DNA of 64,000 nucleotides from Rhizobium sp. Leaf262 (GTDB lineage: Bacteria > Pseudomonadota > Alphaproteobacteria > Rhizobiales > Rhizobiaceae): the NCBI RefSeq assembly GCF_001422245.1, contig NZ_LMMM01000012.1, forward strand, positions 124,613-188,612, given 5' to 3'. The notes under the pieces are model-generated. The model saw only the letters and a program-made list of their open reading frames with translations, did not search any database and was not told where the DNA came from. Below, in pieces: positions 1 through 64,000 of the stretch (the first letter of the stretch is position 1; every line of letters starts with the position of its first letter). Made by a program: the position numbers and the translations under genes.

Positions 1-780
1 ATCGGCAAGTTCCAGCGCCGTATGCGCACCCGTCGCCTTGATCTTGCCTGCGATAATGTTCATGGCAGGTGAGCCGATGAATTTGGCAACGAACAGGTTG
101 GCCGGGTTCTCGTAAAGCTCCAGCGGCGCACCCACCTGCTCGACGCGACCGCCATTCAGCACGACGATGCGGTCAGCCAGCGTCATGGCCTCCACCTGAT
201 CGTGGGTCACGTAGATCATCGTCGTATCCGCCATCTGCTCCGAGAGCTTGGCGATCTCGATACGGGTCGCGACACGAAGCGCAGCATCGAGGTTCGACAG
301 GGGCTCGTCGAACAGGAAGACTTTCGGGTTGCGGCAAATGGCGCGACCGATGGCGACACGCTGGCGCTGACCGCCGGAGAGTGCCTTCGGCAGGCGTTCC
401 AGATACTGCGTCAGTTGCAGGATATCGGCAGCGGCGCGCACGCGACGGTCGATCTCCTGTTTATTCTCCTTGGCGATCTTCATGCCGAAGGCCATGTTGT
501 CGTAGACGGTCATATGCGGATAGAGCGCATAGGACTGGAACACCATGGCGATGCCGCGCCGCGAGGGCGGGATCTCGTTGACCAGTTGGCCATCGATATA
601 CATCTCGCCGCCGGTGATCTCCTCCAGACCCGCAATCATGCGCAGCAGTGTGGACTTGCCGCAGCCCGACGGGCCGACGAAGACGATGAATTCGCCCTGT
701 TTGATGTCGAGGTCGATGCCGTGCAGGACTTTGACCTGCCCGTAGGATTTGCGGATATCCTTCAGAATAACGCCAGTCAT
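1..780 (-). CDS. aglK: AglK: alpha-glucoside ABC transporter ATP-binding subunit (partial, C-terminus beyond window)
   Basis: This is the ATPase that powers uptake through AglF/AglG at the inner membrane. The ATG at 780 opens a reading frame of about 260 codons that runs off the left edge. Seen in the translation: Walker [10 protein letters not shown] near residue 40, Q-loop in [12 protein letters not shown], signature LSGGQRQRV, Walker B VFLFDEP and the switch-His loop [10 protein letters not shown]. This is the MalK/UgpC class of sugar importer ATPases, whose C-terminal regulatory domain would lie outside the window. It starts 20 nt after the aglA stop and is last in the aglEFGAK order. Family assignment is secure; the substrate is inferred from the adjacent alpha-glucosidase and AglE-type genes. 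Confidence 0.93.
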
Positions 781-800
781 GCCGTGTCCTCCCTCAATCT

Positions 801-2477
801 TCAGCCGTGGCGGGCGAAGTAAGCGCCCCATGCCGGTAATGTAACTTCGTTGCCGCTCTGCTCTGCGGTAAAGCCGTGACCGTCCAGAGCCTGCCAGTCA
901 CCCTGCGGCAACGTCACCACGGAGGGTTCTGCCGACAGGTTGAAGAGGCACAGCACTGTCTCGTTACCGAGCGTGCGCGTATAGCTGGAAACCGTGCCGA
1001 CCACCGGCTGGAACTCTATTCTGCCCTTGGCAAAGGCCGGATGCAGTTTGCGGAACGTCAGGAAGCGGCGGTAATGCTCCAGCACGGATGTCTCATCGCC
1101 CTGCTGGGTGCTGACGGCGCGCTGCTTGTGCTCGGGCGGAATGGGAAGCCAGCCCTTTTCGGCTGTCGAGAAGCCTGCCAGCGCATGGCCTGCGTCCCAG
1201 ACCATCGGCGTGCGGCAACCGTCACGGCCCTTGAATTCCGGCCAGAACTGAATGCCATATGGGTCCTGCAAATCTTCGAAAGCGATATCGGCTTCACTAA
1301 GGCCAAGCTCTTCACCCTCATAGATGCAGACCGAGCCGCGCTGGGTCATCAGCAGAGCTGAGAGAACCTTGGCGAAAGCGTCCTTGTCCTCCACCACGTC
1401 GCCCCAGCGGCTGACATGGCGCACGACGTCATGGTTGGAAAACGCCCAGCAGGCCCATCCCTCGGGTGCGGCACGGGCGAAATCCGCCTGCACATCGGCT
1501 ACGCGCTGCGGGGTCAACGCATCGGGCGCCAGAAATTCGAAGGCGTAGCACATCTGCATCTTATCATCGCCGGAGGTGTATTCGCCGACGATTTCGAGAC
1601 CGCGCTGGCTGTCGCCCACCTCACCGACGGCAGCGATATCCGGGAACTCGTCCAGCACGGCGCGGAAGCGTTTCAGGAAGGCGATATTCTCGGGGCGGTT
1701 CTTGTCGTAGATGTGTTCCTGGAAATTGTAGGGGTTCACCGCAGGCGCGGTCGAGGCATTGCGGCGCTCCGGTGCCAGCGCCGGGTTGTTGCGCAGTTCC
1801 TTGTCGTGGAAGTAGAAGTTGATCGTATCCAGACGGAAACCATCGACGCCGCGTTCCAGCCAGAAGCGGGTGATGTTCAGCAGCTCTTGCTGCACTTCCT
1901 CATTATGCAGGTTGAGGTCCGGCTGCGAGGTGAGGAAGTTGTGCATGTAATATTGCATGCGCGTCGGGTCCCACTGCCAGCCGGAACCGCCGAAAATGGA
2001 GAGCCAGTTGTTGGGCGGCGTGCCATCCGGCTTGCCATCGCTCCACACATACCAATCCGCCTTGGGGTTCTGGCGGCTGGAGCGGCTCTGGACGAACCAC
2101 GGATGCTGGTCGGATGTGTGCGACAGAACGAGGTCGATCATGACGCGGATGCCGAGGCGGTGCGCTTCTGCGATCAGCCCGTCGAAATCCGCCAGCGTGC
2201 CGAACATCGGATCGACATCGACATAGTTGGAGACGTCATATCCGAAATCCTTCATCGGCGAAGTGAAGAAGGGTGAAATCCAGATCGCGTCCGCGCCGAG
2301 CTTGGCGATGTGTTCCAGGCGGGAGGTGATGCCCTTGAGATCGCCGATGCCATCGCCGTTGGAATCCTGATAGGAGCGCGGGTAGATCTGGTAGATCACG
2401 GCACCGCGCCACCAATCCTTATCGCGCACGAGAGCAGAAGACGTCATAGCAGTGTCCTGTGTGGTATGGGCATTCAT
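801..2477 (-). CDS. aglA: AglA: alpha-glucosidase, GH13 family
   Basis: A cytoplasmic alpha-glucosidase (558 aa, no signal peptide) that would hydrolyse sucrose, maltose, trehalose or similar alpha-glucosides after import. GH13 landmarks are visible: N-terminal [20 protein letters not shown], the DAIWISPFF strand, nucleophile Asp in [10 protein letters not shown], acid/base Glu in AAVGEVGD and the third acidic residue in [10 protein letters not shown]. Its length fits oligo-1,6-glucosidase/alpha-glucosidase enzymes. It lies between aglG (6 nt upstream) and aglK (20 nt downstream) and is clearly in the operon. Exact substrate preference cannot be read from sequence. Confidence 0.95.
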
Positions 2478-2483
2478 TGTGGA

Positions 2484-3644
2484 TCAGCCTCCCTTGACCG
2501 AGCCTGTCAGCAGGCCGCGCACAAGGTAACGTTGGAGAGCGAAGAAGACGCAAAGCGGCACCACGATGGTGACGAAGGCCGATGCGGTGAGGATTTCCCA
2601 ATTGCCGCCGCGCGAACCGAGCAGCGCGTTCAGTGCACCCGTCAGCACCAGCTCGTCCTTCTGTGTGCCGAGGAACACCATGGCGACCAGAAGGTCGTTC
2701 CATGTCCACAGGAACTGGAAGATGGAGAAGGATGCGAGTGCCGGGAAAGACAGCGGCAGAATGATCTTGACGAAAATTTCGAAATCGCTGGCGCCGTCCA
2801 CGCGCGCGCTTTCGATGATTTCTTTCGGCAGACCGGCAATGTAGTTGCGCAGCAGATAGATGGCGAGCGGCAGGCCAAAGGCCGTATGCGCCAGCCAGAT
2901 GCCCGCATAAGTTTTGGATGGCACGCCGAAGACATTGCCGATCCAGTTATAGAGCTGCAGCAGCGGAATGAGCGACATCTGCAAGGGCACGACGATGAGG
3001 CCGACGACCATGGCGATCATCAGAGAGCGGCCGCTGAACTTCATCCATGACAGCGCGTAAGCCGCAAAGGCTGCGATTAGGATCGGGATCACCGTTGCAG
3101 GAATGGCAACCGTCAGCGAGTTGACGAAGGACTGGCCGATGCCTTCCGACGTCAGCACCGTGCGGTAATTGTCCAGCGTGAAGATCGGTGGTGTCGCCAC
3201 GGCAAGATAGACGCGCTTGGCGCGAGAACCTTCGAAGCTGGCATTCTTGCTATATTGATAGGTGCCGTCTTCGTTGATCAGAAGGCTTTCGCCATCACCC
3301 AGATCAGCCGCCTCACCTGCCGGAAAGGCTTCAGGGTCCTGCACGCGCACACCGAAGGCGGAAATCTTGCCGCCTGCGCCGTTTTCAAAGACGTTACCGG
3401 AAATGACGAAGCGGTCACCTTCCTGCTTCTGCGTCGCCGGATCAGCGAGGCGAAGGGCCTGTGTCTGGCTGGAGCTGGAAAATGCGGTCCACCAGCCGGA
3501 AACGACAAGCTGGTCCTTATCTCGTAACGAGCTGACGAGAATGCCGAGCGTCGGCAGAAGCCACAAGAGAACGACGAAGAGCACGCTGATGTGGACGATA
3601 AGGCGTGGCAGGCCGATGCGGCGAAGACGTGTTGCTATGTTCAT
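2484..3644 (-). CDS. aglG: AglG: alpha-glucoside ABC transporter permease
   Basis: Inner-membrane permease of the MalG type (386 aa from this start). The first membrane segment (LIVHISVLFVVLLWLLPTLG) is followed by an approximately 100-residue hydrophilic stretch before the remaining helices, an insertion typical of AglG proteins. The EAA loop that contacts the ATPase is visible as EIIESARVDGASDFEIF. I chose the ATG at 3644 because it has GGAGG about 10 nt upstream and follows the aglF stop by 1 nt; a start at 3665 would overlap aglF by 20 nt. It pairs with AglF to form the channel. Confidence 0.93.
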   Translation of the reverse strand: MNIATRLRRIGLPRLIVHISVLFVVLLWLLPTLGILVSSLRDKDQLVVSGWWTAFSSSSQTQALRLADPATQKQEGDRFVISGNVFENGAGGKISAFGVRVQDPEAFPAGEAADLGDGESLLINEDGTYQYSKNASFEGSRAKRVYLAVATPPIFTLDNYRTVLTSEGIGQSFVNSLTVAIPATVIPILIAAFAAYALSWMKFSGRSLMIAMVVGLIVVPLQMSLIPLLQLYNWIGNVFGVPSKTYAGIWLAHTAFGLPLAIYLLRNYIAGLPKEIIESARVDGASDFEIFVKIILPLSFPALASFSIFQFLWTWNDLLVAMVFLGTQKDELVLTGALNALLGSRGGNWEILTASAFVTIVVPLCVFFALQRYLVRGLLTGSVKGG

Positions 3645-3645
3645 C

Positions 3646-4659
3646 TCAGCGACCCTCCATCTCACGGTTTGCCTGGCGAATGTTCCAGATCATGATCGGC
3701 GTCACCGCTGCCATGATGACGAGTGCGATGACGGCGCTGCGGCCGCTATCCCCGCCGCCCCGGAACATCCAGTCGAACATGAGGTTGGCGAGAACCATGG
3801 TGTTCCACTGCCCGTTGGTCATGGTCAGCACGATGTCGAAGACCTTGAGAACGAGGATGGTGATGGTCGTCCAGACGACAGCGATGGTGCCCCATATCTG
3901 CGGCACGAGGATTTTCCAGAAGATTTGCCAGCCATTGGCACCATCGATGACGGCGGCCTCGACAGTTTCCTCGGGAATGCCGCGAAGCGCCGCTGACAGT
4001 ATGACCATGGCAAAGCCGGTCTGGATCCAGATGAGGATGATCATCAGGAAGAAATTGTTCCAGAAGGGCATGGAAATCCAGACCTCCGGGTTACCGCCAA
4101 AATACTCGACGATCGCGTTCAACAGGCCGATCTGGACCTGCCCCTCACCGCGATATTCATAGACGAATTTCCAGATGACCGACGCGCCAACGAAGGAAAT
4201 GGCCATGGGCATGAACACGATGGACTTGGCAATATTACCCCACCAGATGCGGTCGGTCATGACGGCGATGACAAGGCCGAAGAAGGTGCAGGCGGCGGGG
4301 ACGACAGCAAGCCACAGGATGTTGTTGAAAATCGACTGGCGGAAACCCGCATCAAAAAACGCCCAACGATAATTGTTGAGCCCGACGAAATTGTCACCTG
4401 TGCGGTCATAGAAGGAGAGGATGAAGGTCGCGACGACGGGGTAGACGAGATAGACGATCAACAGCAGTAGAGCCGGGCCGACGAAGAGCCAGGGGCGGAT
4501 GGCCGCACGCCGGTTCAGGTTGCGTGATGCGTGGATCACGTCACCATCTTTGACTGGAAAGATAAGCTGAAGCGCTTTATCCGACAGCCAGTAATAGGCG
4601 GCGCAGGCGAAAACGCCGACGATCATCACGCCGAGCGCTGACACGATCTGGGTTATCAT
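3646..4659 (-). CDS. aglF: AglF: alpha-glucoside ABC transporter permease
   Basis: MalF-type inner-membrane permease (337 aa). Several hydrophobic segments are visible (for example PWLFVGPALLLLIVYLVYPV and FFLMIILIWIQTGFAMVIL), and the EAA loop is EAAVIDGANGWQIFWKI. The start at 4659 has a strong ribosome binding site (GGGAGGGAAT before ATG). It follows aglE after 114 nt, a gap that carries a GC-rich hairpin, and is directly followed by aglG. It forms the heteromeric translocation channel with AglG. Confidence 0.93.
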   Translation of the reverse strand: MITQIVSALGVMIVGVFACAAYYWLSDKALQLIFPVKDGDVIHASRNLNRRAAIRPWLFVGPALLLLIVYLVYPVVATFILSFYDRTGDNFVGLNNYRWAFFDAGFRQSIFNNILWLAVVPAACTFFGLVIAVMTDRIWWGNIAKSIVFMPMAISFVGASVIWKFVYEYRGEGQVQIGLLNAIVEYFGGNPEVWISMPFWNNFFLMIILIWIQTGFAMVILSAALRGIPEETVEAAVIDGANGWQIFWKILVPQIWGTIAVVWTTITILVLKVFDIVLTMTNGQWNTMVLANLMFDWMFRGGGDSGRSAVIALVIMAAVTPIMIWNIRQANREMEGR

Positions 4660-4733
4660 ATTCCCTCCCCGTATTCCGTTCTATACCCGGCGCGACAGCA
4701 TCATTCTGTTCGGCAGAGACTTGCAGAGAAACG

Positions 4734-4761
4734 GCCCGGCAGCGGATAGCCACCGCCGGGC
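4734..4761 (-). promoter_or_regulatory. Hairpin between aglE and aglF
   Basis: A 7-bp perfect stem (GCCCGGC/GCCGGGC) with a 14-nt loop lies 12 nt after the aglE stop. On the minus strand it is not followed by a clear T-run, so it looks more like an mRNA-stabilising or partial-attenuation element than a full terminator. Such hairpins after the binding-protein gene are common in sugar ABC operons and keep binding protein in excess over permease. This role is inferred from position. Confidence 0.5.
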
Positions 4762-4773
4762 GGAGTTATCAGA

Positions 4774-6135
4774 TTATTTCAGGCCGTCCCAAGCCTTCTG
4801 GATATCGTCGCCGACCTGCTGCGCAGACTTGCCGCCAACGAAATCGACCATGCCGGTCCAGAAGGCACCGGCACCGATCTTGCCGGGCATGAGGTCCGAA
4901 CCATCGAAGCCGAAGCTGGTGGCGGTGGTGAGGATTTCACCCTGACGCTTGGTCTGCTCACTGGCGTAAGCGTCGAGGTTGACCTTCTTGTACGGTGTGA
5001 GGAAGCCGGACTGCGCCATCCAGACCTCATGGGCAATCGGCGTCTTCAGGAATTCGACCAGCGCGCGGGCGGCCTTGGAATCCTTGGTGATGGTGAAGAG
5101 CGTGCCGGCACCCAGAACCGGCGTTCCGAGTTCAGGCTTGGACGCAAATGTCGGCATGTAGAAGAAGTCGACATCCGTTCCGACCTTGGTTCCCTCAGGG
5201 AAGAAGGACGGAATGAACGAGGCCTGACGGTGTAGGTAGCACTTCGGCGGAATGTCGAAGAGACCCTTGGGGCTATCACGGAAGTCGGTGGAGGCAACGG
5301 CGGCTGCGCCACCCGAGACGTACTTGTCGTTCTTGGCAAACTTGCCGAATTCCTCGATGGCGGCAACGACGCGCGGATCGTTGAACTTCACCTCGTTGGT
5401 CGTCCACTTCAGGTAAACATCCAGCGGCTGGGTGCGCAGCATGAAGTCTTCGACCCAGTCCGTGCCCGGCCAACCCGTCGCACCGCCGGAACCGAGACCG
5501 ATGCACCACGGCGTGCCGCCGTCCTTTACAATCTGGTCGCTGAGCTTGACGAGGTCTTCCACGCTTTTGGGAACCTCGTAGCCTGCTTCTTCGAAGTTTT
5601 CAGGCACATACCAGACCAGCGACTTCACGTCTGCTTTGAACGGGAAGGCGAAATAGGCCTTCTGACCATCCTTGCCGGGGTACATGCCCAGATCGACCCA
5701 GGACTGGCCCGCGCCATAGTTTTCCTTGACCCAGTTTGCCGTCTCATCGCCCAGCGGCGTCAGAAGGCCCTTGGCAGCAAGGTCGGCCAGGAGGCCGGGC
5801 TGGGGAAGGATGGCAACGTTGGGAGGAGAACCGGCCTGCGTATCGATGACGATCTGCTGCTCGTAGTTCTCAGAAGAGGAGTAGCGAACGTTGACGCCGG
5901 TCGCATCGGCAAAATAGGCCAGAACCGACTGGAACAGGGCCTCGTCTTCACCACGCCATGGTCCGAAGATCGTCAGCGTTTCGCCCTTCAGGCTGGCATT
6001 GGCAGCCTTGTAGTCTTCGTAGCTTTTCCAGTTGAATTTTGCGTCTTCACCCGGTTTGAACTTCAGGTCTGCCGCAAGGGCTGCACCGGAAAAAAGCGTC
6101 GCTATGGCCACGGTCGTCCAGAAAGTCTTCTTCAT
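4774..6135 (-). CDS. aglE: AglE: periplasmic alpha-glucoside-binding protein
   Basis: Extracellular solute-binding protein (453 aa) of the sugar-binding family 1 type. The N-terminus is a classical Sec signal peptide (MKKTFWTTVAIATLFSGAALAAD) with cleavage likely after ALA. The mature part has the expected features such as GETLTIFGPWRGEDE and a conserved C-terminal FWTGMVDFVGG region. It is the first gene of the operon, with GGGAGG ahead of the ATG and a palindromic candidate operator 49 nt upstream of the start. It would capture alpha-glucosides in the periplasm and deliver them to AglFG. Confidence 0.94.
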   Translation of the reverse strand: MKKTFWTTVAIATLFSGAALAADLKFKPGEDAKFNWKSYEDYKAANASLKGETLTIFGPWRGEDEALFQSVLAYFADATGVNVRYSSSENYEQQIVIDTQAGSPPNVAILPQPGLLADLAAKGLLTPLGDETANWVKENYGAGQSWVDLGMYPGKDGQKAYFAFPFKADVKSLVWYVPENFEEAGYEVPKSVEDLVKLSDQIVKDGGTPWCIGLGSGGATGWPGTDWVEDFMLRTQPLDVYLKWTTNEVKFNDPRVVAAIEEFGKFAKNDKYVSGGAAAVASTDFRDSPKGLFDIPPKCYLHRQASFIPSFFPEGTKVGTDVDFFYMPTFASKPELGTPVLGAGTLFTITKDSKAARALVEFLKTPIAHEVWMAQSGFLTPYKKVNLDAYASEQTKRQGEILTTATSFGFDGSDLMPGKIGAGAFWTGMVDFVGGKSAQQVGDDIQKAWDGLK

Positions 6136-6183
6136 GTGATCTACCTCCCATCACATTGTCAGGCTATCGCCCGTAAAAATACT

Positions 6184-6195
6184 CAAAGCGCTTTG
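6184..6195. promoter_or_regulatory. Candidate AglR operator 1 (perfect 12-bp palindrome)
   Basis: CAAAGCGCTTTG is a perfect palindrome 49 nt upstream of the aglE start codon. Its central CG and AT-rich arms fit LacI-family operators. A near copy occurs on the aglR side of the same intergenic region, which supports a paired operator. AglR binding is inferred. Confidence 0.65.
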
Positions 6196-6346
6196 GCTAC
6201 CTATTCATCTCATTGAGATGGAACATGAGTCAATACCTCTGCGCAACTATGACGTTCCACCCCGATATCTCGCAGCGCAATATAAAGATTGTACGCGAAC
6301 AAATATCACTTTCCAATTGTGAACGACAATAAGAACCGCTATCTTT

Positions 6347-6358
6347 CAAAGCGGTTTG
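6347..6358. promoter_or_regulatory. Candidate AglR operator 2 (imperfect palindrome)
   Basis: CAAAGCGGTTTG differs by one base from the copy at 6184-6195 and lies 63 nt upstream of the aglR start. The two centres are 163 bp apart, a spacing that could permit looping. It may mediate autoregulation of aglR. Confidence 0.55.
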
Positions 6359-6420
6359 GGAACTCACTGGGCGAATAAAGGTTCCATACATATTCAGCAA
6401 ATAAGGGAGGGCTGCGGATC

Positions 6421-7443
6421 GTGAACCTAAAACAATTGTCGCAGCTGCTCGGCATCTCGCAAACCACCATCAGCCGCGCCCTGAACGGCTACCCGGAGGT
6501 CAACGCCGAAACCCGGCGCAAAATCATCGAGGCCGCACAGAAAACCGGCTATCGGCCCAATGCTGCCGCCCAACGTCTGGCCACCGGCAAGATGGGCTCC
6601 ATCGGCCTCGTCATGCCAACCGGGCCCGAACATCAGTCTGATGTGCATTTCGGCGAGTTTTTGAGTGGTCTGGGTGAAGCCTCCGCCCGCCACGGGTTTC
6701 ACCTCGTCATCATGCCAACCGATCCCGCCGATGAGGAAGAGGCCCTGCGCGGACTTGCCGCCAGCGGCAATGTCGACGGCATCTACCTTGCCTACATGAA
6801 GAAGAACGATCCTCGCATCGCAATGATGAAAGACCTGTCGATACCCTTTATGGTGCATGGACGCTCCTGGGGCGTGGAGACGGATTATCCCTATCTGGAT
6901 GTCGACAATGAGGCAGCGTTTCGCGATGCGACCTCGCTTCTCCTACAACTCGGCCACCGCAACATCGCGCTGCTGAATGGCCCGGAAGGATACGACTTCA
7001 CCTATCGCCGCCAGCGCGGCGTGGCTGCGGCGCTGGCCGAGCATGGGCGCACATTGGAGCCTATCAATGTCAGCCACAGCTTCATGAGCGATGAAGCGGG
7101 TTATGTGAAGATGGAAACGTTGCTGTCGCGCACGGATCGACCCACTGCCGTCATCTGCGCCTCCACGGCTCTGGCGCTCGGCGCCGTCCGGGCGCTCAAT
7201 CAGCGAGGGCTGAAGCCCGGCAAGGACATATCGATCATCGCCCATGACGATGTATTGCCTTTGCTGAAACCCGTCAATTTCTCTGTGCCTTTGACCACCA
7301 CGCGGTCATCACTGAGGGCAGCAGGTGTGCGGATTGCAGAACGGCTGATCGGCCAGATCAAGAGCGGCCAGAAGGACAGTCTTCAGGAATTGTGGAAGGC
7401 CGAACTCGTGGTGCGCGGATCGACGGGCCCGGCGCAAAGCTGA
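6421..7443 (+). CDS. aglR: AglR: LacI-family transcriptional regulator of the agl operon
   Basis: A 340-aa LacI/GalR repressor. The N-terminal helix-turn-helix is clear (LSQLLGISQTTISRALNGYP, then the hinge with YRPNAAAQRLATGK), followed by a periplasmic-binding-protein-like effector domain (IGLVMPTGPE..., HDDVLPLL, TTTRSSLRAAG). The start is GTG at 6421, preceded by AAGGGAGGGC. It is divergent from aglE, as in the known agl loci of rhizobia, and converges on folD with an 18-nt gap. An alpha-glucoside inducer is inferred from context. Confidence 0.93.
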   Translation: MNLKQLSQLLGISQTTISRALNGYPEVNAETRRKIIEAAQKTGYRPNAAAQRLATGKMGSIGLVMPTGPEHQSDVHFGEFLSGLGEASARHGFHLVIMPTDPADEEEALRGLAASGNVDGIYLAYMKKNDPRIAMMKDLSIPFMVHGRSWGVETDYPYLDVDNEAAFRDATSLLLQLGHRNIALLNGPEGYDFTYRRQRGVAAALAEHGRTLEPINVSHSFMSDEAGYVKMETLLSRTDRPTAVICASTALALGAVRALNQRGLKPGKDISIIAHDDVLPLLKPVNFSVPLTTTRSSLRAAGVRIAERLIGQIKSGQKDSLQELWKAELVVRGSTGPAQS

Positions 7444-7461
7444 GCCCTGCCCGCCGTTTGA

Positions 7462-8361
7462 TCAGAAGGTCGGCGCAGGTTTTCCAAGCGCCCGGTGCGC
7501 GGCAATGACGGTGTTGGCCATCAGCATCGCAATGGTCATAGGCCCGACACCACCCGGAACAGGCGTGATGGCAGCCGCAACCGCACTTGCCTCGTCATAG
7601 GCCACGTCCCCCACCAGCCGGGACTTGCCCTCGCCTTTTTCGGGTGCCGGAATGCGATTGATGCCGACATCGATGACGGTCGCACCGGGCTTGATCCAGT
7701 CGGTCTTGACCATTTGCGGGCGACCAACGGCAGCCACGAGAATATCGGCATTGCGGCACACGGCGGCCAAATCCTTGGTGCGGGAATGCGCCATGGTGAC
7801 GGTCGCATTGGCGTTCAAAAGCAACTGCCCCATGGGCTTGCCGAACAGGTTGGAGCGACCGATGACGACGGCGTTAAGACCGGAGAGGTCATCGCCGTGA
7901 ATGCTGCGAACCAGAAGCATGGAGCCTGCTGGCGTACAGGAGATCATCCCCGTCTCCAGATCGCCAGCAGCAAGCTTTCCAGCATTGACGAAGCTGAGGC
8001 CGTCGACATCCTTTTCCGGCAGAATGGACTGGATGACGGGATCGGAATTCAGATGTTTGGGCAGCGGCAACTGTACGAGGATGCCGTGAATGGAGGCATC
8101 GGCGTTCAATTCGGCAACCAGCCTCTCCAGCTTAGCCTGCGTGGTTTCTTCCGGCAGCGTGTGCTGCACAGACTTGAACCCGCATTCCTTAGCCATCTTG
8201 CTCTTGGAATTGACGTAGGCATGGCTGGCCGGATCGTTGCCGACGATCACCACGGCAAGCCCCGGTTTCACGCTCGTTTGCTGTTCAAGCTGCTCTGCTG
8301 CCTTTCGGACAGTCTCGACTACAGATGCTGCCTTTGCCTTGCCGTCGATCACCACAACCAT
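7462..8361 (-). CDS. folD: FolD: bifunctional methylenetetrahydrofolate dehydrogenase/cyclohydrolase
   Basis: Cytoplasmic one-carbon enzyme (299 aa) that interconverts methylene-, methenyl- and formyl-tetrahydrofolate using NADP. Seen: the catalytic [13 protein letters not shown] (Tyr...Lys pair), the folate-site motif [11 protein letters not shown], the PEKDVDG loop, NADP-site GRSNLFGKP and the C-terminal [11 protein letters not shown] signature. The length is normal for the family. It is monocistronic, convergent with aglR, and 92 nt downstream of the GumC-like gene. Confidence 0.97.
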
Positions 8362-8453
8362 ATGCCTGCCTCCTGGGTATTCGATCGTTGTCTATCGACC
8401 TAAATGCTTCGCAGGCTGTTGGAATGCAAGGGAAATCGCGGTGTAACGAGAAA

Positions 8454-10256
8454 TCAGGCGCGGTAGTTTGCACGCTCTTCTTCGGCCAGGCGCGACAGGC
8501 GCTCCCGCAGAACGACCAGTTCCTGACGCAGTGCGCGCAGCTCTTCCGTTTCTGCCTGCGGGTGTGAGGCCTGGCCTGCCAGCGCCGCTGCCAGAAGCGG
8601 CGGAAGCTTGAAGGCCGGGGGCGAGTTTTCCTCGCGCGGTGCAGGAACGGCATTGCGCATCAGCACCTGACGGACCCGCTGGTCGAGCGGCACGTCATTG
8701 GCTGGTTCATCGAATTCATCGACGACATCAAGCTGATGTTCCTGCGTGATACCGGCGGCGTCTTCGACGTGAGCAGGCATCTCGGCAACGGGCTCCAGCG
8801 TCTCTTCGGTAGCGTCGACATCCTCGAATATCGCGGGCTCTATTTCAATGGCGGGGGCTGCATGCGGCTCCACAGGAGCCTCTGTGACAACAGCAACTGG
8901 CTCCAGCATCTCAGCCTGCGCGATCTCGACCCCTTCCTCATCCTTCCTCCTGAAACTCAGGACAAGAAGCGACAGCAGCAGACCCGCTACGCCACCGGCA
9001 ACGGCCATGCTATTTGCGGTAAAGCTGTCGTAATTCGGCATCCCCGGCTCAGCCGCCTGCGCGAGTGCCGCGCTGACGCGTGGAACCGGTGAAAACGTAC
9101 CTGCTGCCTGACTGGACAGAATGTAATCGCTGCGCGCTTTTTCCAGCGCCGCCTCCAGCCGGGCAAGATCCGACGGCGCGTCGCCCATGGCCTGCAGCTG
9201 GCCACCCAGATCGGCTCTGGTGCTGGCATGCGCGTCCAGGGATGCCTGCACGCCTGCCTGCTCCTGAGCCAGCGTTGCACGGACGCGACGAAGCGCGGGC
9301 ATGGCGGTAGCGCGTGCGGCATCCAATGTCGCCTGGGCAGCAATGGTACGCGGATGTTTCGGCCCGTGGTCGACGCTGACCTCGGCCAAAGCCAGCTTGG
9401 CAGCGGTGTAATTCTGACGGATGGTCTCCAGTGGCGCAAAGGCGGCTACTGGAGGAAGATTGCGGCTCAACACATCGTCCAGCTTCATGGATGAAGCAGA
9501 CGCCAGCGCGTCGCTCAACTCCCGTTGGCTGGCGGCTAGGCTTGTCGTTTCGGCCTCATCTTCACGTATTTTCTGCTGCAGGCTTTGAATGCGCGAGACG
9601 GCATCATTGCCGTGGCGCATCTGAAAACCCGTCAATGCCGCCTCGGCACTGTCGAGAGCAACCCTTGCCGCTTCAACGGCCTGAAGTTGCGGATCGTGGC
9701 GCTCGGCTCCGATCTCCTTGACGACGCGCAAGGCAAGATAGTCGGCGATGCGCTGCGCCGCCTGCGCATTAGCGGCCGTGACCTCTATGCCGATTTCACT
9801 GCGCGAAGGCTCAGGCGATAGGGTGACCGCACTTTTGAGCGCCGTCTCCGTCGCACCCACGACGGGGGTGCCATCTTGTCCACCACCGGCGAGCAAATCG
9901 AGCAGGACTGCCATATGCCCAGGCGTTTGCGCACCTGTCAGGTCCTGCGACTGGAGCTTCATGTCTGAAACCATCAACCCCAAAGCCATGGGCGACAGCA
10001 GATTTTCACGAAGCTGCAAAGCCATGCGCTCCACGCCGGACGTTGCGGCGCGGGGATTGGACACCTTGACGCTGGCCGTCGATACATAGCCCTTCAGGCC
10101 CGGATCGAGCAAAAGGCCCGGCAACAGAAAGCCGGATGCCGTCAGCGACAGAATCAGGCCTGCAGACAACAGGTGCTCACGCAAGGACATGCCTGCGAGC
10201 TTGCCGCGAAGCAGGGCCCATTTCGGCATTACAGCTCTGTTGTTCTCAAAAACCAT
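8454..10256 (-). CDS. Wzz/GumC-like inner-membrane polysaccharide chain-length or export protein
   Basis: A 600-aa protein with the architecture of polysaccharide co-polymerases. An N-terminal membrane segment (residues about 30-50, LLSAGLILSLTASGFLLPGL) leads into a large helical periplasmic region with coiled-coil stretches (about 200-350). The typical pre-TM2 motif is seen in VSVDHGPKHPRTIAAQATLD, followed by a second membrane segment (SMAVAGGVAGLLLSLLVLSF). The C-terminal cytoplasmic tail of about 150 residues is acidic and Pro-rich and carries no Walker motifs, so the tyrosine-kinase part found in ExoP/Wzc is absent. No polysaccharide synthesis genes are next to it, so the polymer is unknown. 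The start could also be the Met at residue 10. Confidence 0.75.
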   Translation of the reverse strand: MVFENNRAVMPKWALLRGKLAGMSLREHLLSAGLILSLTASGFLLPGLLLDPGLKGYVSTASVKVSNPRAATSGVERMALQLRENLLSPMALGLMVSDMKLQSQDLTGAQTPGHMAVLLDLLAGGGQDGTPVVGATETALKSAVTLSPEPSRSEIGIEVTAANAQAAQRIADYLALRVVKEIGAERHDPQLQAVEAARVALDSAEAALTGFQMRHGNDAVSRIQSLQQKIREDEAETTSLAASQRELSDALASASSMKLDDVLSRNLPPVAAFAPLETIRQNYTAAKLALAEVSVDHGPKHPRTIAAQATLDAARATAMPALRRVRATLAQEQAGVQASLDAHASTRADLGGQLQAMGDAPSDLARLEAALEKARSDYILSSQAAGTFSPVPRVSAALAQAAEPGMPNYDSFTANSMAVAGGVAGLLLSLLVLSFRRKDEEGVEIAQAEMLEPVAVVTEAPVEPHAAPAIEIEPAIFEDVDATEETLEPVAEMPAHVEDAAGITQEHQLDVVDEFDEPANDVPLDQRVRQVLMRNAVPAPREENSPPAFKLPPLLAAALAGQASHPQAETEELRALRQELVVLRERLSRLAEEERANYRA

Positions 10257-10470
10257 CGCAAACCCATAGGGTTACACAGTGTCCAGGCAGGACTTCCGCT
10301 GGTGTAAATATAAACGAAGCCTAAAGCGACAAGGCAAACAAATGGTTAACGATGGCCAAAACAGCACAGTTAAAGGGCATTTCCGAACCCGCTCGAGAAA
10401 GGGATGGCCGGTCAGTCCCGCGCAAGATTGTCGCCCTAAACCGGGGACAAGTTAAACACGGAGAATTGTC

Positions 10471-10860
10471 ATGCAGCCGATTCAGCTTTTCTCGCTGGCA
10501 TCCCGGCAGGCCGAATGGCTTTCTGTGCGTCAAGAAGTCGTCGCCAGCAACATTGCGAATGCCAACACACCGAAGTTCCATGCCAAGGACATCGTTCCTT
10601 TTGATACGGAATTGCAGCAGGTCGGCATGCAGATGGCGCGCACCAACGCTGCGCACATGGAACTGGCGGTCACAGGTGCAGGCAAGATCGGACTGACCGA
10701 CGCGCCTCTGGCCAATGAAATCGGCATGCAGGAATCCGGCAACTCCGTTTCCCTTTCGACCGAAATGGCGAAAACGGGCGAGATCAAACGTCAGTTCGAA
10801 CTGAACACGCAACTCGTTCGCTCCTTTCACAACATGATGTTGACCGCGGTGGGCAAGTAA
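10471..10860 (+). CDS. flgB: FlgB: proximal rod protein
   Basis: First gene of the rod/ring operon (129 aa). It shows the flagellar rod N-terminal signature in [20 protein letters not shown] and the expected short length. FlgB forms the proximal rod with FlgC and FlgF and is exported by the flagellar type III apparatus, so no Sec signal is expected. The start ATG has GGAGAATTGTC upstream. It is separated by 1 nt from flgC. Confidence 0.96.
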
Positions 10861-10861
10861 A

Positions 10862-11275
10862 ATGGACAGTCTTTCGTCTTCATTGAAGATTGCAGGAAGC
10901 GGGATGGAGGCTCAGGCCACGCGCCTGCGCATCGTCTCTGAAAATATCGCCAACTCCCGCACGACGGGTGACACGCCGGGTGCCGATCCCTATCGGCGCA
11001 AGACGATCACCTTCGCAACGGAACTGGACCGTGCCAGCCAGACGAACCTCGTCGAGGTCAAGAAGCTGGGTGTCGACCGTTCCGATTTCGTTCAGGAATA
11101 CGACCCCGACAGCCCGGCCGCCGACGAGAAGGGCATGGTCAAGCTTCCAAACGTCAACATGCTGATCGAGATGGCCGACCTTCGCGAAGCCAACCGCAGC
11201 TACGACGCCAATCTTCAGGTCATCAAGCAAACTCGCGACCTGATCAGCTCCACCATCGACTTATTGAAGGGTTAG
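10862..11275 (+). CDS. flgC: FlgC: proximal rod protein
   Basis: Rod protein of 137 aa. The N-terminal rod/hook signature is [21 protein letters not shown] and the C-terminal helical signature is [21 protein letters not shown], both characteristic of FlgC. It follows flgB by 1 nt and is followed by fliE 2 nt after the stop, showing tight co-transcription. It assembles on FlgB in the periplasmic rod. Confidence 0.96.
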
Positions 11276-11277
11276 TG

Positions 11278-11625
11278 ATGATCGACTCTGTTAGCAGCCT
11301 GAAATCACTGACAGGCAATTCCGCAATGGACAGCCTCAAAGGCGTATCGTCCAGCCTCGGCTCCCTCGCCGAAAGCGCCGTTTCCACCGCCGCGACCGTT
11401 GCCACCGGCCCGACATTTGCCAGCGTACTGGGCGGCGTGGCAACCGATGCCATCGACTCCCTGAAAAAGGGTGAAGCGATGTCTTTCGCTGGCATTCAGG
11501 GAAAGGCCAACACCCGTGAGGTCGTGGATGCCGTTATGCAGGCGGACCAGACGCTCAAGACTGCGGTTGCCCTGCGAGACAAGATCGTCTCGGCCTATCT
11601 CGACATCGTGAAAATGCAGATTTGA
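11278..11625 (+). CDS. fliE: FliE: MS-ring/rod junction protein
   Basis: A 115-aa FliE protein linking the MS ring to the rod. The family signature is in [20 protein letters not shown] and the C-terminal [16 protein letters not shown] chose the ATG at 11278; a GTG directly in front at 11275 would add one residue and overlap the flgC stop by 1 nt. It sits between flgC and flgG in the operon. Confidence 0.94.
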
Positions 11626-11643
11626 CGCTTAAGGACACAAAAA

Positions 11644-12432
11644 ATGAGAGCACTAGCCATTGCAGCGACGGGCATGGATGCCCAGCAGACGAACCTTGAG
11701 GTCATCGCGAACAACATCGCGAACATCAACACGACTGCGTTCAAGCGCGGCCGCGCCGAATTTACCGACCTGCTGTACCAGACAGAGCGTGCGCAGGGTG
11801 TGATGAACCGCGCCAACCAGTCCGTGGTGCCTGAAGGCGCCAATATCGGCCTCGGCGTGCAGACATCCGCAGTCAGAAAGCTCCATATCCAGGGCGAAAT
11901 CTCGCAGACCGGCAACGATCTCGATGTGGCGATCGTCGGCAAGGGCTGGCTGCAGGTGGACGGCCCGGATGGCACCACGCTCTATACGCGTGCCGGCGCA
12001 TTGAACAAGGATTCGACCGGACGTCTGGTCACGATCGACGGTTACGGCGTACAGCCCAACATCACTATTCCTACGGATGCGACGGAAGTTACGATCAGCA
12101 CGGATGGTATCGTGTCGGTGCGTATCGGTACAGCAACGACGCTTACCGAACTCGGCCAGCTGAGCCTCAGCAACTTCGCCAACGAGGCAGGACTGAAGCC
12201 GCTCGGCGACAACCTGTTTTCGCAGACGGAAGCGTCGGGCAACCCGGTTGAAGCAGCCCCGCAGTCGACAGGCTTCGGCTACATCAAGCAGCATTATCTC
12301 GAAAGCTCGAACGTCGATTCCGTCAAGGAGATCACCGACCTCATTTCCGCGCAGCGCGCTTATGAGATGAACTCCAAGGTCATCACCACCGCAGACGAGA
12401 TGGCGACGATCGTCAGTCAGAACCTGAAGTAA
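11644..12432 (+). CDS. flgG: FlgG: distal rod protein
   Basis: Distal rod subunit of 262 aa, the normal FlgG size. The N-terminal signature is [20 protein letters not shown], and the C-terminal family motif is [20 protein letters not shown]. It forms the drive-shaft part of the rod through the L and P rings. It is preceded by AAGGACAC and follows fliE by 18 nt. Confidence 0.97.
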
Positions 12433-12449
12433 CGCAAAGGTAGGGTAAC

Positions 12450-12938
12450 ATGAAGTTCCGCCCGAAAATCGTGCCTGGCAGTCTCTGCACAATGGCGCTG
12501 GCGCTCATGGCCGGTATGGCGGCGTTCGCGCCGCAGCCTGCTTTTTCGCAGCAAGGACACGCCGTCGTTCCAACAGGCACAATTTTCCCCGGCGACATCA
12601 TTACCCGCGAACGCGTAACGGAAGTTGCGGTGACCAATCCCAATCTTGCACCCGGTTATGCGGAAAGCATCCAGACTGTGGTGGGCAAGGTCTCCAAGCG
12701 CACTCTGGTTGCCGGTCGAACCATTCCGGTCGGCGATCTTCGCGATCCCTTCGCCGTACAGCGCGGCGCAACCATCCGCATTACCTACAACATGGGCGGC
12801 ATGAACCTGTCGGCATCCGGAACGGCCATCGAAGATGGCATGGCCGGTGAGGTCGTTCGCGTTCGCAATCGCGACACGGGGGTCACCATCAGCGGAATGG
12901 CGATGCAGGATGGAACCGTGGAGGTGTTACAGAAATGA
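12450..12938 (+). CDS. flgA: FlgA: P-ring assembly chaperone
   Basis: Periplasmic chaperone (162 aa) for P-ring formation. An N-terminal signal peptide is clear (hydrophobic MALALMAGMAAFA, then QPAFSQQ). The SAF-like domain is visible around PGDIITRERVTEVAV and RTLVAGRTIPVGDLRDP, with C-terminal VRVRNRDTGVTISG. It overlaps flgI by 4 nt (ATGA type), indicating translational coupling to its client. Confidence 0.94.
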   Translation: MKFRPKIVPGSLCTMALALMAGMAAFAPQPAFSQQGHAVVPTGTIFPGDIITRERVTEVAVTNPNLAPGYAESIQTVVGKVSKRTLVAGRTIPVGDLRDPFAVQRGATIRITYNMGGMNLSASGTAIEDGMAGEVVRVRNRDTGVTISGMAMQDGTVEVLQK

Positions 12939-14059
12939 GTTTCCGTCGAGGCATCATGTCTGCCGCCTTGATCGTCGCCACGCTCATCGTGTCGACGCCA
13001 CCGGCCTATTCTCAAGCCAATGCCCGCGTCAAGGACGTGGCTTCGCTTCAGGCGGGACGCGAGAACCAGCTGATCGGATACGGTCTGGTCGTCGGGCTTC
13101 AGGGCTCCGGCGACAGCATGCGTTCATCACCCTTCACCGAGCAATCGATGAAGGCGATGCTGCAGAACCTCGGCATTTCAATGCAGGGCAATCAGAGTGG
13201 TTCCAAGAACGTCGCCGCCGTTATGGTCACTGCGAACCTGCCCCCCTTTGCCAGCCCCGGTAGCCGGCTGGACGTGAATGTCAGCTCGCTGGGCGATGCG
13301 TCGTCCCTGCGTGGCGGTACACTCATCATGACCTCCATGTCGGGTGCTGACGGCCAGATTTACGCTGTGGCACAAGGATCTGTCATCGTGTCCGGTTTCA
13401 ACGCGGAGGGACAGGCAGCCCAGCTGACGCAGGGCGTGACCACTGCTGGACGCGTGCCGAGCGGTGCGATCATCGAGCGCGAATTGCCATCGCAGTTCAA
13501 GGATTCCGTCAATCTGGTACTGCAACTGCGCAATCCGGACTTTTCCACCTCGACCCGCATAGCAGACGCAATCAACGCCTATGCCCGCACTGCATTCGGC
13601 GAACCCATCGCCGAGGCGCGTGACAGCCAGGTCGTCTTCATCCAGAAGCCGCGGACCGCCGACCTGACCCGCCTGATGGCCAATATCGAAAACCTTGCGG
13701 TCGAAACCGATACCCCGGCCAAAGTGGTCATCAACGAGCGTACGGGCACCATCGTCATCGGCGCCGACGTGCGCATCTCCCAGGTCGCTGTGAGCTATGG
13801 CACGTTGACCGTCCAGGTTACCGAAACACCGCAGGTCATCCAGCCACAACCTTTCAGCCGTGGCCAGACCGCCGTCCAGCCCCAGACAGATATCGCCGTC
13901 ATCGACAAAGGCGGGCCAGTTGCCGTGTTGGAAGGTCCCAACCTTCGCTCGCTGGTGGCCGGTCTCAACAATATTGGTGTCAAGCCGGACGGCATCATCG
14001 CCATTCTTCAGGGCATAAAGTCAGCCGGTGCGCTGCAAGCAGAACTGGTGCTACAATGA
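12935..14059 (+). CDS. flgI: FlgI: flagellar P-ring protein
   Basis: P-ring subunit (374 aa) around the rod in the peptidoglycan layer. A signal peptide ends near PPAYSQAN. The family core is visible: ARVKDVASLQAGRENQLIGY, GLVVGLQGSGDS and the C-terminal GVKPDGIIAILQGIKSAGAL. It overlaps flgA and motE by 4 nt each. Confidence 0.97.
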   Translation: MSFRRGIMSAALIVATLIVSTPPAYSQANARVKDVASLQAGRENQLIGYGLVVGLQGSGDSMRSSPFTEQSMKAMLQNLGISMQGNQSGSKNVAAVMVTANLPPFASPGSRLDVNVSSLGDASSLRGGTLIMTSMSGADGQIYAVAQGSVIVSGFNAEGQAAQLTQGVTTAGRVPSGAIIERELPSQFKDSVNLVLQLRNPDFSTSTRIADAINAYARTAFGEPIAEARDSQVVFIQKPRTADLTRLMANIENLAVETDTPAKVVINERTGTIVIGADVRISQVAVSYGTLTVQVTETPQVIQPQPFSRGQTAVQPQTDIAVIDKGGPVAVLEGPNLRSLVAGLNNIGVKPDGIIAILQGIKSAGALQAELVLQ

Positions 14060-14586
14060 TGGATCGACTTTCAGACATCCTGACACCGCGTCGCACGCTG
14101 ATCGCTCTTTTCGTGATGGCTGCCGCCCTTCCCTCCGCCAAGGCGCAGGAACAGGTCCGAGTCACAACGGGCGATACGAGCGGGCAGGAAATCCAGCAAT
14201 ATTGCACCAATGTCATCGACCAGGCCCGCGACCAGCGCTACCTCCTGCAAAAACAGGATCTGGAGCGGTTGCAACAGGATGTCGACAATCGCATCGCTGT
14301 CATGGAGGCCCGCAAGGCCGAATATGAAGACTGGCTCAAGCGGCGCAACGACTTCATGCAACAGGCCGAAGCCAATCTCGTCAATGTCTACAAGACGATG
14401 AAGGCCGACGCTGCGGCACCACAGCTGGCAGAGGTCAATCCGGCCCTTGCAGCTGCCATCATCATGAAGCTGCCGCCGCGGCAATCCGGTCTGATCCTCG
14501 CCGAAATGGACGCCAAGAAGGCCGCCGTCGTCGCATCGATCATGTCCAGCGCGACAGACAAAACCACATCAAGAGATCCGTCATGA
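14056..14586 (+). CDS. motE: MotE: periplasmic motility chaperone (MotC partner)
   Basis: A 176-aa protein with an N-terminal signal or membrane segment (LIALFVMAAALPSAKAQ), a coiled-coil middle (LLQKQDLERLQQDVDNRIAV) and the MgtE-N-like C-terminal motif (AAIIMKLPPRQSGLILAEMD). In Sinorhizobium MotE is the chaperone of MotC; that function is taken from the family. It overlaps both flgI and flgH by 4 nt. Confidence 0.88.
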   Translation: MMDRLSDILTPRRTLIALFVMAAALPSAKAQEQVRVTTGDTSGQEIQQYCTNVIDQARDQRYLLQKQDLERLQQDVDNRIAVMEARKAEYEDWLKRRNDFMQQAEANLVNVYKTMKADAAAPQLAEVNPALAAAIIMKLPPRQSGLILAEMDAKKAAVVASIMSSATDKTTSRDPS

Positions 14587-15308
14587 ACAAAGCGCTCATC
14601 CTTGTCCTTTCCGCCGCAAGCGTTCTTACGGGCTGCTCCAGCATCACGCAGAACCAGACATTGCGGGAAATCGGCAACGCGCCGTCCATGAGCCCGATCG
14701 GCAGCGGCCTGCAATTCAGCCAGGCGCCGCAGCTTGCGTCCTATCCCAAGCAGCCCTTGCGCTCGTCCAGCGGCTACTCGCTGTGGAGCGACAGCAAGGC
14801 CGCCTTGTTCAAGGATGCCCGTGCGCTCAACATCGGCGATATTTTGACGGTCAACATCCAGATCAACGATAAGGCGACCTTCGACAACGAAACCGACCGG
14901 ACGCGGAAAAACAACCGTGAGACGGGCTGGAAAGCCAACGCCGAAATTCTGGGCTGGAAGCCTCAGGCCGATTCCAACCTGAGCTTCGATAACACCAGCG
15001 AGGCCAATGGCAAGGGCTCCATCAGCCGCGCCGAAAAGCTGACGCTGCTGGTGGCGGCGGTCGTGACCGGCACGCTCGAAAACGGCAACCTTCTGATCAG
15101 CGGTTCGCAGGAAGTGCGCGTCAACCACGAGGTTCGTATCTTGAACGTCGCAGGTATCGTGCGTCCGCAGGACGTGAACTCCGAAAACACCATTTCCTAC
15201 GAGAAGATCGCCGAAGCCCGTATTTCCTACGGTGGTCGCGGTCGCATCACGGAAATCCAGCAGCCGCCGGTCGGCCAGCAGGTCGTGGACCTGTTCTCGC
15301 CGATCTGA
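14583..15308 (+). CDS. flgH: FlgH: flagellar L-ring lipoprotein
   Basis: Outer-membrane L-ring protein (241 aa). The N-terminus is a lipoprotein signal with lipobox LTGC at about residue 17. The FlgH core is recognisable in SLWSDSKAALFKDARALNIG, the EVRVNHEVRILNVAGIVRP segment and a C-terminal GGRGRITEIQQPP. It overlaps motE by 4 nt and is followed by an 84-nt gap to fliL. Confidence 0.96.
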   Translation: MNKALILVLSAASVLTGCSSITQNQTLREIGNAPSMSPIGSGLQFSQAPQLASYPKQPLRSSSGYSLWSDSKAALFKDARALNIGDILTVNIQINDKATFDNETDRTRKNNRETGWKANAEILGWKPQADSNLSFDNTSEANGKGSISRAEKLTLLVAAVVTGTLENGNLLISGSQEVRVNHEVRILNVAGIVRPQDVNSENTISYEKIAEARISYGGRGRITEIQQPPVGQQVVDLFSPI

Positions 15309-15392
15309 TCCTAGGGATCGAAACTATTCCAGAGCATCCGGCCCATTGCATTCCGCAGGGGCCGTCAGCCAAGACAGACGTTAGAAGCGATC

Positions 15393-15929
15393 ATGAGCCT
15401 CACGACCATCGAACCTGCTGCTCCGAAAAAGCCATCCGTCATCGTGACGGCGGGTGCCATTGCCGTGCTCTCGCTTCTGGGCATCGGCGGCGGCTGGTTC
15501 GTCGGCAAGACCCTGCTGGTCCCGTCTGCGCCTGCTCCCGCGGCCGCCACACCGGCAGCACCCGCGCCGGACCATGCACCGGCCGCTGCCGAGGGTGGCC
15601 ACGGCGCTCCGGCAGCCGGCGGCGAACACGGCGCAGCGGCTGCAGCTCCAAGCCTCATCCCGCTCGATCCCATCGTTACCAATCTCGGTTACCCCTCGGA
15701 TAACTGGGTCAGGCTCGAAATTGCCTTGCAGTTCAATGGTCCGGGCGACACCAGTCTTGCCCAGGACCTGCATCAGGAACTGATGGCTTATCTCAGAACG
15801 GTTTCTCTCCAGCAGTTGCAGGGCCCGCGCGGCTTTCAATATCTTAGGGATGACCTGAGAGAAATCGTTGACCTCAGATCAAAAGGGCGCGTATCCAAGG
15901 TTCTCTTCAGAACCTTTGTGATAGAATGA
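15393..15929 (+). CDS. fliL: FliL: flagellar basal-body associated membrane protein
   Basis: Single-pass inner-membrane protein of 178 aa. A membrane segment near residues 15-37 (VTAGAIAVLSLLGIGGGWFV) is followed by an unusually Ala/Pro/His/Gly-rich linker (about 45-95). Then comes the periplasmic FliL domain ending in KGRVSKVLFRTFVIE, a classical FliL C-terminus. FliL supports stator function. It overlaps fliP by 4 nt. Confidence 0.94.
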   Translation: MSLTTIEPAAPKKPSVIVTAGAIAVLSLLGIGGGWFVGKTLLVPSAPAPAAATPAAPAPDHAPAAAEGGHGAPAAGGEHGAAAAAPSLIPLDPIVTNLGYPSDNWVRLEIALQFNGPGDTSLAQDLHQELMAYLRTVSLQQLQGPRGFQYLRDDLREIVDLRSKGRVSKVLFRTFVIE

Positions 15930-16663
15930 TTCGAAAACTTTTCCTTCTGCTGGTTATAGTCCTGACACCGGGACTTGCGCTCGCCCAACAAACGCCGGCG
16001 GATTTGCTCAATCTGCCGCTTGATGGGTCTGCAGCCTCGTGGATCATTCGCACATTCGGGCTTTTGACGGTCCTGTCGATCGCGCCCGGCATCCTCATCA
16101 TGGTGACCAGCTTTCCGCGGTTCATCATCGCGTTCTCGATCCTGCGGTCTGGAATGGGCCTGGGAACGACGCCGTCCACCATGATCCTGACGAGCATGGC
16201 CATGTTCATGACCTTCTACGTCATGGCGCCAACATTCGAGCGGTCCTGGCAGGACGGTCTTCAGCCGCTGTTGCAGAACCAGCTCAACGAGGCGCAGGCG
16301 CTGGAGCGCGCCGCCGAGCCATTCCGTGGGTTCATGGTGGCCAACACCCGTCCCAAGGACCTTGCCCTTTTCGTCGACCTCGCCAATGAGCGCGGTCAGG
16401 AAACGATGAATGGCAACGTACCACAATATCGCGTTCTCATTCCCGCCTTCATGCTCTCGGAAATTCGCCGCGGTTTCGAAATCGGCTTTCTCATCATCCT
16501 GCCGTTCCTCGTCATCGACATGGTGGTGGCGACCATCACCATGGCCATGGGCATGATGATGCTTCCGCCGACCTCGATCTCGCTGCCGTTCAAGATCCTC
16601 TTCTTCGTTCTGATCGATGGCTGGAACCTGCTTGTCGGCTCGCTCGTCAGATCGTTCTATTGA
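15926..16663 (+). CDS. fliP: FliP: flagellar type III export gate protein
   Basis: Export gate component (245 aa) with a cleavable N-terminal signal (LFLLLVIVLTPGLALAQQ) and several membrane helices. Family motifs seen: MVTSFPRFIIAFSILRSGMG, the RPKDLALFVDLAN stretch and FLVIDMVVATITMAMGMMML. FliP forms the core of the FliPQR gate; FliR (18857-19609) and FliQ (30580-30846) are encoded elsewhere in the window. It is the last gene of this plus-strand operon. Confidence 0.97.
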   Translation: MIRKLFLLLVIVLTPGLALAQQTPADLLNLPLDGSAASWIIRTFGLLTVLSIAPGILIMVTSFPRFIIAFSILRSGMGLGTTPSTMILTSMAMFMTFYVMAPTFERSWQDGLQPLLQNQLNEAQALERAAEPFRGFMVANTRPKDLALFVDLANERGQETMNGNVPQYRVLIPAFMLSEIRRGFEIGFLIILPFLVIDMVVATITMAMGMMMLPPTSISLPFKILFFVLIDGWNLLVGSLVRSFY

Positions 16664-16932
16664 TCTGACGCCTTCATATGGCCGTCGAGATCACCGCAAC
16701 GCTTGATCCATGCGTGATCTCAACACCGAACGAGTGACCGTTTCAGTCCCGTTGTCCCCACGCCTTCTCTCGCATCGTAGACCAGCACCCCTTATTTTCC
16801 GCCGAAGAGGGCCACACCCAGTGGTCTGAAATGAAGCTGTGGGCCGGGCGGATGGCGGGCAACACCGCAAAGAAGAACCGCCCGAACCGGCGTGATGCGG
16901 TTCGAGCGGTTGAATTCATGAAGCAGAACGGT
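16664..16932. other. Intergenic region between convergent fliP and the FliL-like gene
   Basis: This 269-nt stretch holds no open frame I consider real. There are short dyads but no clear Rho-independent terminator with a T-run. An 80-codon minus-strand frame across it has no recognisable product and overlaps the next gene. Confidence 0.5.
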
Positions 16933-17463
16933 TCAGTGACCGGAGCTGGCAGCCGCAGGTTTTGGCGGCTCGGGGTCTGTATCAACGACGATCTTGCGAG
17001 GCTTTCTATTGGGGTCCCGCGCCTCGATCTCCTCCTTGGAGATAAAGTCCATCTGCTGGATGAGAACCTGCTTGACCAACGGCTTTTCGAGCCTTGCGTT
17101 GAGCCCGTCCTTGATCTTCGTCTTGAAGCCGTTCACGTCGAATTTGTCGGCGTCCTTGACATCTACCAGCTTGTCGCCCACCAGAAGCGTATAAAGCTCG
17201 TCGGTCAGAAACGTCGGCACCGGAACGTTGACTTCCTTCAGCGCGTCTTCATCCACCTGGAGGCTTGCGCGCAAGAGGAAGTAACCGGAGACGCTGCCAT
17301 CGGAAACAACGGGCAGCGTAACGGTTTCGCTCTGCACGAAATGCGGGGGGTGGACAACCTCAGCGGATTGATCCCCACCATGATTTCCAAAAGTCACGGC
17401 AGCATAGACGCCGCCGAGCGTTACGACGAGAATCCATATCCCGGTCGCGATCAGCTTGATCAT
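16933..17463 (-). CDS. Flagellar-cluster membrane protein with FliL-like periplasmic domain
   Basis: A 176-aa protein with one N-terminal membrane segment (LIATGIWILVVTLGGVYAAV) and a periplasmic region. The C-terminal half resembles FliL in layout: a small strand-rich domain, LTDELYTLLVG, then GFKTKIKDGLNARLEKPLVK and VLIQQMDFISKEEIEA. A charged Pro-rich tail follows. A bona fide fliL is present at 15393-15929, so this would be a second FliL-like protein. It overlaps the FlgN-like gene by 4 nt. The resemblance is by eye; the family is usually annotated as hypothetical. Confidence 0.6.
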   Translation of the reverse strand: MIKLIATGIWILVVTLGGVYAAVTFGNHGGDQSAEVVHPPHFVQSETVTLPVVSDGSVSGYFLLRASLQVDEDALKEVNVPVPTFLTDELYTLLVGDKLVDVKDADKFDVNGFKTKIKDGLNARLEKPLVKQVLIQQMDFISKEEIEARDPNRKPRKIVVDTDPEPPKPAAASSGH

Positions 17464-17828
17464 TGCGCCCCGCTCGCAAACTGTTGCAGCGAATAGGTGC
17501 CGTCGTCTTCAGCACGCTTGGCCGCCGTCTTCAGCAGATCGACCACAGCCTTGACGGCATGGAGATTGGCTTCGACGCGACGGGTATTGATGGCAAGCTT
17601 TGCCTTGATGTCGAGGATCTGACGCTTGTGCGCTGCCGCAAGCTTTGCGCCGTCCACATCTCGCAACAGCATGCTGAGTTCATAAAGGCAGCGGCTTTTA
17701 TGGGCATTGGACAATTTGAAATCGAAATCGGGGTCTTTGCCGATTCGCTGGTTTTCGTTGTCGATCACCGTTTCAAGACGGCCCAGAATGGCCTGTGCTC
17801 TGTAGTCGTTATTGACGATTTCCATCAT
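17460..17828 (-). CDS. FlgN-like flagellar export chaperone candidate
   Basis: A 122-aa all-helical protein. The pattern AILGRLETVIDNENQRI at the N-terminus and DIKAKLAINTRRVEANLHAVKAVVDLL near the C-terminus resembles FlgN chaperones, which keep the hook-filament junction proteins FlgK and FlgL export-competent. It lies 17 nt after the rod-binding gene and overlaps the FliL-like gene. Assignment is tentative; it may equally be labelled a conserved flagellar hypothetical protein. Confidence 0.55.
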   Translation of the reverse strand: MMEIVNNDYRAQAILGRLETVIDNENQRIGKDPDFDFKLSNAHKSRCLYELSMLLRDVDGAKLAAAHKRQILDIKAKLAINTRRVEANLHAVKAVVDLLKTAAKRAEDDGTYSLQQFASGAQ

Positions 17829-17845
17829 TTTCAGCGCTCCGCCGC

Positions 17846-18400
17846 TTAACTTTCAGTCTTGTTGGTTTCGGCTACAGAAAATATGCGCCGCTGGAAGTCC
17901 GTCACCATGCTGACGGCAAGGCTCTTGCTATCTTCGTTCACACTGGTGGGTGCCTCGGCGTTGCGCACCTTCTGCATCGCCTGAGAATAGGCCTGCTCGG
18001 CAATGCCGATGCCGCCACGCTTGGAAACGGCATCCGCCATCTGCTCGGCCATCATGCTTTTCCAGAAGTCGCCCGCAGATCCCTTGCCGTAAACTTCTTC
18101 GCTTTCCTTTGGCATCATGTTCTGCAACATGGTCGACAGAACGCTGGCTTCGAACTTGCGATAGGTCTCGGGAATTTTCTCGTCGGACTTGATGTGGTGG
18201 ATGTTGCCGACGCCTGCCTTGCTCGCAGCCGTGTCAATGCTGTTGATGGCCGATTCGAAGCCGGCATTGCTGGCCGTCAGAACCGATGCCTCATGGGTGG
18301 CGCTCACCGAGCGCAGTTTTTCCCGTGCCGCCAGAACCTGTGTCGGGTCCGCCGCATTCACAACATCAAGCACAAGATCGCTTGGAGGAGAAATGGCCAC
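17846..18400 (-). CDS. flgJ: FlgJ-type rod-binding protein (without muramidase domain)
   Basis: A 184-aa protein whose central part (FEASVLSTMLQNMMPKESEE, then GDFWKSMMAEQMADAVSKRG) matches the rod-binding domain of FlgJ, which caps the growing rod. The glucosaminidase domain of enterobacterial FlgJ is absent, as in other alphaproteobacteria (CheL/FlgJ type). A separate lytic transglycosylase gene at 37219-37800 could supply that activity. The leading 80 residues are Ala/Ser-rich and probably an export region. Confidence 0.78.
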   Translation of the reverse strand: MAISPPSDLVLDVVNAADPTQVLAAREKLRSVSATHEASVLTASNAGFESAINSIDTAASKAGVGNIHHIKSDEKIPETYRKFEASVLSTMLQNMMPKESEEVYGKGSAGDFWKSMMAEQMADAVSKRGGIGIAEQAYSQAMQKVRNAEAPTSVNEDSKSLAVSMVTDFQRRIFSVAETNKTES

Positions 18401-18440
18401 GTCGTCATCCTTTCCGTAATGATCGGATGACGATACCTGC

Positions 18441-18848
18441 CTAACCTTGCTGGAGGCTGGTGTCTTTCAGGCTCATCTGAAGATCGATCATCTCGTAGAC
18501 GCTATTATCCTCGCGCACGCGCTGCTCGTCGGCGCGAGCGGCATCGCGCTTGTCTTCGAGGCGCTCGCCCTTTTTCGTCTCTTTCAGTACATGCTGTTCC
18601 TGCGCCTTCTCGATGGACTCCAGACGCACATCGCGCGACTTCAGCCTGCTGTGGCGGGTAACATAATGCTTGAGCATGTCCTGATGCACAGGATCGAGCG
18701 AGGTCAGATAACCGCTGAGCGAGTCGATCTTCTCCGCAAGCTCGTTGCGCTCACGGGTGGTGATGGCAAGCTCGTTTTCAGCCATCTGTTTCAGGTGTCC
18801 CTGCACCTTGACCAGGCGGCTGAGCTTCTTGGATTTCGAATCGTCCAT
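18441..18848 (-). CDS. FliJ-like coiled-coil flagellar protein
   Basis: A 135-aa highly charged helical protein. It starts at the ATG at 18848 (MDDSKSKKLSRLVKVQGHLK), although the open frame extends further upstream as a shadow of fliR. Heptad-rich stretches (ITTRERNELAEKIDSL, RLEDKRDAARADEQRV) and its size match FliJ, the soluble component that couples the FliI ATPase to the export gate. It starts 9 nt after the fliR stop. FliJ identity is inferred from size, coiled coil and context. Confidence 0.65.
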   Translation of the reverse strand: MDDSKSKKLSRLVKVQGHLKQMAENELAITTRERNELAEKIDSLSGYLTSLDPVHQDMLKHYVTRHSRLKSRDVRLESIEKAQEQHVLKETKKGERLEDKRDAARADEQRVREDNSVYEMIDLQMSLKDTSLQQG

Positions 18849-18856
18849 CACTGACC

Positions 18857-19609
18857 TCACATATTCGCAAAGACACGAAAGAACCCGGTGACGAACTGGT
18901 TCACCAGTGCTGCAATTCCGAAGTAGAGCAGCAACAGACCGCCGCCCAACGCATACGGGGTGGATATGAAATAGACCGGTATCTGGGGAGCAAGCTTGTT
19001 GATCAAGCCAATGGCGACGTTGAAGAGAAAGCCGTAGAGAATGAAAGGACTGGCCACGCGCAGAGCGATGTTCATGGCGGCGACGAGCGTATCGGTGAGC
19101 GTGATCAGCATACGTTGCACACTGATCATGCCGCCCAGCGGGATGGAGCCGTAGGAATCCACGATGGCGCGAAACACCACATGGTGGAAGTCGAGGATGA
19201 ACAGCAACAGAAGCACACCGTAGGACAGCATGCTCGCCAACTGGTTTTCCGAGGTGTCTTCCAGCACGTCCTGCGCGGGGGGGCCGGTGAAGGAAATGGC
19301 CGTACCCATGGCGGTCGCGGCAAACTGCATTCCCAGCACGTAAAGATGCGCAATCATGCCGAAGGTGGCGCCGACCAGTGATTCGAAGAACATGAACTTC
19401 AGGAATGTGATGCTGTCGGCTTTGACCACCGGATAGATGGTGGTCCACAACAACGGCAAAATCGCCATGGCAAGGGCCATGGCGAGCAACAGGCGGACCT
19501 GCATGGGAAGGCGAGCCGAGGAAAATCCCGGCATCACCATCAAGCAGGCGCCGATCCGACAAAATGCCAGAAACAGCGCCATAACCGTTCCCTGTGGGTC
19601 TGAGATCAT
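18857..19609 (-). CDS. fliR: FliR: flagellar type III export gate protein
   Basis: A 250-aa polytopic membrane protein with FliR hallmarks: [20 protein letters not shown] at the N-terminus, [18 protein letters not shown] in the middle and a C-terminal [20 protein letters not shown] motif. With FliP and FliQ it forms the export gate. Its start overlaps the flhA stop by 4 nt, so the two are translationally coupled. Confidence 0.96.
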
Positions 19610-21696
19610 GAGATCGAGCCGAGTATCTTTATTTCCGTGCCCTTGGCCAGTTCGACGTGTGACAGCACCGGCAGCGTGCTGAAGAGGCGTTCCGTAATCA
19701 TGCGGACATAAGACCGGGTTTCAGGCAAAGTCACAAGTACGAATGGCAGCCCGACATCCATGTATTCACGGATAACTTTGCTTGCCTCGTTGGAGAACTC
19801 TTCCACCTGCCGCGGATCGATGTCGAATTCGATGACTTCACCCTTCGGATCGCGCTTGATGGCCTGCTGGAACACGACGTCCCACTTCGTGCCCAGTCTC
19901 AGCACCCGCAGAACACCGTTGTCGGAAAGGTCGCCACAAATCTGCTGCGCCATGCGGATGCGAACATGTTCAACGATCTGTTCGGTACGGCGAAGATGGG
20001 GTGCAAGTTCCGCCACGGCTTCGAGAATGAGGTGAAGATTGCGGATCGAGACACGCTCGGCCAGCAGCAGCTTGAGAATGGCCTGGAGGCCGGAATAGGA
20101 CATGTGCGACGAGCAGATTTCATCCGCCAGTTTTTTGTATTCCGGATCCAGCCGCTCGATGAGAACCTTGACGTCCTTGTAGGACAACAACATCGGCAGA
20201 TTGTTGCGGATGACTTCACTGACGTGGGTCAGCAGTGCCGAGATGTTGTCAATCGGATGGAAGCCCTCACGCTTGAGGTCTTCCACGAAGTGCTCGAGCA
20301 CGGAGACGGCCGGCATGCCGAACGCTGGCTCGCGAACCTCGTCACCCGGAACAGACGGTCTGCGACCCTTGCCGGTGATGACGAGAACTTCGCCGACGCG
20401 CAAGGTGCTGGCCGCAACGGTCGTGCCGTGAATTCTGATCTGATAGGACTTGTCGGGAATAGCGATGTCGTCGGTGACCTTGATTTCCGGAACGACGAAA
20501 CCGTATTGCGTGGCGAACTTCTTGCGCATCTTGCCGACGCGGAAGCCCAGTTCCTGATGCGCGCCCAAGAGCCGGGGCGAAACCTGCTTGCCCAGTGCAA
20601 GTTCGATTTCCGTGGTGCGCAGCGAGTTCTTGACGGTATCCTTTTCGGCTTCTTCCGTCTTGCTCGTCTGCTGTTCTTCCGCAACGCGCTCTGCGTCCTT
20701 CTGCTGCGCGATCTGCCGTGGAATGAACCAGGCGCCGAATGCCAGCAAGCCGCCCAGAAAGAAGAAGGGGATGAAAGGCAGGCCGGGAACGAGCGACAGG
20801 ACGAACATCAGTCCGGATGCGACCGATAGCGCCTTTGGATAGCCGCTCAGCTGGTTGATGACGGCGGTGTCGGTAGAGCCCAGCGTGCCACCACGGGTGA
20901 TGATCAGACCCGCTGCCAGCGAAACGATCAGCGCCGGCACCTGCGAGACGATACCGTCACCGACGGAGAGCTTCACGAACACGTCGGCGGCTTCGCCGAT
21001 GGGCATGCCATGGCGGAAGACCCCGATGATGATGCCACCGCAAATATTGATGGCGGTGATCAGAAGACCGGCGACAGCATCACCGCGCACGAATTTGGAC
21101 GCACCGTCCATCGCACCGTAGAAGGCGCTTTCTTCTTCGAGTTCGCGGCGACGAAGCTGTGCTTCCTTTTCGTTGATGATACCGGCAGACAGGTCGGCAT
21201 CGATCGACATCTGCTTGCCTGGAATGGCATCGAGGGTGAAGCGCGCGCCGACTTCCGCGATACGCGTCGCACCCTTGGTGATGACGATGAAGTTCACCAC
21301 GATGAGAATGAGGAAGACGATCAGACCGATAACGAAGTCGCCGGACATGACGAGGCTGGAAAAGCCCGCAATCACGCCACCGGCGGCATCATGTCCCTGG
21401 TTTCCGTGCGAAAGAATAACGCGCGTCGTGGCGATGTTCAGCGCCAGACGGATCATGGTCGAGATCAGAAGAATGGTCGGAAAAGACGAGAAATCCAGCG
21501 GGCGCTGGATCCACAGCGACACCATCAGGATCAAAACGGAAAAGGCAATCGAAAACGCCAAGCCCAAATCGATGACGAATGCTGGGATTGGCAGGAAGAG
21601 GATGCACAGAATGCACACGATGCCCACGGCAAACCCGACATCGCGACCGCGCGGGGCGACCTTCGGAAGGGGCAATATGCTGGTCGGCGCTGCCAT
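19606..21696 (-). CDS. flhA: FlhA: flagellar type III export gate protein
   Basis: Major export gate subunit (696 aa). The N-terminal half has eight predicted membrane segments and the conserved cytoplasmic FHIPEP-type loop ([20 protein letters not shown]). The soluble C-terminal half contains family motifs such as [20 protein letters not shown] and the [20 protein letters not shown] type end. It is followed by fliR with a 4-nt overlap. In many rhizobia fliQ lies immediately upstream; here fliQ is 9 kb away. Confidence 0.97.
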
Positions 21697-21982
21697 TCTA
21701 ACTCCATCTCTTCATGAGAAACTGTAGAAGCATTTCAGCCCTCCCCTCATGGGAAAGCCTGCCGACCCATTGGACAGAGATCGACGCCCCGGGTTTAAGC
21801 ATCCAAGCTTGCGCGAGAGTGGATGGAATGGCGAGTATCGCCAATGCTGCAAAGATAGGTCTATGCGCGAGATTTAGGCTTTGGTTCACACCAATTCTGT
21901 AATATATTCGCGGCAAGTTATTCGCGCGATGAGAGCGTGCACGCAGGCCATGATTGACGGCCAAACCCTGCAAGGCTACCCG

Positions 21983-24178
21983 ATGGCGACGATTTCCACC
22001 TATGCAAGTTATCTGACCGTGAACCGGGATTTGAAGTCATCGCTGTCTACGGTGGCCAATCAATCCTCGGTGGCCAAGGATACAGCCTATTACAAGGAAA
22101 ACATCGGCAAGGTCACGACCGTCGATGAGTTTCTCGGCGACTACAAGCTTTATTCCTATGCGATGAAGGCCTATGGCCTTGAGGACATGACCTACGGCAA
22201 GGCCTTCATGCGCAAGGTGCTGGAGAGCGACCTTACTGACAGTTCCAGCTTCGCCAACTCGCTGACCGACAAGCGTTATGTTCAATTTGCCGAGGCCTTC
22301 AATTTTGCCGGTGACAAGAAGGTCGCGCAGAATTCCGCCCAGTCCACCAGCCTGACCGACGCCTATAGCGCCTCCTTTGCTGCGGAGGAAAAGTCACTGA
22401 AGGACGATGCGACCTATTTTGCCAGCAAGATAGGCACCTTCACCAGTGTCGACGACCTGCTCAAGAACAGCAGGCTGCAGACCTATATGCTCGACGCCGT
22501 CGGCCTTGATTCAGAGTTCGTTTCCAAAAGCTACCTGAAACAGGTGCTGACCAGCGATCTGGACGACGAGAACAGTGTTGCCAACCAAGCCAAGAACAAG
22601 GCATGGAAGACACTTGCGGAAGCCTTCAATTTTAATGCCGATGGCACGCTCGACACTGGCGTCAGCGCACAGACGGCGGATCAGACCGAAGATCTGAAAC
22701 TGGGCTATATCTTCAAAAAATCGACGTTCAACTCAGACACATTGGCCGAAGCGAACAACCGCTATTTCGAGAAGAATGTGGCGAAGGTCACGACGGCTAC
22801 AGAACTGGTCTCAGACAGCCGCATGCTGGCTTATGTCAAGACGGCGTTCGGCCTCAACTCCATCATGTTGCCCAGCAGCGTCGCCAGCCTCATGTCGAGT
22901 GAAAGTTTTGCGACGAACTACGGCAATACGGCTTTGCTGGACAAGTTCAATTTTCAAACGGACGGAACGCTGGCCAATGGCGACACGCCGCAGACGGCGA
23001 CCCAGACCTCTGATGTTGCCAAGCTTTACGACACGGCCTTTTCCGCCGACCAGTCCACAGCAAGCGATGCCGCCGTTGCCAATTACAAGACCCGTATCTC
23101 GAGTTTCGAAAACATTGATGATTTCTTCGTCTCGAACAAGAAAGACAAAGATCAAAAGAATAACGACGTGACCGAGGTTTGGGACGTGGCGCTGAGAGCG
23201 TTCGGTATAGATCCTGACGAAGTCAGCGCTTCAGAGTTGAAGCGTGTTCTCACCAGCGATGTGTCCGACAAGAAGAGCTACGTCAATTCGCTGAAAGACG
23301 AGCGTTTCGTGGAGCTCAACAAGGCTTTCAACTTCACCGCCGACGGGCAGTTGAAGGCACCGGTTCTGGCACAGTCCGAAGCCATGACCGACAAGCTGGC
23401 GGATGATTACAAGGCCAGCCAGCTGCGCACATTATCGGGGCAAGCTAAAAAGACGGCGACTACGAAGGCCGACACGGAAATCGAGTATTACACGGAGCAG
23501 ATGAAATCGATCAAGACGGTGGCCGATCTTCTGGCCGACAGCCGTCTGACGGATTTCATGCTCGTGGGTAGCGGCATCGACCCGAAAAGTGTCGAGACTG
23601 CCGATCTCAAGAAGATGTTTGCCTCCGATCTTTCCGATCCGAAGAGCTTCGTCAACACGCAGGAAAATGGGGCCTTTGCCGAGCTTGTCGGCTCCTTCAA
23701 CTTCGATGCCAAGGGGGAGCTAAACCCCGAGACCGTGAGCGGCGGACAGCAGCGCGGTGCGCTTCTGGAAACGACCAATCAATATTTCCGTCAGACGCTG
23801 GAAGAGCAGCAGGGCGAAAGCAATGCGGGCGTACGCCTCGCGATGTATTTCGAACGCATGGCGCCGACCATTACCAGCGCCTATAGCTTCCTCAGTGATG
23901 ACGCCCTGTTCCAGTTCTTCAAGACCAGTTTCAGCCTGCCCAGCACCATCGCCAACATGGATGTGACCAAGCAGGCGGAAATGGTCAACAAGTTCGTAGA
24001 CCTGAAGCAGCTTCAGGATCCCGATTACGTCAGCAAACTCCTCAAGCGCTTTACCGCGCTCTACGACGTCCAGAACAACACTGCTTCGTCTCCATCGCTC
24101 TCTATTCTTACGAGCAGCAGCGGAACATCGATCAGCGCCGATACGCTTCTGGCAGTGGCTCAATTGTCCGCCAGATGA
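21983..24178 (+). CDS. DUF1217 multi-repeat protein of the flagellar region
   Basis: A 731-aa protein that I recognise as the rhizobial DUF1217 family; its biochemical function is unknown. It consists of five tandem units of about 110-130 residues plus a diverged sixth. Each carries the pattern Y-[FY]-x3-I...(V/I)DDLL.(N/D)SRL...(A/G)FGL...L...L.SDL.D..S.(A/V)N.....F..L..AFNF. It has no signal peptide, no membrane segment and no Cys seen. I chose the ATG at 21983 (AAGG 9 nt upstream); an upstream ATG at 21881 would prefix residues unlike the family. It faces away from flhA and ends at a shared terminator. It may be a flagellar type III substrate, by inference. Confidence 0.75.
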   Translation: MATISTYASYLTVNRDLKSSLSTVANQSSVAKDTAYYKENIGKVTTVDEFLGDYKLYSYAMKAYGLEDMTYGKAFMRKVLESDLTDSSSFANSLTDKRYVQFAEAFNFAGDKKVAQNSAQSTSLTDAYSASFAAEEKSLKDDATYFASKIGTFTSVDDLLKNSRLQTYMLDAVGLDSEFVSKSYLKQVLTSDLDDENSVANQAKNKAWKTLAEAFNFNADGTLDTGVSAQTADQTEDLKLGYIFKKSTFNSDTLAEANNRYFEKNVAKVTTATELVSDSRMLAYVKTAFGLNSIMLPSSVASLMSSESFATNYGNTALLDKFNFQTDGTLANGDTPQTATQTSDVAKLYDTAFSADQSTASDAAVANYKTRISSFENIDDFFVSNKKDKDQKNNDVTEVWDVALRAFGIDPDEVSASELKRVLTSDVSDKKSYVNSLKDERFVELNKAFNFTADGQLKAPVLAQSEAMTDKLADDYKASQLRTLSGQAKKTATTKADTEIEYYTEQMKSIKTVADLLADSRLTDFMLVGSGIDPKSVETADLKKMFASDLSDPKSFVNTQENGAFAELVGSFNFDAKGELNPETVSGGQQRGALLETTNQYFRQTLEEQQGESNAGVRLAMYFERMAPTITSAYSFLSDDALFQFFKTSFSLPSTIANMDVTKQAEMVNKFVDLKQLQDPDYVSKLLKRFTALYDVQNNTASSPSLSILTSSSGTSISADTLLAVAQLSAR

Positions 24179-24181
24179 GGA

Positions 24182-24212
24182 AAAGGCCCGAATCCTGCGA
24201 TATCGGGCCTTT
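24182..24212. terminator. Bidirectional terminator between the DUF1217 gene and yacG
   Basis: A 10-bp perfect stem (AAAGGCCCGA/TCGGGCCTTT) with an 11-nt loop starts 4 nt after the plus-strand stop codon. Read from the minus strand it is followed by TTTTCC, so it can also end the murA-yacG transcripts. Confidence 0.8.
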
Positions 24213-24247
24213 ATCAAGGTTGGTAACAATATCCGCATCTGACGGTG

Positions 24248-24463
24248 TCAGTAGTCCTCATCGCCGCGGCGTCGCTCTTCCGTTTCTTCCGCATTGCGCT
24301 CATCATCGGCAACGGGAATGGCGTATGAGCCTTTCAGCCAGCGCGAAAGATCAAGAGAGCGGCATCTGTCGGAACAGAACGGATAATCCTCGCGGGTCGA
24401 GGGTCGTTTGCATTCCGGGCAAGGCTGTGTCTTGCGCAACGGAGTGACGGTGGAATCTGTCAT
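24248..24463 (-). CDS. yacG: YacG: DNA gyrase inhibitor / small zinc-binding protein
   Basis: A 71-aa protein with the YacG zinc ribbon: C-P-E-C followed by F-C-S-D-R-C, then the DLSRWLKGSYAIP signature. YacG binds GyrB and inhibits gyrase in E. coli. The start is the ATG at 24463, with GGAAGG in front and only 4 nt after the maf stop. The C-terminal tail is acidic and rich in Glu/Arg. It is the last gene of the infA-maf-yacG group. Confidence 0.9.
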   Translation of the reverse strand: MTDSTVTPLRKTQPCPECKRPSTREDYPFCSDRCRSLDLSRWLKGSYAIPVADDERNAEETEERRRGDEDY

Positions 24464-24467
24464 GATA

Positions 24468-25091
24468 TCAACCTTCCTGCCAGGCGGAAGCCACCTCAAA
24501 ACCTTCACCGGCCAGAAGCGACACCGTTTCATAGAGCGGTAGCCCGACGACGTTGGTGTAGGAGCCCGTCAATTTCTGCACGAAGCAACTGGCGATGCCC
24601 TGAATGCCGTAAGCGCCTGCCTTGCCGCGCCATTGGCCCGACGCGATGTAGTTTTCGATTTCGTGCTGGGAAAGACGCTTGAAACGCACTTTGGTTTCAA
24701 CCACCTTCTGGCGTACCTTGCCGCTGGGGGTCATCAGGCAAACGCCGGTATAGACCCAGTGACTGCGCCCGGACAGAAGGTGAAGCGCAGCAGACGCGTC
24801 TTCGATATATTCGGCTTTGCCGACGATACGCCGACCGACGGCGACAACCGTATCGGAACCCAGGACATAAGCGCCCTTCCAGGCGAGTTCACCCTTCACC
24901 GCCTTGTAAGCGGCTTCGGCCTTGCTCAGCGAAAGCCGACGGCAGAGCGTGCGCGGGTGTTCGAGCCTGGCGGGTGTCTCGTCGATATCCATCGGCATCA
25001 GACGTGCAGGCTCGATGCCTACCTGATGCAACAGCTCAAGACGGCGGGGCGATCCGGAAGCCAGTATGAGCTTTTGTTTTGCGTCTGTCAT
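24468..25091 (-). CDS. maf: Maf-like nucleotide pyrophosphatase
   Basis: Cytoplasmic nucleoside triphosphate pyrophosphatase (207 aa) of the Maf/YhdE/YceF group, associated with removal of non-canonical nucleotides and with septum control. The signature LASGSPRRLELLHQVG is at the N-terminus, the catalytic Asp motif is VLGSDTVVAVGRR and the C-terminal block is GIQGIASCFVQKLTGSYTNV. It lies 30 nt downstream of infA and 4 nt upstream of yacG. Confidence 0.94.
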   Translation of the reverse strand: MTDAKQKLILASGSPRRLELLHQVGIEPARLMPMDIDETPARLEHPRTLCRRLSLSKAEAAYKAVKGELAWKGAYVLGSDTVVAVGRRIVGKAEYIEDASAALHLLSGRSHWVYTGVCLMTPSGKVRQKVVETKVRFKRLSQHEIENYIASGQWRGKAGAYGIQGIASCFVQKLTGSYTNVVGLPLYETVSLLAGEGFEVASAWQEG

Positions 25092-25121
25092 GGTCTGCCA
25101 GTCGTCCGATCAGCCGGGCGA

Positions 25122-25340
25122 TTACTTGAAACGATAGGTGATGCGACCCTTGGTCAGATCGTAAGGCGTCATTTCGACAAGCACCTTGTCGCCCGCCAGA
25201 ACGCGGATACGGTTCTTGCGCATGCGGCCAGCCGTATGGGCGATGATTTCGTGTTCGTTTTCCAGCTTCACGCGGAACGTGGCATTCGGCAAAAGTTCGG
25301 TCACGACGCCCGGAAACTCGAGGACTTCTTCTTTGGTCAT
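25122..25340 (-). CDS. infA: InfA: translation initiation factor IF-1
   Basis: A 72-aa S1-fold protein: [20 protein letters not shown] at the start, then [20 protein letters not shown] and the C-terminal [16 protein letters not shown], which is almost invariant. The real start is the ATG at 25340; the longer open frame upstream to 25418 is not coding. IF-1 binds the ribosomal A site during initiation. Confidence 0.98.
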
Positions 25341-25367
25341 ATAGGGTTTTTCTTCCTGTTGATATTG

Positions 25368-25385
25368 CCGGACTGAACAGTCCGG
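25368..25385 (-). promoter_or_regulatory. Hairpin in the infA leader
   Basis: CCGGACT-GAAC-AGTCCGG is a perfect 7-bp stem with a tetraloop, 28 nt upstream of the infA start and 61 nt after the preceding stop. It is not followed by a T-run on the minus strand, so it may be a 5' leader structure or a weak terminator of the upstream genes. Confidence 0.45.
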
Positions 25386-25445
25386 GAAAATTGCGCGGAA
25401 ACTACACAATCGCCGCACATTTGTGAACCTAAATTGTCATTCGTT

Positions 25446-25940
25446 TTAAAGTGTCTCGGAAAATGGCTTCGCGCGTTGCGGAAGGCGCTCCGAAATCAAT
25501 GTTTTCAGGTGTTCCCGCACCTCTCGGTATGCGTCCAGTATCTGATCACGCGTGCCGGTGGCGACAGTTGGATCCATCGTCGGCCAATAGACCACATCAA
25601 GCGCATTCGATCGTGTCAATTCGAGCGCCGTGTGATGGGCTTCCGGCGTCAACGTGATGATGAGATCGAAGAAATCATCCTCGATTTCATCCAGCGTTCT
25701 CGGCTTGTGTTTGCCGAGCGTCAGTCCCGCCTCATCCAGCACCGCATCGACGAAAGGGTCACGCTCTCCTGCGCGCACCCCTGCCGATTGGATGTAGATG
25801 CCGGGAGCAACGAGTTGTTTGGCGAGAACCTCGGCCATGGGAGAGCGGATCGAGTTCATGCCACACATGAACAATATGGCGCGCGGGGCCTTTTCTTTCA
25901 AGTCGAGCACCGCCGGATCCTGCATGCCTAGCCCCGCCAA
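25446..25940 (-). CDS. Low-molecular-weight protein-tyrosine-phosphatase/arsenate reductase-type protein
   Basis: A 164-aa protein with the phosphatase loop CX5R visible as [14 protein letters not shown] at about residue 25. The later acidic region ([14 protein letters not shown]) carries the catalytic Asp-Pro expected of the LMW-PTP fold. In Rhizobiales this protein is conserved between UPF0262 and infA and is variously named ArsC-like or LMW-PTP. The start at 25940 overlaps the UPF0262 gene by 13 nt; an internal Met at 25925 would avoid the overlap. Its substrate is unknown. Confidence 0.83.
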
Positions 25941-26401
25941 TAGAGCACACAGACAAGCGTAAAGAGACGCCGGGCAGTATCGAAATCCACCTTTATCTTG
26001 CCGGACAAACGGTCCATCAATGTTTGGGAACCGTCATTGTGAATACCGCGCCTGCCCATGTCGATGGCTTCGATCTGGCTCGGCGTCGAGGACCGGATCG
26101 CCTCGTAATAGCTTTCGCAGATCATGAAATAGTCTTTGATGATCCGGCGAAACGGTGTCAGCGACAAAATGTGGGTCGCGACCGCCTTGTCGTCCTCCGT
26201 GTTGATCGCAAAGACCAGCTTTGAATCAACCAGCGAAATATTGAGCTTGTACGGCCCGCCGACATGCCCCACCGGTTCAAAACAGTTTTCTTCGATAAGA
26301 TCGAAAATGGCGACGGCGCGTTCGTGTTCGACATCAGGGGTGGACCGGCCGATGCTTTCGTCCAGAACCACGTCGCAGAGTCTGAAAACGCTGTCGGCCA
26401 T
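25928..26401 (-). CDS. UPF0262 family protein
   Basis: A 157-aa cytoplasmic protein of the conserved alphaproteobacterial UPF0262 family, recognised from [20 protein letters not shown] and the C-terminal RMDRL-like segment with [16 protein letters not shown]. No function is established. It is 3 nt downstream of hisD and overlaps the phosphatase gene, so it is co-transcribed with both. Confidence 0.87.
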
Positions 26402-26404
26402 CTC

Positions 26405-27703
26405 TCATCCTTCCAGATTGAGACGGATGGCGACAGAGCGGGCATGCGCATCCAGCCCTTCGGAATGGGCAAGGGTTATCGCTGCCGGAGCCAGTTGCCG
26501 CAGCTGATCGGGACCCAAACGCAGGATCGATGTGCGCTTGACGAAGTCCAGCACCGACAATCCGGACGAGAAGCGGGCAGACCGTGCGGTCGGCAAAACG
26601 TGGTTGGAGCCGCCGACATAATCGCCGATGACCTCTGGCGTGTGGCGACCGACGAAGATGGCGCCCGCATTGCGCACGCCTGCCATCAAAGCATCGGGAT
26701 CGTCCACCGCCAGTTCGAGATGCTCAGCGGCGATGCGATTGGCGAGGGGAACGGACTTGGAAAGATCATCTACCAGAATGATCGCGCCGAAATCCCGCCA
26801 GCTGGCCGTCGCCGTCTTCGAGCGGGACAGCAGCGTCAATTGCCGTTCCACGGCCTGCTCCACTGCCTTGCCGAGATCGGCATCATCGGTGATCAGAATG
26901 GACTGCGCGCCCTCGTCATGCTCCGCCTGCGCCAGAAGGTCTGCGGCCAGCCATTCCGGGTCGTTATTCCCGTCTGCAATGACGAGCACTTCGGATGGAC
27001 CGGCAATCATGTCGATGCCGACAGTGCCGAAGACGTGCCGCTTGGCAGCTGCGACATAGGCGTTCCCAGGCCCGACAATCTTGGCGACTGGCGCAATCGT
27101 CTGGGTGCCATAAGCAAGTGCCGCCACGGCCTGAGCGCCACCGATGCGGTAGATTTCCTCGACGCCCGCTATGCGCGCTGCCGCCAGCACTGCCGGGTTT
27201 ATGGTGCCACCATTGGCTGGAACGACCATGACGATACGCTCCACGCCGGCAACCTTGGCAGGCACGGCATTCATCAGCACGGAGCTTGGGTAGCTTGCGG
27301 TACCGCCCGGCACATAAAGCCCGACAGCTTCGATCGCCGTCCACCGCGAACCGAGACCCACTCCGATATCGTCTTCGTAAATATCATCCTTGGGCATTTG
27401 CCGCGCATGGTGCTTTTCGATCCGCGCCGCCGCAAGCTTCAGGGCGTCCAGAACAGCCGGTTCGACCTCGGCAATCGCCGCATCGATTTCCGCAGCCGTA
27501 ACCCGCATGGAGGTTCTGGAGAAATCGAGCTTGTCGAACTTGAGAGAGTAATGGGCCAGAGCCTCATCGCCACGTTTGCGGACATCATCGATGATATCGC
27601 GCACGACCGCGTTAACGTCCTCGGATACTTCTCTCTTCGTCGTCAGGAATGCCGCGAAAGCCTGTTCGAAATTCGCCGACGCCTGCTCCAGCCAGATTGC
27701 CAC
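26405..27703 (-). CDS. hisD: HisD: histidinol dehydrogenase
   Basis: Last enzyme of histidine biosynthesis, oxidising L-histidinol to L-histidine with two NAD and a zinc ion. Seen: GLYVPGGTASYPSSVLMN, the GNAYVAAAKRHVFG segment, DMIAGPSEVLVIAD, the AEHLELAVDD block with zinc/catalytic residues and the terminal EGLDAHARSVAIRL. I chose the GTG at 27703 (432 aa, AIWLEQASANFEQAF), the usual HisD length and N-terminus. The frame is open further upstream to 27907, but that part overlaps DUF2948 and is not HisD-like. Confidence 0.95.
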   Translation of the reverse strand: MAIWLEQASANFEQAFAAFLTTKREVSEDVNAVVRDIIDDVRKRGDEALAHYSLKFDKLDFSRTSMRVTAAEIDAAIAEVEPAVLDALKLAAARIEKHHARQMPKDDIYEDDIGVGLGSRWTAIEAVGLYVPGGTASYPSSVLMNAVPAKVAGVERIVMVVPANGGTINPAVLAAARIAGVEEIYRIGGAQAVAALAYGTQTIAPVAKIVGPGNAYVAAAKRHVFGTVGIDMIAGPSEVLVIADGNNDPEWLAADLLAQAEHDEGAQSILITDDADLGKAVEQAVERQLTLLSRSKTATASWRDFGAIILVDDLSKSVPLANRIAAEHLELAVDDPDALMAGVRNAGAIFVGRHTPEVIGDYVGGSNHVLPTARSARFSSGLSVLDFVKRTSILRLGPDQLRQLAPAAITLAHSEGLDAHARSVAIRLNLEG

Positions 27704-27789
27704 GTAACCTACCCTCTTAAGGCCCCGTCCACCGGGCGGGGCGAATGCTTTTGGCCTGCACGTTTGCACGTGCGCTTCTGGGTATGTGG

Positions 27790-27832
27790 CATAAATCGAA
27801 ACAGGCGGGCAAGGCAATTCCCTGTCCGCCTG
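27790..27832 (-). terminator. Terminator after the DUF2948 gene
   Basis: A 7-bp stem (CAGGCGG/CCGCCTG) begins about 22 nt after the DUF2948 stop on the minus strand and is followed by TTTCGATTT. It would separate murA-DUF2948 from hisD. Two further dyads (27722-27742 and 27758-27773) lie between it and the hisD start. Confidence 0.6.
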
Positions 27833-27854
27833 GATTATAAGAGCGTGTTGAAAA

Positions 27855-28292
27855 TCAGTCTTGCGGATGCTGAGGCTTCGACACCGTTTCCCAGCCACCG
27901 CTGACATCGGTCAATTGTGCCTCGATGCACTCCACATCAAGCGCGATTGCGCCACCGCCAGACAGTGTCAGTTCAACGGTGCCTTCCGGGCCTTCGCCGT
28001 TCTGGGTAAACTGAATGGCAAGCAGGGACAGCACCTGCTCCTTGTTGCCGCGATCAAAACCGTAGGAACGGACGTTGCCCACCCTTTTCACGGCAAGAAC
28101 GCTGCGGCAACGCTCAGGCGACTGGCCTTTCCTGCTGACGCTTTCCCAGACGAACCGGTTGGCCGAAACAAGGAACTGGCCGCTTCTGCGATCGAAAGAG
28201 GCGTCTTTCAGCTTGAAGACGCTATCCTGCATGTGTGTAGAGATGATGGAGAGATCCTCCCCATCCAGCGCCATCAATTTAAGGCCGCTCAT
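27855..28292 (-). CDS. DUF2948 family protein
   Basis: A 145-aa protein that I recognise as the DUF2948 family, conserved between murA and hisD in Rhizobiales. It begins MSGLKLMALDGEDLSIISTH and contains the conserved RSVLAVKRVGNVRSYGFDR segment. No membrane or signal sequence is present and the function is unknown. It starts about 113 nt after the murA stop. Confidence 0.85.
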   Translation of the reverse strand: MSGLKLMALDGEDLSIISTHMQDSVFKLKDASFDRRSGQFLVSANRFVWESVSRKGQSPERCRSVLAVKRVGNVRSYGFDRGNKEQVLSLLAIQFTQNGEGPEGTVELTLSGGGAIALDVECIEAQLTDVSGGWETVSKPQHPQD

Positions 28293-28405
28293 CGTGTCTA
28301 TGTCCTCTTTGCGCGGGCAAGCCGCTTATGTCCAATATCTGATATGGAGATAGGCAGTCGAAGACCGCTCTACAACCAGCGGACTTCGATGAGGAATGGC
28401 ATCGA

Positions 28406-29698
28406 TCAATCGCTGACGCGTTCGACCTGCGCGCCGCAACGGTTGAGCTTTTCTTCCAGCCGCTCGAAACCACGGTCAAGGTGATAGACGCGCGACACCA
28501 TGGTCTCGCCTTCCGCCACCAGCCCGGCGATGACCAGCGACACCGAGGCGCGAAGGTCCGTCGCCATGACCGGTGCACCCTTGAGACGCGAAACGCCTTC
28601 GATGCGTGCCATCTGGCCGGACAGCGAAATCTTCGCGCCCAGACGTGCAAGTTCCTGCACGTGCATGAACCGGTTTTCGAAAATGGTTTCCGTGATGTGG
28701 GATACACCCTGTGCCCGCGTCATCAGCGCCATGAACTGCGCCTGAAGGTCCGTGGGAAAGCCTGGGAAAGGCTCTGTTACGACATCTACGGGGTGAATGC
28801 CATTGCCATTGCGCACGATGCGCAGGCCTGTGTCGGTCTCGGTGATGGTCGCGCCAGCGAGCTTCAACGTTTCCAGGGCATTATCGAGCAGCGAGGCGCG
28901 TGTGCCTTCCAGAACGACATCGCCGCCGGTCATGGCAACGGCCATGGCATAGGTGCCGGTTTCGATACGGTCCGGCAGGACGCGATGGCGCGCGCCGGAA
29001 AGCGAGGTCACGCCTTCGATGGTGATGGTGGATGTGCCTGCGCCATCGATCTTTGCACCCATGGCCTTGAGGCAATCGGCGAGATCGACGACTTCCGGCT
29101 CGCGTGCGGCATTGTGAATGACGGTGGTGCCGCGTGCCAGAGATGCGGCCATCAACATGACATGCGTTGCACCTACGGAAACTTTGGGGAACGTGTAGGT
29201 CGCGCCGACGAGACCGCCGGAGGGGGCGGTCGCGTTGATGTAGCCGCCATCGATCTCCATGTTGGCACCGAGTGCCTCTAGGCTCTCGATGAAAAGATCG
29301 ACGGGACGTGTGCCGATGGCGCAGCCGCCGGGCAGCGATACGCGTGCCTTGCCCTCACGCGCCAGAAGCGGCCCGATGACCCAGAAGCTTGCACGCATCT
29401 TGGAAACCAGCTCGTAGGGTGCCGTTGTATCGACAATAGTACGGCAGGTGAAATGCAACGTACGGGAATAGCTTTCACTCTGGCTTTCACGACGGCCGTT
29501 GACCGAAATATCGACCCCATGGTTACCCAGAATACGGATGAGCTGCTCGACATCGGCCAGATGCGGTACGTTTTCCAGCGTCAGGGTATCGCTCGTCAGC
29601 AGCGACGCGATCATCAACGGCAAGGCCGCGTTCTTGGCGCCCGAAATGGGAATAATGCCGTTGAGTTCGTTCCCGCCGGTAATTCTGATGCGATCCAT
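28406..29698 (-). CDS. murA: MurA: UDP-N-acetylglucosamine 1-carboxyvinyltransferase
   Basis: First committed enzyme of peptidoglycan synthesis (430 aa), transferring enolpyruvate from PEP to UDP-GlcNAc in the cytoplasm. Seen: [20 protein letters not shown] at the N-terminus, the catalytic Cys loop [15 protein letters not shown] (the fosfomycin-sensitive Cys form), and [18 protein letters not shown]. The length is standard. It is followed by DUF2948 and preceded by a small basic protein gene. Confidence 0.98.
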
Positions 29699-29879
29699 AC
29701 GTCCCTACGGGCTTTAGCCCGCCTTTCCTGAGTGCTTTGGAACGGAGGGCCTCTCCAGCCGATCCGGTCTATGATATCTTATGACATGGTCTGAACGGCG
29801 CGCCTGCCGCATGATCTCGTTTAGATTATGCAGTAGAGGAAACGCCTTACCATTTCAAATTTCTGATGAATCTCTTTTG

Positions 29880-30104
29880 TCAGCACGATTCGTCCGTTTT
29901 TGCGGCAGGCAAACCGATTGTTTCGTCCGCCTCTCCCGCCCGCCGGGCGCGCGCCTGCTGTTTGCGGCGGGCAAGGTTTTCCCGCAGCTTTTTGGCCGCC
30001 CGCGCCTTGCGTTCGGCCTCCTGCCTTTTGGCTCTGTCGCCCGGACCATTCTGGCCCGATGACGCTGCCGAATGATCGGTTAAAACATCGTGATCTTCGT
30101 CCAT
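29880..30104 (-). CDS. Small basic hypothetical protein upstream of murA
   Basis: A 74-aa very hydrophilic protein. The middle is a Lys/Arg/Ala-rich helix (RAKRQEAERKARAAKKLREN then LARRKQQARARR), of a kind I know as a conserved small protein near murA in Rhizobiales. The N-terminus is Asp-rich. No function is known; nucleic-acid binding is only a guess from charge. It is on the same strand as murA, 181 nt upstream. Confidence 0.6.
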   Translation of the reverse strand: MDEDHDVLTDHSAASSGQNGPGDRAKRQEAERKARAAKKLRENLARRKQQARARRAGEADETIGLPAAKTDESC

Positions 30105-30258
30105 GACCGCATCACTAGCTGAATTTCAGGCTTTTCAACAGCCCCCGCCGATTTTTGCCCCCATGAATGACGAAGTCTGAAATTGCGGCTTGCACTCGTC
30201 ATAAACCTATGGCAATAGGCCCCCAACTTGATGTCAGGCAACTGCTTCGACGTCGGAT

Positions 30259-30333
<75 letters not shown>

Positions 30334-30579
30334 TTTCATTTCATCATTCGAGAATGAATTGTACCGGATCGAAGGCCGTGAGTGTCCGCCGCTTTCGATC
30401 TCACGTCACTCAGAAAATGCAGTAAAAACAGAGGGTCGTAGATCAAAGGTACTCTGCCGCATCGCCCTGTGGGTCTGCAGTCCTTCCAAGCGTGATGCCA
30501 AGGTCAAATATGTCATGAGAGAGCAACCGCGTATTGCGTGCTGGAAAGCGTCAAGCCCGCTGCGATGTTTGCCGAAAGC

Positions 30580-30846
30580 CTAGAACCCGGATTGCACGCG
30601 GGAAAAAACCATATTCGTGAACATGGCGATCTGCGCGCCGACGAAGGGCGCAGTGATGCCGATTGCTACCATGACCGCAATGATCTTCGGGACGAAGGTG
30701 AGCGTCATTTCCTGGATTTGCGTCAGCGCCTGAATGAAAGCGATGATGATGCCGACTGTCATGGCTGCAAGCACGGCAGGGCCAGAGGCGATCAGGACGG
30801 TCCAGATCGCATTCTGCATAATATCGAGAGCGTCGGCCTCGTTCAT
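30580..30846 (-). CDS. fliQ: FliQ: flagellar type III export gate protein
   Basis: An 88-aa protein with two membrane helices (AIWTVLIASGPAVLAAMTVG and LTFVPKIIAVMVAIGITAPF) and the FliQ signature IIAFIQALTQIQEMTL between them. The length is standard. It is separated from flhA and fliR by the tRNA-Thr, the murA-yacG block and the DUF1217 gene. Confidence 0.95.
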   Translation of the reverse strand: MNEADALDIMQNAIWTVLIASGPAVLAAMTVGIIIAFIQALTQIQEMTLTFVPKIIAVMVAIGITAPFVGAQIAMFTNMVFSRVQSGF

Positions 30847-30866
30847 CTCAGTCCGCTCGGGGTAAT

Positions 30867-30911
30867 CGGCGTCACGAAGCCGAAGAAAGTCTCAAAGTTT
30901 CAGTGACGCCG
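30867..30911 (-). promoter_or_regulatory. Inverted repeat upstream of fliQ
   Basis: Nine-base arms CGGCGTCAC and GTGACGCCG are separated by 27 nt in the 106-nt gap between flgD and fliQ. On the minus strand the hairpin would end about 20 nt before the fliQ start. It may be a regulator site or a leader stem; there is no T-run for a terminator. Confidence 0.4.
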
Positions 30912-30952
30912 TTTCCGTCTATATATAGCGGTATATGATTCGCAACAGGCCG

Positions 30953-31390
30953 TTAAGACGTGGTCTTCGGCGTATCGGCGATTTTGATGCCCGACGTGAT
31001 CGCAATCGTGCCGCCAGTCGTCGTGGTGGCTGTCAAACCGTCTGCCGTAACCTTGATTGAGGCGACCACACCGGTGGTCTTCTCGTCTGCGCTGGTCAAC
31101 GTCTTGCCGATATAGGACGACGCGTTGGACAGCGTATTGACGGAAAGCAGGCTTTCAAGATTGGTGTTCATCTTGATGGACTGCTCCACCTGGGAGAAGG
31201 TCGCAAGCTGGGCGACCTGTTCGCTGGCATCCATCGGATCCGTCGGATCCTGATTTTTCATCTGGGTGATGAGCAACTGCAGGAAGTTATCGTAATCCAG
31301 CGACGCCTTCGACGCATCCGACTTGGCGGTCGACGTCTTGGCTGCAGTGTTTGTCGTTGCTGTCGTTGTCGTGACGCCGTCTACCGCCAT
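30953..31390 (-). CDS. flgD: FlgD: flagellar hook-capping protein
   Basis: A 145-aa short FlgD that caps the growing hook. The N-terminal family motif is [21 protein letters not shown] followed by [17 protein letters not shown]. It lacks most of the C-terminal FlgD domain, as is usual in Rhizobiaceae. The N-terminus is Thr/Ala-rich, as in an export signal region. It overlaps flbT by 10 nt. Confidence 0.93.
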
Positions 31391-31830
31391 GGTGCGATTT
31401 CCCGTCTGAGTTCATTGACCACGGCAGGCGTGATCTCGTGACTGTTGAGAATGGCTTCTTCCTTGGCGTAAAGGCCGCGGATGGTCTTGAGTGCGTCGAA
31501 TGGACGGCCCGAAGAAACCGTCGCGTCGATGCGCTTCAGTTCCGAGCGAATTTCTTCGTTCTTGAACGTGGTCAGCAACATGGTGATCGACTTGCGGAAC
31601 AGTGACAAGGACTGCTCCTTGCCTTCAGGGTTGATCAGCATCATCTGGACGATGAAATAGAGCTGCCGCAAAGGCGTTGTCGTGTCCTCAAGTTGCAGGA
31701 CGTGGTTTTCCAGAAGGAATGTCACGTCATTGAGGAATTCCAGAGAGACTTTTCTGTCAACGCGCAGGACTGCACCGTTGATGAAGATTTTTTCCCCAGA
31801 CTTCAAAGAGATCCGCAGCGTACTTTTCAT
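31381..31830 (-). CDS. flbT: FlbT: flagellin mRNA regulator
   Basis: A 149-aa protein of the FlbT family ([20 protein letters not shown] at the N-terminus, [20 protein letters not shown] in the middle). In Caulobacter FlbT acts on the 5' untranslated region of flagellin mRNA and couples flagellin synthesis to hook completion. The target here is inferred; the four flagellin genes in this window share a leader block. It overlaps flaF by 4 nt. Confidence 0.93.
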
Positions 31831-32174
31831 TTTAATCCATCCTTGATGATGGTTGTAACGTCGATTATGCCCTGATAATTCTTGGAATTACGTTTGCGTA
31901 TCTGCTCGCACTCTCTAAGAATCCAGATAGCGATGGATATCAGGTTGGCTTTTAGTTCAACTGGCAGCTCATTTTCCGGTTGTTTCAGATCGTCGATGAG
32001 CCTGGTCCAAACGCGTCGTGTGTAGAATACCGCTTCGATGCCGTCCTTGCCGTAATGGTCATGCGCCTTGGCGGCTTGTAGAAGTTCAATCGATCTTTCT
32101 AGGACCTGTTTTTCTCTGTCCCGGGCGATATTGGGGTCATCCTCCATTATCTCCGCGTATGAAAACTGGAACAT
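31827..32174 (-). CDS. flaF: FlaF: flagellin biosynthesis regulator
   Basis: A 115-aa FlaF protein ([20 protein letters not shown] near the N-terminus, [20 protein letters not shown] near the C-terminus). FlaF is the positive counterpart of FlbT in flagellin synthesis and secretion. The two genes overlap by 4 nt, and the pair lies in the flgE-flgK-flgL-flaF-flbT-flgD order typical of rhizobia. Confidence 0.93.
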
Positions 32175-32228
32175 TCATCTTTCCTTCATGGTCTAAACCG
32201 CGCCCTTCATAGGCGTTTCTTGTTTTCG

Positions 32229-33242
32229 TCAGAGATAGTTGACAAGGCTCAGGCCCTGGATTTTCGAGGTGATCGTGTAGGATGTCTCGACCTGGTTGAG
32301 CAGCGTCGTCAGGCGTGTGGACGCTTCATATGTGTCGACACCGACAAGGTTGTTGAGCTGCGTATCGATGATGGTCTTCTGGGCGCTCATGTAGGTATTC
32401 GCCTTTTCCACGCGTTCCTGCGACAAGCCAATCTGCGCGCGCTGGGTATCGATGCCGGAAATCGCCGACCCGGCCAGGCTTGTGGTGGTGTCGTTAACGA
32501 CGGCCAGCGCACTTGCATTCAATCCGGAATTTACCAGTTGTGACGATATCACACTTGCAAGCACAAGGTTTTTGAAACCGTCCGAATTGGCAGTGGTGGA
32601 TGTAGATACGGTTTCTGAAGTGCTAACGCGGCTGCTCATGGTGGTTTCCGACGCGCCTGTCCACGACGACCAGTCAAGGCCATCCTGATAGTCGGCGAGG
32701 AAAGCCTTCATGTCGTCCGCAGTCACCGACGAAGGGTCGGGGAATTGCGTCGAGAAAGCCGTGTTGAAATCGTCGGTGATGTCAGTGATGAACGTATCGC
32801 TCAGCGTTTGAACATCGGTGTTGATACCGGAGAAGAGGAATTCGCCGTTGACCGAAGTGTTGGAGTAGCTGACGAAGTTTTCGAGCGTGGACATGGCCGT
32901 GGTCTTGGCAACGCTCAAGCTGCTGGCGTCCGTGTTGCCGCTGAGAGCGATGACAGAATTCAGCAGGGTCTGGGCCGAAGCGGACATATTTTCCATGGCC
33001 AACTGGGACGCGTCCATGCGCTGTTCGGCGATGGAATTGGAGTCCATGATGGATTGCAAACGGCTGCTTTCGCGGTTGTAATCCACACTCGTGGATGTTC
33101 GTGTGCCCAGCTCCAGGCCCACATCCGCATAGGTTCCGGTCACGGCTTCGGTCTGCAACTTTGTGATCTCCGTCTGTGCGTTGGAAACGGTCAATTGCAT
33201 GGCGCTGCTGATGGAAAGAGAAGAAATGGGTGTCGTTTTCAT
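32229..33242 (-). CDS. flgL: FlgL: hook-filament junction protein (HAP3)
   Basis: A 337-aa flagellin-related junction protein. The N-terminal helix pairs (MQLTVSNAQTEITKLQTEAV) and the C-terminal ISGIDTQRAQIGLSQERVEK region resemble flagellin ends, and the middle is Ser/Thr-rich. It starts 1 nt after the flgK stop. It is exported unprocessed through the flagellar apparatus. Confidence 0.92.
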   Translation of the reverse strand: MKTTPISSLSISSAMQLTVSNAQTEITKLQTEAVTGTYADVGLELGTRTSTSVDYNRESSRLQSIMDSNSIAEQRMDASQLAMENMSASAQTLLNSVIALSGNTDASSLSVAKTTAMSTLENFVSYSNTSVNGEFLFSGINTDVQTLSDTFITDITDDFNTAFSTQFPDPSSVTADDMKAFLADYQDGLDWSSWTGASETTMSSRVSTSETVSTSTTANSDGFKNLVLASVISSQLVNSGLNASALAVVNDTTTSLAGSAISGIDTQRAQIGLSQERVEKANTYMSAQKTIIDTQLNNLVGVDTYEASTRLTTLLNQVETSYTITSKIQGLSLVNYL

Positions 33243-33243
33243 A

Positions 33244-34686
33244 TCAGCCCGCGGCCTCCATCAGTGTCTTCAAAAGGTCGTCAATGGTGGACATCAGCTT
33301 AGCCGCAGCCTTGTAAGACTGTTCGATGTCCAGCATCTGGATCAGCTCTTCGTCCAGATTGACGCCTGTCGAGTTGGAGTAGGCCTCCTTCGACTTGTTC
33401 AACATGGCCGATGTGCTTTCAGCAGCCGTTGTCGCATTGCTGCGGTATTCTTCCACGAAGCCAACCGAGTCGGATGCGAAGCTGAGTAGAGAAACGTTGG
33501 TCGAGATGCCCGCCTTCGGATCAAACTCGACCTGTGCATTCAATGCAGCTGCGTATTTGTACAGCAGGTCCGAATAGCCCGAAGATATATCGGTATTGTA
33601 GTTTTCGTCGGCAATATTACCGTCACGAAGCTTCGTCGGCGATGCAACGGCGTCGGGCGACACCTTGATCAGACCGGCAAGGCCGGGCACGATTTCGGCT
33701 GTGCCAAAATCGACCACGGACGCATCCGACGTCGTGAACAATCCTGCAACCGGGTCCCCATTTGCGTCCGTTTCAGCGAATGCGCCCATCACGGTACGGG
33801 CGATCTCGTCCAATTGCGCCTGATAGTTCGGATAGACTTCGTCGCGCAATTGAAGAAGCGCTGGCAAACTGCCTTTCGCATCGGTGTTGCTGCCGGATCC
33901 TGTCTTGACGGCGACACCATCGATATAGATGCTTCCACCTATCGTGGTTGCATCGTAACCAGCGCTGGCATCGAACGACACTTTTCTTGGGTTCGTTTCG
34001 AAGAGAGTGGTGCCATCGCTGGTATAGATGACCATGTCGTTGTTGGCGCGAACCGACGTCGACACGCCGACGATCTCAGAAATCTGTTTGAGAATAGCCT
34101 CGCGCTGATCGAGCGCGCTGTTAGGATCGCCGCCGGATGCATTAGCCATGGTAACATTGCTGTTGGCTTTACCGAAATCCGAAAGAAGCTGGTTGAGCGT
34201 TCCGATGGTCGTCGAGATTTCCCGGTCGGCATCGGTACGCAACTGCTGTACCGCTTGCGTCGATGTATTCAACGAGTTGGCAACGTCGCTCGCAGCGTTG
34301 ATTGCCGCCGAAGCCAAAGTCACGTCACCTGGCGACGCAGCGTAAGTCTGCATCGCTTCCTGCAGTGCAGCCAGATAGCTGGAAGGTGCCGCAGAATATT
34401 CCGCTCCGCCCAAGACGACGCTTAACGAGTTCATGCCGTCGAGAAACGCTTGCTTTCCCGCATCGTCAGACGTTGCACTGAGCGTCTGCTTCAAAAGTGC
34501 AGCGTCTTCCGTGCGCTCGATCTTGACCGTGATCGCACCTGTAGTCGTATTGGTGGTCGTGATCGCAGTGCGGCGGTTATAATCCGCAGAACTGGCGTTC
34601 GAAATATTGGTCGAAACGACGCCACTCTGAAGAGCCGTATTGCTCAGAGTTGCTTTTGTCGTATTTAGCGCCGAAGCAAGCGACAT
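33244..34686 (-). CDS. flgK: FlgK: hook-filament junction protein (HAP1)
   Basis: A 480-aa FlgK. The N-terminus has the rod/hook signature with VVSTNISNASSADYNRRTAI, and the C-terminus has DEELIQMLDIEQSYKAAAKL followed by LMSTIDDLLKTLM, the conserved end of the family. The middle contains the DQREAILKQISEIVGVST segment typical of FlgK. It is between flgE and flgL. Confidence 0.95.
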   Translation of the reverse strand: MSLASALNTTKATLSNTALQSGVVSTNISNASSADYNRRTAITTTNTTTGAITVKIERTEDAALLKQTLSATSDDAGKQAFLDGMNSLSVVLGGAEYSAAPSSYLAALQEAMQTYAASPGDVTLASAAINAASDVANSLNTSTQAVQQLRTDADREISTTIGTLNQLLSDFGKANSNVTMANASGGDPNSALDQREAILKQISEIVGVSTSVRANNDMVIYTSDGTTLFETNPRKVSFDASAGYDATTIGGSIYIDGVAVKTGSGSNTDAKGSLPALLQLRDEVYPNYQAQLDEIARTVMGAFAETDANGDPVAGLFTTSDASVVDFGTAEIVPGLAGLIKVSPDAVASPTKLRDGNIADENYNTDISSGYSDLLYKYAAALNAQVEFDPKAGISTNVSLLSFASDSVGFVEEYRSNATTAAESTSAMLNKSKEAYSNSTGVNLDEELIQMLDIEQSYKAAAKLMSTIDDLLKTLMEAAG

Positions 34687-34705
34687 TCACCCGTCCTTTA
34701 AAGCG

Positions 34706-35974
34706 TTACCGTACCAGATTGATGAGTGTTTCCATGAGATCGGAACCCGTCTGGAAGACCTTGGAATTTGCGGTGTAGCTGCGCTGCGCCTGGATCATTT
34801 CAGTCAGCTCGGTTGCGATATCGACGTTAGAAGATTCCAGCTGCTTCGATGCGATGCTGCCAAACCCTGTCTGCCCCGCGAAACCAAGTGTCACCACACC
34901 GGAGTCTGCGCTCGGCTGGAAAACGTTTCCGGAGAGAACAGAAAGATTGTCGGGGCTAGCAACATCGGCCAGAGGAATGCGGTAGAGCGCTCGAGACGCG
35001 GACTTGGCATAGGTTGCGTAAACCGTGCCGTCACTGTCGATAGACACCGAGCGCACCTGCTCGGCTGGGTTACCATTGATCCCGCCCTTTTCGATCGTCG
35101 AGTTCGTAGCAGCCAATTGCGTCATACCAGATAGATCGACCAAGATGCTCAAATCGTTTTCGGTATCATCAAGCGTCAAGCTCTTGAGGTCGAACGTTTT
35201 TGTGTCTGGGTCAAAATTCATGATGTCAGAAGCCACCGGGTCGCCACTATACGGAAAAGACCCGTTGGCAGAGGCATCCGCAGCATTGTAAACTGTGACT
35301 TCCCAGACGTTGTCTTCCGTTTTGGCAAAATAGAAATCGTATTTAATTTCGTTGCCTAGGCTGTCGTATCCCGTAACCGATGTTTTGAGCGTTCCGATCT
35401 GATCGACATTTACCGTAGCGCTATTTTCACTCGGGAGCTTCGTGGGATCAACGATAGGAGCGGAGTCGCTTAGGTTGCCTGTAATGCTGCCGGTAGTAGA
35501 AGGCGTTGCCGTCATGCCGTTGGCAGAGACATTCACCGGAACCAGACCGTCATAGCTGTTGATGACGGTGGTTGGAGTCGTGCCGGTGTACTCATAACCC
35601 AAAAGTGTGAAGCCAGCGTCGTTGACGAGGTTACCGTTGTCATCAGCAGTAAACGAACCGGAGCGTGTCAGAAAAACGTTGCCTGCAGTGTCCTGGACGA
35701 CAAAGAAGCCATCGCCATTGATCGCAAGGTCTGTGGAGGACTGCGTTGCAACGGCTGCGCCTTGCTGGGAAATCGAATAATTAACTTTGGTTTCGACTCC
35801 GCCGGAATTGTAGTTCCCACCTGCAGACGACAAGACGAGCGAGGAGAATGCGGTCGATGCGCTCTTGTATCCAGTCGTGCTGGCATTGGCGATGTTGTCG
35901 CCGACTGTCCCCAGTTTGTTTGCCTGAGCACCCATGCCGGATACGGCGGTTTTCATCGTTCCAAAAAGGCTCAT
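34706..35974 (-). CDS. flgE: FlgE: flagellar hook protein
   Basis: Hook subunit of 422 aa. It starts MSLFGTMKTAVSGMGAQANK at 35974, preceded by GAGG; the frame is open to 36223 but the upstream part is not hook-like. The signature TVGDNIANASTTGYKSASTA and the C-terminal ESSNVDIATELTEMIQAQRS are clear. It lies between the rem terminator and flgK. The length is within the rhizobial range. Confidence 0.96.
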   Translation of the reverse strand: MSLFGTMKTAVSGMGAQANKLGTVGDNIANASTTGYKSASTAFSSLVLSSAGGNYNSGGVETKVNYSISQQGAAVATQSSTDLAINGDGFFVVQDTAGNVFLTRSGSFTADDNGNLVNDAGFTLLGYEYTGTTPTTVINSYDGLVPVNVSANGMTATPSTTGSITGNLSDSAPIVDPTKLPSENSATVNVDQIGTLKTSVTGYDSLGNEIKYDFYFAKTEDNVWEVTVYNAADASANGSFPYSGDPVASDIMNFDPDTKTFDLKSLTLDDTENDLSILVDLSGMTQLAATNSTIEKGGINGNPAEQVRSVSIDSDGTVYATYAKSASRALYRIPLADVASPDNLSVLSGNVFQPSADSGVVTLGFAGQTGFGSIASKQLESSNVDIATELTEMIQAQRSYTANSKVFQTGSDLMETLINLVR

Positions 35975-36150
35975 TTCGAATCCTCTGTTCTCATCTGCTG
36001 TGAAGTTAGGATGCGGGCCTTGCGTGAGGCTGTCTGTTTTTCTCACTGGCTGGCGATATCGAGAAAAAAGAGAAATTGGTGGGAACCAATCTTTGAGACA
36101 CGGGTTTAAGCAACCGTCGGTGATGAAAAATGCTTTGAAGTGCAAAATAA

Positions 36151-36191
36151 GTTGAAAGAAAAACGCCGCGGACTGTTTCAATCCACGGCGT
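36151..36191 (-). terminator. Rho-independent terminator after rem
   Basis: On the minus strand a 10-bp stem (ACGCCGTGGA/TCCGCGGCGT with one G-T pair) is followed directly by TTTTTCTTTC. It lies 65 nt after the rem stop and 177 nt before the flgE start, so flgE needs its own promoter in the remaining gap. Confidence 0.85.
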
Positions 36192-36255
36192 GTCAACGAT
36201 GAAGTTGCATGTGTTTCTCCCAAAATCCGTATCAGGATTTCCGGGTAGAGCGTGA

Positions 36256-36927
36256 TCAGCTCCAGTCGATGCAGTAACCCAGAAACCGCTTGGAATCGAT
36301 CGGATCGAAACCGAGCTTCTTACGCAGTTTTTTGCGAAGCTTGCTGATGTGGCTTTCGACGACGTTCTCTTCGACTTCCTCATCGAAGATGCCGTAGATC
36401 GCGTTGAAGATCTGCGCCTTGGAAACACGGCGGCCACGGTTTGCGATTAAATATTCCAGAATACGGCGTTCGCGACGCGGCAGAGGGAAAACCTCACCGC
36501 TGACCTCGGGGTCGCGTCCGTCGGAAAAGACCCGGATAGGTCCAGCATCCGTGAAGTTCGTGAGAACAGCCAAGCGTCGGCGGATAGCCGCTGCGCGTGC
36601 CAGGATTTCACGCGGATGAACCGGCTTGCGGACGACATCGTCCACGCCGCAATCAAACAGTGCCAGTGTCGCATCCAGCGAATGCTGGTCGCTTACCGCA
36701 ATCACAGGTGCTTGCGAACGATCTCTGATCGCACGCGGCAGTTCCTGAGTCATCTCTGCCTGACCGATCAGAAATGCCTCAATTGCCGCGATGTCAGAAT
36801 CTGCCGCCGTGTTTACCCATTCACCAAATTCCACTGGATCAAATCCAGTTGAGGGAATTCCCTCTCGCCCAAAAAGGGCTGTGTACCCGTCTTTAACAAG
36901 CTTGCGCTCATCAACTACCACGATCAT
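36256..36927 (-). CDS. rem: Rem: OmpR-like flagellar response regulator (FtcR ortholog)
   Basis: A 223-aa protein with a receiver-like N-terminal domain (about 1-110) and a winged-helix DNA-binding domain ([20 protein letters not shown], then [20 protein letters not shown]). In Sinorhizobium Rem is the class IB activator of flagellar genes under VisNR, and FtcR is its Brucella counterpart. The receiver keeps the late Lys ([10 protein letters not shown]), but I see no Asp in the usual VxxDxxLP context, so phosphorylation is doubtful. No histidine kinase gene is adjacent. Confidence 0.92.
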
Positions 36928-37218
36928 TCGTCCGCCTCCGAATCAGTGTAGCCAATCTACATGCTGAGGTGTACGAATCGCGTGAATCTCTCACAACTAC
37001 AAAAACATACAGGCATTAATTAATAATTGATTAACCATATTGTCCCGATTTGATCTATATATAGTATGCCCTTTCAAAATTAAGGATATTTTTTTGGTGG
37101 AAAAGTGCGAGTCAAGTCACTTTGTGCTTGCTTGCCATTTTTGGATGGAATCTCGCCACATTTGGGTTTGAGTGTCTAACAGGTCTTTATGGCTGACGGT
37201 CAAACAATTACAGGTTGT
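36928..37218. promoter_or_regulatory. AT-rich rem upstream region
   Basis: This 291-nt gap between the lytic transglycosylase stop and the rem start is strikingly AT-rich around 36990-37095 (runs such as TTAATTAATAATTGATTAAC and ATCTATATATAG). No gene is seen. It must carry the rem promoter and probably the site for VisNR control. Confidence 0.6.
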
Positions 37219-37800
37219 CTAGCCGAGGCAGAAATTTCTCGCATTGGCAGTCCATTGACCGTAGCCTGTGGCAATCAGATTGCTGATGACACGGCACACA
37301 TATCTCTGTTGGGCGGGGTCATTGTTGGGTCCGGCATGGTAACGCGCGACGGCCATCGTCCATGTGTCGTGACGGTCATGAAGGCTTTTGAGGAATTTTG
37401 CGGCATAGGCGACGTTCTTTGCAGGGTCGAACATTTCGGCAACGGAGTTGAATTCCGCACCGTGAAAATAGACGTTGATCTGCATGCAGCCGATATCGAT
37501 CAGCTTGGCGCCGTTGCGTCTGGCATCATCCACCAGCTTGTAGGCCTCTGGAAGATTTTCGGGAAAATAGGCCTTGCCTTCGATGTTGATGGCAAAGGGA
37601 CTGAGAGAACCCTTACGTCCTGTTTCCGTCAGTCCCACTGAGTAAAGGATGCCTTCAGGGATGCCGTAGTGCCCCGCCGCTGCCTGTATCTGCCGCTCAC
37701 AATCGAGCCGCAAGGACGATTGAGAGGCCTCACAGGTAAACGTGGTCAGGACGAGCGCTGGTAACGCGAGCAGGTACTTCAGGCTGTGAAGTGCTCTCAT
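37219..37800 (-). CDS. Lytic transglycosylase of the flagellar cluster (SltF-like)
   Basis: A 193-aa periplasmic protein. It starts MRALHSLKYLLALPALVLTT with a clear Sec signal peptide. The SLT domain follows: GIPEGILYSVGLTETGRKGS with the catalytic Glu, DIGCMQINVYFHG, and VARYHAGPNN with the conserved Tyr. It probably opens peptidoglycan for rod assembly, complementing the muramidase-less FlgJ at 17846-18400. Its start lies inside motD, giving a 71-nt overlap. The frame is open to 37953 but lacks signal features there. Confidence 0.85.
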   Translation of the reverse strand: MRALHSLKYLLALPALVLTTFTCEASQSSLRLDCERQIQAAAGHYGIPEGILYSVGLTETGRKGSLSPFAINIEGKAYFPENLPEAYKLVDDARRNGAKLIDIGCMQINVYFHGAEFNSVAEMFDPAKNVAYAAKFLKSLHDRHDTWTMAVARYHAGPNNDPAQQRYVCRVISNLIATGYGQWTANARNFCLG

Positions 37801-39199
37801 GACTAATGGTCTCCTCACGTGCGCGGCCGCCAGACTGCCGGTAGAACTGTTCCTGCGACTTCTCTTCGTTGCCGCGCTGGCCCTGCTGCGCACCTTGGTG
37901 GCCAGAATCCGGGGGCTGTCGGTTGCTGGTGCTGCTATCTTGTCGGTCCGCACCGCTGGCCAGCGTTACCGTGACCTGATCGACGCTGAAGCCCTGGGAT
38001 TTCAAGGCGTCCAGAATATCGGAACTGTCCTTCTGCAACTCGCTATAGCCCTTCAGTGTGTGGGCCGTCAGCTGTACGCTCAACTCATCGCCGACCAGCT
38101 TCATCGCTGCGGTGACGTGACCGAGCTCGACAGGGCTCATCTGAATCTTGAGGACATGCACCACCTGCCCGGTGCTAGAGATCATCGGCCCGTTGCTGGT
38201 CTGGCCCGCCATGGTGGTTGCCCAATCAGGATCGGCGACCATCGCGCTCGAAATCGCCGCTGCATTGGAAGCGGCTGCCATGCCGACAAAACGTCTGCTT
38301 TCAACGACTTGCACGACATTGGAAACATCGCCTGCAGCCGCAGAAACATCAAGCTTTGCAGATCCATCTTCCTGTGTCTCAATGTGAAAATCGATTGCAG
38401 GCGTATCCTGCTTCTGCAACCTGACCACCGTCGATGATGTCGTGCCGACTTCAGCAGGGGCGGCCTGATCAAGCGCCATGCCAGCCAAACCCTCCGAGGA
38501 CGGATTTGCAGCCTGGTTCGATGATGGCGCTGCCTGGTTGACCGGCATGGTCGTTGATGCAAGCAGGGACAACAAATCCATGCCCTCGCCCGCCACATCT
38601 GTAGCCGGAGCATCTGTTTCCGCCTCGGCGTCGCTGGTGCCCTCCACCGTTGCGTCCCCTTGCGATGATGCAGTGGAAGCGATCGGCTTGCTCAGGGCGG
38701 TCACCAGCTTGGCAAGATCGCTCATTTCAGGGAGGACAGCAGCATCGGTTTCCGTATTGGCGAGCTGCGGGACTGTGTTGGATACCGTCTCCACCAGCTT
38801 CGCGGCATCAGCGCCATTGACAAAAGTGCCATCGTTCGGCTGCCCCACGAGGGTCTGGGTCGCATCCATGAACAAGGTATTCGGTGCCACGGGCTTTGCG
38901 AGACCATTGGCGACGGGTGACATCGGGGTCGTACCATCGTTCACCGGCGTCTTGCCGCCGTCCGCCACCGTCGTTGCGGTCGGCTGACCGCTCGTCGCAG
39001 TGGCGGTCGTCGAAGACGCCGTAGAAGAGTTACCAGACGCGCTGGACGAGGACTGCGGAGCGGAGCTTTTCTTGTCGAGCGAACCCAGCGTATCGGAAAA
39101 GCCCGAGCCGCCCTTTTTAGACGCGCTATCCCTGTCCTGCCTGCCGGTCTGCTTTACGACGTCGGAATTACCGGGAACAATGGTCTGTGCAACGTTCAT
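37730..39199 (-). CDS. fliK: MotD/FliK: flagellar hook-length control protein
   Basis: A 489-aa protein known in rhizobia as MotD and reassigned as FliK. A long low-complexity Ser/Thr/Ala-rich N-terminal region (ruler, about 1-330) is followed by the conserved FliK C-terminal domain (LKIQMSPVELGHVTAAMKLV, GDELSVQLTAHTLKGYSELQ). The C-terminal tail is Gln/Ser/Arg-rich. It starts 1 nt after the motC stop and overlaps the downstream transglycosylase gene. Confidence 0.92.
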   Translation of the reverse strand: MNVAQTIVPGNSDVVKQTGRQDRDSASKKGGSGFSDTLGSLDKKSSAPQSSSSASGNSSTASSTTATATSGQPTATTVADGGKTPVNDGTTPMSPVANGLAKPVAPNTLFMDATQTLVGQPNDGTFVNGADAAKLVETVSNTVPQLANTETDAAVLPEMSDLAKLVTALSKPIASTASSQGDATVEGTSDAEAETDAPATDVAGEGMDLLSLLASTTMPVNQAAPSSNQAANPSSEGLAGMALDQAAPAEVGTTSSTVVRLQKQDTPAIDFHIETQEDGSAKLDVSAAAGDVSNVVQVVESRRFVGMAAASNAAAISSAMVADPDWATTMAGQTSNGPMISSTGQVVHVLKIQMSPVELGHVTAAMKLVGDELSVQLTAHTLKGYSELQKDSSDILDALKSQGFSVDQVTVTLASGADRQDSSTSNRQPPDSGHQGAQQGQRGNEEKSQEQFYRQSGGRAREETISHESTSQPEVPARVTSARPDHVYL

Positions 39200-39200
39200 C

Positions 39201-40451
39201 TTATCTCTCCTCCTGCTCCAGCAAGGAGTCGATCTCGTTCAAGCGAGCCCGACTCTTGTCGAAGAATTCTTCCAAAGGCGCCCCCGCCACGGCCTGCCCT
39301 GACTGTTTCTGGGGCAGAATGTCATCACTGTTGGCCTGCAGAATTGCCTTGTCTCCAGTGGAATTGCCGTCGGCACCTCCCTGCGAAGTCTCGAAGGCAG
39401 GTTTTCTGACGATCTGTTCGGCAATTGCCTGCGCGGCGTCGCGCAGAGCAATATCTCTGGGCGAAAGCTCCTCGTTCGGTATGCTTGCCAAGGTGTCGCT
39501 GGCGCTATGAACCGCCTCGCTTGGCACACTGGCAAGACCGGAATACAGCTTCGACAAAGGCACCCGGGTGGCATCGCCTGTCTGCGATGTCAGCGCCATG
39601 GACTGCTCCGTCGCAAAGCGCGCAAGATCGACTTCACCGCGCAACGACGCCTGCCGAGCGATGCGAAGATAGATTTCCTCTGCACGCTCCTTGTCCATCA
39701 GCTGCGCGATTTCAGCTATCTTGTCCTGCTGAACGGAGCCATGACTCTCCACCACGAAGCTGACGAAAAGATCGGCAAACTGGGAGGCGTAGGGGGAGTG
39801 CAGAAATCTCACGGCGTATTTGCGGATATATTCAAGCGTCTTGTCCGACTGCTTGGCTTGCATCATCGCAATGATCGAGCGACGCAGCGCAGCCTCTTCG
39901 ATAATCGTCCCAGGTGCTGTCAAGCGGGCATCGTCGAAGAAGGCAAGCGATCCGACGGGATCCTTGTTGACGACGATGTTGCCGGCGATAAGCATCAAAT
40001 AGGGCCCGAGAACTCCCTTGCGATATTCGGGAAGAATATCGGTGATGATCTTTTCCGCCTGAATGCCGCGACCGTTGAAGTATTTTTGCAGGACGTTGAT
40101 GACACGCGAGTCGAAGTGACCCTGCACGTCGCGCGCAACCAGATAATCCAGTGTCTGCGGATTGCCACCGCTCATGATATAGGCAAGCGCGGCATCCGCA
40201 TTGCGCGAATCCTCGAAAATAGACGCATCGGCTGTTCGCAGTGTAGTATCGATCGTTTCCAGCAAGTATTTCTGCATGTCACGTGCGGAATGATCGCCCA
40301 GAACGACGGAATCCTGAACGAACTGCAGCGACCGCAGAATTTTTGCAGGCGGCAGGTCGCTTTGAGCATATGCCTCACCGGCACTGGCCAGCCAGGATAT
40401 GCCCATCAACAGGGCAGCTATGCGGGTCGCTTTCATCATCCGCTGCCTCAA
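39201..40451 (-). CDS. motC: MotC: periplasmic motor protein
   Basis: A 416-aa exported protein (signal ending near SAGEAYAQSDLP) specific to rhizobial flagellar motors. MotC is stabilised by MotE and acts on MotB in the periplasm in Sinorhizobium. The helical repeats around 100-280 (SLAFFDDARLTAPGTIIEEA and neighbours) look TPR-like. It overlaps motB by 4 nt. An alternative start is MMKATR at 40439. Confidence 0.92.
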   Translation of the reverse strand: MRQRMMKATRIAALLMGISWLASAGEAYAQSDLPPAKILRSLQFVQDSVVLGDHSARDMQKYLLETIDTTLRTADASIFEDSRNADAALAYIMSGGNPQTLDYLVARDVQGHFDSRVINVLQKYFNGRGIQAEKIITDILPEYRKGVLGPYLMLIAGNIVVNKDPVGSLAFFDDARLTAPGTIIEEAALRRSIIAMMQAKQSDKTLEYIRKYAVRFLHSPYASQFADLFVSFVVESHGSVQQDKIAEIAQLMDKERAEEIYLRIARQASLRGEVDLARFATEQSMALTSQTGDATRVPLSKLYSGLASVPSEAVHSASDTLASIPNEELSPRDIALRDAAQAIAEQIVRKPAFETSQGGADGNSTGDKAILQANSDDILPQKQSGQAVAGAPLEEFFDKSRARLNEIDSLLEQEER

Positions 40452-41734
40452 CTATCCTCTAACAATATTTCGATGCGGCGGTTGGCGCCGTCCAGCGGAT
40501 CGCTGGTGCTCTGCAAGCGCCGATCCGCAAAACCGGAAAGCTGCTTGATACGTGTCTCATCGAGACCACCACGCGCCAGCATGTAGTAGGCTGCATGGGC
40601 ACGATCCATCGACAGCGTCCAGTTGTCTTTTCCGCCGCTGCTATAGGGCCGCGCATCCGTATGACCGCGTATGACGATCGCGCCCTTCTGCTTGCTGAGA
40701 ACCTCGCCGATTTTCTGCATGGCAAGAACGAGATCCCTCTGCGGCACGGCTGAACCGACGTCGAACATTGCTGCATTGGATTTCTCGGAGATAGTGATCA
40801 GCGTACCGCCTTCGGCCGGCGTTACGACGATGCCCTCCGCAAGCTTGCCGGCGACACCAGCGACCTGCTGGGCAATCTCTTCGCGCAGTTCTTCTGCAGT
40901 CTCTTCCTGCGTTTGTGCGGCATCCGCGGCCTTGGCCGATTTCGACTGTGCGGGTTTGGTGGTCTCCTCGCCTATCTCATCAACAGAACCCGGATCGACC
41001 TTCTGCGTCTTGATATTCGTCTGTGGCGTGGCGGGATCGCTATCTTCGATGACACTGGCGATGTCCTGCGGAACGGTGTCGGCTTTCGCATCGGTCTTTT
41101 TCTGCGCCTTTTCGGGCAATGCCGTATCCTGAATGGCCGTACCGTTCTGATCAGGACGCACCTCGACCTGCTTGCTCCAGAAATCCGGATCGAAGGGGTC
41201 GCGATAGGCCTCGCCACCGGATGCACCGGTCGAAGGACCGGAATCGCTTGCGCCACCCTCGCCTTTAGCGCTCACATTTGCCTGCTGGCCAACCTCCTGA
41301 GCGATCTCGGCTAGAACAGCATAGGGATTTTCAAAAAGCGCTGCTTCCGAATAGGCCGTCTTGTCGCCAGCGGACGACGTCATATCCTCACCGCTTGCGG
41401 CGGCGGCGGCGTCCTGCGGCTTTTCGGATTTTGTGTCAGAGGTCTGCTGCGTCTGCTCACCCTTGGCGGTTTTGGCAGGTTGCTTCATGCCCCGATCGGC
41501 AGGCTTTTCGTCAGTCAGTTTGATGGGATTGAAATAGCTAGCCACCGAGGCTTTGGTTTCCTCGTTGGCGGCATTGACCAACCACATCACCAGAAAGAAG
41601 GCCATCATGGCGGTCATGAAATCCGCATAGGCAATTTTCCACGCACCACCATGGGCGCCATCGTGGCCGCCCTTGTGGCGCTTGACGATGATGATCTCGT
41701 TTTTGCCGTGATGGTGATTTTCGCCTTCACTCAT
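40448..41734 (-). CDS. motB: MotB: flagellar stator protein
   Basis: A 428-aa stator subunit. The N-terminal plug and single membrane helix (KIAYADFMTAMMAFFLVMWL) include the essential proton-binding Asp. A long hydrophilic linker of about 190 residues rich in Lys/Glu/Asp/Ala follows. The C-terminal OmpA-type peptidoglycan-binding domain contains IVIRGHTDARPYSSGGKDNW and LDGANRRIEILL. It is long compared with enterobacterial MotB, as is usual in rhizobia. MotA is not encoded in the window. Confidence 0.96.
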   Translation of the reverse strand: MSEGENHHHGKNEIIIVKRHKGGHDGAHGGAWKIAYADFMTAMMAFFLVMWLVNAANEETKASVASYFNPIKLTDEKPADRGMKQPAKTAKGEQTQQTSDTKSEKPQDAAAAASGEDMTSSAGDKTAYSEAALFENPYAVLAEIAQEVGQQANVSAKGEGGASDSGPSTGASGGEAYRDPFDPDFWSKQVEVRPDQNGTAIQDTALPEKAQKKTDAKADTVPQDIASVIEDSDPATPQTNIKTQKVDPGSVDEIGEETTKPAQSKSAKAADAAQTQEETAEELREEIAQQVAGVAGKLAEGIVVTPAEGGTLITISEKSNAAMFDVGSAVPQRDLVLAMQKIGEVLSKQKGAIVIRGHTDARPYSSGGKDNWTLSMDRAHAAYYMLARGGLDETRIKQLSGFADRRLQSTSDPLDGANRRIEILLEDS

Positions 41735-42374
41735 CGGCTAGACCTCTTGCATTCTGGAAGAACTCGGACAGTCTGGTCATCAAGACCGAACTATCCATCT
41801 GAACCTTGATATCGATATCGTTGGACACGTCGTAATCGACCTGATTGTCCACATGGCCAAGCTTTTCGCGTATCTGCGACAAGAGCGCATCCGGTCCGGT
41901 GATCTTGATCGTTCCGGCAAAACCGTCTTCGATTTCACGCACGATCTGGGCCGAAACATCTGCCGCTGCAGTTTTTGCCAGTTCCCGCTCCATCACCGTG
42001 GCGAAGAGGCGAAGGCAGGCAGATTCCACATTGCTGGCGATCGCCTGCTTCATTGACGTCACCGATGTCGCCAGATGCATCGCGATCTCGTCCTCATAGC
42101 GGTTGCGCATCGCTTCCATCTCCTTGTCATGGAGCGCGCGCAAGGCATCGAGTTCCTGCTCCTGGACGAGAAGCTGTTTGCGCTTGCCCTCCTCCTGACC
42201 ATCGGAAAAGGCCTTTTGTTTTTCTGCTTCGAGATCAACGACGACTTCAGGTTCGGATAGCCAGTCGCTTTCGAAGGTGGAGACGGGAGTGTCGAGTTCA
42301 AACGTTGCCACGGGTTCAGGCGGCGGTGTGTGTTGACTGAAATCCTTGAGATACTTTGCCAGCGCCCCGCTCAT
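41727..42374 (-). CDS. FliH-like protein in the motB operon
   Basis: A 215-aa soluble protein. A Glu/Gln/Lys-rich coiled coil covers about residues 50-110 (LEAEKQKAFSDGQEEGKRKQ onward). The C-terminal domain (AAADVSAQIVREIEDGFAGT, then LLSQIREKLGHVDNQ) resembles FliH, the regulator of the export ATPase FliI. It overlaps motB by 8 nt. In rhizobia this position is usually called hypothetical; FliH identity is inferred from architecture. Confidence 0.6.
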   Translation of the reverse strand: MSGALAKYLKDFSQHTPPPEPVATFELDTPVSTFESDWLSEPEVVVDLEAEKQKAFSDGQEEGKRKQLLVQEQELDALRALHDKEMEAMRNRYEDEIAMHLATSVTSMKQAIASNVESACLRLFATVMERELAKTAAADVSAQIVREIEDGFAGTIKITGPDALLSQIREKLGHVDNQVDYDVSNDIDIKVQMDSSVLMTRLSEFFQNARGLADE

Positions 42375-42559
42375 AGCCGCACCTCGCCCATCATCGTGCT
42401 TGTCTTTTCTGTCGAGAAGAGAATCATGAAATTATCCGCAAGGCGTTCAGAGAGGGCCAGCAGGGTCGTGTCGCATCGTCATGAGTGCGAAAACCCGGCA
42501 GCAATTCAGTATTTCAAAATAGAGAGCCAAACTTGTGCGAGGATGAACCCTACCGCACA

Positions 42560-43525
42560 TCACCCAAACAGGCCAGCCAGGCTTCTGCGATGGTTATTGG
42601 CCATGGATACGACTTCAACGGCTAGATCGCGCTGCGTCTTGTAAGCTGTCAGCCTGGTCGATTCCTCTTCCATATTGGCGTCCACCAGACGGCTGACGCT
42701 CTTGTCCATGGAATCCTTCAACGAGCTGACGAACGTCGTCTGCTGGTCCATCCTGTTCGACATCGTACCAAGCGAGCTGCCCAATTGGTTGAGCTTCACG
42801 GACAATTGGCCGACCACATAAACCATGTCATCGAGCTCTTCGCGCGTCGTTGCATCCGATACGGAAATTTCCGTTCCCGATGCAGGATTCGAGGATTGGG
42901 CATCGAGCAGATAATATTCTCGTGGCGTCGAGCTTGGATCACCGTCACGCGCGCTGGCATCCATCCCTGCCGTCATCAAGCCCCGACTGGCGTCGTTGGT
43001 ATCGACCATCGTCGTTTCGGTCGTGTTTACACTGAGATATTCAAGCGATATCGCACCGGACACATTCTTGTGGAACGAGAATGGCACCGATTTTTCTGCA
43101 GGAAGCTGTTCGCTGGAATTGAACAACCAGTTGTCGCCGGAAAACGTCGCAGCTTGCGCAATTGTGTAAAGATTTTCCTTCAGCGCATCCATGGCGTTGT
43201 TGATCTGACCGCGATCAGCGCCCGTTTCGTAGGCCGTCGTCAGTTGCGTCATGATCTGATCGACGACATCAATCATCGACGAAACAGCCTCGTAGGCGGT
43301 ATCGGCTTTCGATGCGCCCAGATTGAGCGCGTCACCGACGCTGCTCAGCACGTTTCCGTCCGATTTCAGATTGGTAGCCGTCGACCAGTAGCCCGAATTA
43401 TCAGCAGCAGACGCGATCTTGTAACCTGACGTCACGCGCTCCTGCGTTTTCTGGAGGGTGTCGTTACTGAAGAGGAGCGTTTGAAGCGCACTCTGCACGC
43501 TGCCGGAGGAAATAATCTTGGTCAT
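42560..43525 (-). CDS. Flagellin, divergent fourth copy (FlaD position)
   Basis: A 321-aa flagellin. N-terminal D0/D1 helices (LQTLLFSNDTLQKTQERVTS, then GYKIASAADNSGYWSTATNL) and C-terminal D1/D0 (SVSRLVDANMEEESTRLTAY) are conserved, while the middle is distinct from the other three copies. It ends NNHRRSLAGLFG. The true start is the ATG at 43525; the frame is open to 43606. Its position next to the motB genes matches flaD in related agrobacteria, but the allele name is not certain. Confidence 0.92.
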   Translation of the reverse strand: MTKIISSGSVQSALQTLLFSNDTLQKTQERVTSGYKIASAADNSGYWSTATNLKSDGNVLSSVGDALNLGASKADTAYEAVSSMIDVVDQIMTQLTTAYETGADRGQINNAMDALKENLYTIAQAATFSGDNWLFNSSEQLPAEKSVPFSFHKNVSGAISLEYLSVNTTETTMVDTNDASRGLMTAGMDASARDGDPSSTPREYYLLDAQSSNPASGTEISVSDATTREELDDMVYVVGQLSVKLNQLGSSLGTMSNRMDQQTTFVSSLKDSMDKSVSRLVDANMEEESTRLTAYKTQRDLAVEVVSMANNHRRSLAGLFG

Positions 43526-43550
43526 GGTACCTACATCGGGCCGGGAGGAA

Positions 43551-43564
43551 CGGGGACATGCCAG
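43551..43564 (-). promoter_or_regulatory. Flagellin leader box, copy 4
   Basis: CTGGCATGTCCCCG on the minus strand matches the core GG[CA]ATGTCCC shared by all four flagellin genes and lies 26 nt upstream of the start. It is the most diverged copy. Confidence 0.45.
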
Positions 43565-43751
43565 AACTCTCTGGCGCAAAGCCGCACTCTCATCATGAAG
43601 AGGCACAGACGCGACATGACACGAAGCATCGCACGGCTTAGGGTTAACGAAATGCTAAACCCGTGACAAGTGTTATACCCGCCCAAGCTATGGCGAAACT
43701 TGCGCGATGCGTCTTTAAAGCCAAAAGCATCGTCTTTTTAAGCCCTTGCCA

Positions 43752-43793
43752 GAAAAAACGAAGAAGCCGCGCCTCCTTTTCAGAGGGCGCGGC
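43752..43793 (-). terminator. Terminator of the third flagellin gene
   Basis: On the minus strand a GCCGCGCC/GGCGCGGC stem, 22 nt after the stop, is followed by TTCTTCGTTTTTT. It is a strong Rho-independent terminator and makes the gene monocistronic. Confidence 0.85.
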
Positions 43794-43815
43794 CTGAATG
43801 GGCAGGATATCGATC

Positions 43816-44694
43816 TTACTGCTGGAAGAGCGACATGATGTTCTGTGCAGAGGAGTTCGCAATCGACAGGGACTGGATCGCAAGCTGCTGTTGTGTCTGC
43901 AAAGCAGAGAGCTTGGCCGATTCCTCTTCCATGTCGGCATCGACCAGACGGCTGACGCCCGATTCCATCGCGTCTGAAAGCTTGGCCGAGTAGCTATCCT
44001 GCAGATCGATACGAGTCTGAAGGGCACCGATAGCCGCAGCGGAGTCCGTAAGGTTGCTGAGCGCAAATTCGACGATGTCCATGAAAGCGTCGATGTCGCC
44101 TTGCGTCGACGCGCTTGTTAGCTGAACACTCATGACGCTGCCGAGAATTCCGCCTTCACCAATCCCATCGGCGATGGTCTCGAACATGGCATAGGAGGAA
44201 ATGTTGAACTTCGCAGTGGTGACGCTGACGCCACCGCTGGCTGTACGGATGAAGCCGTCAACAACGCTTGCCTGCGTGGCGTCGCCCAATACCATCCAGT
44301 TTTCGCCGGAGAAGGATGCGCCCTGTGCGATTGCGGAAAGCTGCTCCTGAAGCTTGCCGATTTCAAGCTGGATCTGAGCCTTGTCCGTGGACTGCTCGCT
44401 GGCGGTGACGAGCTTTGCCTTGATTTCGTCGACGGCACTGATCGCGCTTTCCATGGCGGCGTAGGCCGTATCGACCTTGGCGGCACCGACGCCCAGTGCG
44501 TCCGAAGCGGCATTCAGCGCCTTGTTGTCGGAATTCATGGTCGTGGAGATGGACCAGTAAGCGACGTTATCCTTTGCCTGACCTACCCGGTAACCGGACG
44601 AAACGCGATCTTGTGTGTTGGACAGGTCGGTGTTGATCGAGCGCAACGTCTGAAGGGCAGACATTGCAGAGGTGTTTGTCAAAATACTAGTCAT
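43816..44694 (-). CDS. Flagellin, third copy (FlaC position)
   Basis: A 292-aa short rhizobial flagellin. N-terminal MTSILTNTSAMSALQTLRSI and C-terminal SGVSRLVDADMEEESAKLSA with NSSAQNIMSLFQQ are nearly the same as in the second copy; differences cluster in the middle (about 140-215). It is a filament subunit exported by the type III apparatus. It has its own leader and terminator, so copy-specific expression is possible. Confidence 0.95.
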   Translation of the reverse strand: MTSILTNTSAMSALQTLRSINTDLSNTQDRVSSGYRVGQAKDNVAYWSISTTMNSDNKALNAASDALGVGAAKVDTAYAAMESAISAVDEIKAKLVTASEQSTDKAQIQLEIGKLQEQLSAIAQGASFSGENWMVLGDATQASVVDGFIRTASGGVSVTTAKFNISSYAMFETIADGIGEGGILGSVMSVQLTSASTQGDIDAFMDIVEFALSNLTDSAAAIGALQTRIDLQDSYSAKLSDAMESGVSRLVDADMEEESAKLSALQTQQQLAIQSLSIANSSAQNIMSLFQQ

Positions 44695-44726
44695 CTGTAG
44701 GTCGCCCCTTTGGCAAATTTTTTAAG

Positions 44727-44740
44727 AAGGGACATTCCGG
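44727..44740 (-). promoter_or_regulatory. Flagellin leader box, copy 3
   Basis: CCGGAATGTCCCTT on the minus strand is identical to the box before the second flagellin and lies 33 nt upstream of the start. Its CCCTT can pair with the AAGGG of the ribosome binding site. Confidence 0.6.
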
Positions 44741-44949
44741 TCCAAGCCGGGAAACGCAGCAGGCAGCTTCATGCTTCCCGATCGAAGTGACCGGTGCGCT
44801 GTTTCGATGACCACAGAAAACAGGTTTTTGGTTAACAAAGGTTTAATGGTAGGAGTTCTTTTACCTTGTTGAAGGAAAGATTAAACTCAAATGGAGCCGT
44901 TAATAAATACTAACTTATTGTTAAATATGAATATTTTAAAATTCTCACA

Positions 44950-44993
44950 AGTTAAAATTTTTTACGAAAAAAGCCGCGCTAGGGGCGCGGCTT
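44950..44993 (-). terminator. Terminator of the second flagellin gene
   Basis: On the minus strand an AAGCCGCGC/GCGCGGCTT stem with a 5-nt loop is followed by TTTTCGTAAAAAATTTT. It lies about 20 nt after the stop of the flagellin at 45015. Confidence 0.85.
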
Positions 44994-45014
44994 TTCTATT
45001 GAACGTGCCGATCA

Positions 45015-45896
45015 TTAGCCTCTGAAGAGGGTCATGATGTTCTGCGAGCTGGAATTCGCAATCGACAGCGACTGTACCGCCAGCTGCTGCTGCGTCTGCA
45101 GGGCCGAGAGGCGCGCCGATTCTTCTTCCATGTCCGCATCGACGAGACGACTTACGCCAGCTTCAATAGCGTCGCTGAGCTTGGAGGAATAATCGTCCTG
45201 CATGTCGATACGGGTGGACAATGCACCCAGAGCGGCAGCACCGATTGTCAGAGTGTCGAGAGCAGTTTCGACGATTGTCATGAACGCATCGATGTCACCC
45301 TGTGTGGCAGCGCTGTTCAACGCAATGGTCATGACGTCGGCCAGAATGCCGCCGCTGCCGACGCCGCCGGCGATAGAGTTGAACAGAGCGTAAGAGCCAG
45401 CGTTGAACGTCGCTGTCGTAACCTTGACGGAACCGTCCGAGTTGCGGATGAAACCATCGACGACGGTCGTCGAGGAACCCGTGTCACCCTGAATGGCCCA
45501 GTTTTCACCGTTGAACGAAGCGGCCTGACCGATAGCCGTCAGCTGCTCCTGCAGTTTGGTGATTTCGAGCTGAACCTGGTCCTTGTCAACGGAAGTTTCG
45601 CTGGCGGTGGTCAGCTTGGCCTTGATTTCGTTGACGACGTCGATGGCGCTGTCCATGGCGGCATAAGCCGTATCGACCTTGGCTGCGCCGACACCCAGAG
45701 CGTCTGTTGCAGCATTGAGTGCCTTGTTGTCGGAATTCATTGTCGTGGAAATCGACCAGTAGGCAACGTTATCAGCAGCTTTACCGACCTTTTCACCAGA
45801 CGACACGCGGTCCTGCGTCGTGGAAAGGTTTGAATTGATCGTGCGCAGAGTCTGCAGTGCAGACATAGCAGATGTGTTCGTAAGGATACTGGTCAT
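45015..45896 (-). CDS. Flagellin, second copy (FlaB position)
   Basis: A 293-aa flagellin. It shares MTSILTNTSAMSALQTLRTI at the N-terminus and GVSRLVDADMEEESARLSAL with NSSSQNIMTLFRG at the C-terminus. The central part (about 130-200) is close to the first copy, so copies 1 and 2 look like a recent duplication or gene-converted pair. It is monocistronic with its own terminator. Confidence 0.95.
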   Translation of the reverse strand: MTSILTNTSAMSALQTLRTINSNLSTTQDRVSSGEKVGKAADNVAYWSISTTMNSDNKALNAATDALGVGAAKVDTAYAAMDSAIDVVNEIKAKLTTASETSVDKDQVQLEITKLQEQLTAIGQAASFNGENWAIQGDTGSSTTVVDGFIRNSDGSVKVTTATFNAGSYALFNSIAGGVGSGGILADVMTIALNSAATQGDIDAFMTIVETALDTLTIGAAALGALSTRIDMQDDYSSKLSDAIEAGVSRLVDADMEEESARLSALQTQQQLAVQSLSIANSSSQNIMTLFRG

Positions 45897-45928
45897 AGTA
45901 TTGATTGCCCCTTTGGCAAGTACAATTG

Positions 45929-45942
45929 AAGGGACATTCCGG
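45929..45942 (-). promoter_or_regulatory. Flagellin leader box, copy 2
   Basis: CCGGAATGTCCCTT on the minus strand, 33 nt upstream of the start. The SD lies in a stem TTGCC-AAAGG-GGCAA at 45905-45919, and the box itself can pair with the AAGGG of the SD. Confidence 0.6.
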
Positions 45943-46104
45943 TTTTACCGGTAAACGACAATCAGCCTCATGCCTGCCGAGTAATATATTTACTTTTCGG
46001 CCGCCGTTTCGATAGACCGATCTAACATCATTAAGGTTAAGAACTTACAAATATTATATAAATAAATAGTTAATTTTAGATAATTTTTAGTAATACTTTG
46101 TTAA

Positions 46105-46142
46105 CGGATAAAACGCGAAAGGCCGGACCTTTCGGTCCGGCC
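46105..46142 (-). terminator. Terminator of the first flagellin gene
   Basis: GGCCGGACC-TTTC-GGTCCGGCC is a perfect 9-bp stem with a tetraloop, 25 nt after the stop; on the minus strand TTTCGCGTTTT follows. Confidence 0.85.
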
Positions 46143-46167
46143 AATTTTTTCGATACTGAAATTCGTA

Positions 46168-47043
46168 TTAGCGGAAGAGCGAGAGGATGCTTTGCGAGCT
46201 GGAGTTCGCAATCGACAGCGACTGTACTGCCAGCTGCTGCTGGGTCTGCAGGGCCGAAAGACGTGCAGATTCTTCTTCCATGTCGGCGTCAACCAGACGG
46301 CTTACGCCAGCATCCATAGCGTCACTCAGCTTGCTGGAATATTCGTCCTGAAGATCGATACGGGTCGAAAGAGCACCCAGAGCGGCTGCGCCCTTGGTAA
46401 GTTCGCCGAGAGCCGTTTCAACAGTCGACAAGTAACCATCAATGGCGCCCTGCGTGGACGTGTCGCTCAGTGCAATGGTCATGACCGCGGCCAGGAGGCC
46501 GCCGCTGCCAACGCCGCCGGCAATGGTTTCAAACATTGCGTAGGAGCCAGCGTTGAACGTCGCTGTCGTAACCTTGACGGTACCGTCCGAGTTGCGGATG
46601 AAACCATCGACAACAGTCGTCGAGGAGCCGCTATCCTGAATTGCCCAGTTTTCACCGTTGAACGAAGCGGCCTGACCGATAGCGGTCAGCTGCTCCTGGA
46701 GCTTTTTGATTTCAAGCTGAACCTGGTCCTTGTCAACGGAACTTTCGCTGGCGGTGGTCAGCTTGGCCTTGATTTCGTTGACGACGTCGATGGCGCTGTC
46801 CATGGCGGCATAAGCCGTATCGACCTTGGCTGCGCCGATTCCGAGCGCGTCCGTCGCTGCACCAAGCGCCTTGTTGTCGGACTTCATCGTGGTCGCGATG
46901 GACCAATATGCTGCACCGTCAGAGGCATCGGCGATTTTCAGACCGGAAGACACGCGATCCTGGGTGTTGCTTAGGTTCGAATTGATGCTGCGCAGTGTCT
47001 GGAGTGCATTGCTGGCAGACGAGTTGAAGTTGATGCTAGACAT
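46168..47043 (-). CDS. flaA: Flagellin, first copy (FlaA position)
   Basis: A 291-aa flagellin with a slightly different N-terminus (MSSINFNSSASNALQTLRSI) from the other two short copies and the same C-terminal block (GVSRLVDADMEEESARLSAL, NSSSQSILSLFR). It is the most upstream of the tandem flagellin genes and is divergent from the GT41 glycosyltransferase gene, a place where flaA, the main flagellin of agrobacteria, is expected. The name is inferred from position. Confidence 0.94.
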   Translation of the reverse strand: MSSINFNSSASNALQTLRSINSNLSNTQDRVSSGLKIADASDGAAYWSIATTMKSDNKALGAATDALGIGAAKVDTAYAAMDSAIDVVNEIKAKLTTASESSVDKDQVQLEIKKLQEQLTAIGQAASFNGENWAIQDSGSSTTVVDGFIRNSDGTVKVTTATFNAGSYAMFETIAGGVGSGGLLAAVMTIALSDTSTQGAIDGYLSTVETALGELTKGAAALGALSTRIDLQDEYSSKLSDAMDAGVSRLVDADMEEESARLSALQTQQQLAVQSLSIANSSSQSILSLFR

Positions 47044-47423
47044 AAGTTGCCCCTTAAAACGCGGTACAAGAGAGGGACATGCCGGGTTACGAGTACCGGC
47101 GCGAACGGTTCGGCATCATGCCACTCGGTTCCGTTTTCTAATGGACACCAAACCCGTCACGCAAAGATCAAAATGCGCGGCAAGCATTTCCAAGTTCTTA
47201 ATTTCGAGGGGTTTGCGATACCCCTCGATTCTATTGGTTAACGATACGCAAACGCCCAGACAGAGCGATTAACCAAGGTGAGACAGACCTGAGGACCTAC
47301 GAAGACCTGTTTCAGGCAAGCTTCGCCCGATACGATCTGTCGGATTTCTAAATCGGCAGTATCCGCGCGCCTTCAGAAGGCCGCTGTCTGCAAGCGGGAT
47401 CGCAAGAAGATAGAACGGAACAC
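47044..47423. promoter_or_regulatory. Divergent upstream region of the first flagellin and the GT41 gene
   Basis: A 380-nt gap with no gene. On the flagellin side it contains AAGGGGC as ribosome binding site and the leader box at 47073-47086. On the other side it must hold the promoter of the glycosyltransferase gene, whose start is preceded by AAGAAG. No clear hairpin with a T-run is present. Confidence 0.55.
47073..47086 (-). promoter_or_regulatory. Flagellin leader box, copy 1
   Basis: CCCGGCATGTCCCT on the minus strand, 30 nt upstream of the start, matches the core GG[CA]ATGTCCC of the other flagellin genes. Confidence 0.55.
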
Positions 47424-49346
47424 ATGTTAAACGAAATCAGCTATGCCGCCGCTTCGAAGCACTTCAAGACCGGTCAGTACACGCAGGCTCTTCAAACCCT
47501 GAACAAGCTGATCGACACGAAGCGCGATGCGCGCACCTACGCTTTGCTCGCCAAAACCTGCATGCAGATCGGCATGCCGGAACAGGCAGCGACATCCTAT
47601 GAGCTGGCCTATCAGCAAAATGGCATAGATGCGGAAAGCTATCTCGTCGACAGTATCAAGCTCTATTACGATTGCGGGCAGAAGGATAAGGCACTCTCGC
47701 TGTCCAACAAGCTGATCCACCGTTTCCATAAATATCCCGATATCTGCTATATCGTGGGCACGATATTGCTGGAGCGCGGAGAGCCTCGAATTGCCAGGGC
47801 ACTGAAAAGCGTCCTGATGAAGAGCGACTCGATCGAGCACGTCAAGCTCGGTGCACGCATCGCCATCACCACTTGGGACCTTTTCGATCCGAAAGACATC
47901 GAGACGGCCCGCCTGCTTCTGGCCAAATTGCCGCGCCAGCAGGCCGTACGCCTGATGTATCTCGTCTTTTGCCGCGAGCACAGTAAGTTCGACGCCATCG
48001 AGAAGCATCAGCCGATCATTGATGAAGTGGTCGCTGGCGGCGAAACCCGCTTCGTTTCGCTGGATGGAACGTTCTTCAATCTCCATTGGAGCGGCGACGA
48101 GCACATTAACCAGCTTGCACGCAGCAACACGCCAGCCTTCAATCCGGAAATGAGCGTGACCCGTCGGCAGTTGCCCCATGAATGGGGTGAGAAGATACGG
48201 ATCGGCTACCTGTCGTCCGACCTTTTCGACAAGCATGCAACCATGAAGCTCATCCGGCGGGTGCTGGAGCTGCATGACCGTGATCGCTTCGAGGTCACGC
48301 TGTTTTGCCATTCGGCTCCCGACCTGCTGGAAACCAACGAGGCAGATCGCAGCCTGTGGGGTGACGTCGTAACCGTGCGCGAGATGAGCAACGAAAACGC
48401 ACTGGCTGAGATCAAGGCGCGCAACATCGACATCCTCGTCGATTTGAAGGGGCACACGGCAGGCAATCGCACCGCGATCCTCAATATGGGCGCCGCACCC
48501 ATTCAGGTCGCCTGGATCGGCTTTCCCGGCTCAACGGTCAATGTCGATCTCGACTATGTCATTGGCGACCATCACGTACTGCCGGATAGCTCCAAGCCGC
48601 ATTACTACGAGAAATTTGTCCGGCTGCCGGAAACATACCAGCCCAACGACCCCGTCAACCGCCCGCTGGCCAAACAAGTCAACCGCGCCGATCTCGGCCT
48701 GCCGGAAGATGCTTTCGTCTTTGCGTCCTTCAACGCCAACCGCAAGATCACACCTCAGGTAGCTGAACTCTGGGGCAATATCCTCAAGCGAGCACCCAAC
48801 AGCGTCATCTGGATCCTGCACAACAGCCAGGACAGCAGAACCAATATCCTGACCAAATTCCTGGCAATGGGGATTCCAGCAAAACGCGTTTTCTTCATGA
48901 AAAAGCTGGATTTCGAGCTTCACCTCAACCGTATCACGGCTGCCGATCTGGGACTCGACACCTTCCCCGTCAACGGCCACACCACGACATCGGAACAACT
49001 GTGGTCCGGCCTCCCCGTCTTGACGGTTAAGGGCACCAACTTCGCCTCGCGGGTCAGCGAAAGCCTGCTGCATGCCATCGACGTGCCGGAACTGATTGCC
49101 CAGGACGAAGCTGCATATGCCGATCAGGCTGTGGCTTACGCGCTCGACCCCACACCATTGAAGGAAATTCGCGCCCGTATCGATGCAAACCGGTTTACCA
49201 AGCCGCTCTTCGACGCGGAACGCTATTGCCGACACCTCGAAACTGCCTATGAGATGATGGTCGAGCGGGCGAAAGCAGGCGCTGAACCAGACCATCTCGA
49301 TGTCCCGGCCTTGCCAGCACGCAGCGGCCCCTTCGAAGTGCGATGA
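47424..49346 (+). CDS. GT41 (OGT/SPINDLY-like) glycosyltransferase next to the flagellin genes
   Basis: A 640-aa cytoplasmic protein. Residues about 1-130 are TPR-like (AAASKHFKTGQYTQALQTLN). The C-terminal half is an O-GlcNAc-transferase-type GT-B domain: KIRIGYLSSDLFDKHATMKL with the conserved His, APIQVAWIGFPGSTVNVDLD, FASFNANRKITPQVAELW with the catalytic-type Lys, and DTFPVNGHTTTSEQLWSGLP for nucleotide-sugar binding. It is divergent from the flagellin genes, so flagellin glycosylation is plausible but not shown. A hairpin follows the gene. Confidence 0.85.
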   Translation: MLNEISYAAASKHFKTGQYTQALQTLNKLIDTKRDARTYALLAKTCMQIGMPEQAATSYELAYQQNGIDAESYLVDSIKLYYDCGQKDKALSLSNKLIHRFHKYPDICYIVGTILLERGEPRIARALKSVLMKSDSIEHVKLGARIAITTWDLFDPKDIETARLLLAKLPRQQAVRLMYLVFCREHSKFDAIEKHQPIIDEVVAGGETRFVSLDGTFFNLHWSGDEHINQLARSNTPAFNPEMSVTRRQLPHEWGEKIRIGYLSSDLFDKHATMKLIRRVLELHDRDRFEVTLFCHSAPDLLETNEADRSLWGDVVTVREMSNENALAEIKARNIDILVDLKGHTAGNRTAILNMGAAPIQVAWIGFPGSTVNVDLDYVIGDHHVLPDSSKPHYYEKFVRLPETYQPNDPVNRPLAKQVNRADLGLPEDAFVFASFNANRKITPQVAELWGNILKRAPNSVIWILHNSQDSRTNILTKFLAMGIPAKRVFFMKKLDFELHLNRITAADLGLDTFPVNGHTTTSEQLWSGLPVLTVKGTNFASRVSESLLHAIDVPELIAQDEAAYADQAVAYALDPTPLKEIRARIDANRFTKPLFDAERYCRHLETAYEMMVERAKAGAEPDHLDVPALPARSGPFEVR

Positions 49347-49351
49347 CCACA

Positions 49352-49383
49352 TTGGCCCGGATCCCATAAGGATCGGGCCAATC
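49352..49383. terminator. Hairpin between the GT41 gene and visR
   Basis: ATTGGCCCGGATCC and GGATCGGGCCAAT form a 13-bp stem with one bulged G and a short loop, 6 nt after the glycosyltransferase stop. T-runs are weak on both sides, but its position between convergent genes suggests termination. Confidence 0.6.
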
Positions 49384-49432
49384 TCGCTTCGCTAACGGTA
49401 TTGCAGTCCAGACGCGCAGCCGAAACGTGCTG

Positions 49433-50179
49433 TCAGTGAATGTAGCCCATGCGGATCGCCTTGGCGATGGCCTGGATACGATTGACCGAGTCCAGCTTGA
49501 TGGTCGCTGAGCCGAGATAGGCGTTGACCGTGTGGACTGACAGACCCAGCTTCACGGCAATCTCTTCACTGATCCGACCGTCTCCGGCAAGCTGGAGGCA
49601 GGCGACTTCCCGTTCGCTGAGGGACTCGGCCGGGGTGACGCGACGCTCGTCGAGAGCCAGCAGATCCACCATGATCTCGGTGCATTTGATGTGCTGCTCC
49701 AGAACGATCTCGTTATCGAGCAGCAGATTGCCTCCACAGAAGACCACGAACCCGTTGCCAATGGTTCCCAGCCGCACGGGAAGCGCTAGGCCCGCATAGG
49801 AAAGATCGTCATTGGCAAGACGCACCATGAGCGCGGGTACATCGGGAATATCGGCAAAACCTGAGCCGTTGTCGCTCTTCCAGGTCACTGGCAACAGAGA
49901 GCGTTCCAGATGCTCCAGCAAGCGTTCGCCCATGGCCTGCACTAAACGCGCGCTCTGGTCGCTGGCATTGATGCCCCAGTTTTCAAGCTCGCAGAACAGT
50001 TTGCGCTTGTTGGGAAAGCCCGATGCCACGGCCCTGACAACGACGAAGTTCTTTGCACCCAGAATGCGCTGTATCGCCACCAGCTTTGGAAACAGATCAG
50101 AACGGCTGCTGGCGGTCCCTGCCCGCGCCGGAATGACCTGCTCTGTGCTGGCCGCTTCGGAGTCCTTGTAATAACCCAT
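49433..50179 (-). CDS. visR: VisR: LuxR-type master motility regulator
   Basis: A 248-aa regulator with an N-terminal ligand-binding-like region and a C-terminal LuxR helix-turn-helix (SLSEREVACLQLAGDGRISE, then KLGLSVHTVNAYLG). In Sinorhizobium VisN and VisR act together as the global activators of flagellar, motor and chemotaxis genes. It starts 11 nt after the visN stop, immediately downstream of it, as in other rhizobia. Confidence 0.92.
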   Translation of the reverse strand: MGYYKDSEAASTEQVIPARAGTASSRSDLFPKLVAIQRILGAKNFVVVRAVASGFPNKRKLFCELENWGINASDQSARLVQAMGERLLEHLERSLLPVTWKSDNGSGFADIPDVPALMVRLANDDLSYAGLALPVRLGTIGNGFVVFCGGNLLLDNEIVLEQHIKCTEIMVDLLALDERRVTPAESLSEREVACLQLAGDGRISEEIAVKLGLSVHTVNAYLGSATIKLDSVNRIQAIAKAIRMGYIH

Positions 50180-50190
50180 GCGAGGCGCCC

Positions 50191-50919
50191 CTATACGAGA
50201 TTGTTTCGAACCGCATAGGCTATGGCCTCGGAGCGGGTCTTGGTTGCCGTCTTACGCATGACGCTGGTGATATAGTTGTTGATCGTATTGCGGGAAATCC
50301 CGAGGATCGTGGCCATTTCATCGCTGGTCTTGCCTTCGGCGATCCAGAACAGGCATTCAAGCTCACGCTCGGTCAAATCGATGTCCCGCTCGATCCGCGA
50401 TTCCGCCACGATGCCGGAACTGGCGAAATATCCCGCCAGCATTGCAGCCTCACGCAGACGGTCATCGACAGGCACGGTGTCTTCGGCAAACAGCAGCAAA
50501 AGCGAGAACCGCACGCGACCGACGCAGAAGGTCAAGGCGCAATATTTACGGTCTATCCCGTGGGCAATCACGGCATCCTCAGGCAGGAAAAGGATGCGCG
50601 GCTTCAACAGCGTCAGGCATTTTTCCATCTCGCTGACGCGGTTCTGATTGTTGGTCAGTTCGGCACCCAGCCTGCGCACAAGATCGAAAGGCCAGTCGGA
50701 TGTGATGATGAAATTGAGACCTGCTTCCTGCAGCAGGTCTTCGCGGGCCAAGAGATAATGGGCAGCCCCTGCAAAGGACGCAAGCATTTCCACGGCAGCT
50801 GTAACGTTGCCGTCCATAGCCGCGACAGAAATATTCCGAATAAGCTGATCGCGCGGCAACTTCACCGACCTGTCAAACGGCGCAGCTGAAAGCCTGCGAA
50901 CATCAACATCCACCTTCAA
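50191..50919 (-). CDS. visN: VisN: LuxR-type master motility regulator
   Basis: A 242-aa regulator. The C-terminal LuxR domain is LTERELECLFWIAEGKTSDE with ILGISRNTINNYITSV; the N-terminal domain begins with LPRDQLIRNISVAAMDGNVT. It is the first gene of the visNR pair and partner of VisR as a heterodimer in Sinorhizobium. Between fliF and visN lies an unusually long gap that probably carries the visN promoter. Confidence 0.92.
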   Translation of the reverse strand: MKVDVDVRRLSAAPFDRSVKLPRDQLIRNISVAAMDGNVTAAVEMLASFAGAAHYLLAREDLLQEAGLNFIITSDWPFDLVRRLGAELTNNQNRVSEMEKCLTLLKPRILFLPEDAVIAHGIDRKYCALTFCVGRVRFSLLLLFAEDTVPVDDRLREAAMLAGYFASSGIVAESRIERDIDLTERELECLFWIAEGKTSDEMATILGISRNTINNYITSVMRKTATKTRSEAIAYAVRNNLV

Positions 50920-51279
50920 TAGCCTACGCCCTCTTATTCTCCTGAAAGGAGATCACTTAACCGGGATGGAAATCATTTCCATTCAGAAACACAATCACAA
51001 TCCGTGGCTTGCATGTCTGGCGACCGAATCATTGCATTTTAGGAGACGCTACGGGAAAAACCATAAGCAGTCGAAAACTTCCCCGTATTTATCTCCTGAT
51101 CATACCACCGAAAGCATATTGATGTTATCGGCCTCGCACAGAGTTGATTTCAGTATTCCAGCGTAAATTGTCGGCTTGATGAACAAACTGTTAACTTCGT
51201 CCCAAACCAGAACATGTGCGCCGCTTCGATGCAAGCGATAAAACGGAAGAAGGCCGGTCTCGGAGACCGGCCTTCTTGT
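50920..51279 (-). promoter_or_regulatory. Intergenic region between fliF and visN
   Basis: A 360-nt gap without a supportable gene. The part near visN is AT-rich with a candidate SD (AGGAGA near 50940); the part near fliF contains the fliF terminator. Separation by a terminator implies that visNR are transcribed independently of fliF. Confidence 0.6.
51238..51277 (-). terminator. Rho-independent terminator after fliF
   Basis: AAGAAGGCCGGTCTC and GAGACCGGCCTTCTT form an inverted repeat of 15 bases per arm starting 3 nt after the fliF stop, followed on the minus strand by CCGTTTTATC. Confidence 0.85.
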
Positions 51280-52986
51280 TTATGCTGCTTTCTCGATTGC
51301 CCATTTGCGGAGGATTTTGGCGGCGCGTTCCTCGCTGATTTCCACCATCCGCGAGAGGCGGCGCTCCGGCCCTTCGCGAACCCGGCGATTGAAGTCGCCG
51401 CTGTCGCTGTCGCCCGAGAGGAGATCGTCGGTGCTGTCGAAGCCGAAGTCCGCACCGAAGCCATCCATGAGACCGCCGCCTGCGCCGGCACCACCCATGG
51501 CAGGCGAGAAGTCCGGCAGTTCCAGACCAGCCGCTTCCTGACCCACTTCCGCCATGGCCGCAGAGCCGCCGGAGAAGGAGCGGACCATCGGGCGAACACC
51601 CAGCCAAACCACGAGGAAGGCGACGACGACGAAGGCGAGCGAATTGATGAGGCCTGCCGAGTTGCGGCTGACGACTTCCATGAAGCCCGGTCCCGCAACC
51701 GGCTGGTCGAGTAGCTGGGTTTCCAGGAAGTCCATGGCGGTGATCGTGACGACGTCGCCGCGATTTGTCGAAATACCCGCCGCAGACGCAACGATCTTCT
51801 GCATTTCTGCAAGGTAAGCATCGACCTTGGCCTGGTCGGCAGGCTCGCCGATCATCTTGGCAAGGCGACCCTTGTTGACAACGACAGCAATCGAAATCTT
51901 GTCGACCGTATAGCCATTGCGAACCGTGGCCGTCGTCTTGGAGTTGATTTCGTAGTTGGTCTGCTCTTCCTTTTTGGCGGATTCGTCAGACGACTTCGGA
52001 CCACCGCCGCCACCCTGTGGAGCAGCCTGCGGTACGTTCTGTTCAACGGTTGCAGCCGTATCCGGCGTCGTTTCCTGTGACTTCTGGTCTTCCTTGGTGG
52101 TGCGAACGGAACGCTCGACGCGCGATTCAGGATCGAAGACTGTTTCCTGGATTTGCTGGCTATCCGTATTCAGCTCGGCTGTGACGGTAGAGCGGAAGTT
52201 ATCCATGCCCAGAAAAGGCGCAAGCGCCTTGTCGATCTTGGTTTCGAGTTCCTGTTGAACGTTCTGGGAAAGCGTCAGCGAGCGATTCAGGGCTCCGTTG
52301 CCGACATCGTCGCCGGAGGCCAGAAGCTGGCCAGTGGAATCGAGCAGCGTTACATCATCGACCTCAAGGCCGGGAACGGCCGAGGCAACGAGGTGGCGAA
52401 TGGACGAAGCGGCCTTGCGGCCTGCGGTGGCGCTCGCGCGAATCATGACGGAGGCCGTTGGCTTCTGCTCGCCACGGCGAAAATTGCCGACGTCCGGCAT
52501 GACGATGTGGACGCGTGCTGCAGCGATGCCATCGATCTGCTGGATCGAGCGACCAATTTCCCCTTCAAGCGCGCGGACGCGGGTAACTTCCTGCATGAAC
52601 GAGGTGAGACCGAGTGAACCGACATTGTCGAAGAGCTCATAACCGGCATTGGCGCTATCAGGTAGACCGCGTTCAGCCAGCAAAAGACGAGCCTTGCTCG
52701 TCATGCCGACTGGCACTTGAAGGCTCGTTCCATCGGCTCCGACTTGAAAATCGACGTTGGATTCGGCCAGTGCGATGCTGATCTTGTTCAGATCCATCGT
52801 TTCCAGGCCGACATAAAGTGTTTCGTAAGCAGGTTTGTTCACATAGAGCGCTGCGGCAAGAATGATCGCCATGGACAAAACGCCCACGCCACCCAGCACC
52901 AAAAGCCGCGTCTGCCCAAGGGCCGCGAAATTCTTTAAAACCTGAGGGAATTGATTTAACAGATTCATTCTGTCCCGCACCGTCAT
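51280..52986 (-). CDS. fliF: FliF: flagellar MS-ring protein
   Basis: A 568-aa MS-ring subunit. The first membrane helix is near residues 30-50 (LLVLGGVGVLSMAIILAAAL). Ring-building motifs follow (RAEL-like LLLAERGLPDSANAGYELFD, AARVHIVMPDVGNF). A Gly/Gln/Glu-rich loop is near 310-350, the second helix near 450 (LINSLAFVVVAFLVVWLGVR), and the C-terminal FliG-binding tail is EERAAKILRKWAIEKAA. The ATG at 52968 (MNLLNQFPQ) is an alternative start. The che operon usually found upstream in rhizobia is absent here; the giant repeat gene is upstream instead. Confidence 0.96.
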   Translation of the reverse strand: MTVRDRMNLLNQFPQVLKNFAALGQTRLLVLGGVGVLSMAIILAAALYVNKPAYETLYVGLETMDLNKISIALAESNVDFQVGADGTSLQVPVGMTSKARLLLAERGLPDSANAGYELFDNVGSLGLTSFMQEVTRVRALEGEIGRSIQQIDGIAAARVHIVMPDVGNFRRGEQKPTASVMIRASATAGRKAASSIRHLVASAVPGLEVDDVTLLDSTGQLLASGDDVGNGALNRSLTLSQNVQQELETKIDKALAPFLGMDNFRSTVTAELNTDSQQIQETVFDPESRVERSVRTTKEDQKSQETTPDTAATVEQNVPQAAPQGGGGGPKSSDESAKKEEQTNYEINSKTTATVRNGYTVDKISIAVVVNKGRLAKMIGEPADQAKVDAYLAEMQKIVASAAGISTNRGDVVTITAMDFLETQLLDQPVAGPGFMEVVSRNSAGLINSLAFVVVAFLVVWLGVRPMVRSFSGGSAAMAEVGQEAAGLELPDFSPAMGGAGAGGGLMDGFGADFGFDSTDDLLSGDSDSGDFNRRVREGPERRLSRMVEISEERAAKILRKWAIEKAA

Positions 52987-53091
52987 TCAAAAGAGTCGAA
53001 GACCTTTTGGCCTCGATACCAAATTAGACGGCGAAGCTTGCGCGAGCGTTTCCCACATGGCTTTTAAAGGGAGGCCGCTCGCGCGGTTCGA

Positions 53092-56000
53092 TCATGCCGC
53101 CATATAGACGGAAATGATCGCCGAGACCTGTTCAGGTTTGAGCGAACCCATATGAGTGTTCAATAGCGTATCGATCTGTGCGCTGGACAGACTGACCAGC
53201 GTATCGGTCGACAAACCTGCCACGCCCGACGAACTGAAGGCCGCGATGTCAGCAGTGGAGAACTTCGAAATGTTTTCCTTCGAAAAAGCTGCGACCTGAG
53301 ACGAGGTCAGTGCTCCAACCTGTGCCGGGGTCAAGGCTTCACTCTGACCCGTCGTCAACCCAGCAATGACGCTTGTCGCGAGACCCGAAACCGCGCTGGT
53401 GCTCAACGCTACCACATCTGCACTGGTAAAGAGCGCGATGTCTTCCGTTCCCAGTGCCGCTGCCTGGATCGCGTTGAACGCATTGATCTGCGTCGTGGAC
53501 AGGGCATCCACCTGCGCGGTGCTCAGTGTAACAATCTGATTATAACCGAGTGCGCCCACCTGTCCCGGAGTCAGCACGCTCATTTCTTCCGTGGTCAAGC
53601 GGGCAATGATGGCCGTCGACAGGCCACGGATGGACGAGGACGCGATTGCGGCAATATCCGCTGTCGAGAAGGTCGACATGCCCTCGGTCGTCAACCCCGA
53701 AAGGCCATCGGCGCTGAGGGCCGCGATCTGGGCGGTGGTGAAGCTTTCGAGCTGATCCTTTCTCAACACGGCAACCTGCTTGCTTGTCAGGCCCGAAATG
53801 CCAGCCGTTCCCATAGCGGCCAGTTCCGTGGGCGAAAGAGCCGCGATAAAGTCTGTCGGCAAGCCTGCGATGGCTGCAGTACCGATGGCTGAGATTTGAG
53901 CCGCTGACAGCGTGTCCAGTTCCTCTGCCGTCAGGCCGGAGACCGCAGCGGAGGTCAAAGCGCCCATCTGTCCGGTCGTCAGAACATGCAATTGTTCGAG
54001 ACTGAGAGCGCCCACCTGAGTGCTTGAAAGCCCGGTGATGCCAAGCATGCTGATCGCCGCAATCTGCCCTGTCGACAGGGCGGCGATATCACCCGTATCG
54101 AGCGCCGCGATCTGCTGCGACGTGAACGCTGCCACCTGTGTCGTGGAAAGCACGCTGATCTGGTCGACTGTCAGAGCAGATACCTGAGCGGTCGAGAGAC
54201 CGGAAATTCCAAGCGCACTCAAGGCATGTATCGTCTCGGTGGCGAGCGCCGCCAGTGTCGAGGTCGAAATGCCGACGATGGCCCCGGCGCTGATCGCCGC
54301 AAGGTCGGCAGTCGAGAACGTCTTGAGATCGTCAAGGCCGAGCGCTGCGATCTGCTTGGAGCCCAGCGCCGCCACCTGATCGCTGGTGAAGGCTTCCACC
54401 TGATCGGTGCTGAGCGCCGATATCTGGCTGGCGGTCAGTCCCGAAATGCCCGAGGTACTCAAGATGGCGATCCGTGCCGTGGACAGAGATGCGATGACTG
54501 CGGTGGAAAGCCCCTGGATGACGTGAGCCGGAAGAGCCGCCAGATCATCGGTCGAGAAGACGTCGATGTCGTCTTCTCCAAAAGCTGCCAGCTGGGTTGA
54601 ACTCAGCGCCGCCACCTGCGTCGGGGTTAGAGATTCGACCTGATCGGTTGAGAGAACCGCCACCTGCCCGGTAGACAGTCCGGCAATCGCTGCAGAATTC
54701 ATCGACATCATCTGTGCGGTAGATAGCACGGCAACACCCACCGTTCCCAACGCTGCGATCTGCTTGGAGCCGAGTGCGGAGACCTGCGCTGTGGTCAGCG
54801 CCTCCAACTGCGCGGTCTTCAACGCCGCAATCTGGGCAGTTGTCAGGCCGGAAATACTGGCCGTACCGAGAACGGCGACGCGTTCCGTCGGAAGGCCTGC
54901 AATGATATCCGTCGAAAGACCCTGAAGCGCGCTCGATGGCAAGGCCGCGAGATCGGCGGTGGAAAAGACACCGAGATCATCGGTGCCCATCGCGCTGATC
55001 TGAAGCGAGGTCAGCACCGCAACCTGCGTGGACGTGAGCGCTTCTATCTGCACGGTGGACATGACAGCGATCTGGTCAGTCGAAAGACCAGCAATGCCAG
55101 CCGTAGCCAGGGCGGCGATCTGAGCAGTTGTAAGAGCCCTTGCCCCGTTTGTTCCCAAAGCGGCAACCTGTTTTGCGGCGAGCGATGCGATCTGGGCTGT
55201 TGTCAGCGCGGCAAGCTGCTCCGATGTCATGGCCGCAAGCTGCGTTGTCGTAAGGCCGGAGACGCTGGCTGTTCCCAGAATGGCGATCCTCTCGGGCGAC
55301 AGACCGGCGAGCGTGGCGGAAGAAAGCCCCTGAATGGCGCTCGATGTCAGTGCGGCGAGTTCTGCGGTCGTAAAGGTCCCGAGATCGTCAACGCCGAGAG
55401 CACCCATCTGGATTGATGAAAGGGCGCCGACCTGCGTGGAGTTGAACGCTTCGACCTGGCTTGTCGTCAGCGACGCGACCTGCTCTGCAGACAGCCCCGG
55501 AATGCCCGCCGTGCTGAGCGCGGCAATCTGCGCCGTCGACAGCAACGAGACACCCGCCGTCCCCAAAGCTCCGATCTGTTTGGAACCCAGGGCCGAAACC
55601 TGACCCGTCGTTAGCACGCCGATCTGGGCTGACGTCAGCGCCGCAATCTGGGCCGTCGACAGTCCGCTCACACCCGCGCTCGACAGGTTAGCAATAACGC
55701 TACCGGGCAAGGCAGCCAGAATCTGGGTCGTCAATCCCGCAACCGCTGCGCTGGATAGCGCCATGACGTCGCGGTTGGAGAATACGGCCAGATCGTCGGA
55801 ACCGAGGGCGCTGACCTGTGCGGAACTGAGAACGGCAACCTGCGCCGTCGTCAGCGCCTCGGTCTGCGCCGTGCTCAGTATCGCGATCTGGCTTATAGAA
55901 AGACCGGCGATACCATCGGTGCCCAGTGCGGCAATCTGCTGGGTAGTGAGAGCCTTGGCACCGAGTGTCCCCAGCGCTGCCACCTGCCTGGAGGTCAGGC

Positions 56001-59000
56001 GAGAGACCTGCGCGGTCGACAATTCGTCGACCTGATCGGCGGTCAGGGCTGCGACCTGGGAAGCAGAAAGACCAGAAATCGCCGAGGTGCTGAGAGATGT
56101 AATCCGCGAAGGCAAAAGGTTCTTGATCGTGTCGGCGGACAGACCGGCGATGGCGGTCGAACTCAGCGCAGCAATTGCCGATGTCGACATGGCGTTCAGG
56201 CTGGCTGCTCCCAACGCAGAAACCTGCTGTGAACTCAGCGCTGCTACCTGTTTCGTGGACAATGCGAACAACTGGCCCGTCGACAAGGCCGCGATCTGAC
56301 TGGTCGACAGGCTGGCAATAGCATCCGTGCTCCAGTAGGAAATCTGGGTCGTGGTCAAGGCGGCAATCGTTGCCGTCGGCAATGAACTGAGGACGCTGGT
56401 ACTGACAGAGCCGATTTCTTCATCCGAAAAGGTTGCAATCCCCTCTGCCGAGATGGCTGAGAACTGCGCAAGGGTCAGAGCCTGTACCTGTACTTTCGTC
56501 AGGGCCTTGGCCTGATCGGTACCGAGCACCGATAGCTGCCCTGTCGTCAAACCGGAAATTCCACTCGTGCTCAATGCGGTGATCTGGGCAGTCGTCAAAG
56601 CCTTGACATCCTGCGTGCGCAACACCGAGACCTGCTCGGCGACCAGAGCTGCCACCTGCTTGGTTGTCAACGCCGCGACCTGAGTCGGCGTCAGCGACGC
56701 GATCTGCGCGGTCGTCATCGCCGGGATACTCGTTTCGCTCAGCATTGCGACCTTGTCGGCCGAGAGCAATGATAGTTGCGAAGGTAAAATGCCGGCAATC
56801 GCTGCGGAACCAATGGCCCCGAGCTCTTTGTCCGTGAAGGTCGAGATATCATCGGCCCCAAATCCTTCGAACTGCTCTGCCGTCAGCTTGGCAATCTGGA
56901 CGTTGGTCAACGCCGTTGCCTGCTCCGTGGACAGAGCGGCAATCTGCTTGCTGGAAAGACCGGTCACGCCCGCCGTGCTGATGGCTGCGATCTGCGGCCC
57001 GGTCAACGCGGCGATCTGGGCGTTGCTCATCGCCGATATCTGAGTGGAGGTGAAGGCGGTGATCTGGGAGGGTTTCAAACCGGCCAACTGCGCAGGCGTA
57101 AGCGCCGCCAGTTGCACATCAGTCAGATTCGTGACTGCATTTTCGCGCAGCGCCGCAATCTTGTCCGCGGATAATGACGCGAGAATTGTCGGACTGAGTA
57201 CCGCGATCTGCGTCGATGTCAGTGCGCTGATTTGGTTCAATGATAGTGCATTGAGCTGGGTCGAGGTCATGACGTCGACCTGGTCAGTCGTCAGCCCTCC
57301 AATGGCCGCCGGTGTGAGCCCCGGTATTTGGGCCGTGGTCAATGCTGCCAAGACGGCAGTGCTGAGCCCCGCAATGCCCCGGCTCGTTAGTGCCGCAACA
57401 TCCTTGGACGAAAAGGTCGCGATATCGTCAACATCGAGGCCTACAGTCTGTGTCGACTTGAGTGCTGCAAGCTGCCGCTCCGTCAAAGCATCGACCTGTT
57501 TTGTCGACAACGCTCCGATCTGTGCCGACGTCAGACCACCAATCGCGCCTGTGCTTAAAGCCGCGATCTCAAGATCGGTCAGGGCGGAGATGATATCGGA
57601 GGATAGGCCGGATGCGCCCGAGGCACTCAGCGCCTGGACCCCGGCAATTTTCATCGCTGCAATGTCTTCCACTTGGAATCCGGCGACCTGAGCAGATGTC
57701 AGGGAAGCGATCTGTGCCGTCAGCAACGCCGCGATCTGTTGGGTGGTAAGATCGGATATCTGGTCGGCATCGAGGCCACCTAACGCCTTGGTCGTCAATG
57801 CAGCGACCTGACTGGTTGTCAGAGCAGCTATCCTATCAGAGGCAAGAGCGGCCACCTGCGTAGAGGCCAGCGCTTTCACTTGCGCCGTCGAGAGTGCTGC
57901 CACTTGCGTAGGGGTCAGGGCAGAAATCTGACCTGTCGTAAGCTTTGAGACGGAATTCGTGCTGAGTGCCGCCACTTGCGCTGCTGTCATCGATGCGATG
58001 GCTTCTGTCGAAAGACCTGAAATCGCTTTTGTGCTGAACGCACCAATAGCCGTATTTTTCAATGCCGCAATGCCGTCGGCTCCCAGAACACCGAGTTGCT
58101 CAGAATTAAGAACAGAGGCCTGTGCTGCGGAAATAGAACCAAGCTGACGAACGGTGAGTGCGTCGACCTGCATCGTGGTCAAGCCTGCAACTGCCGATGG
58201 GCTAAGGGCCGCAATCTGGAAGGGCTCGAGTGTTTTCAGGACATCGGTACTCAGTCCCTGGATAGCCTTGGAGGTTATGGCGGCCATATCTTCCGAAGAG
58301 AATTGTGCCATGGCATTAACGCTCAGGACGGACAGTTGCGACGACGTCAACGCCTTGACCTGCTGGGGCGTGAATGAGCCGATCTTGAGAGGTGTAAAGG
58401 CTTGGATTTGCGCGGTCGACAAACCCGCAATGGCGCCCGTGCTGAGCGACGGGATTTGCTCCAAGGTCAACTTGCCCAGATACTCCGTCGACAACGACTT
58501 GATCTGCGCCGATTTGATCACCGAGATCTGTTTCGTCGTCAAGGCCGCCAATAGGTCCGCAGTCAAAGCGCCGAATTGGTCAGAGGAAAGTGCCGCAAAC
58601 GCCATTGTGCTTAACGCCGCGACCTGATCTTTCGTGAGAGCTGCCACCGCTTCGGTGCTCAGCCCAGCGACTCCTTTGTTGGATATGGCTGCGATATCTG
58701 CGGTCGAAAATTTCTTGATACCTTCGACGTTCAGAGCGGCGATCTGCGCCGAGCTGAGAACCTTCACCTGCGCTGAGGTGAGCGCCTCGACCAAAGCCGG
58801 CGTCAGCGAACCGATCTGCTCAGTGGTCAACTTGGAAATCGCAGCGGTTGACAGTGCCGCAATCTGCTCGGGCGTCAACTCCGAGATCAGGTCAGTACTC
58901 AAGCCGGAGATTGCTTTGCCCGACAACGAAACGAGCGCCGAAGACGGCAGAGCCTGGAAATCTTCTGCCGTCAGTACCGCAACCTGCGTCGAGCTCAGGG

Positions 59001-60267
59001 ATGCGATTTGCGCTGAAGTCAACGCACCAAGTTGGCTTGCACTCAAGGCATCGATCTGTTCGACAGTCAACTTGGCAAATGCCCCGGCGCTGATCGAAGC
59101 GACCTGCGCTTCACTCAGCGACGCCACCACACCGGGCGTCAATCCAGCAGCCGTCGCGCTGGTAATCGCGGCGATATCCGCCGTCGAGAACGTCGCGATG
59201 TCCTCGGCATCCAAAACCGCGATCTGAGTCGCGTTCAGGGCCTTGACCTGCGCGGGGGTCAGAGCTTCGATCTGCGCGGTCGATAGCACATCGATCTGGT
59301 CTGTTGTCAGCCCGGCGATGGCTTTCGTTCCCAAAGCAGCGATTTGCGCCTCAGACAGCACGGCGATATTGGTGGTGGCGATCACTTCTATCTGAGCCGA
59401 TTTAAGAGCGGCAACCTGCTTGGTCGTCAAACCGGACACTTGATTGGTCGACAAAGCCGCGACCTGCGCCGTGGTCAGACTGGCGATCGCAGCCGTGCTG
59501 AGGCCCGCGATACCGGATGAGGAGAGGTCGGCAATGTAATCGGCACCGAGAGCGGCGATCTGATTGGCTTTCAGGGACGCGATCTGAACGGAGGTGAACG
59601 CACCTACCTGCCATGCACTCAACGCGGTAATCTGGTCCGTCGTCAGTCTGCCAATCGCACTGGTGCTGATGGCACCCAGTTGATCGTCCGACATCGCGGT
59701 CAAGGCATCGACAGTCATGCCGGATATGGCGTTGGCACTAATGGCCGCCACCTGTTCGGTAGAGAGAAACTGAACTGCAGCAGAGGCTATTCCCGCAATG
59801 GCGCTGGCCGAAATAGCCGCCATATCAGCGCTGGAAAATGTCGCCAGTTCATCAAAGTCTAGCGCTGCGATTTGGCTGGAATTCATCGCGGCAATTTGCG
59901 CCGGCGTCAGCGCTTCCGTCTGGTCGAGGTCGAGTGCCTCGACCTGCGATGCCGTCAATGCCGAGACTTGTGTCGTACTCAGGCTAGAAATCGCGAGCTT
60001 GTCCAGCAAGGCGATGTGGTCGAGCGTCAGGCCGACAATTGCATTGGCAGAGATGCCGACACGTTGCTTTGTCGTCATGGCCGCGAAATCTTCATTCTCC
60101 AGCGCGGATATCTGTTGGGACGAAAAGGCGCCGATCTGTCTGGTCGAAAGTGCCGCGATCTGCTCTGTCGACAGCGCTTCCACATCATCTGTCGTCCAGC
60201 TCGAAATCGTCGCCGTCGACAGTTTCGATATTTGTGCAACGGGGATACTGGGTACGATCGACGTCAT
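53092..60267 (-). CDS. Giant octapeptide-repeat protein (297 tandem octads)
   Basis: A 2391-aa protein. After a 13-residue leader (MTSIVPSIPVAQI) it consists of 297 consecutive octapeptides and a final Ala-Ala; I followed every unit and found no register break. The consensus is x-A-L-S-T-x-Q-[IV]: hydrophobic at positions 3 and 8, Ser/Thr at 4-5 (Pro often at 5), Gln or Asp at 7. Landmark units of the form x-x-F-S-T-x-D-I recur at spacings made of 10 and 7 octads. No Cys, signal peptide, membrane helix or LPXTG-like anchor is seen. The Ser-Thr-Pro-x-Gln pattern suits helix capping, but a beta-solenoid is equally possible. Similar uncharacterised repeats occur in other alphaproteobacteria as far as I know. 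Function unknown; surface or exported fibre is a guess. Confidence 0.9.
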   Translation of the reverse strand: MTSIVPSIPVAQISKLSTATISSWTTDDVEALSTEQIAALSTRQIGAFSSQQISALENEDFAAMTTKQRVGISANAIVGLTLDHIALLDKLAISSLSTTQVSALTASQVEALDLDQTEALTPAQIAAMNSSQIAALDFDELATFSSADMAAISASAIAGIASAAVQFLSTEQVAAISANAISGMTVDALTAMSDDQLGAISTSAIGRLTTDQITALSAWQVGAFTSVQIASLKANQIAALGADYIADLSSSGIAGLSTAAIASLTTAQVAALSTNQVSGLTTKQVAALKSAQIEVIATTNIAVLSEAQIAALGTKAIAGLTTDQIDVLSTAQIEALTPAQVKALNATQIAVLDAEDIATFSTADIAAITSATAAGLTPGVVASLSEAQVASISAGAFAKLTVEQIDALSASQLGALTSAQIASLSSTQVAVLTAEDFQALPSSALVSLSGKAISGLSTDLISELTPEQIAALSTAAISKLTTEQIGSLTPALVEALTSAQVKVLSSAQIAALNVEGIKKFSTADIAAISNKGVAGLSTEAVAALTKDQVAALSTMAFAALSSDQFGALTADLLAALTTKQISVIKSAQIKSLSTEYLGKLTLEQIPSLSTGAIAGLSTAQIQAFTPLKIGSFTPQQVKALTSSQLSVLSVNAMAQFSSEDMAAITSKAIQGLSTDVLKTLEPFQIAALSPSAVAGLTTMQVDALTVRQLGSISAAQASVLNSEQLGVLGADGIAALKNTAIGAFSTKAISGLSTEAIASMTAAQVAALSTNSVSKLTTGQISALTPTQVAALSTAQVKALASTQVAALASDRIAALTTSQVAALTTKALGGLDADQISDLTTQQIAALLTAQIASLTSAQVAGFQVEDIAAMKIAGVQALSASGASGLSSDIISALTDLEIAALSTGAIGGLTSAQIGALSTKQVDALTERQLAALKSTQTVGLDVDDIATFSSKDVAALTSRGIAGLSTAVLAALTTAQIPGLTPAAIGGLTTDQVDVMTSTQLNALSLNQISALTSTQIAVLSPTILASLSADKIAALRENAVTNLTDVQLAALTPAQLAGLKPSQITAFTSTQISAMSNAQIAALTGPQIAAISTAGVTGLSSKQIAALSTEQATALTNVQIAKLTAEQFEGFGADDISTFTDKELGAIGSAAIAGILPSQLSLLSADKVAMLSETSIPAMTTAQIASLTPTQVAALTTKQVAALVAEQVSVLRTQDVKALTTAQITALSTSGISGLTTGQLSVLGTDQAKALTKVQVQALTLAQFSAISAEGIATFSDEEIGSVSTSVLSSLPTATIAALTTTQISYWSTDAIASLSTSQIAALSTGQLFALSTKQVAALSSQQVSALGAASLNAMSTSAIAALSSTAIAGLSADTIKNLLPSRITSLSTSAISGLSASQVAALTADQVDELSTAQVSRLTSRQVAALGTLGAKALTTQQIAALGTDGIAGLSISQIAILSTAQTEALTTAQVAVLSSAQVSALGSDDLAVFSNRDVMALSSAAVAGLTTQILAALPGSVIANLSSAGVSGLSTAQIAALTSAQIGVLTTGQVSALGSKQIGALGTAGVSLLSTAQIAALSTAGIPGLSAEQVASLTTSQVEAFNSTQVGALSSIQMGALGVDDLGTFTTAELAALTSSAIQGLSSATLAGLSPERIAILGTASVSGLTTTQLAAMTSEQLAALTTAQIASLAAKQVAALGTNGARALTTAQIAALATAGIAGLSTDQIAVMSTVQIEALTSTQVAVLTSLQISAMGTDDLGVFSTADLAALPSSALQGLSTDIIAGLPTERVAVLGTASISGLTTAQIAALKTAQLEALTTAQVSALGSKQIAALGTVGVAVLSTAQMMSMNSAAIAGLSTGQVAVLSTDQVESLTPTQVAALSSTQLAAFGEDDIDVFSTDDLAALPAHVIQGLSTAVIASLSTARIAILSTSGISGLTASQISALSTDQVEAFTSDQVAALGSKQIAALGLDDLKTFSTADLAAISAGAIVGISTSTLAALATETIHALSALGISGLSTAQVSALTVDQISVLSTTQVAAFTSQQIAALDTGDIAALSTGQIAAISMLGITGLSSTQVGALSLEQLHVLTTGQMGALTSAAVSGLTAEELDTLSAAQISAIGTAAIAGLPTDFIAALSPTELAAMGTAGISGLTSKQVAVLRKDQLESFTTAQIAALSADGLSGLTTEGMSTFSTADIAAIASSSIRGLSTAIIARLTTEEMSVLTPGQVGALGYNQIVTLSTAQVDALSTTQINAFNAIQAAALGTEDIALFTSADVVALSTSAVSGLATSVIAGLTTGQSEALTPAQVGALTSSQVAAFSKENISKFSTADIAAFSSSGVAGLSTDTLVSLSSAQIDTLLNTHMGSLKPEQVSAIISVYMAA

Positions 60268-60424
60268 TTGCTGGCCTTGGTCGCGAGTTCAATGATCGAA
60301 AACAGAGTGTGGCCCAAACGGTACACAACAGACTGAAGACGGATTTCGACACCGGCAATCCTAGGTTTCGTTGCTTGCGCGAAACTGTCAGTTTTATCGA
60401 TAGGCCAGCATCAAGCCGCTTCCC

Positions 60425-60463
60425 GCACAAACGCAAACCGCCGCACGAATGTCGCGCGGCGGT
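60425..60463 (-). terminator. Probable terminator after glf
   Basis: ACCGCCGC and GCGGCGGT form an 8-bp stem about 28 nt after the glf stop; the minus strand continues TTTGCGTTTGTG. It would separate glf from the giant repeat gene, leaving about 155 nt for the latter's own promoter. Confidence 0.6.
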
Positions 60464-60491
60464 GTCTTTAAATTGGTCGTGTGAGGGGCAG

Positions 60492-61706
<1,215 letters not shown>

Positions 61707-61760
61707 TTAATCCTGCGATATTGCTTTACGTGGCGATATCGATTTGTGGCAATTCAGACT

Positions 61761-63815
61761 TCAAGCCGTAGCCGCGGCTTCGGGCGTCCACAACCGTGCA
61801 TCATGCGGAATGTGTGAGAAGGCCTGCCACTCGCGCATCTTCTCAAGGTAACGCGCGCGATAGGTCGCTTCATCAACGAATTCGAGATTTTCCAGAACGA
61901 GTTCCGTACCGATTTCGTAGTAAACGTCCATGTTACGGAAGTCCGGAACCGGCGTTTCTCCGCGCTCGGCCTCTCCCTGCATTTGCCAATACAGTTCTTC
62001 GAGACGGCGTGCCAGCCCCGGAATGTCACGAAGCGCACTCGTTTCGCGGTTGGCCTGCAGCTTGTCCCTGACGGCTTTCAGCGCAGCCGGGTTTTTAGCA
62101 TAGGCGATGGCCTTGGCGACGTAATCCTGTGGGCCTTCGCAGATCAGTTCCGGCACGCCCGCCGCGGCAACGACGCTCGAGCAGAAGCGCGACGCAAAGC
62201 TCTTGCCAGGGAAGGTCAGCACGGGAAGACCGACCGTCAGCGAATCGGCTGCCGTCGAATGTGCGCCATAGGGGAACGTGTCGAGGAAGAGGTCGGCAAC
62301 GCCAATACGTGCCAAATGATGGGCATTGGCCACCTTGGGCGCAAAGATGACCCGTTCGGCGTCGATACCGGCCTCCACGAACATGGAGAGCAGACGCTGA
62401 TCGGCCTTTTCGTTGCCGCTGAGCATCCACAGAATGCTGCCCGGCGTTTCCGTCAAAATGGCCTTCCATTGTTCGAACGTGCCCGCCGTGATCTTCTGCA
62501 TGCCGTTAAAGCACGCAAACACGAAGGCATTCTCCGGCAGACCGGCTTTTTCGCGCGATGGCTTTTCGGCGATGAAGCGCTTGCGGTCGATAGGCTGGTT
62601 GCAGGCGATCCGCAGAACCTTTTCGGAGTAATAGATTTCGCTCGAAGGCGGCACGATCTGCGCATCCGCGATCATGTACTGGTGGAATGGCGAGCCCATG
62701 GAGCCAGGATAGCCGCAGAAATTGACGATGACCGGTGCGGGACGGTAGCCGAAAATCTTGGTCCGTGCATGCTTGGTATAGCCATTGACGTCAATCAGGA
62801 TATCGATCTCATCGCTGGCGATCTGGCGGGCCGCTGCCTCGTCTGTGAGCGTGCCAATGTCGTGCCAGACATCGACCGCTGCCTTCATGCGGGTCTGCGT
62901 CGCATCGTTGCTAACCGGGTCACCGCAATAGTAGGCGTGGATTTCGACGCTCGCTTTGTCATGCAGTTCCAACACTTCGCGCAACGCGAACCCGACCGCG
63001 TGGTCGCGCAAGTCGGACGAGACGTAGCCCACGCGCAGGCGCTGGCCCGTGCCGGTCTTCTGCTTGACCTTGTTGCGCGGGAAATTGCGCAGATCGATGC
63101 GACCGACAAAACCCTTGTTGTATTCGTATGCGCGAGCCAGCTGGAACATGGGGTCGTCAGAATAGCATCCCAGTGTCAGCGGCGACAGCGAATCAATCAT
63201 CTGGCGCTCGGTGACATGGCTAGATGGGATAATGATTGGCCACTTGCATTGACGCTGACGGATTGCGCTCCAATGCTGTCCGGTCTCGGTCTTTTCAGGG
63301 CGCAGCTCCATGGCATCCCACAGAACGGTCTCGGCTTCTTCCAGAAGTCCAGCATTTTCCATCACGCGACCGATATGCTGCATCGCCATGACGCGGTAGG
63401 ACAGGCGGTCAGGTGTCGTCTCGGCGGTGCTCTCGACGAAGCTTCTCCACTGCTGGATGGCCTGCGGGGAAGACCCGCTGTCTTCAAAGGCGCGGCCCAG
63501 GTTGATATGGGCAGGCCCGAACATGGGATCGATCTTCAGTGCTGCGCGCATGGCGTTGATGGAGCCCGCGATATCATTCAGCTGTCGCAGCATGACGGAA
63601 TAGTTGAAATAGACCATCTGCGCGCCGGGATGTGTTTCGTTATACGCGAGCCAGGTCTTATAAAGCTCGCCCGCCTCGCTCTTGCGGCCTTCCGCGTTGA
63701 AGTTTTCGGCGAATGTGAACAGGTCGCCAAGCGCCAGACGTTGCGTTCTGGCCAGTTCCAGAAGGTTTGGAAAAAGCTGGCTGGAAAAACCACTGTTTAC
63801 GACACTGTTCATCAA
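61761..63815 (-). CDS. GT41 (OGT/SPINDLY-like) TPR glycosyltransferase, second copy
   Basis: A 684-aa cytoplasmic protein. TPR-like helices span about residues 30-190 (AALKIDPMFGPAHINLGRAF). The GT-B domain carries LRVGYVSSDLRDHAVGFALR with the conserved His, PVIVNFCGYPGSMGSPFHQY, FACFNGMQKITAGTFEQW with the catalytic-type Lys, and DTFPYGAHSTAADSLTVGLP. Unlike the 47424 copy it has a C-terminal extension of about 60 residues. It is upstream of glf and the giant repeat gene on the same strand, separated from glf by about 110 nt. The acceptor is unknown. Confidence 0.85.
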   Translation of the reverse strand: MMNSVVNSGFSSQLFPNLLELARTQRLALGDLFTFAENFNAEGRKSEAGELYKTWLAYNETHPGAQMVYFNYSVMLRQLNDIAGSINAMRAALKIDPMFGPAHINLGRAFEDSGSSPQAIQQWRSFVESTAETTPDRLSYRVMAMQHIGRVMENAGLLEEAETVLWDAMELRPEKTETGQHWSAIRQRQCKWPIIIPSSHVTERQMIDSLSPLTLGCYSDDPMFQLARAYEYNKGFVGRIDLRNFPRNKVKQKTGTGQRLRVGYVSSDLRDHAVGFALREVLELHDKASVEIHAYYCGDPVSNDATQTRMKAAVDVWHDIGTLTDEAAARQIASDEIDILIDVNGYTKHARTKIFGYRPAPVIVNFCGYPGSMGSPFHQYMIADAQIVPPSSEIYYSEKVLRIACNQPIDRKRFIAEKPSREKAGLPENAFVFACFNGMQKITAGTFEQWKAILTETPGSILWMLSGNEKADQRLLSMFVEAGIDAERVIFAPKVANAHHLARIGVADLFLDTFPYGAHSTAADSLTVGLPVLTFPGKSFASRFCSSVVAAAGVPELICEGPQDYVAKAIAYAKNPAALKAVRDKLQANRETSALRDIPGLARRLEELYWQMQGEAERGETPVPDFRNMDVYYEIGTELVLENLEFVDEATYRARYLEKMREWQAFSHIPHDARLWTPEAAATA

Positions 63816-64000
63816 TCAAGACCCCGGAGCTGGTGTGTGCGTAAGGCACGGACCAATAGCTGTTTTAAATCGGAGTGCAGATTAATACTTCGAAGCTTGT
63901 GCGGCGCTTTACTTGCACGAAATCTGTGCGGCTTTACTCAAAATTGTGTGAAATTGCTGCTGAAATTACCATTAGGCGGGCAGATAATCCGTTTGCCCGC
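63816..64000 (-). other. Upstream region of the second GT41 gene at the window edge
   Basis: An AT-rich stretch with no supportable gene. It probably contains the promoter of the glycosyltransferase gene. Whatever lies upstream is outside the window. Confidence 0.4.

Follow-up and report, generated by a model that had tools for sequence, protein, structure and literature searches.

A giant octad-repeat gene of Rhizobium and its linked GT41 glycosyltransferase: a candidate exported glycoprotein system

The whole stretch of Rhizobium sp. Leaf262 DNA analysed here (64,000 nucleotides, hereafter the window) carries on its minus strand an octad-repeat gene assigned to the PF20080 ALTTAQ repeat proteins (53092..60267), a single ATG frame with no inner stops whose product of 2391 amino acids (236.8 kDa, pI 4.2) contains no Cys. 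The protein opens with a 13-residue leader (60229..60267, minus strand), which has the MTSI-type start common to most relatives and in which no Sec-type signal was seen on inspection by eye, runs through 297 consecutive octads (53101..60228, minus strand) and closes with Ala-Ala; the count given by the sequence-only reading, 13 + 2376 + 2 = 2391 residues with 297 x 8 in the middle, is exact in coordinates, frame and arithmetic. At its end lies a C-terminal cap (53095..53184, minus strand), predicted as two longer helices and kept in orthologues. On the same strand, 105 bp downstream of the array, is the flagellar MS-ring gene fliF (51280..52986), and near the locus are four flagellin genes (42560-47043, minus strand) adjoined by a GT41 gene on the plus strand, here GT41a (47424-49346). 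On the other side of the array stand a UDP-galactopyranose mutase gene (GLF; 60492..61673, minus strand) and, two genes upstream of the array, GT41b (61761..63815, minus strand), a TPR-type glycosyltransferase resembling OGT and SPINDLY that belongs to an array-linked clade and matches the profile Glyco_transf_41 at 241.7 bits (E 1.5e-71). A terminator-like hairpin after GLF (60437-60463) was set aside: its scan counted 10 sites, and shuffled sequence gave 6.8 (sd 2.5). As a separate observation, excerpts of a paper on the Agrobacterium phage Atu_ph04 report that it encodes a UDP-galactopyranose mutase, the enzyme type of GLF (PMC6630229).

The octads of the window array are distinct in 293 of 297 cases, with Leu at position 3 in 226/297, Gln at position 7 in 152/297 and Ile or Val at position 8 in 221/297, and the self-identity of the protein is 0.31 at a lag of eight residues and 0.05-0.09 at lags 1-7. 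Against five orthologues the dN/dS of the array is 0.11-0.16, a rough figure since dS (1.2-2.2) is near saturation, and by the same method fliF gives 0.02-0.03 against two of the five orthologue genomes. These comparisons indicate that the array frame is under purifying selection, and they bear out the earlier view of an old, selected array whose 297 octads are unbroken in the window.

With 1122 bits over 92 stretches, against a curated cut-off of 26.4, the Pfam profile PF20080 (ALTTAQ_rpt) places the array by its sequence in a named family, whose entry describes the same repeat and names the repeat only, without partners, export or function. Other Pfam matches (CAAP1, Sigma70_r4_2, LRR_EndoS, Phage_TAC_7, DUF4351 and HTH_26) had no singly significant stretch and were discarded as repeat artefacts, as were the LRR chains among the PDB sequence matches; NCBIfam returned two weak rows only, and a search of phage records for a phage origin of the array gave no match. 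The best PDB sequence match is HeliScrew4 (9zem; E 3e-17, the next chain standing at 0.00018), a chain of 120 residues with the same octad pattern that was probably designed, judging from its name and regularity, and which is short, unlike the 2391-residue window array; the likeness is one of sequence match, and 9zem is absent from the fold-search rows shown for the C-terminal model. That search gave no specific relative (Foldseek reached E 1e-4 at best, its TM-scores being 0.1-0.3, and the highest Z was 7.7). AlphaFold2 models of the last and the first 400 residues (50 octads each) have a mean pLDDT of 94.6 at both ends, a value that may be inflated for repeats with shallow alignments, and a pTM of 0.83 and 0.80 from alignments of 21 and 22 sequences, respectively; each holds 47 helices of at least four residues and no strand, and two longer helices stand at the C-terminus. 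The window array is accordingly modelled, and so predicted, as helical at both ends with about one short helix per octad, which upholds one of the two folds that the sequence-only reading had offered and leaves its beta-solenoid alternative without a strand in either model. Some plasmid records call array relatives 'ICE nucleation protein' or 'heme utilization protein' (others 'hypothetical'), and ice-nucleation proteins also show an eight-residue period, which is what could be said for a beta-solenoid of the ice-nucleation or heme-utilization kind; however, the models are confidently all-helical, no ice-nucleation or haemagglutinin Pfam match to the window array is listed up to E 1, and Tyr makes up only 0.2% of array residues, and I reject this explanation as extremely improbable on the helical models and Pfam profiles.

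The array had also been described as not a recent DNA expansion, and its age stands, but it did grow, long ago, by duplication of DNA blocks. Within the window array octad identity is highest at lag 17, counted in octads (0.394; the next-best lags are 61, 27, 34, 44 and 10), the highest identity at any lag in 200 shuffles of unit order being 0.338, and the signal is strongest in units 166-231 (0.52-0.58). Because this peak exceeds the shuffles and because paralogue lengths step by 136 residues, that is 17 octads (734, 870 and 1006; 1279 and 1415), I infer that 17-octad blocks were duplicated, and the sequences indicate that at the window locus the copying is long past. Array length is now very stable inside the window's branch, with no gaps across 2391 aa at 68% identity to L037 and one, three and one gaps in L046, L036 and L055, respectively; complete family members elsewhere have from about 90 to about 420 units, and the count of 297 is particular to this branch. 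The idea that selection holds the eight-residue register survives in part: no unit is broken in the window, but among the 15 orthologues at this locus (window included) only the window, L037, L046 and L049 are unbroken, and the other 11 have one to four register breaks each, of 1 to 14 residues. Paralogous arrays in L048 (907-3876), L052 (16571-19540), L039 (14284-17616) and L064 (8664-11075) repeat regularly every 133 aa, a length made up of 16 octads and one five-residue unit, and this period is sometimes divided into 10 + 5 octads. Arrays in L145 (6866-14157, a Pseudomonas asturiensis plasmid), L053 (7484-12675) and L080 (8329-11280) are annotated or read as several frames, which reflects either decay or sequencing error in repeats.

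Searching proteomes with an octad profile, as had been suggested from the sequence, was done with PF20080 and found the family in the genus, order and class sets: in 28/61 genomes, comprising 27/37 of the genus and 1/24 others of the order, and in 6/289 genomes of the class (own genome included). Among named genomes a single-protein query matched nothing and an alignment query recovered array loci, 34 of them, some sharing genomes with the genus set; they include Agrobacterium rubi, rosae, bohemicum, larrymoorei and cavarae, together with Rhizobium, Sinorhizobium, Shinella, Ciceribacter, Allorhizobium and Magnetospirillum. Matches were also found in 57/72,556 plasmid records, Cereibacter and Pseudomonas among them. 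The genome of the window itself has a second array gene (L056, 870 aa), and pieces of a third, with broken frames and undetermined bases, lie at two contig ends (L057, G000:C18:1-9000, and L058, G000:C2:1-9000), probably an assembly gap inside a repeat.

It is the neighbours of these arrays that offer the main functional clue. The sequence-only reading had found no domain of known function flanking the array, and indeed none is fused to it, but the genes for GT41 and GLF are conserved beside it: GLF adjoins the array in 23/34 named loci, and a GT41b-like gene lies in the fetched flanks of 25/34, the other nine being L075, L076, L081, L090, L093, L097, L098, L101 and L103, the last being a contig of 9.3 kb. 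In 26/37 genomes of the genus there are 28 genes that reach 60% identity with GT41b, and every one of the 28 lies within ~2 kb of an array, a conserved order of enzyme beside putative acceptor; no genus genome has GT41b without an array, and 10 have neither. G046, of the same order, has a GT41b at 43% identity adjoining its array, and three PF20080-free genomes have GT41s at 33-39% (L111-L113) with no array near. Read from the side of the arrays, no GT41 matched at E <= 1e-3 in any of 18 further genus array loci, most of which hold paralogues with a different gene neighbourhood, and G018, where five array matches were found (the best at E 3.3e-7), lacks GT41. The linkage is one-sided: in the genus GT41b always lies by an array, and not vice versa.

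In the class as a whole GT41 is not rare, since it is found at E <= 1e-20 in 87/289 genomes, and yet when GT41b was the query, with up to four candidates per genome scored, just four genes exceeded 580 bits (own genome, G263, G235 and G331; the next reached 360), all of them within ~6 kb of an array. In G263 a further array has no GT41 near and a further GT41 no array, the GT41s of G100 all lie far from its array, and G201, whose array is short and doubtful, has no GT41. In a tree of 37 GT41s, 30 array-linked rows fall on one side of a branch with SH-aLRT 97, the seven others being few and three of them long branches, and GT41a sits on a branch apart from the array-linked clade; the array-linked enzymes form two subgroups, and both genomes of the genus Niveispirillum carry a member of each subgroup next to the array. 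A search with the Pseudomonas enzyme puts two array-linked genes first in the class (474 and 471 bits), followed by 423 and 410, a small gap between array-linked and other GT41s. What is new here is that a clade of OGT/SPINDLY-like GT41 enzymes goes with the arrays, and only with them in the searches made. One could still suppose that GT41 and GLF serve another acceptor, such as flagellin or a polysaccharide, and that the array is a passenger in a surface-sugar region, given that surface-sugar genes are common near some arrays, that GT41a adjoins the flagellins and may glycosylate them, and that GT41b could glycosylate something other than the array; this supposition strikes me as quite improbable, since the array-linked clade is distinct from GT41a, turned up only near arrays when genus and class were searched, and keeps its linkage on small plasmid modules.

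The array-GT41 linkage persists on plasmids and without flagellar genes, and some plasmids add an exporter. A glycosyltransferase or GT41 occurs in 8/11 plasmid regions read and a type I exporter in 4/11, the latter count including Niveispirillum (an unannotated record) through L132. In Niveispirillum G235 the order is epimerase, GT41, GT41, HlyD, ABC exporter and array, and G331 of the same genus has the same layout, its HlyD and ABC being read from layout and not from profile; plasmid pA of Cereibacter sphaeroides 2.4.1 carries HlyD, a peptidase-domain ABC protein, GT41 and array, and two Pseudomonas plasmids carry TolC, HlyD, ABC, array and GT41. On two Rhizobium plasmids the gene directly upstream of the array encodes a glycosyltransferase (in the first a confirmed GT41) and no exporter is visible, R. 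rhizoryzae has two array genes with GT41 4.6 kb from the nearer one, and the plasmid array regions of Thioclava, Shinella and Polaromonas have neither GT41 nor type I exporter. No type I exporter was recognised at the window locus, and none is linked to arrays in the window's genus, Agrobacterium-type loci included; the Niveispirillum ABC protein, used as a query for an exporter tracking the arrays genus-wide, led to none, matches to ABC exporters being present in 61/61 genomes. As side observations, the genome of the window encodes an ABC exporter 52% identical to the array-linked Niveispirillum one (L160, G000:C17, 5793-9355), near which are sugar genes and a large surface-like protein with no array seen in the stretch, and a match of this strength is absent from the other 36 genus genomes; and a second, different Niveispirillum array (L138, 3274-13666) directly follows a large gene with protein-kinase, GAF and histidine-kinase-type ATPase domains.

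The exporter genes bear on whether the array protein leaves the cell at all. It might instead be a cytoplasmic scaffold or a storage-like giant, its GT41 linkage signifying regulation by glycosylation and not export, as the lack of a visible signal peptide, the many arrays with no exporter near and the cytoplasmic action of GT41 enzymes (PMC7591256, PMC10507012, as excerpted) would allow. I nevertheless think it rather improbable, given the type I genes adjoining arrays in Niveispirillum, Cereibacter and Pseudomonas and the near absence of Cys, which occurs once in 13,511 octads and fits an exported protein, if weakly on its own.

A flagellar route has its own attractions. The array protein could be a flagellum-associated component (a sheath, a filament decoration or a length gauge) that uses flagellar export and is glycosylated like flagellin, and this would suit fliF immediately downstream on the same strand with flagellins near, fliF in the fetched flanks of 13/34 named loci, the MTSI start common to array proteins and 2/4 window flagellins, the stable array length in the window's branch, and a Rhodovastum plasmid on which flagellar export genes, array and GT41 stand together. 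But fliF is absent from the flanks of 21/34 named loci, plasmid modules of only glycosyltransferase and array exist, other lineages have type I genes instead, family lengths vary from ~90 to 420 units, and a common start of four residues says little; the flagellar neighbourhood is real but local context, and a flagellum-associated role is, to my mind, unlikely. The Rhodovastum atsumiense plasmid region (L144, 205-20424) has flagellar export and rod genes adjoining array and GT41, and no flagellin is annotated there.

The reading that I favour, and find reasonably probable on the strength of gene context, is that the array is a giant alpha-solenoid to which a dedicated GT41 adds O-linked sugars in the cytoplasm before export. 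Each octad of this Cys-free solenoid is predicted to form one short helix, and the Ser/Thr at octad positions 4-5 (at least one in 89% of octads) would offer hundreds of hydroxyls; since the array has 593 Ser+Thr and 6 N-linked sequons in 2391 aa, Ser/Thr is the likely acceptor and not Asn. Ser/Thr enrichment failed as a mark of glycosylation, the frequency at positions 4-5 being equal in arrays with and without a linked GT41, and because of this equality these residues may serve helix capping only. GT41b, two genes upstream, would be the enzyme that O-glycosylates the array in the cytoplasm, as its old and one-sided gene linkage suggests, and in many Rhizobiaceae the neighbouring UDP-galactopyranose mutase might, more tentatively, supply galactofuranose to the glycan. 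The glycoprotein would then be exported without a Sec signal, presumably through a type I system at loci with flanking type I genes, to go by the linkage in Niveispirillum, Cereibacter and Pseudomonas, and in the window's genus by candidate routes that are type I or flagellar; it might end as a long surface or extracellular fibre for attachment or matrix. More tentatively still, one may picture a portable system of two genes, carried by alpha- and gammaproteobacteria on chromosomes or plasmids, where a dedicated GT41 clade coats the Ser/Thr, by the hundred, of a giant 'helical screw' while it is still in the cytoplasm and not yet exported, yielding a mucin-like rod whose length changes in 17-octad blocks and which bears galactofuranose in Rhizobiaceae; this broader picture is possible, and I would not yet bet on it.

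The repeat family PF20080 was already known, and what is new is its pairing with a GT41 clade, joined in some lineages by type I secretion; searches of open-licence PubMed Central, preprints aside, found no paper on ALTTAQ or HeliScrew and none on arrays with GT41 (the latter with partly over-broad terms), and the excerpts of a survey of Rhizobium leguminosarum secretion (PMC2275737) contain neither 'octapeptide' nor 'residue repeat'. With this pairing a repeat that had lacked an explanation becomes a glycoprotein system open to test, and if the linkage means what it seems to, the arrays would be exported giant glycoproteins with a transferase of their own. They would then be a new type of scaffold on which bacterial OGT-like enzymes act, their many repeats would suit studies of the specificity of these enzymes, and plant-associated Rhizobiaceae would have in them a surface factor amenable to testing.

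Known systems offer both parallels and differences. The HMW1C gene is paired with the gene for the HMW1 adhesin. HMW1C-like GT41 enzymes are soluble and modify adhesins on Asn (PMC10507012, in excerpt), and the likeness to array and GT41b lies in a GT41-family enzyme gene beside the gene of a putative acceptor; however, the likely acceptor here is Ser/Thr on an alpha-helical repeat, an HMW1C-type acceptor would carry many N-linked sequons and the array has 6 in 2391 aa, and the array-linked export, where present, is type I, unlike that of the HMW1 system. FlmG of Caulobacter, which O-glycosylates flagellins in the cytoplasm (PMC7591256, in excerpt), resembles the proposed array system in that an alphaproteobacterium adds O-linked sugar, inside the cytoplasm, to a filament protein that is exported, and differs in attaching pseudaminic acid to flagellin, whereas here an octad array is found with a UDP-galactopyranose mutase. 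Finally, SPINDLY and O-GlcNAc transferase combine PF13844 with TPR, as do several of the array-linked enzymes, but the eukaryotic enzymes are described as having many nucleocytoplasmic targets, whereas here one clade tracks one repeat family.
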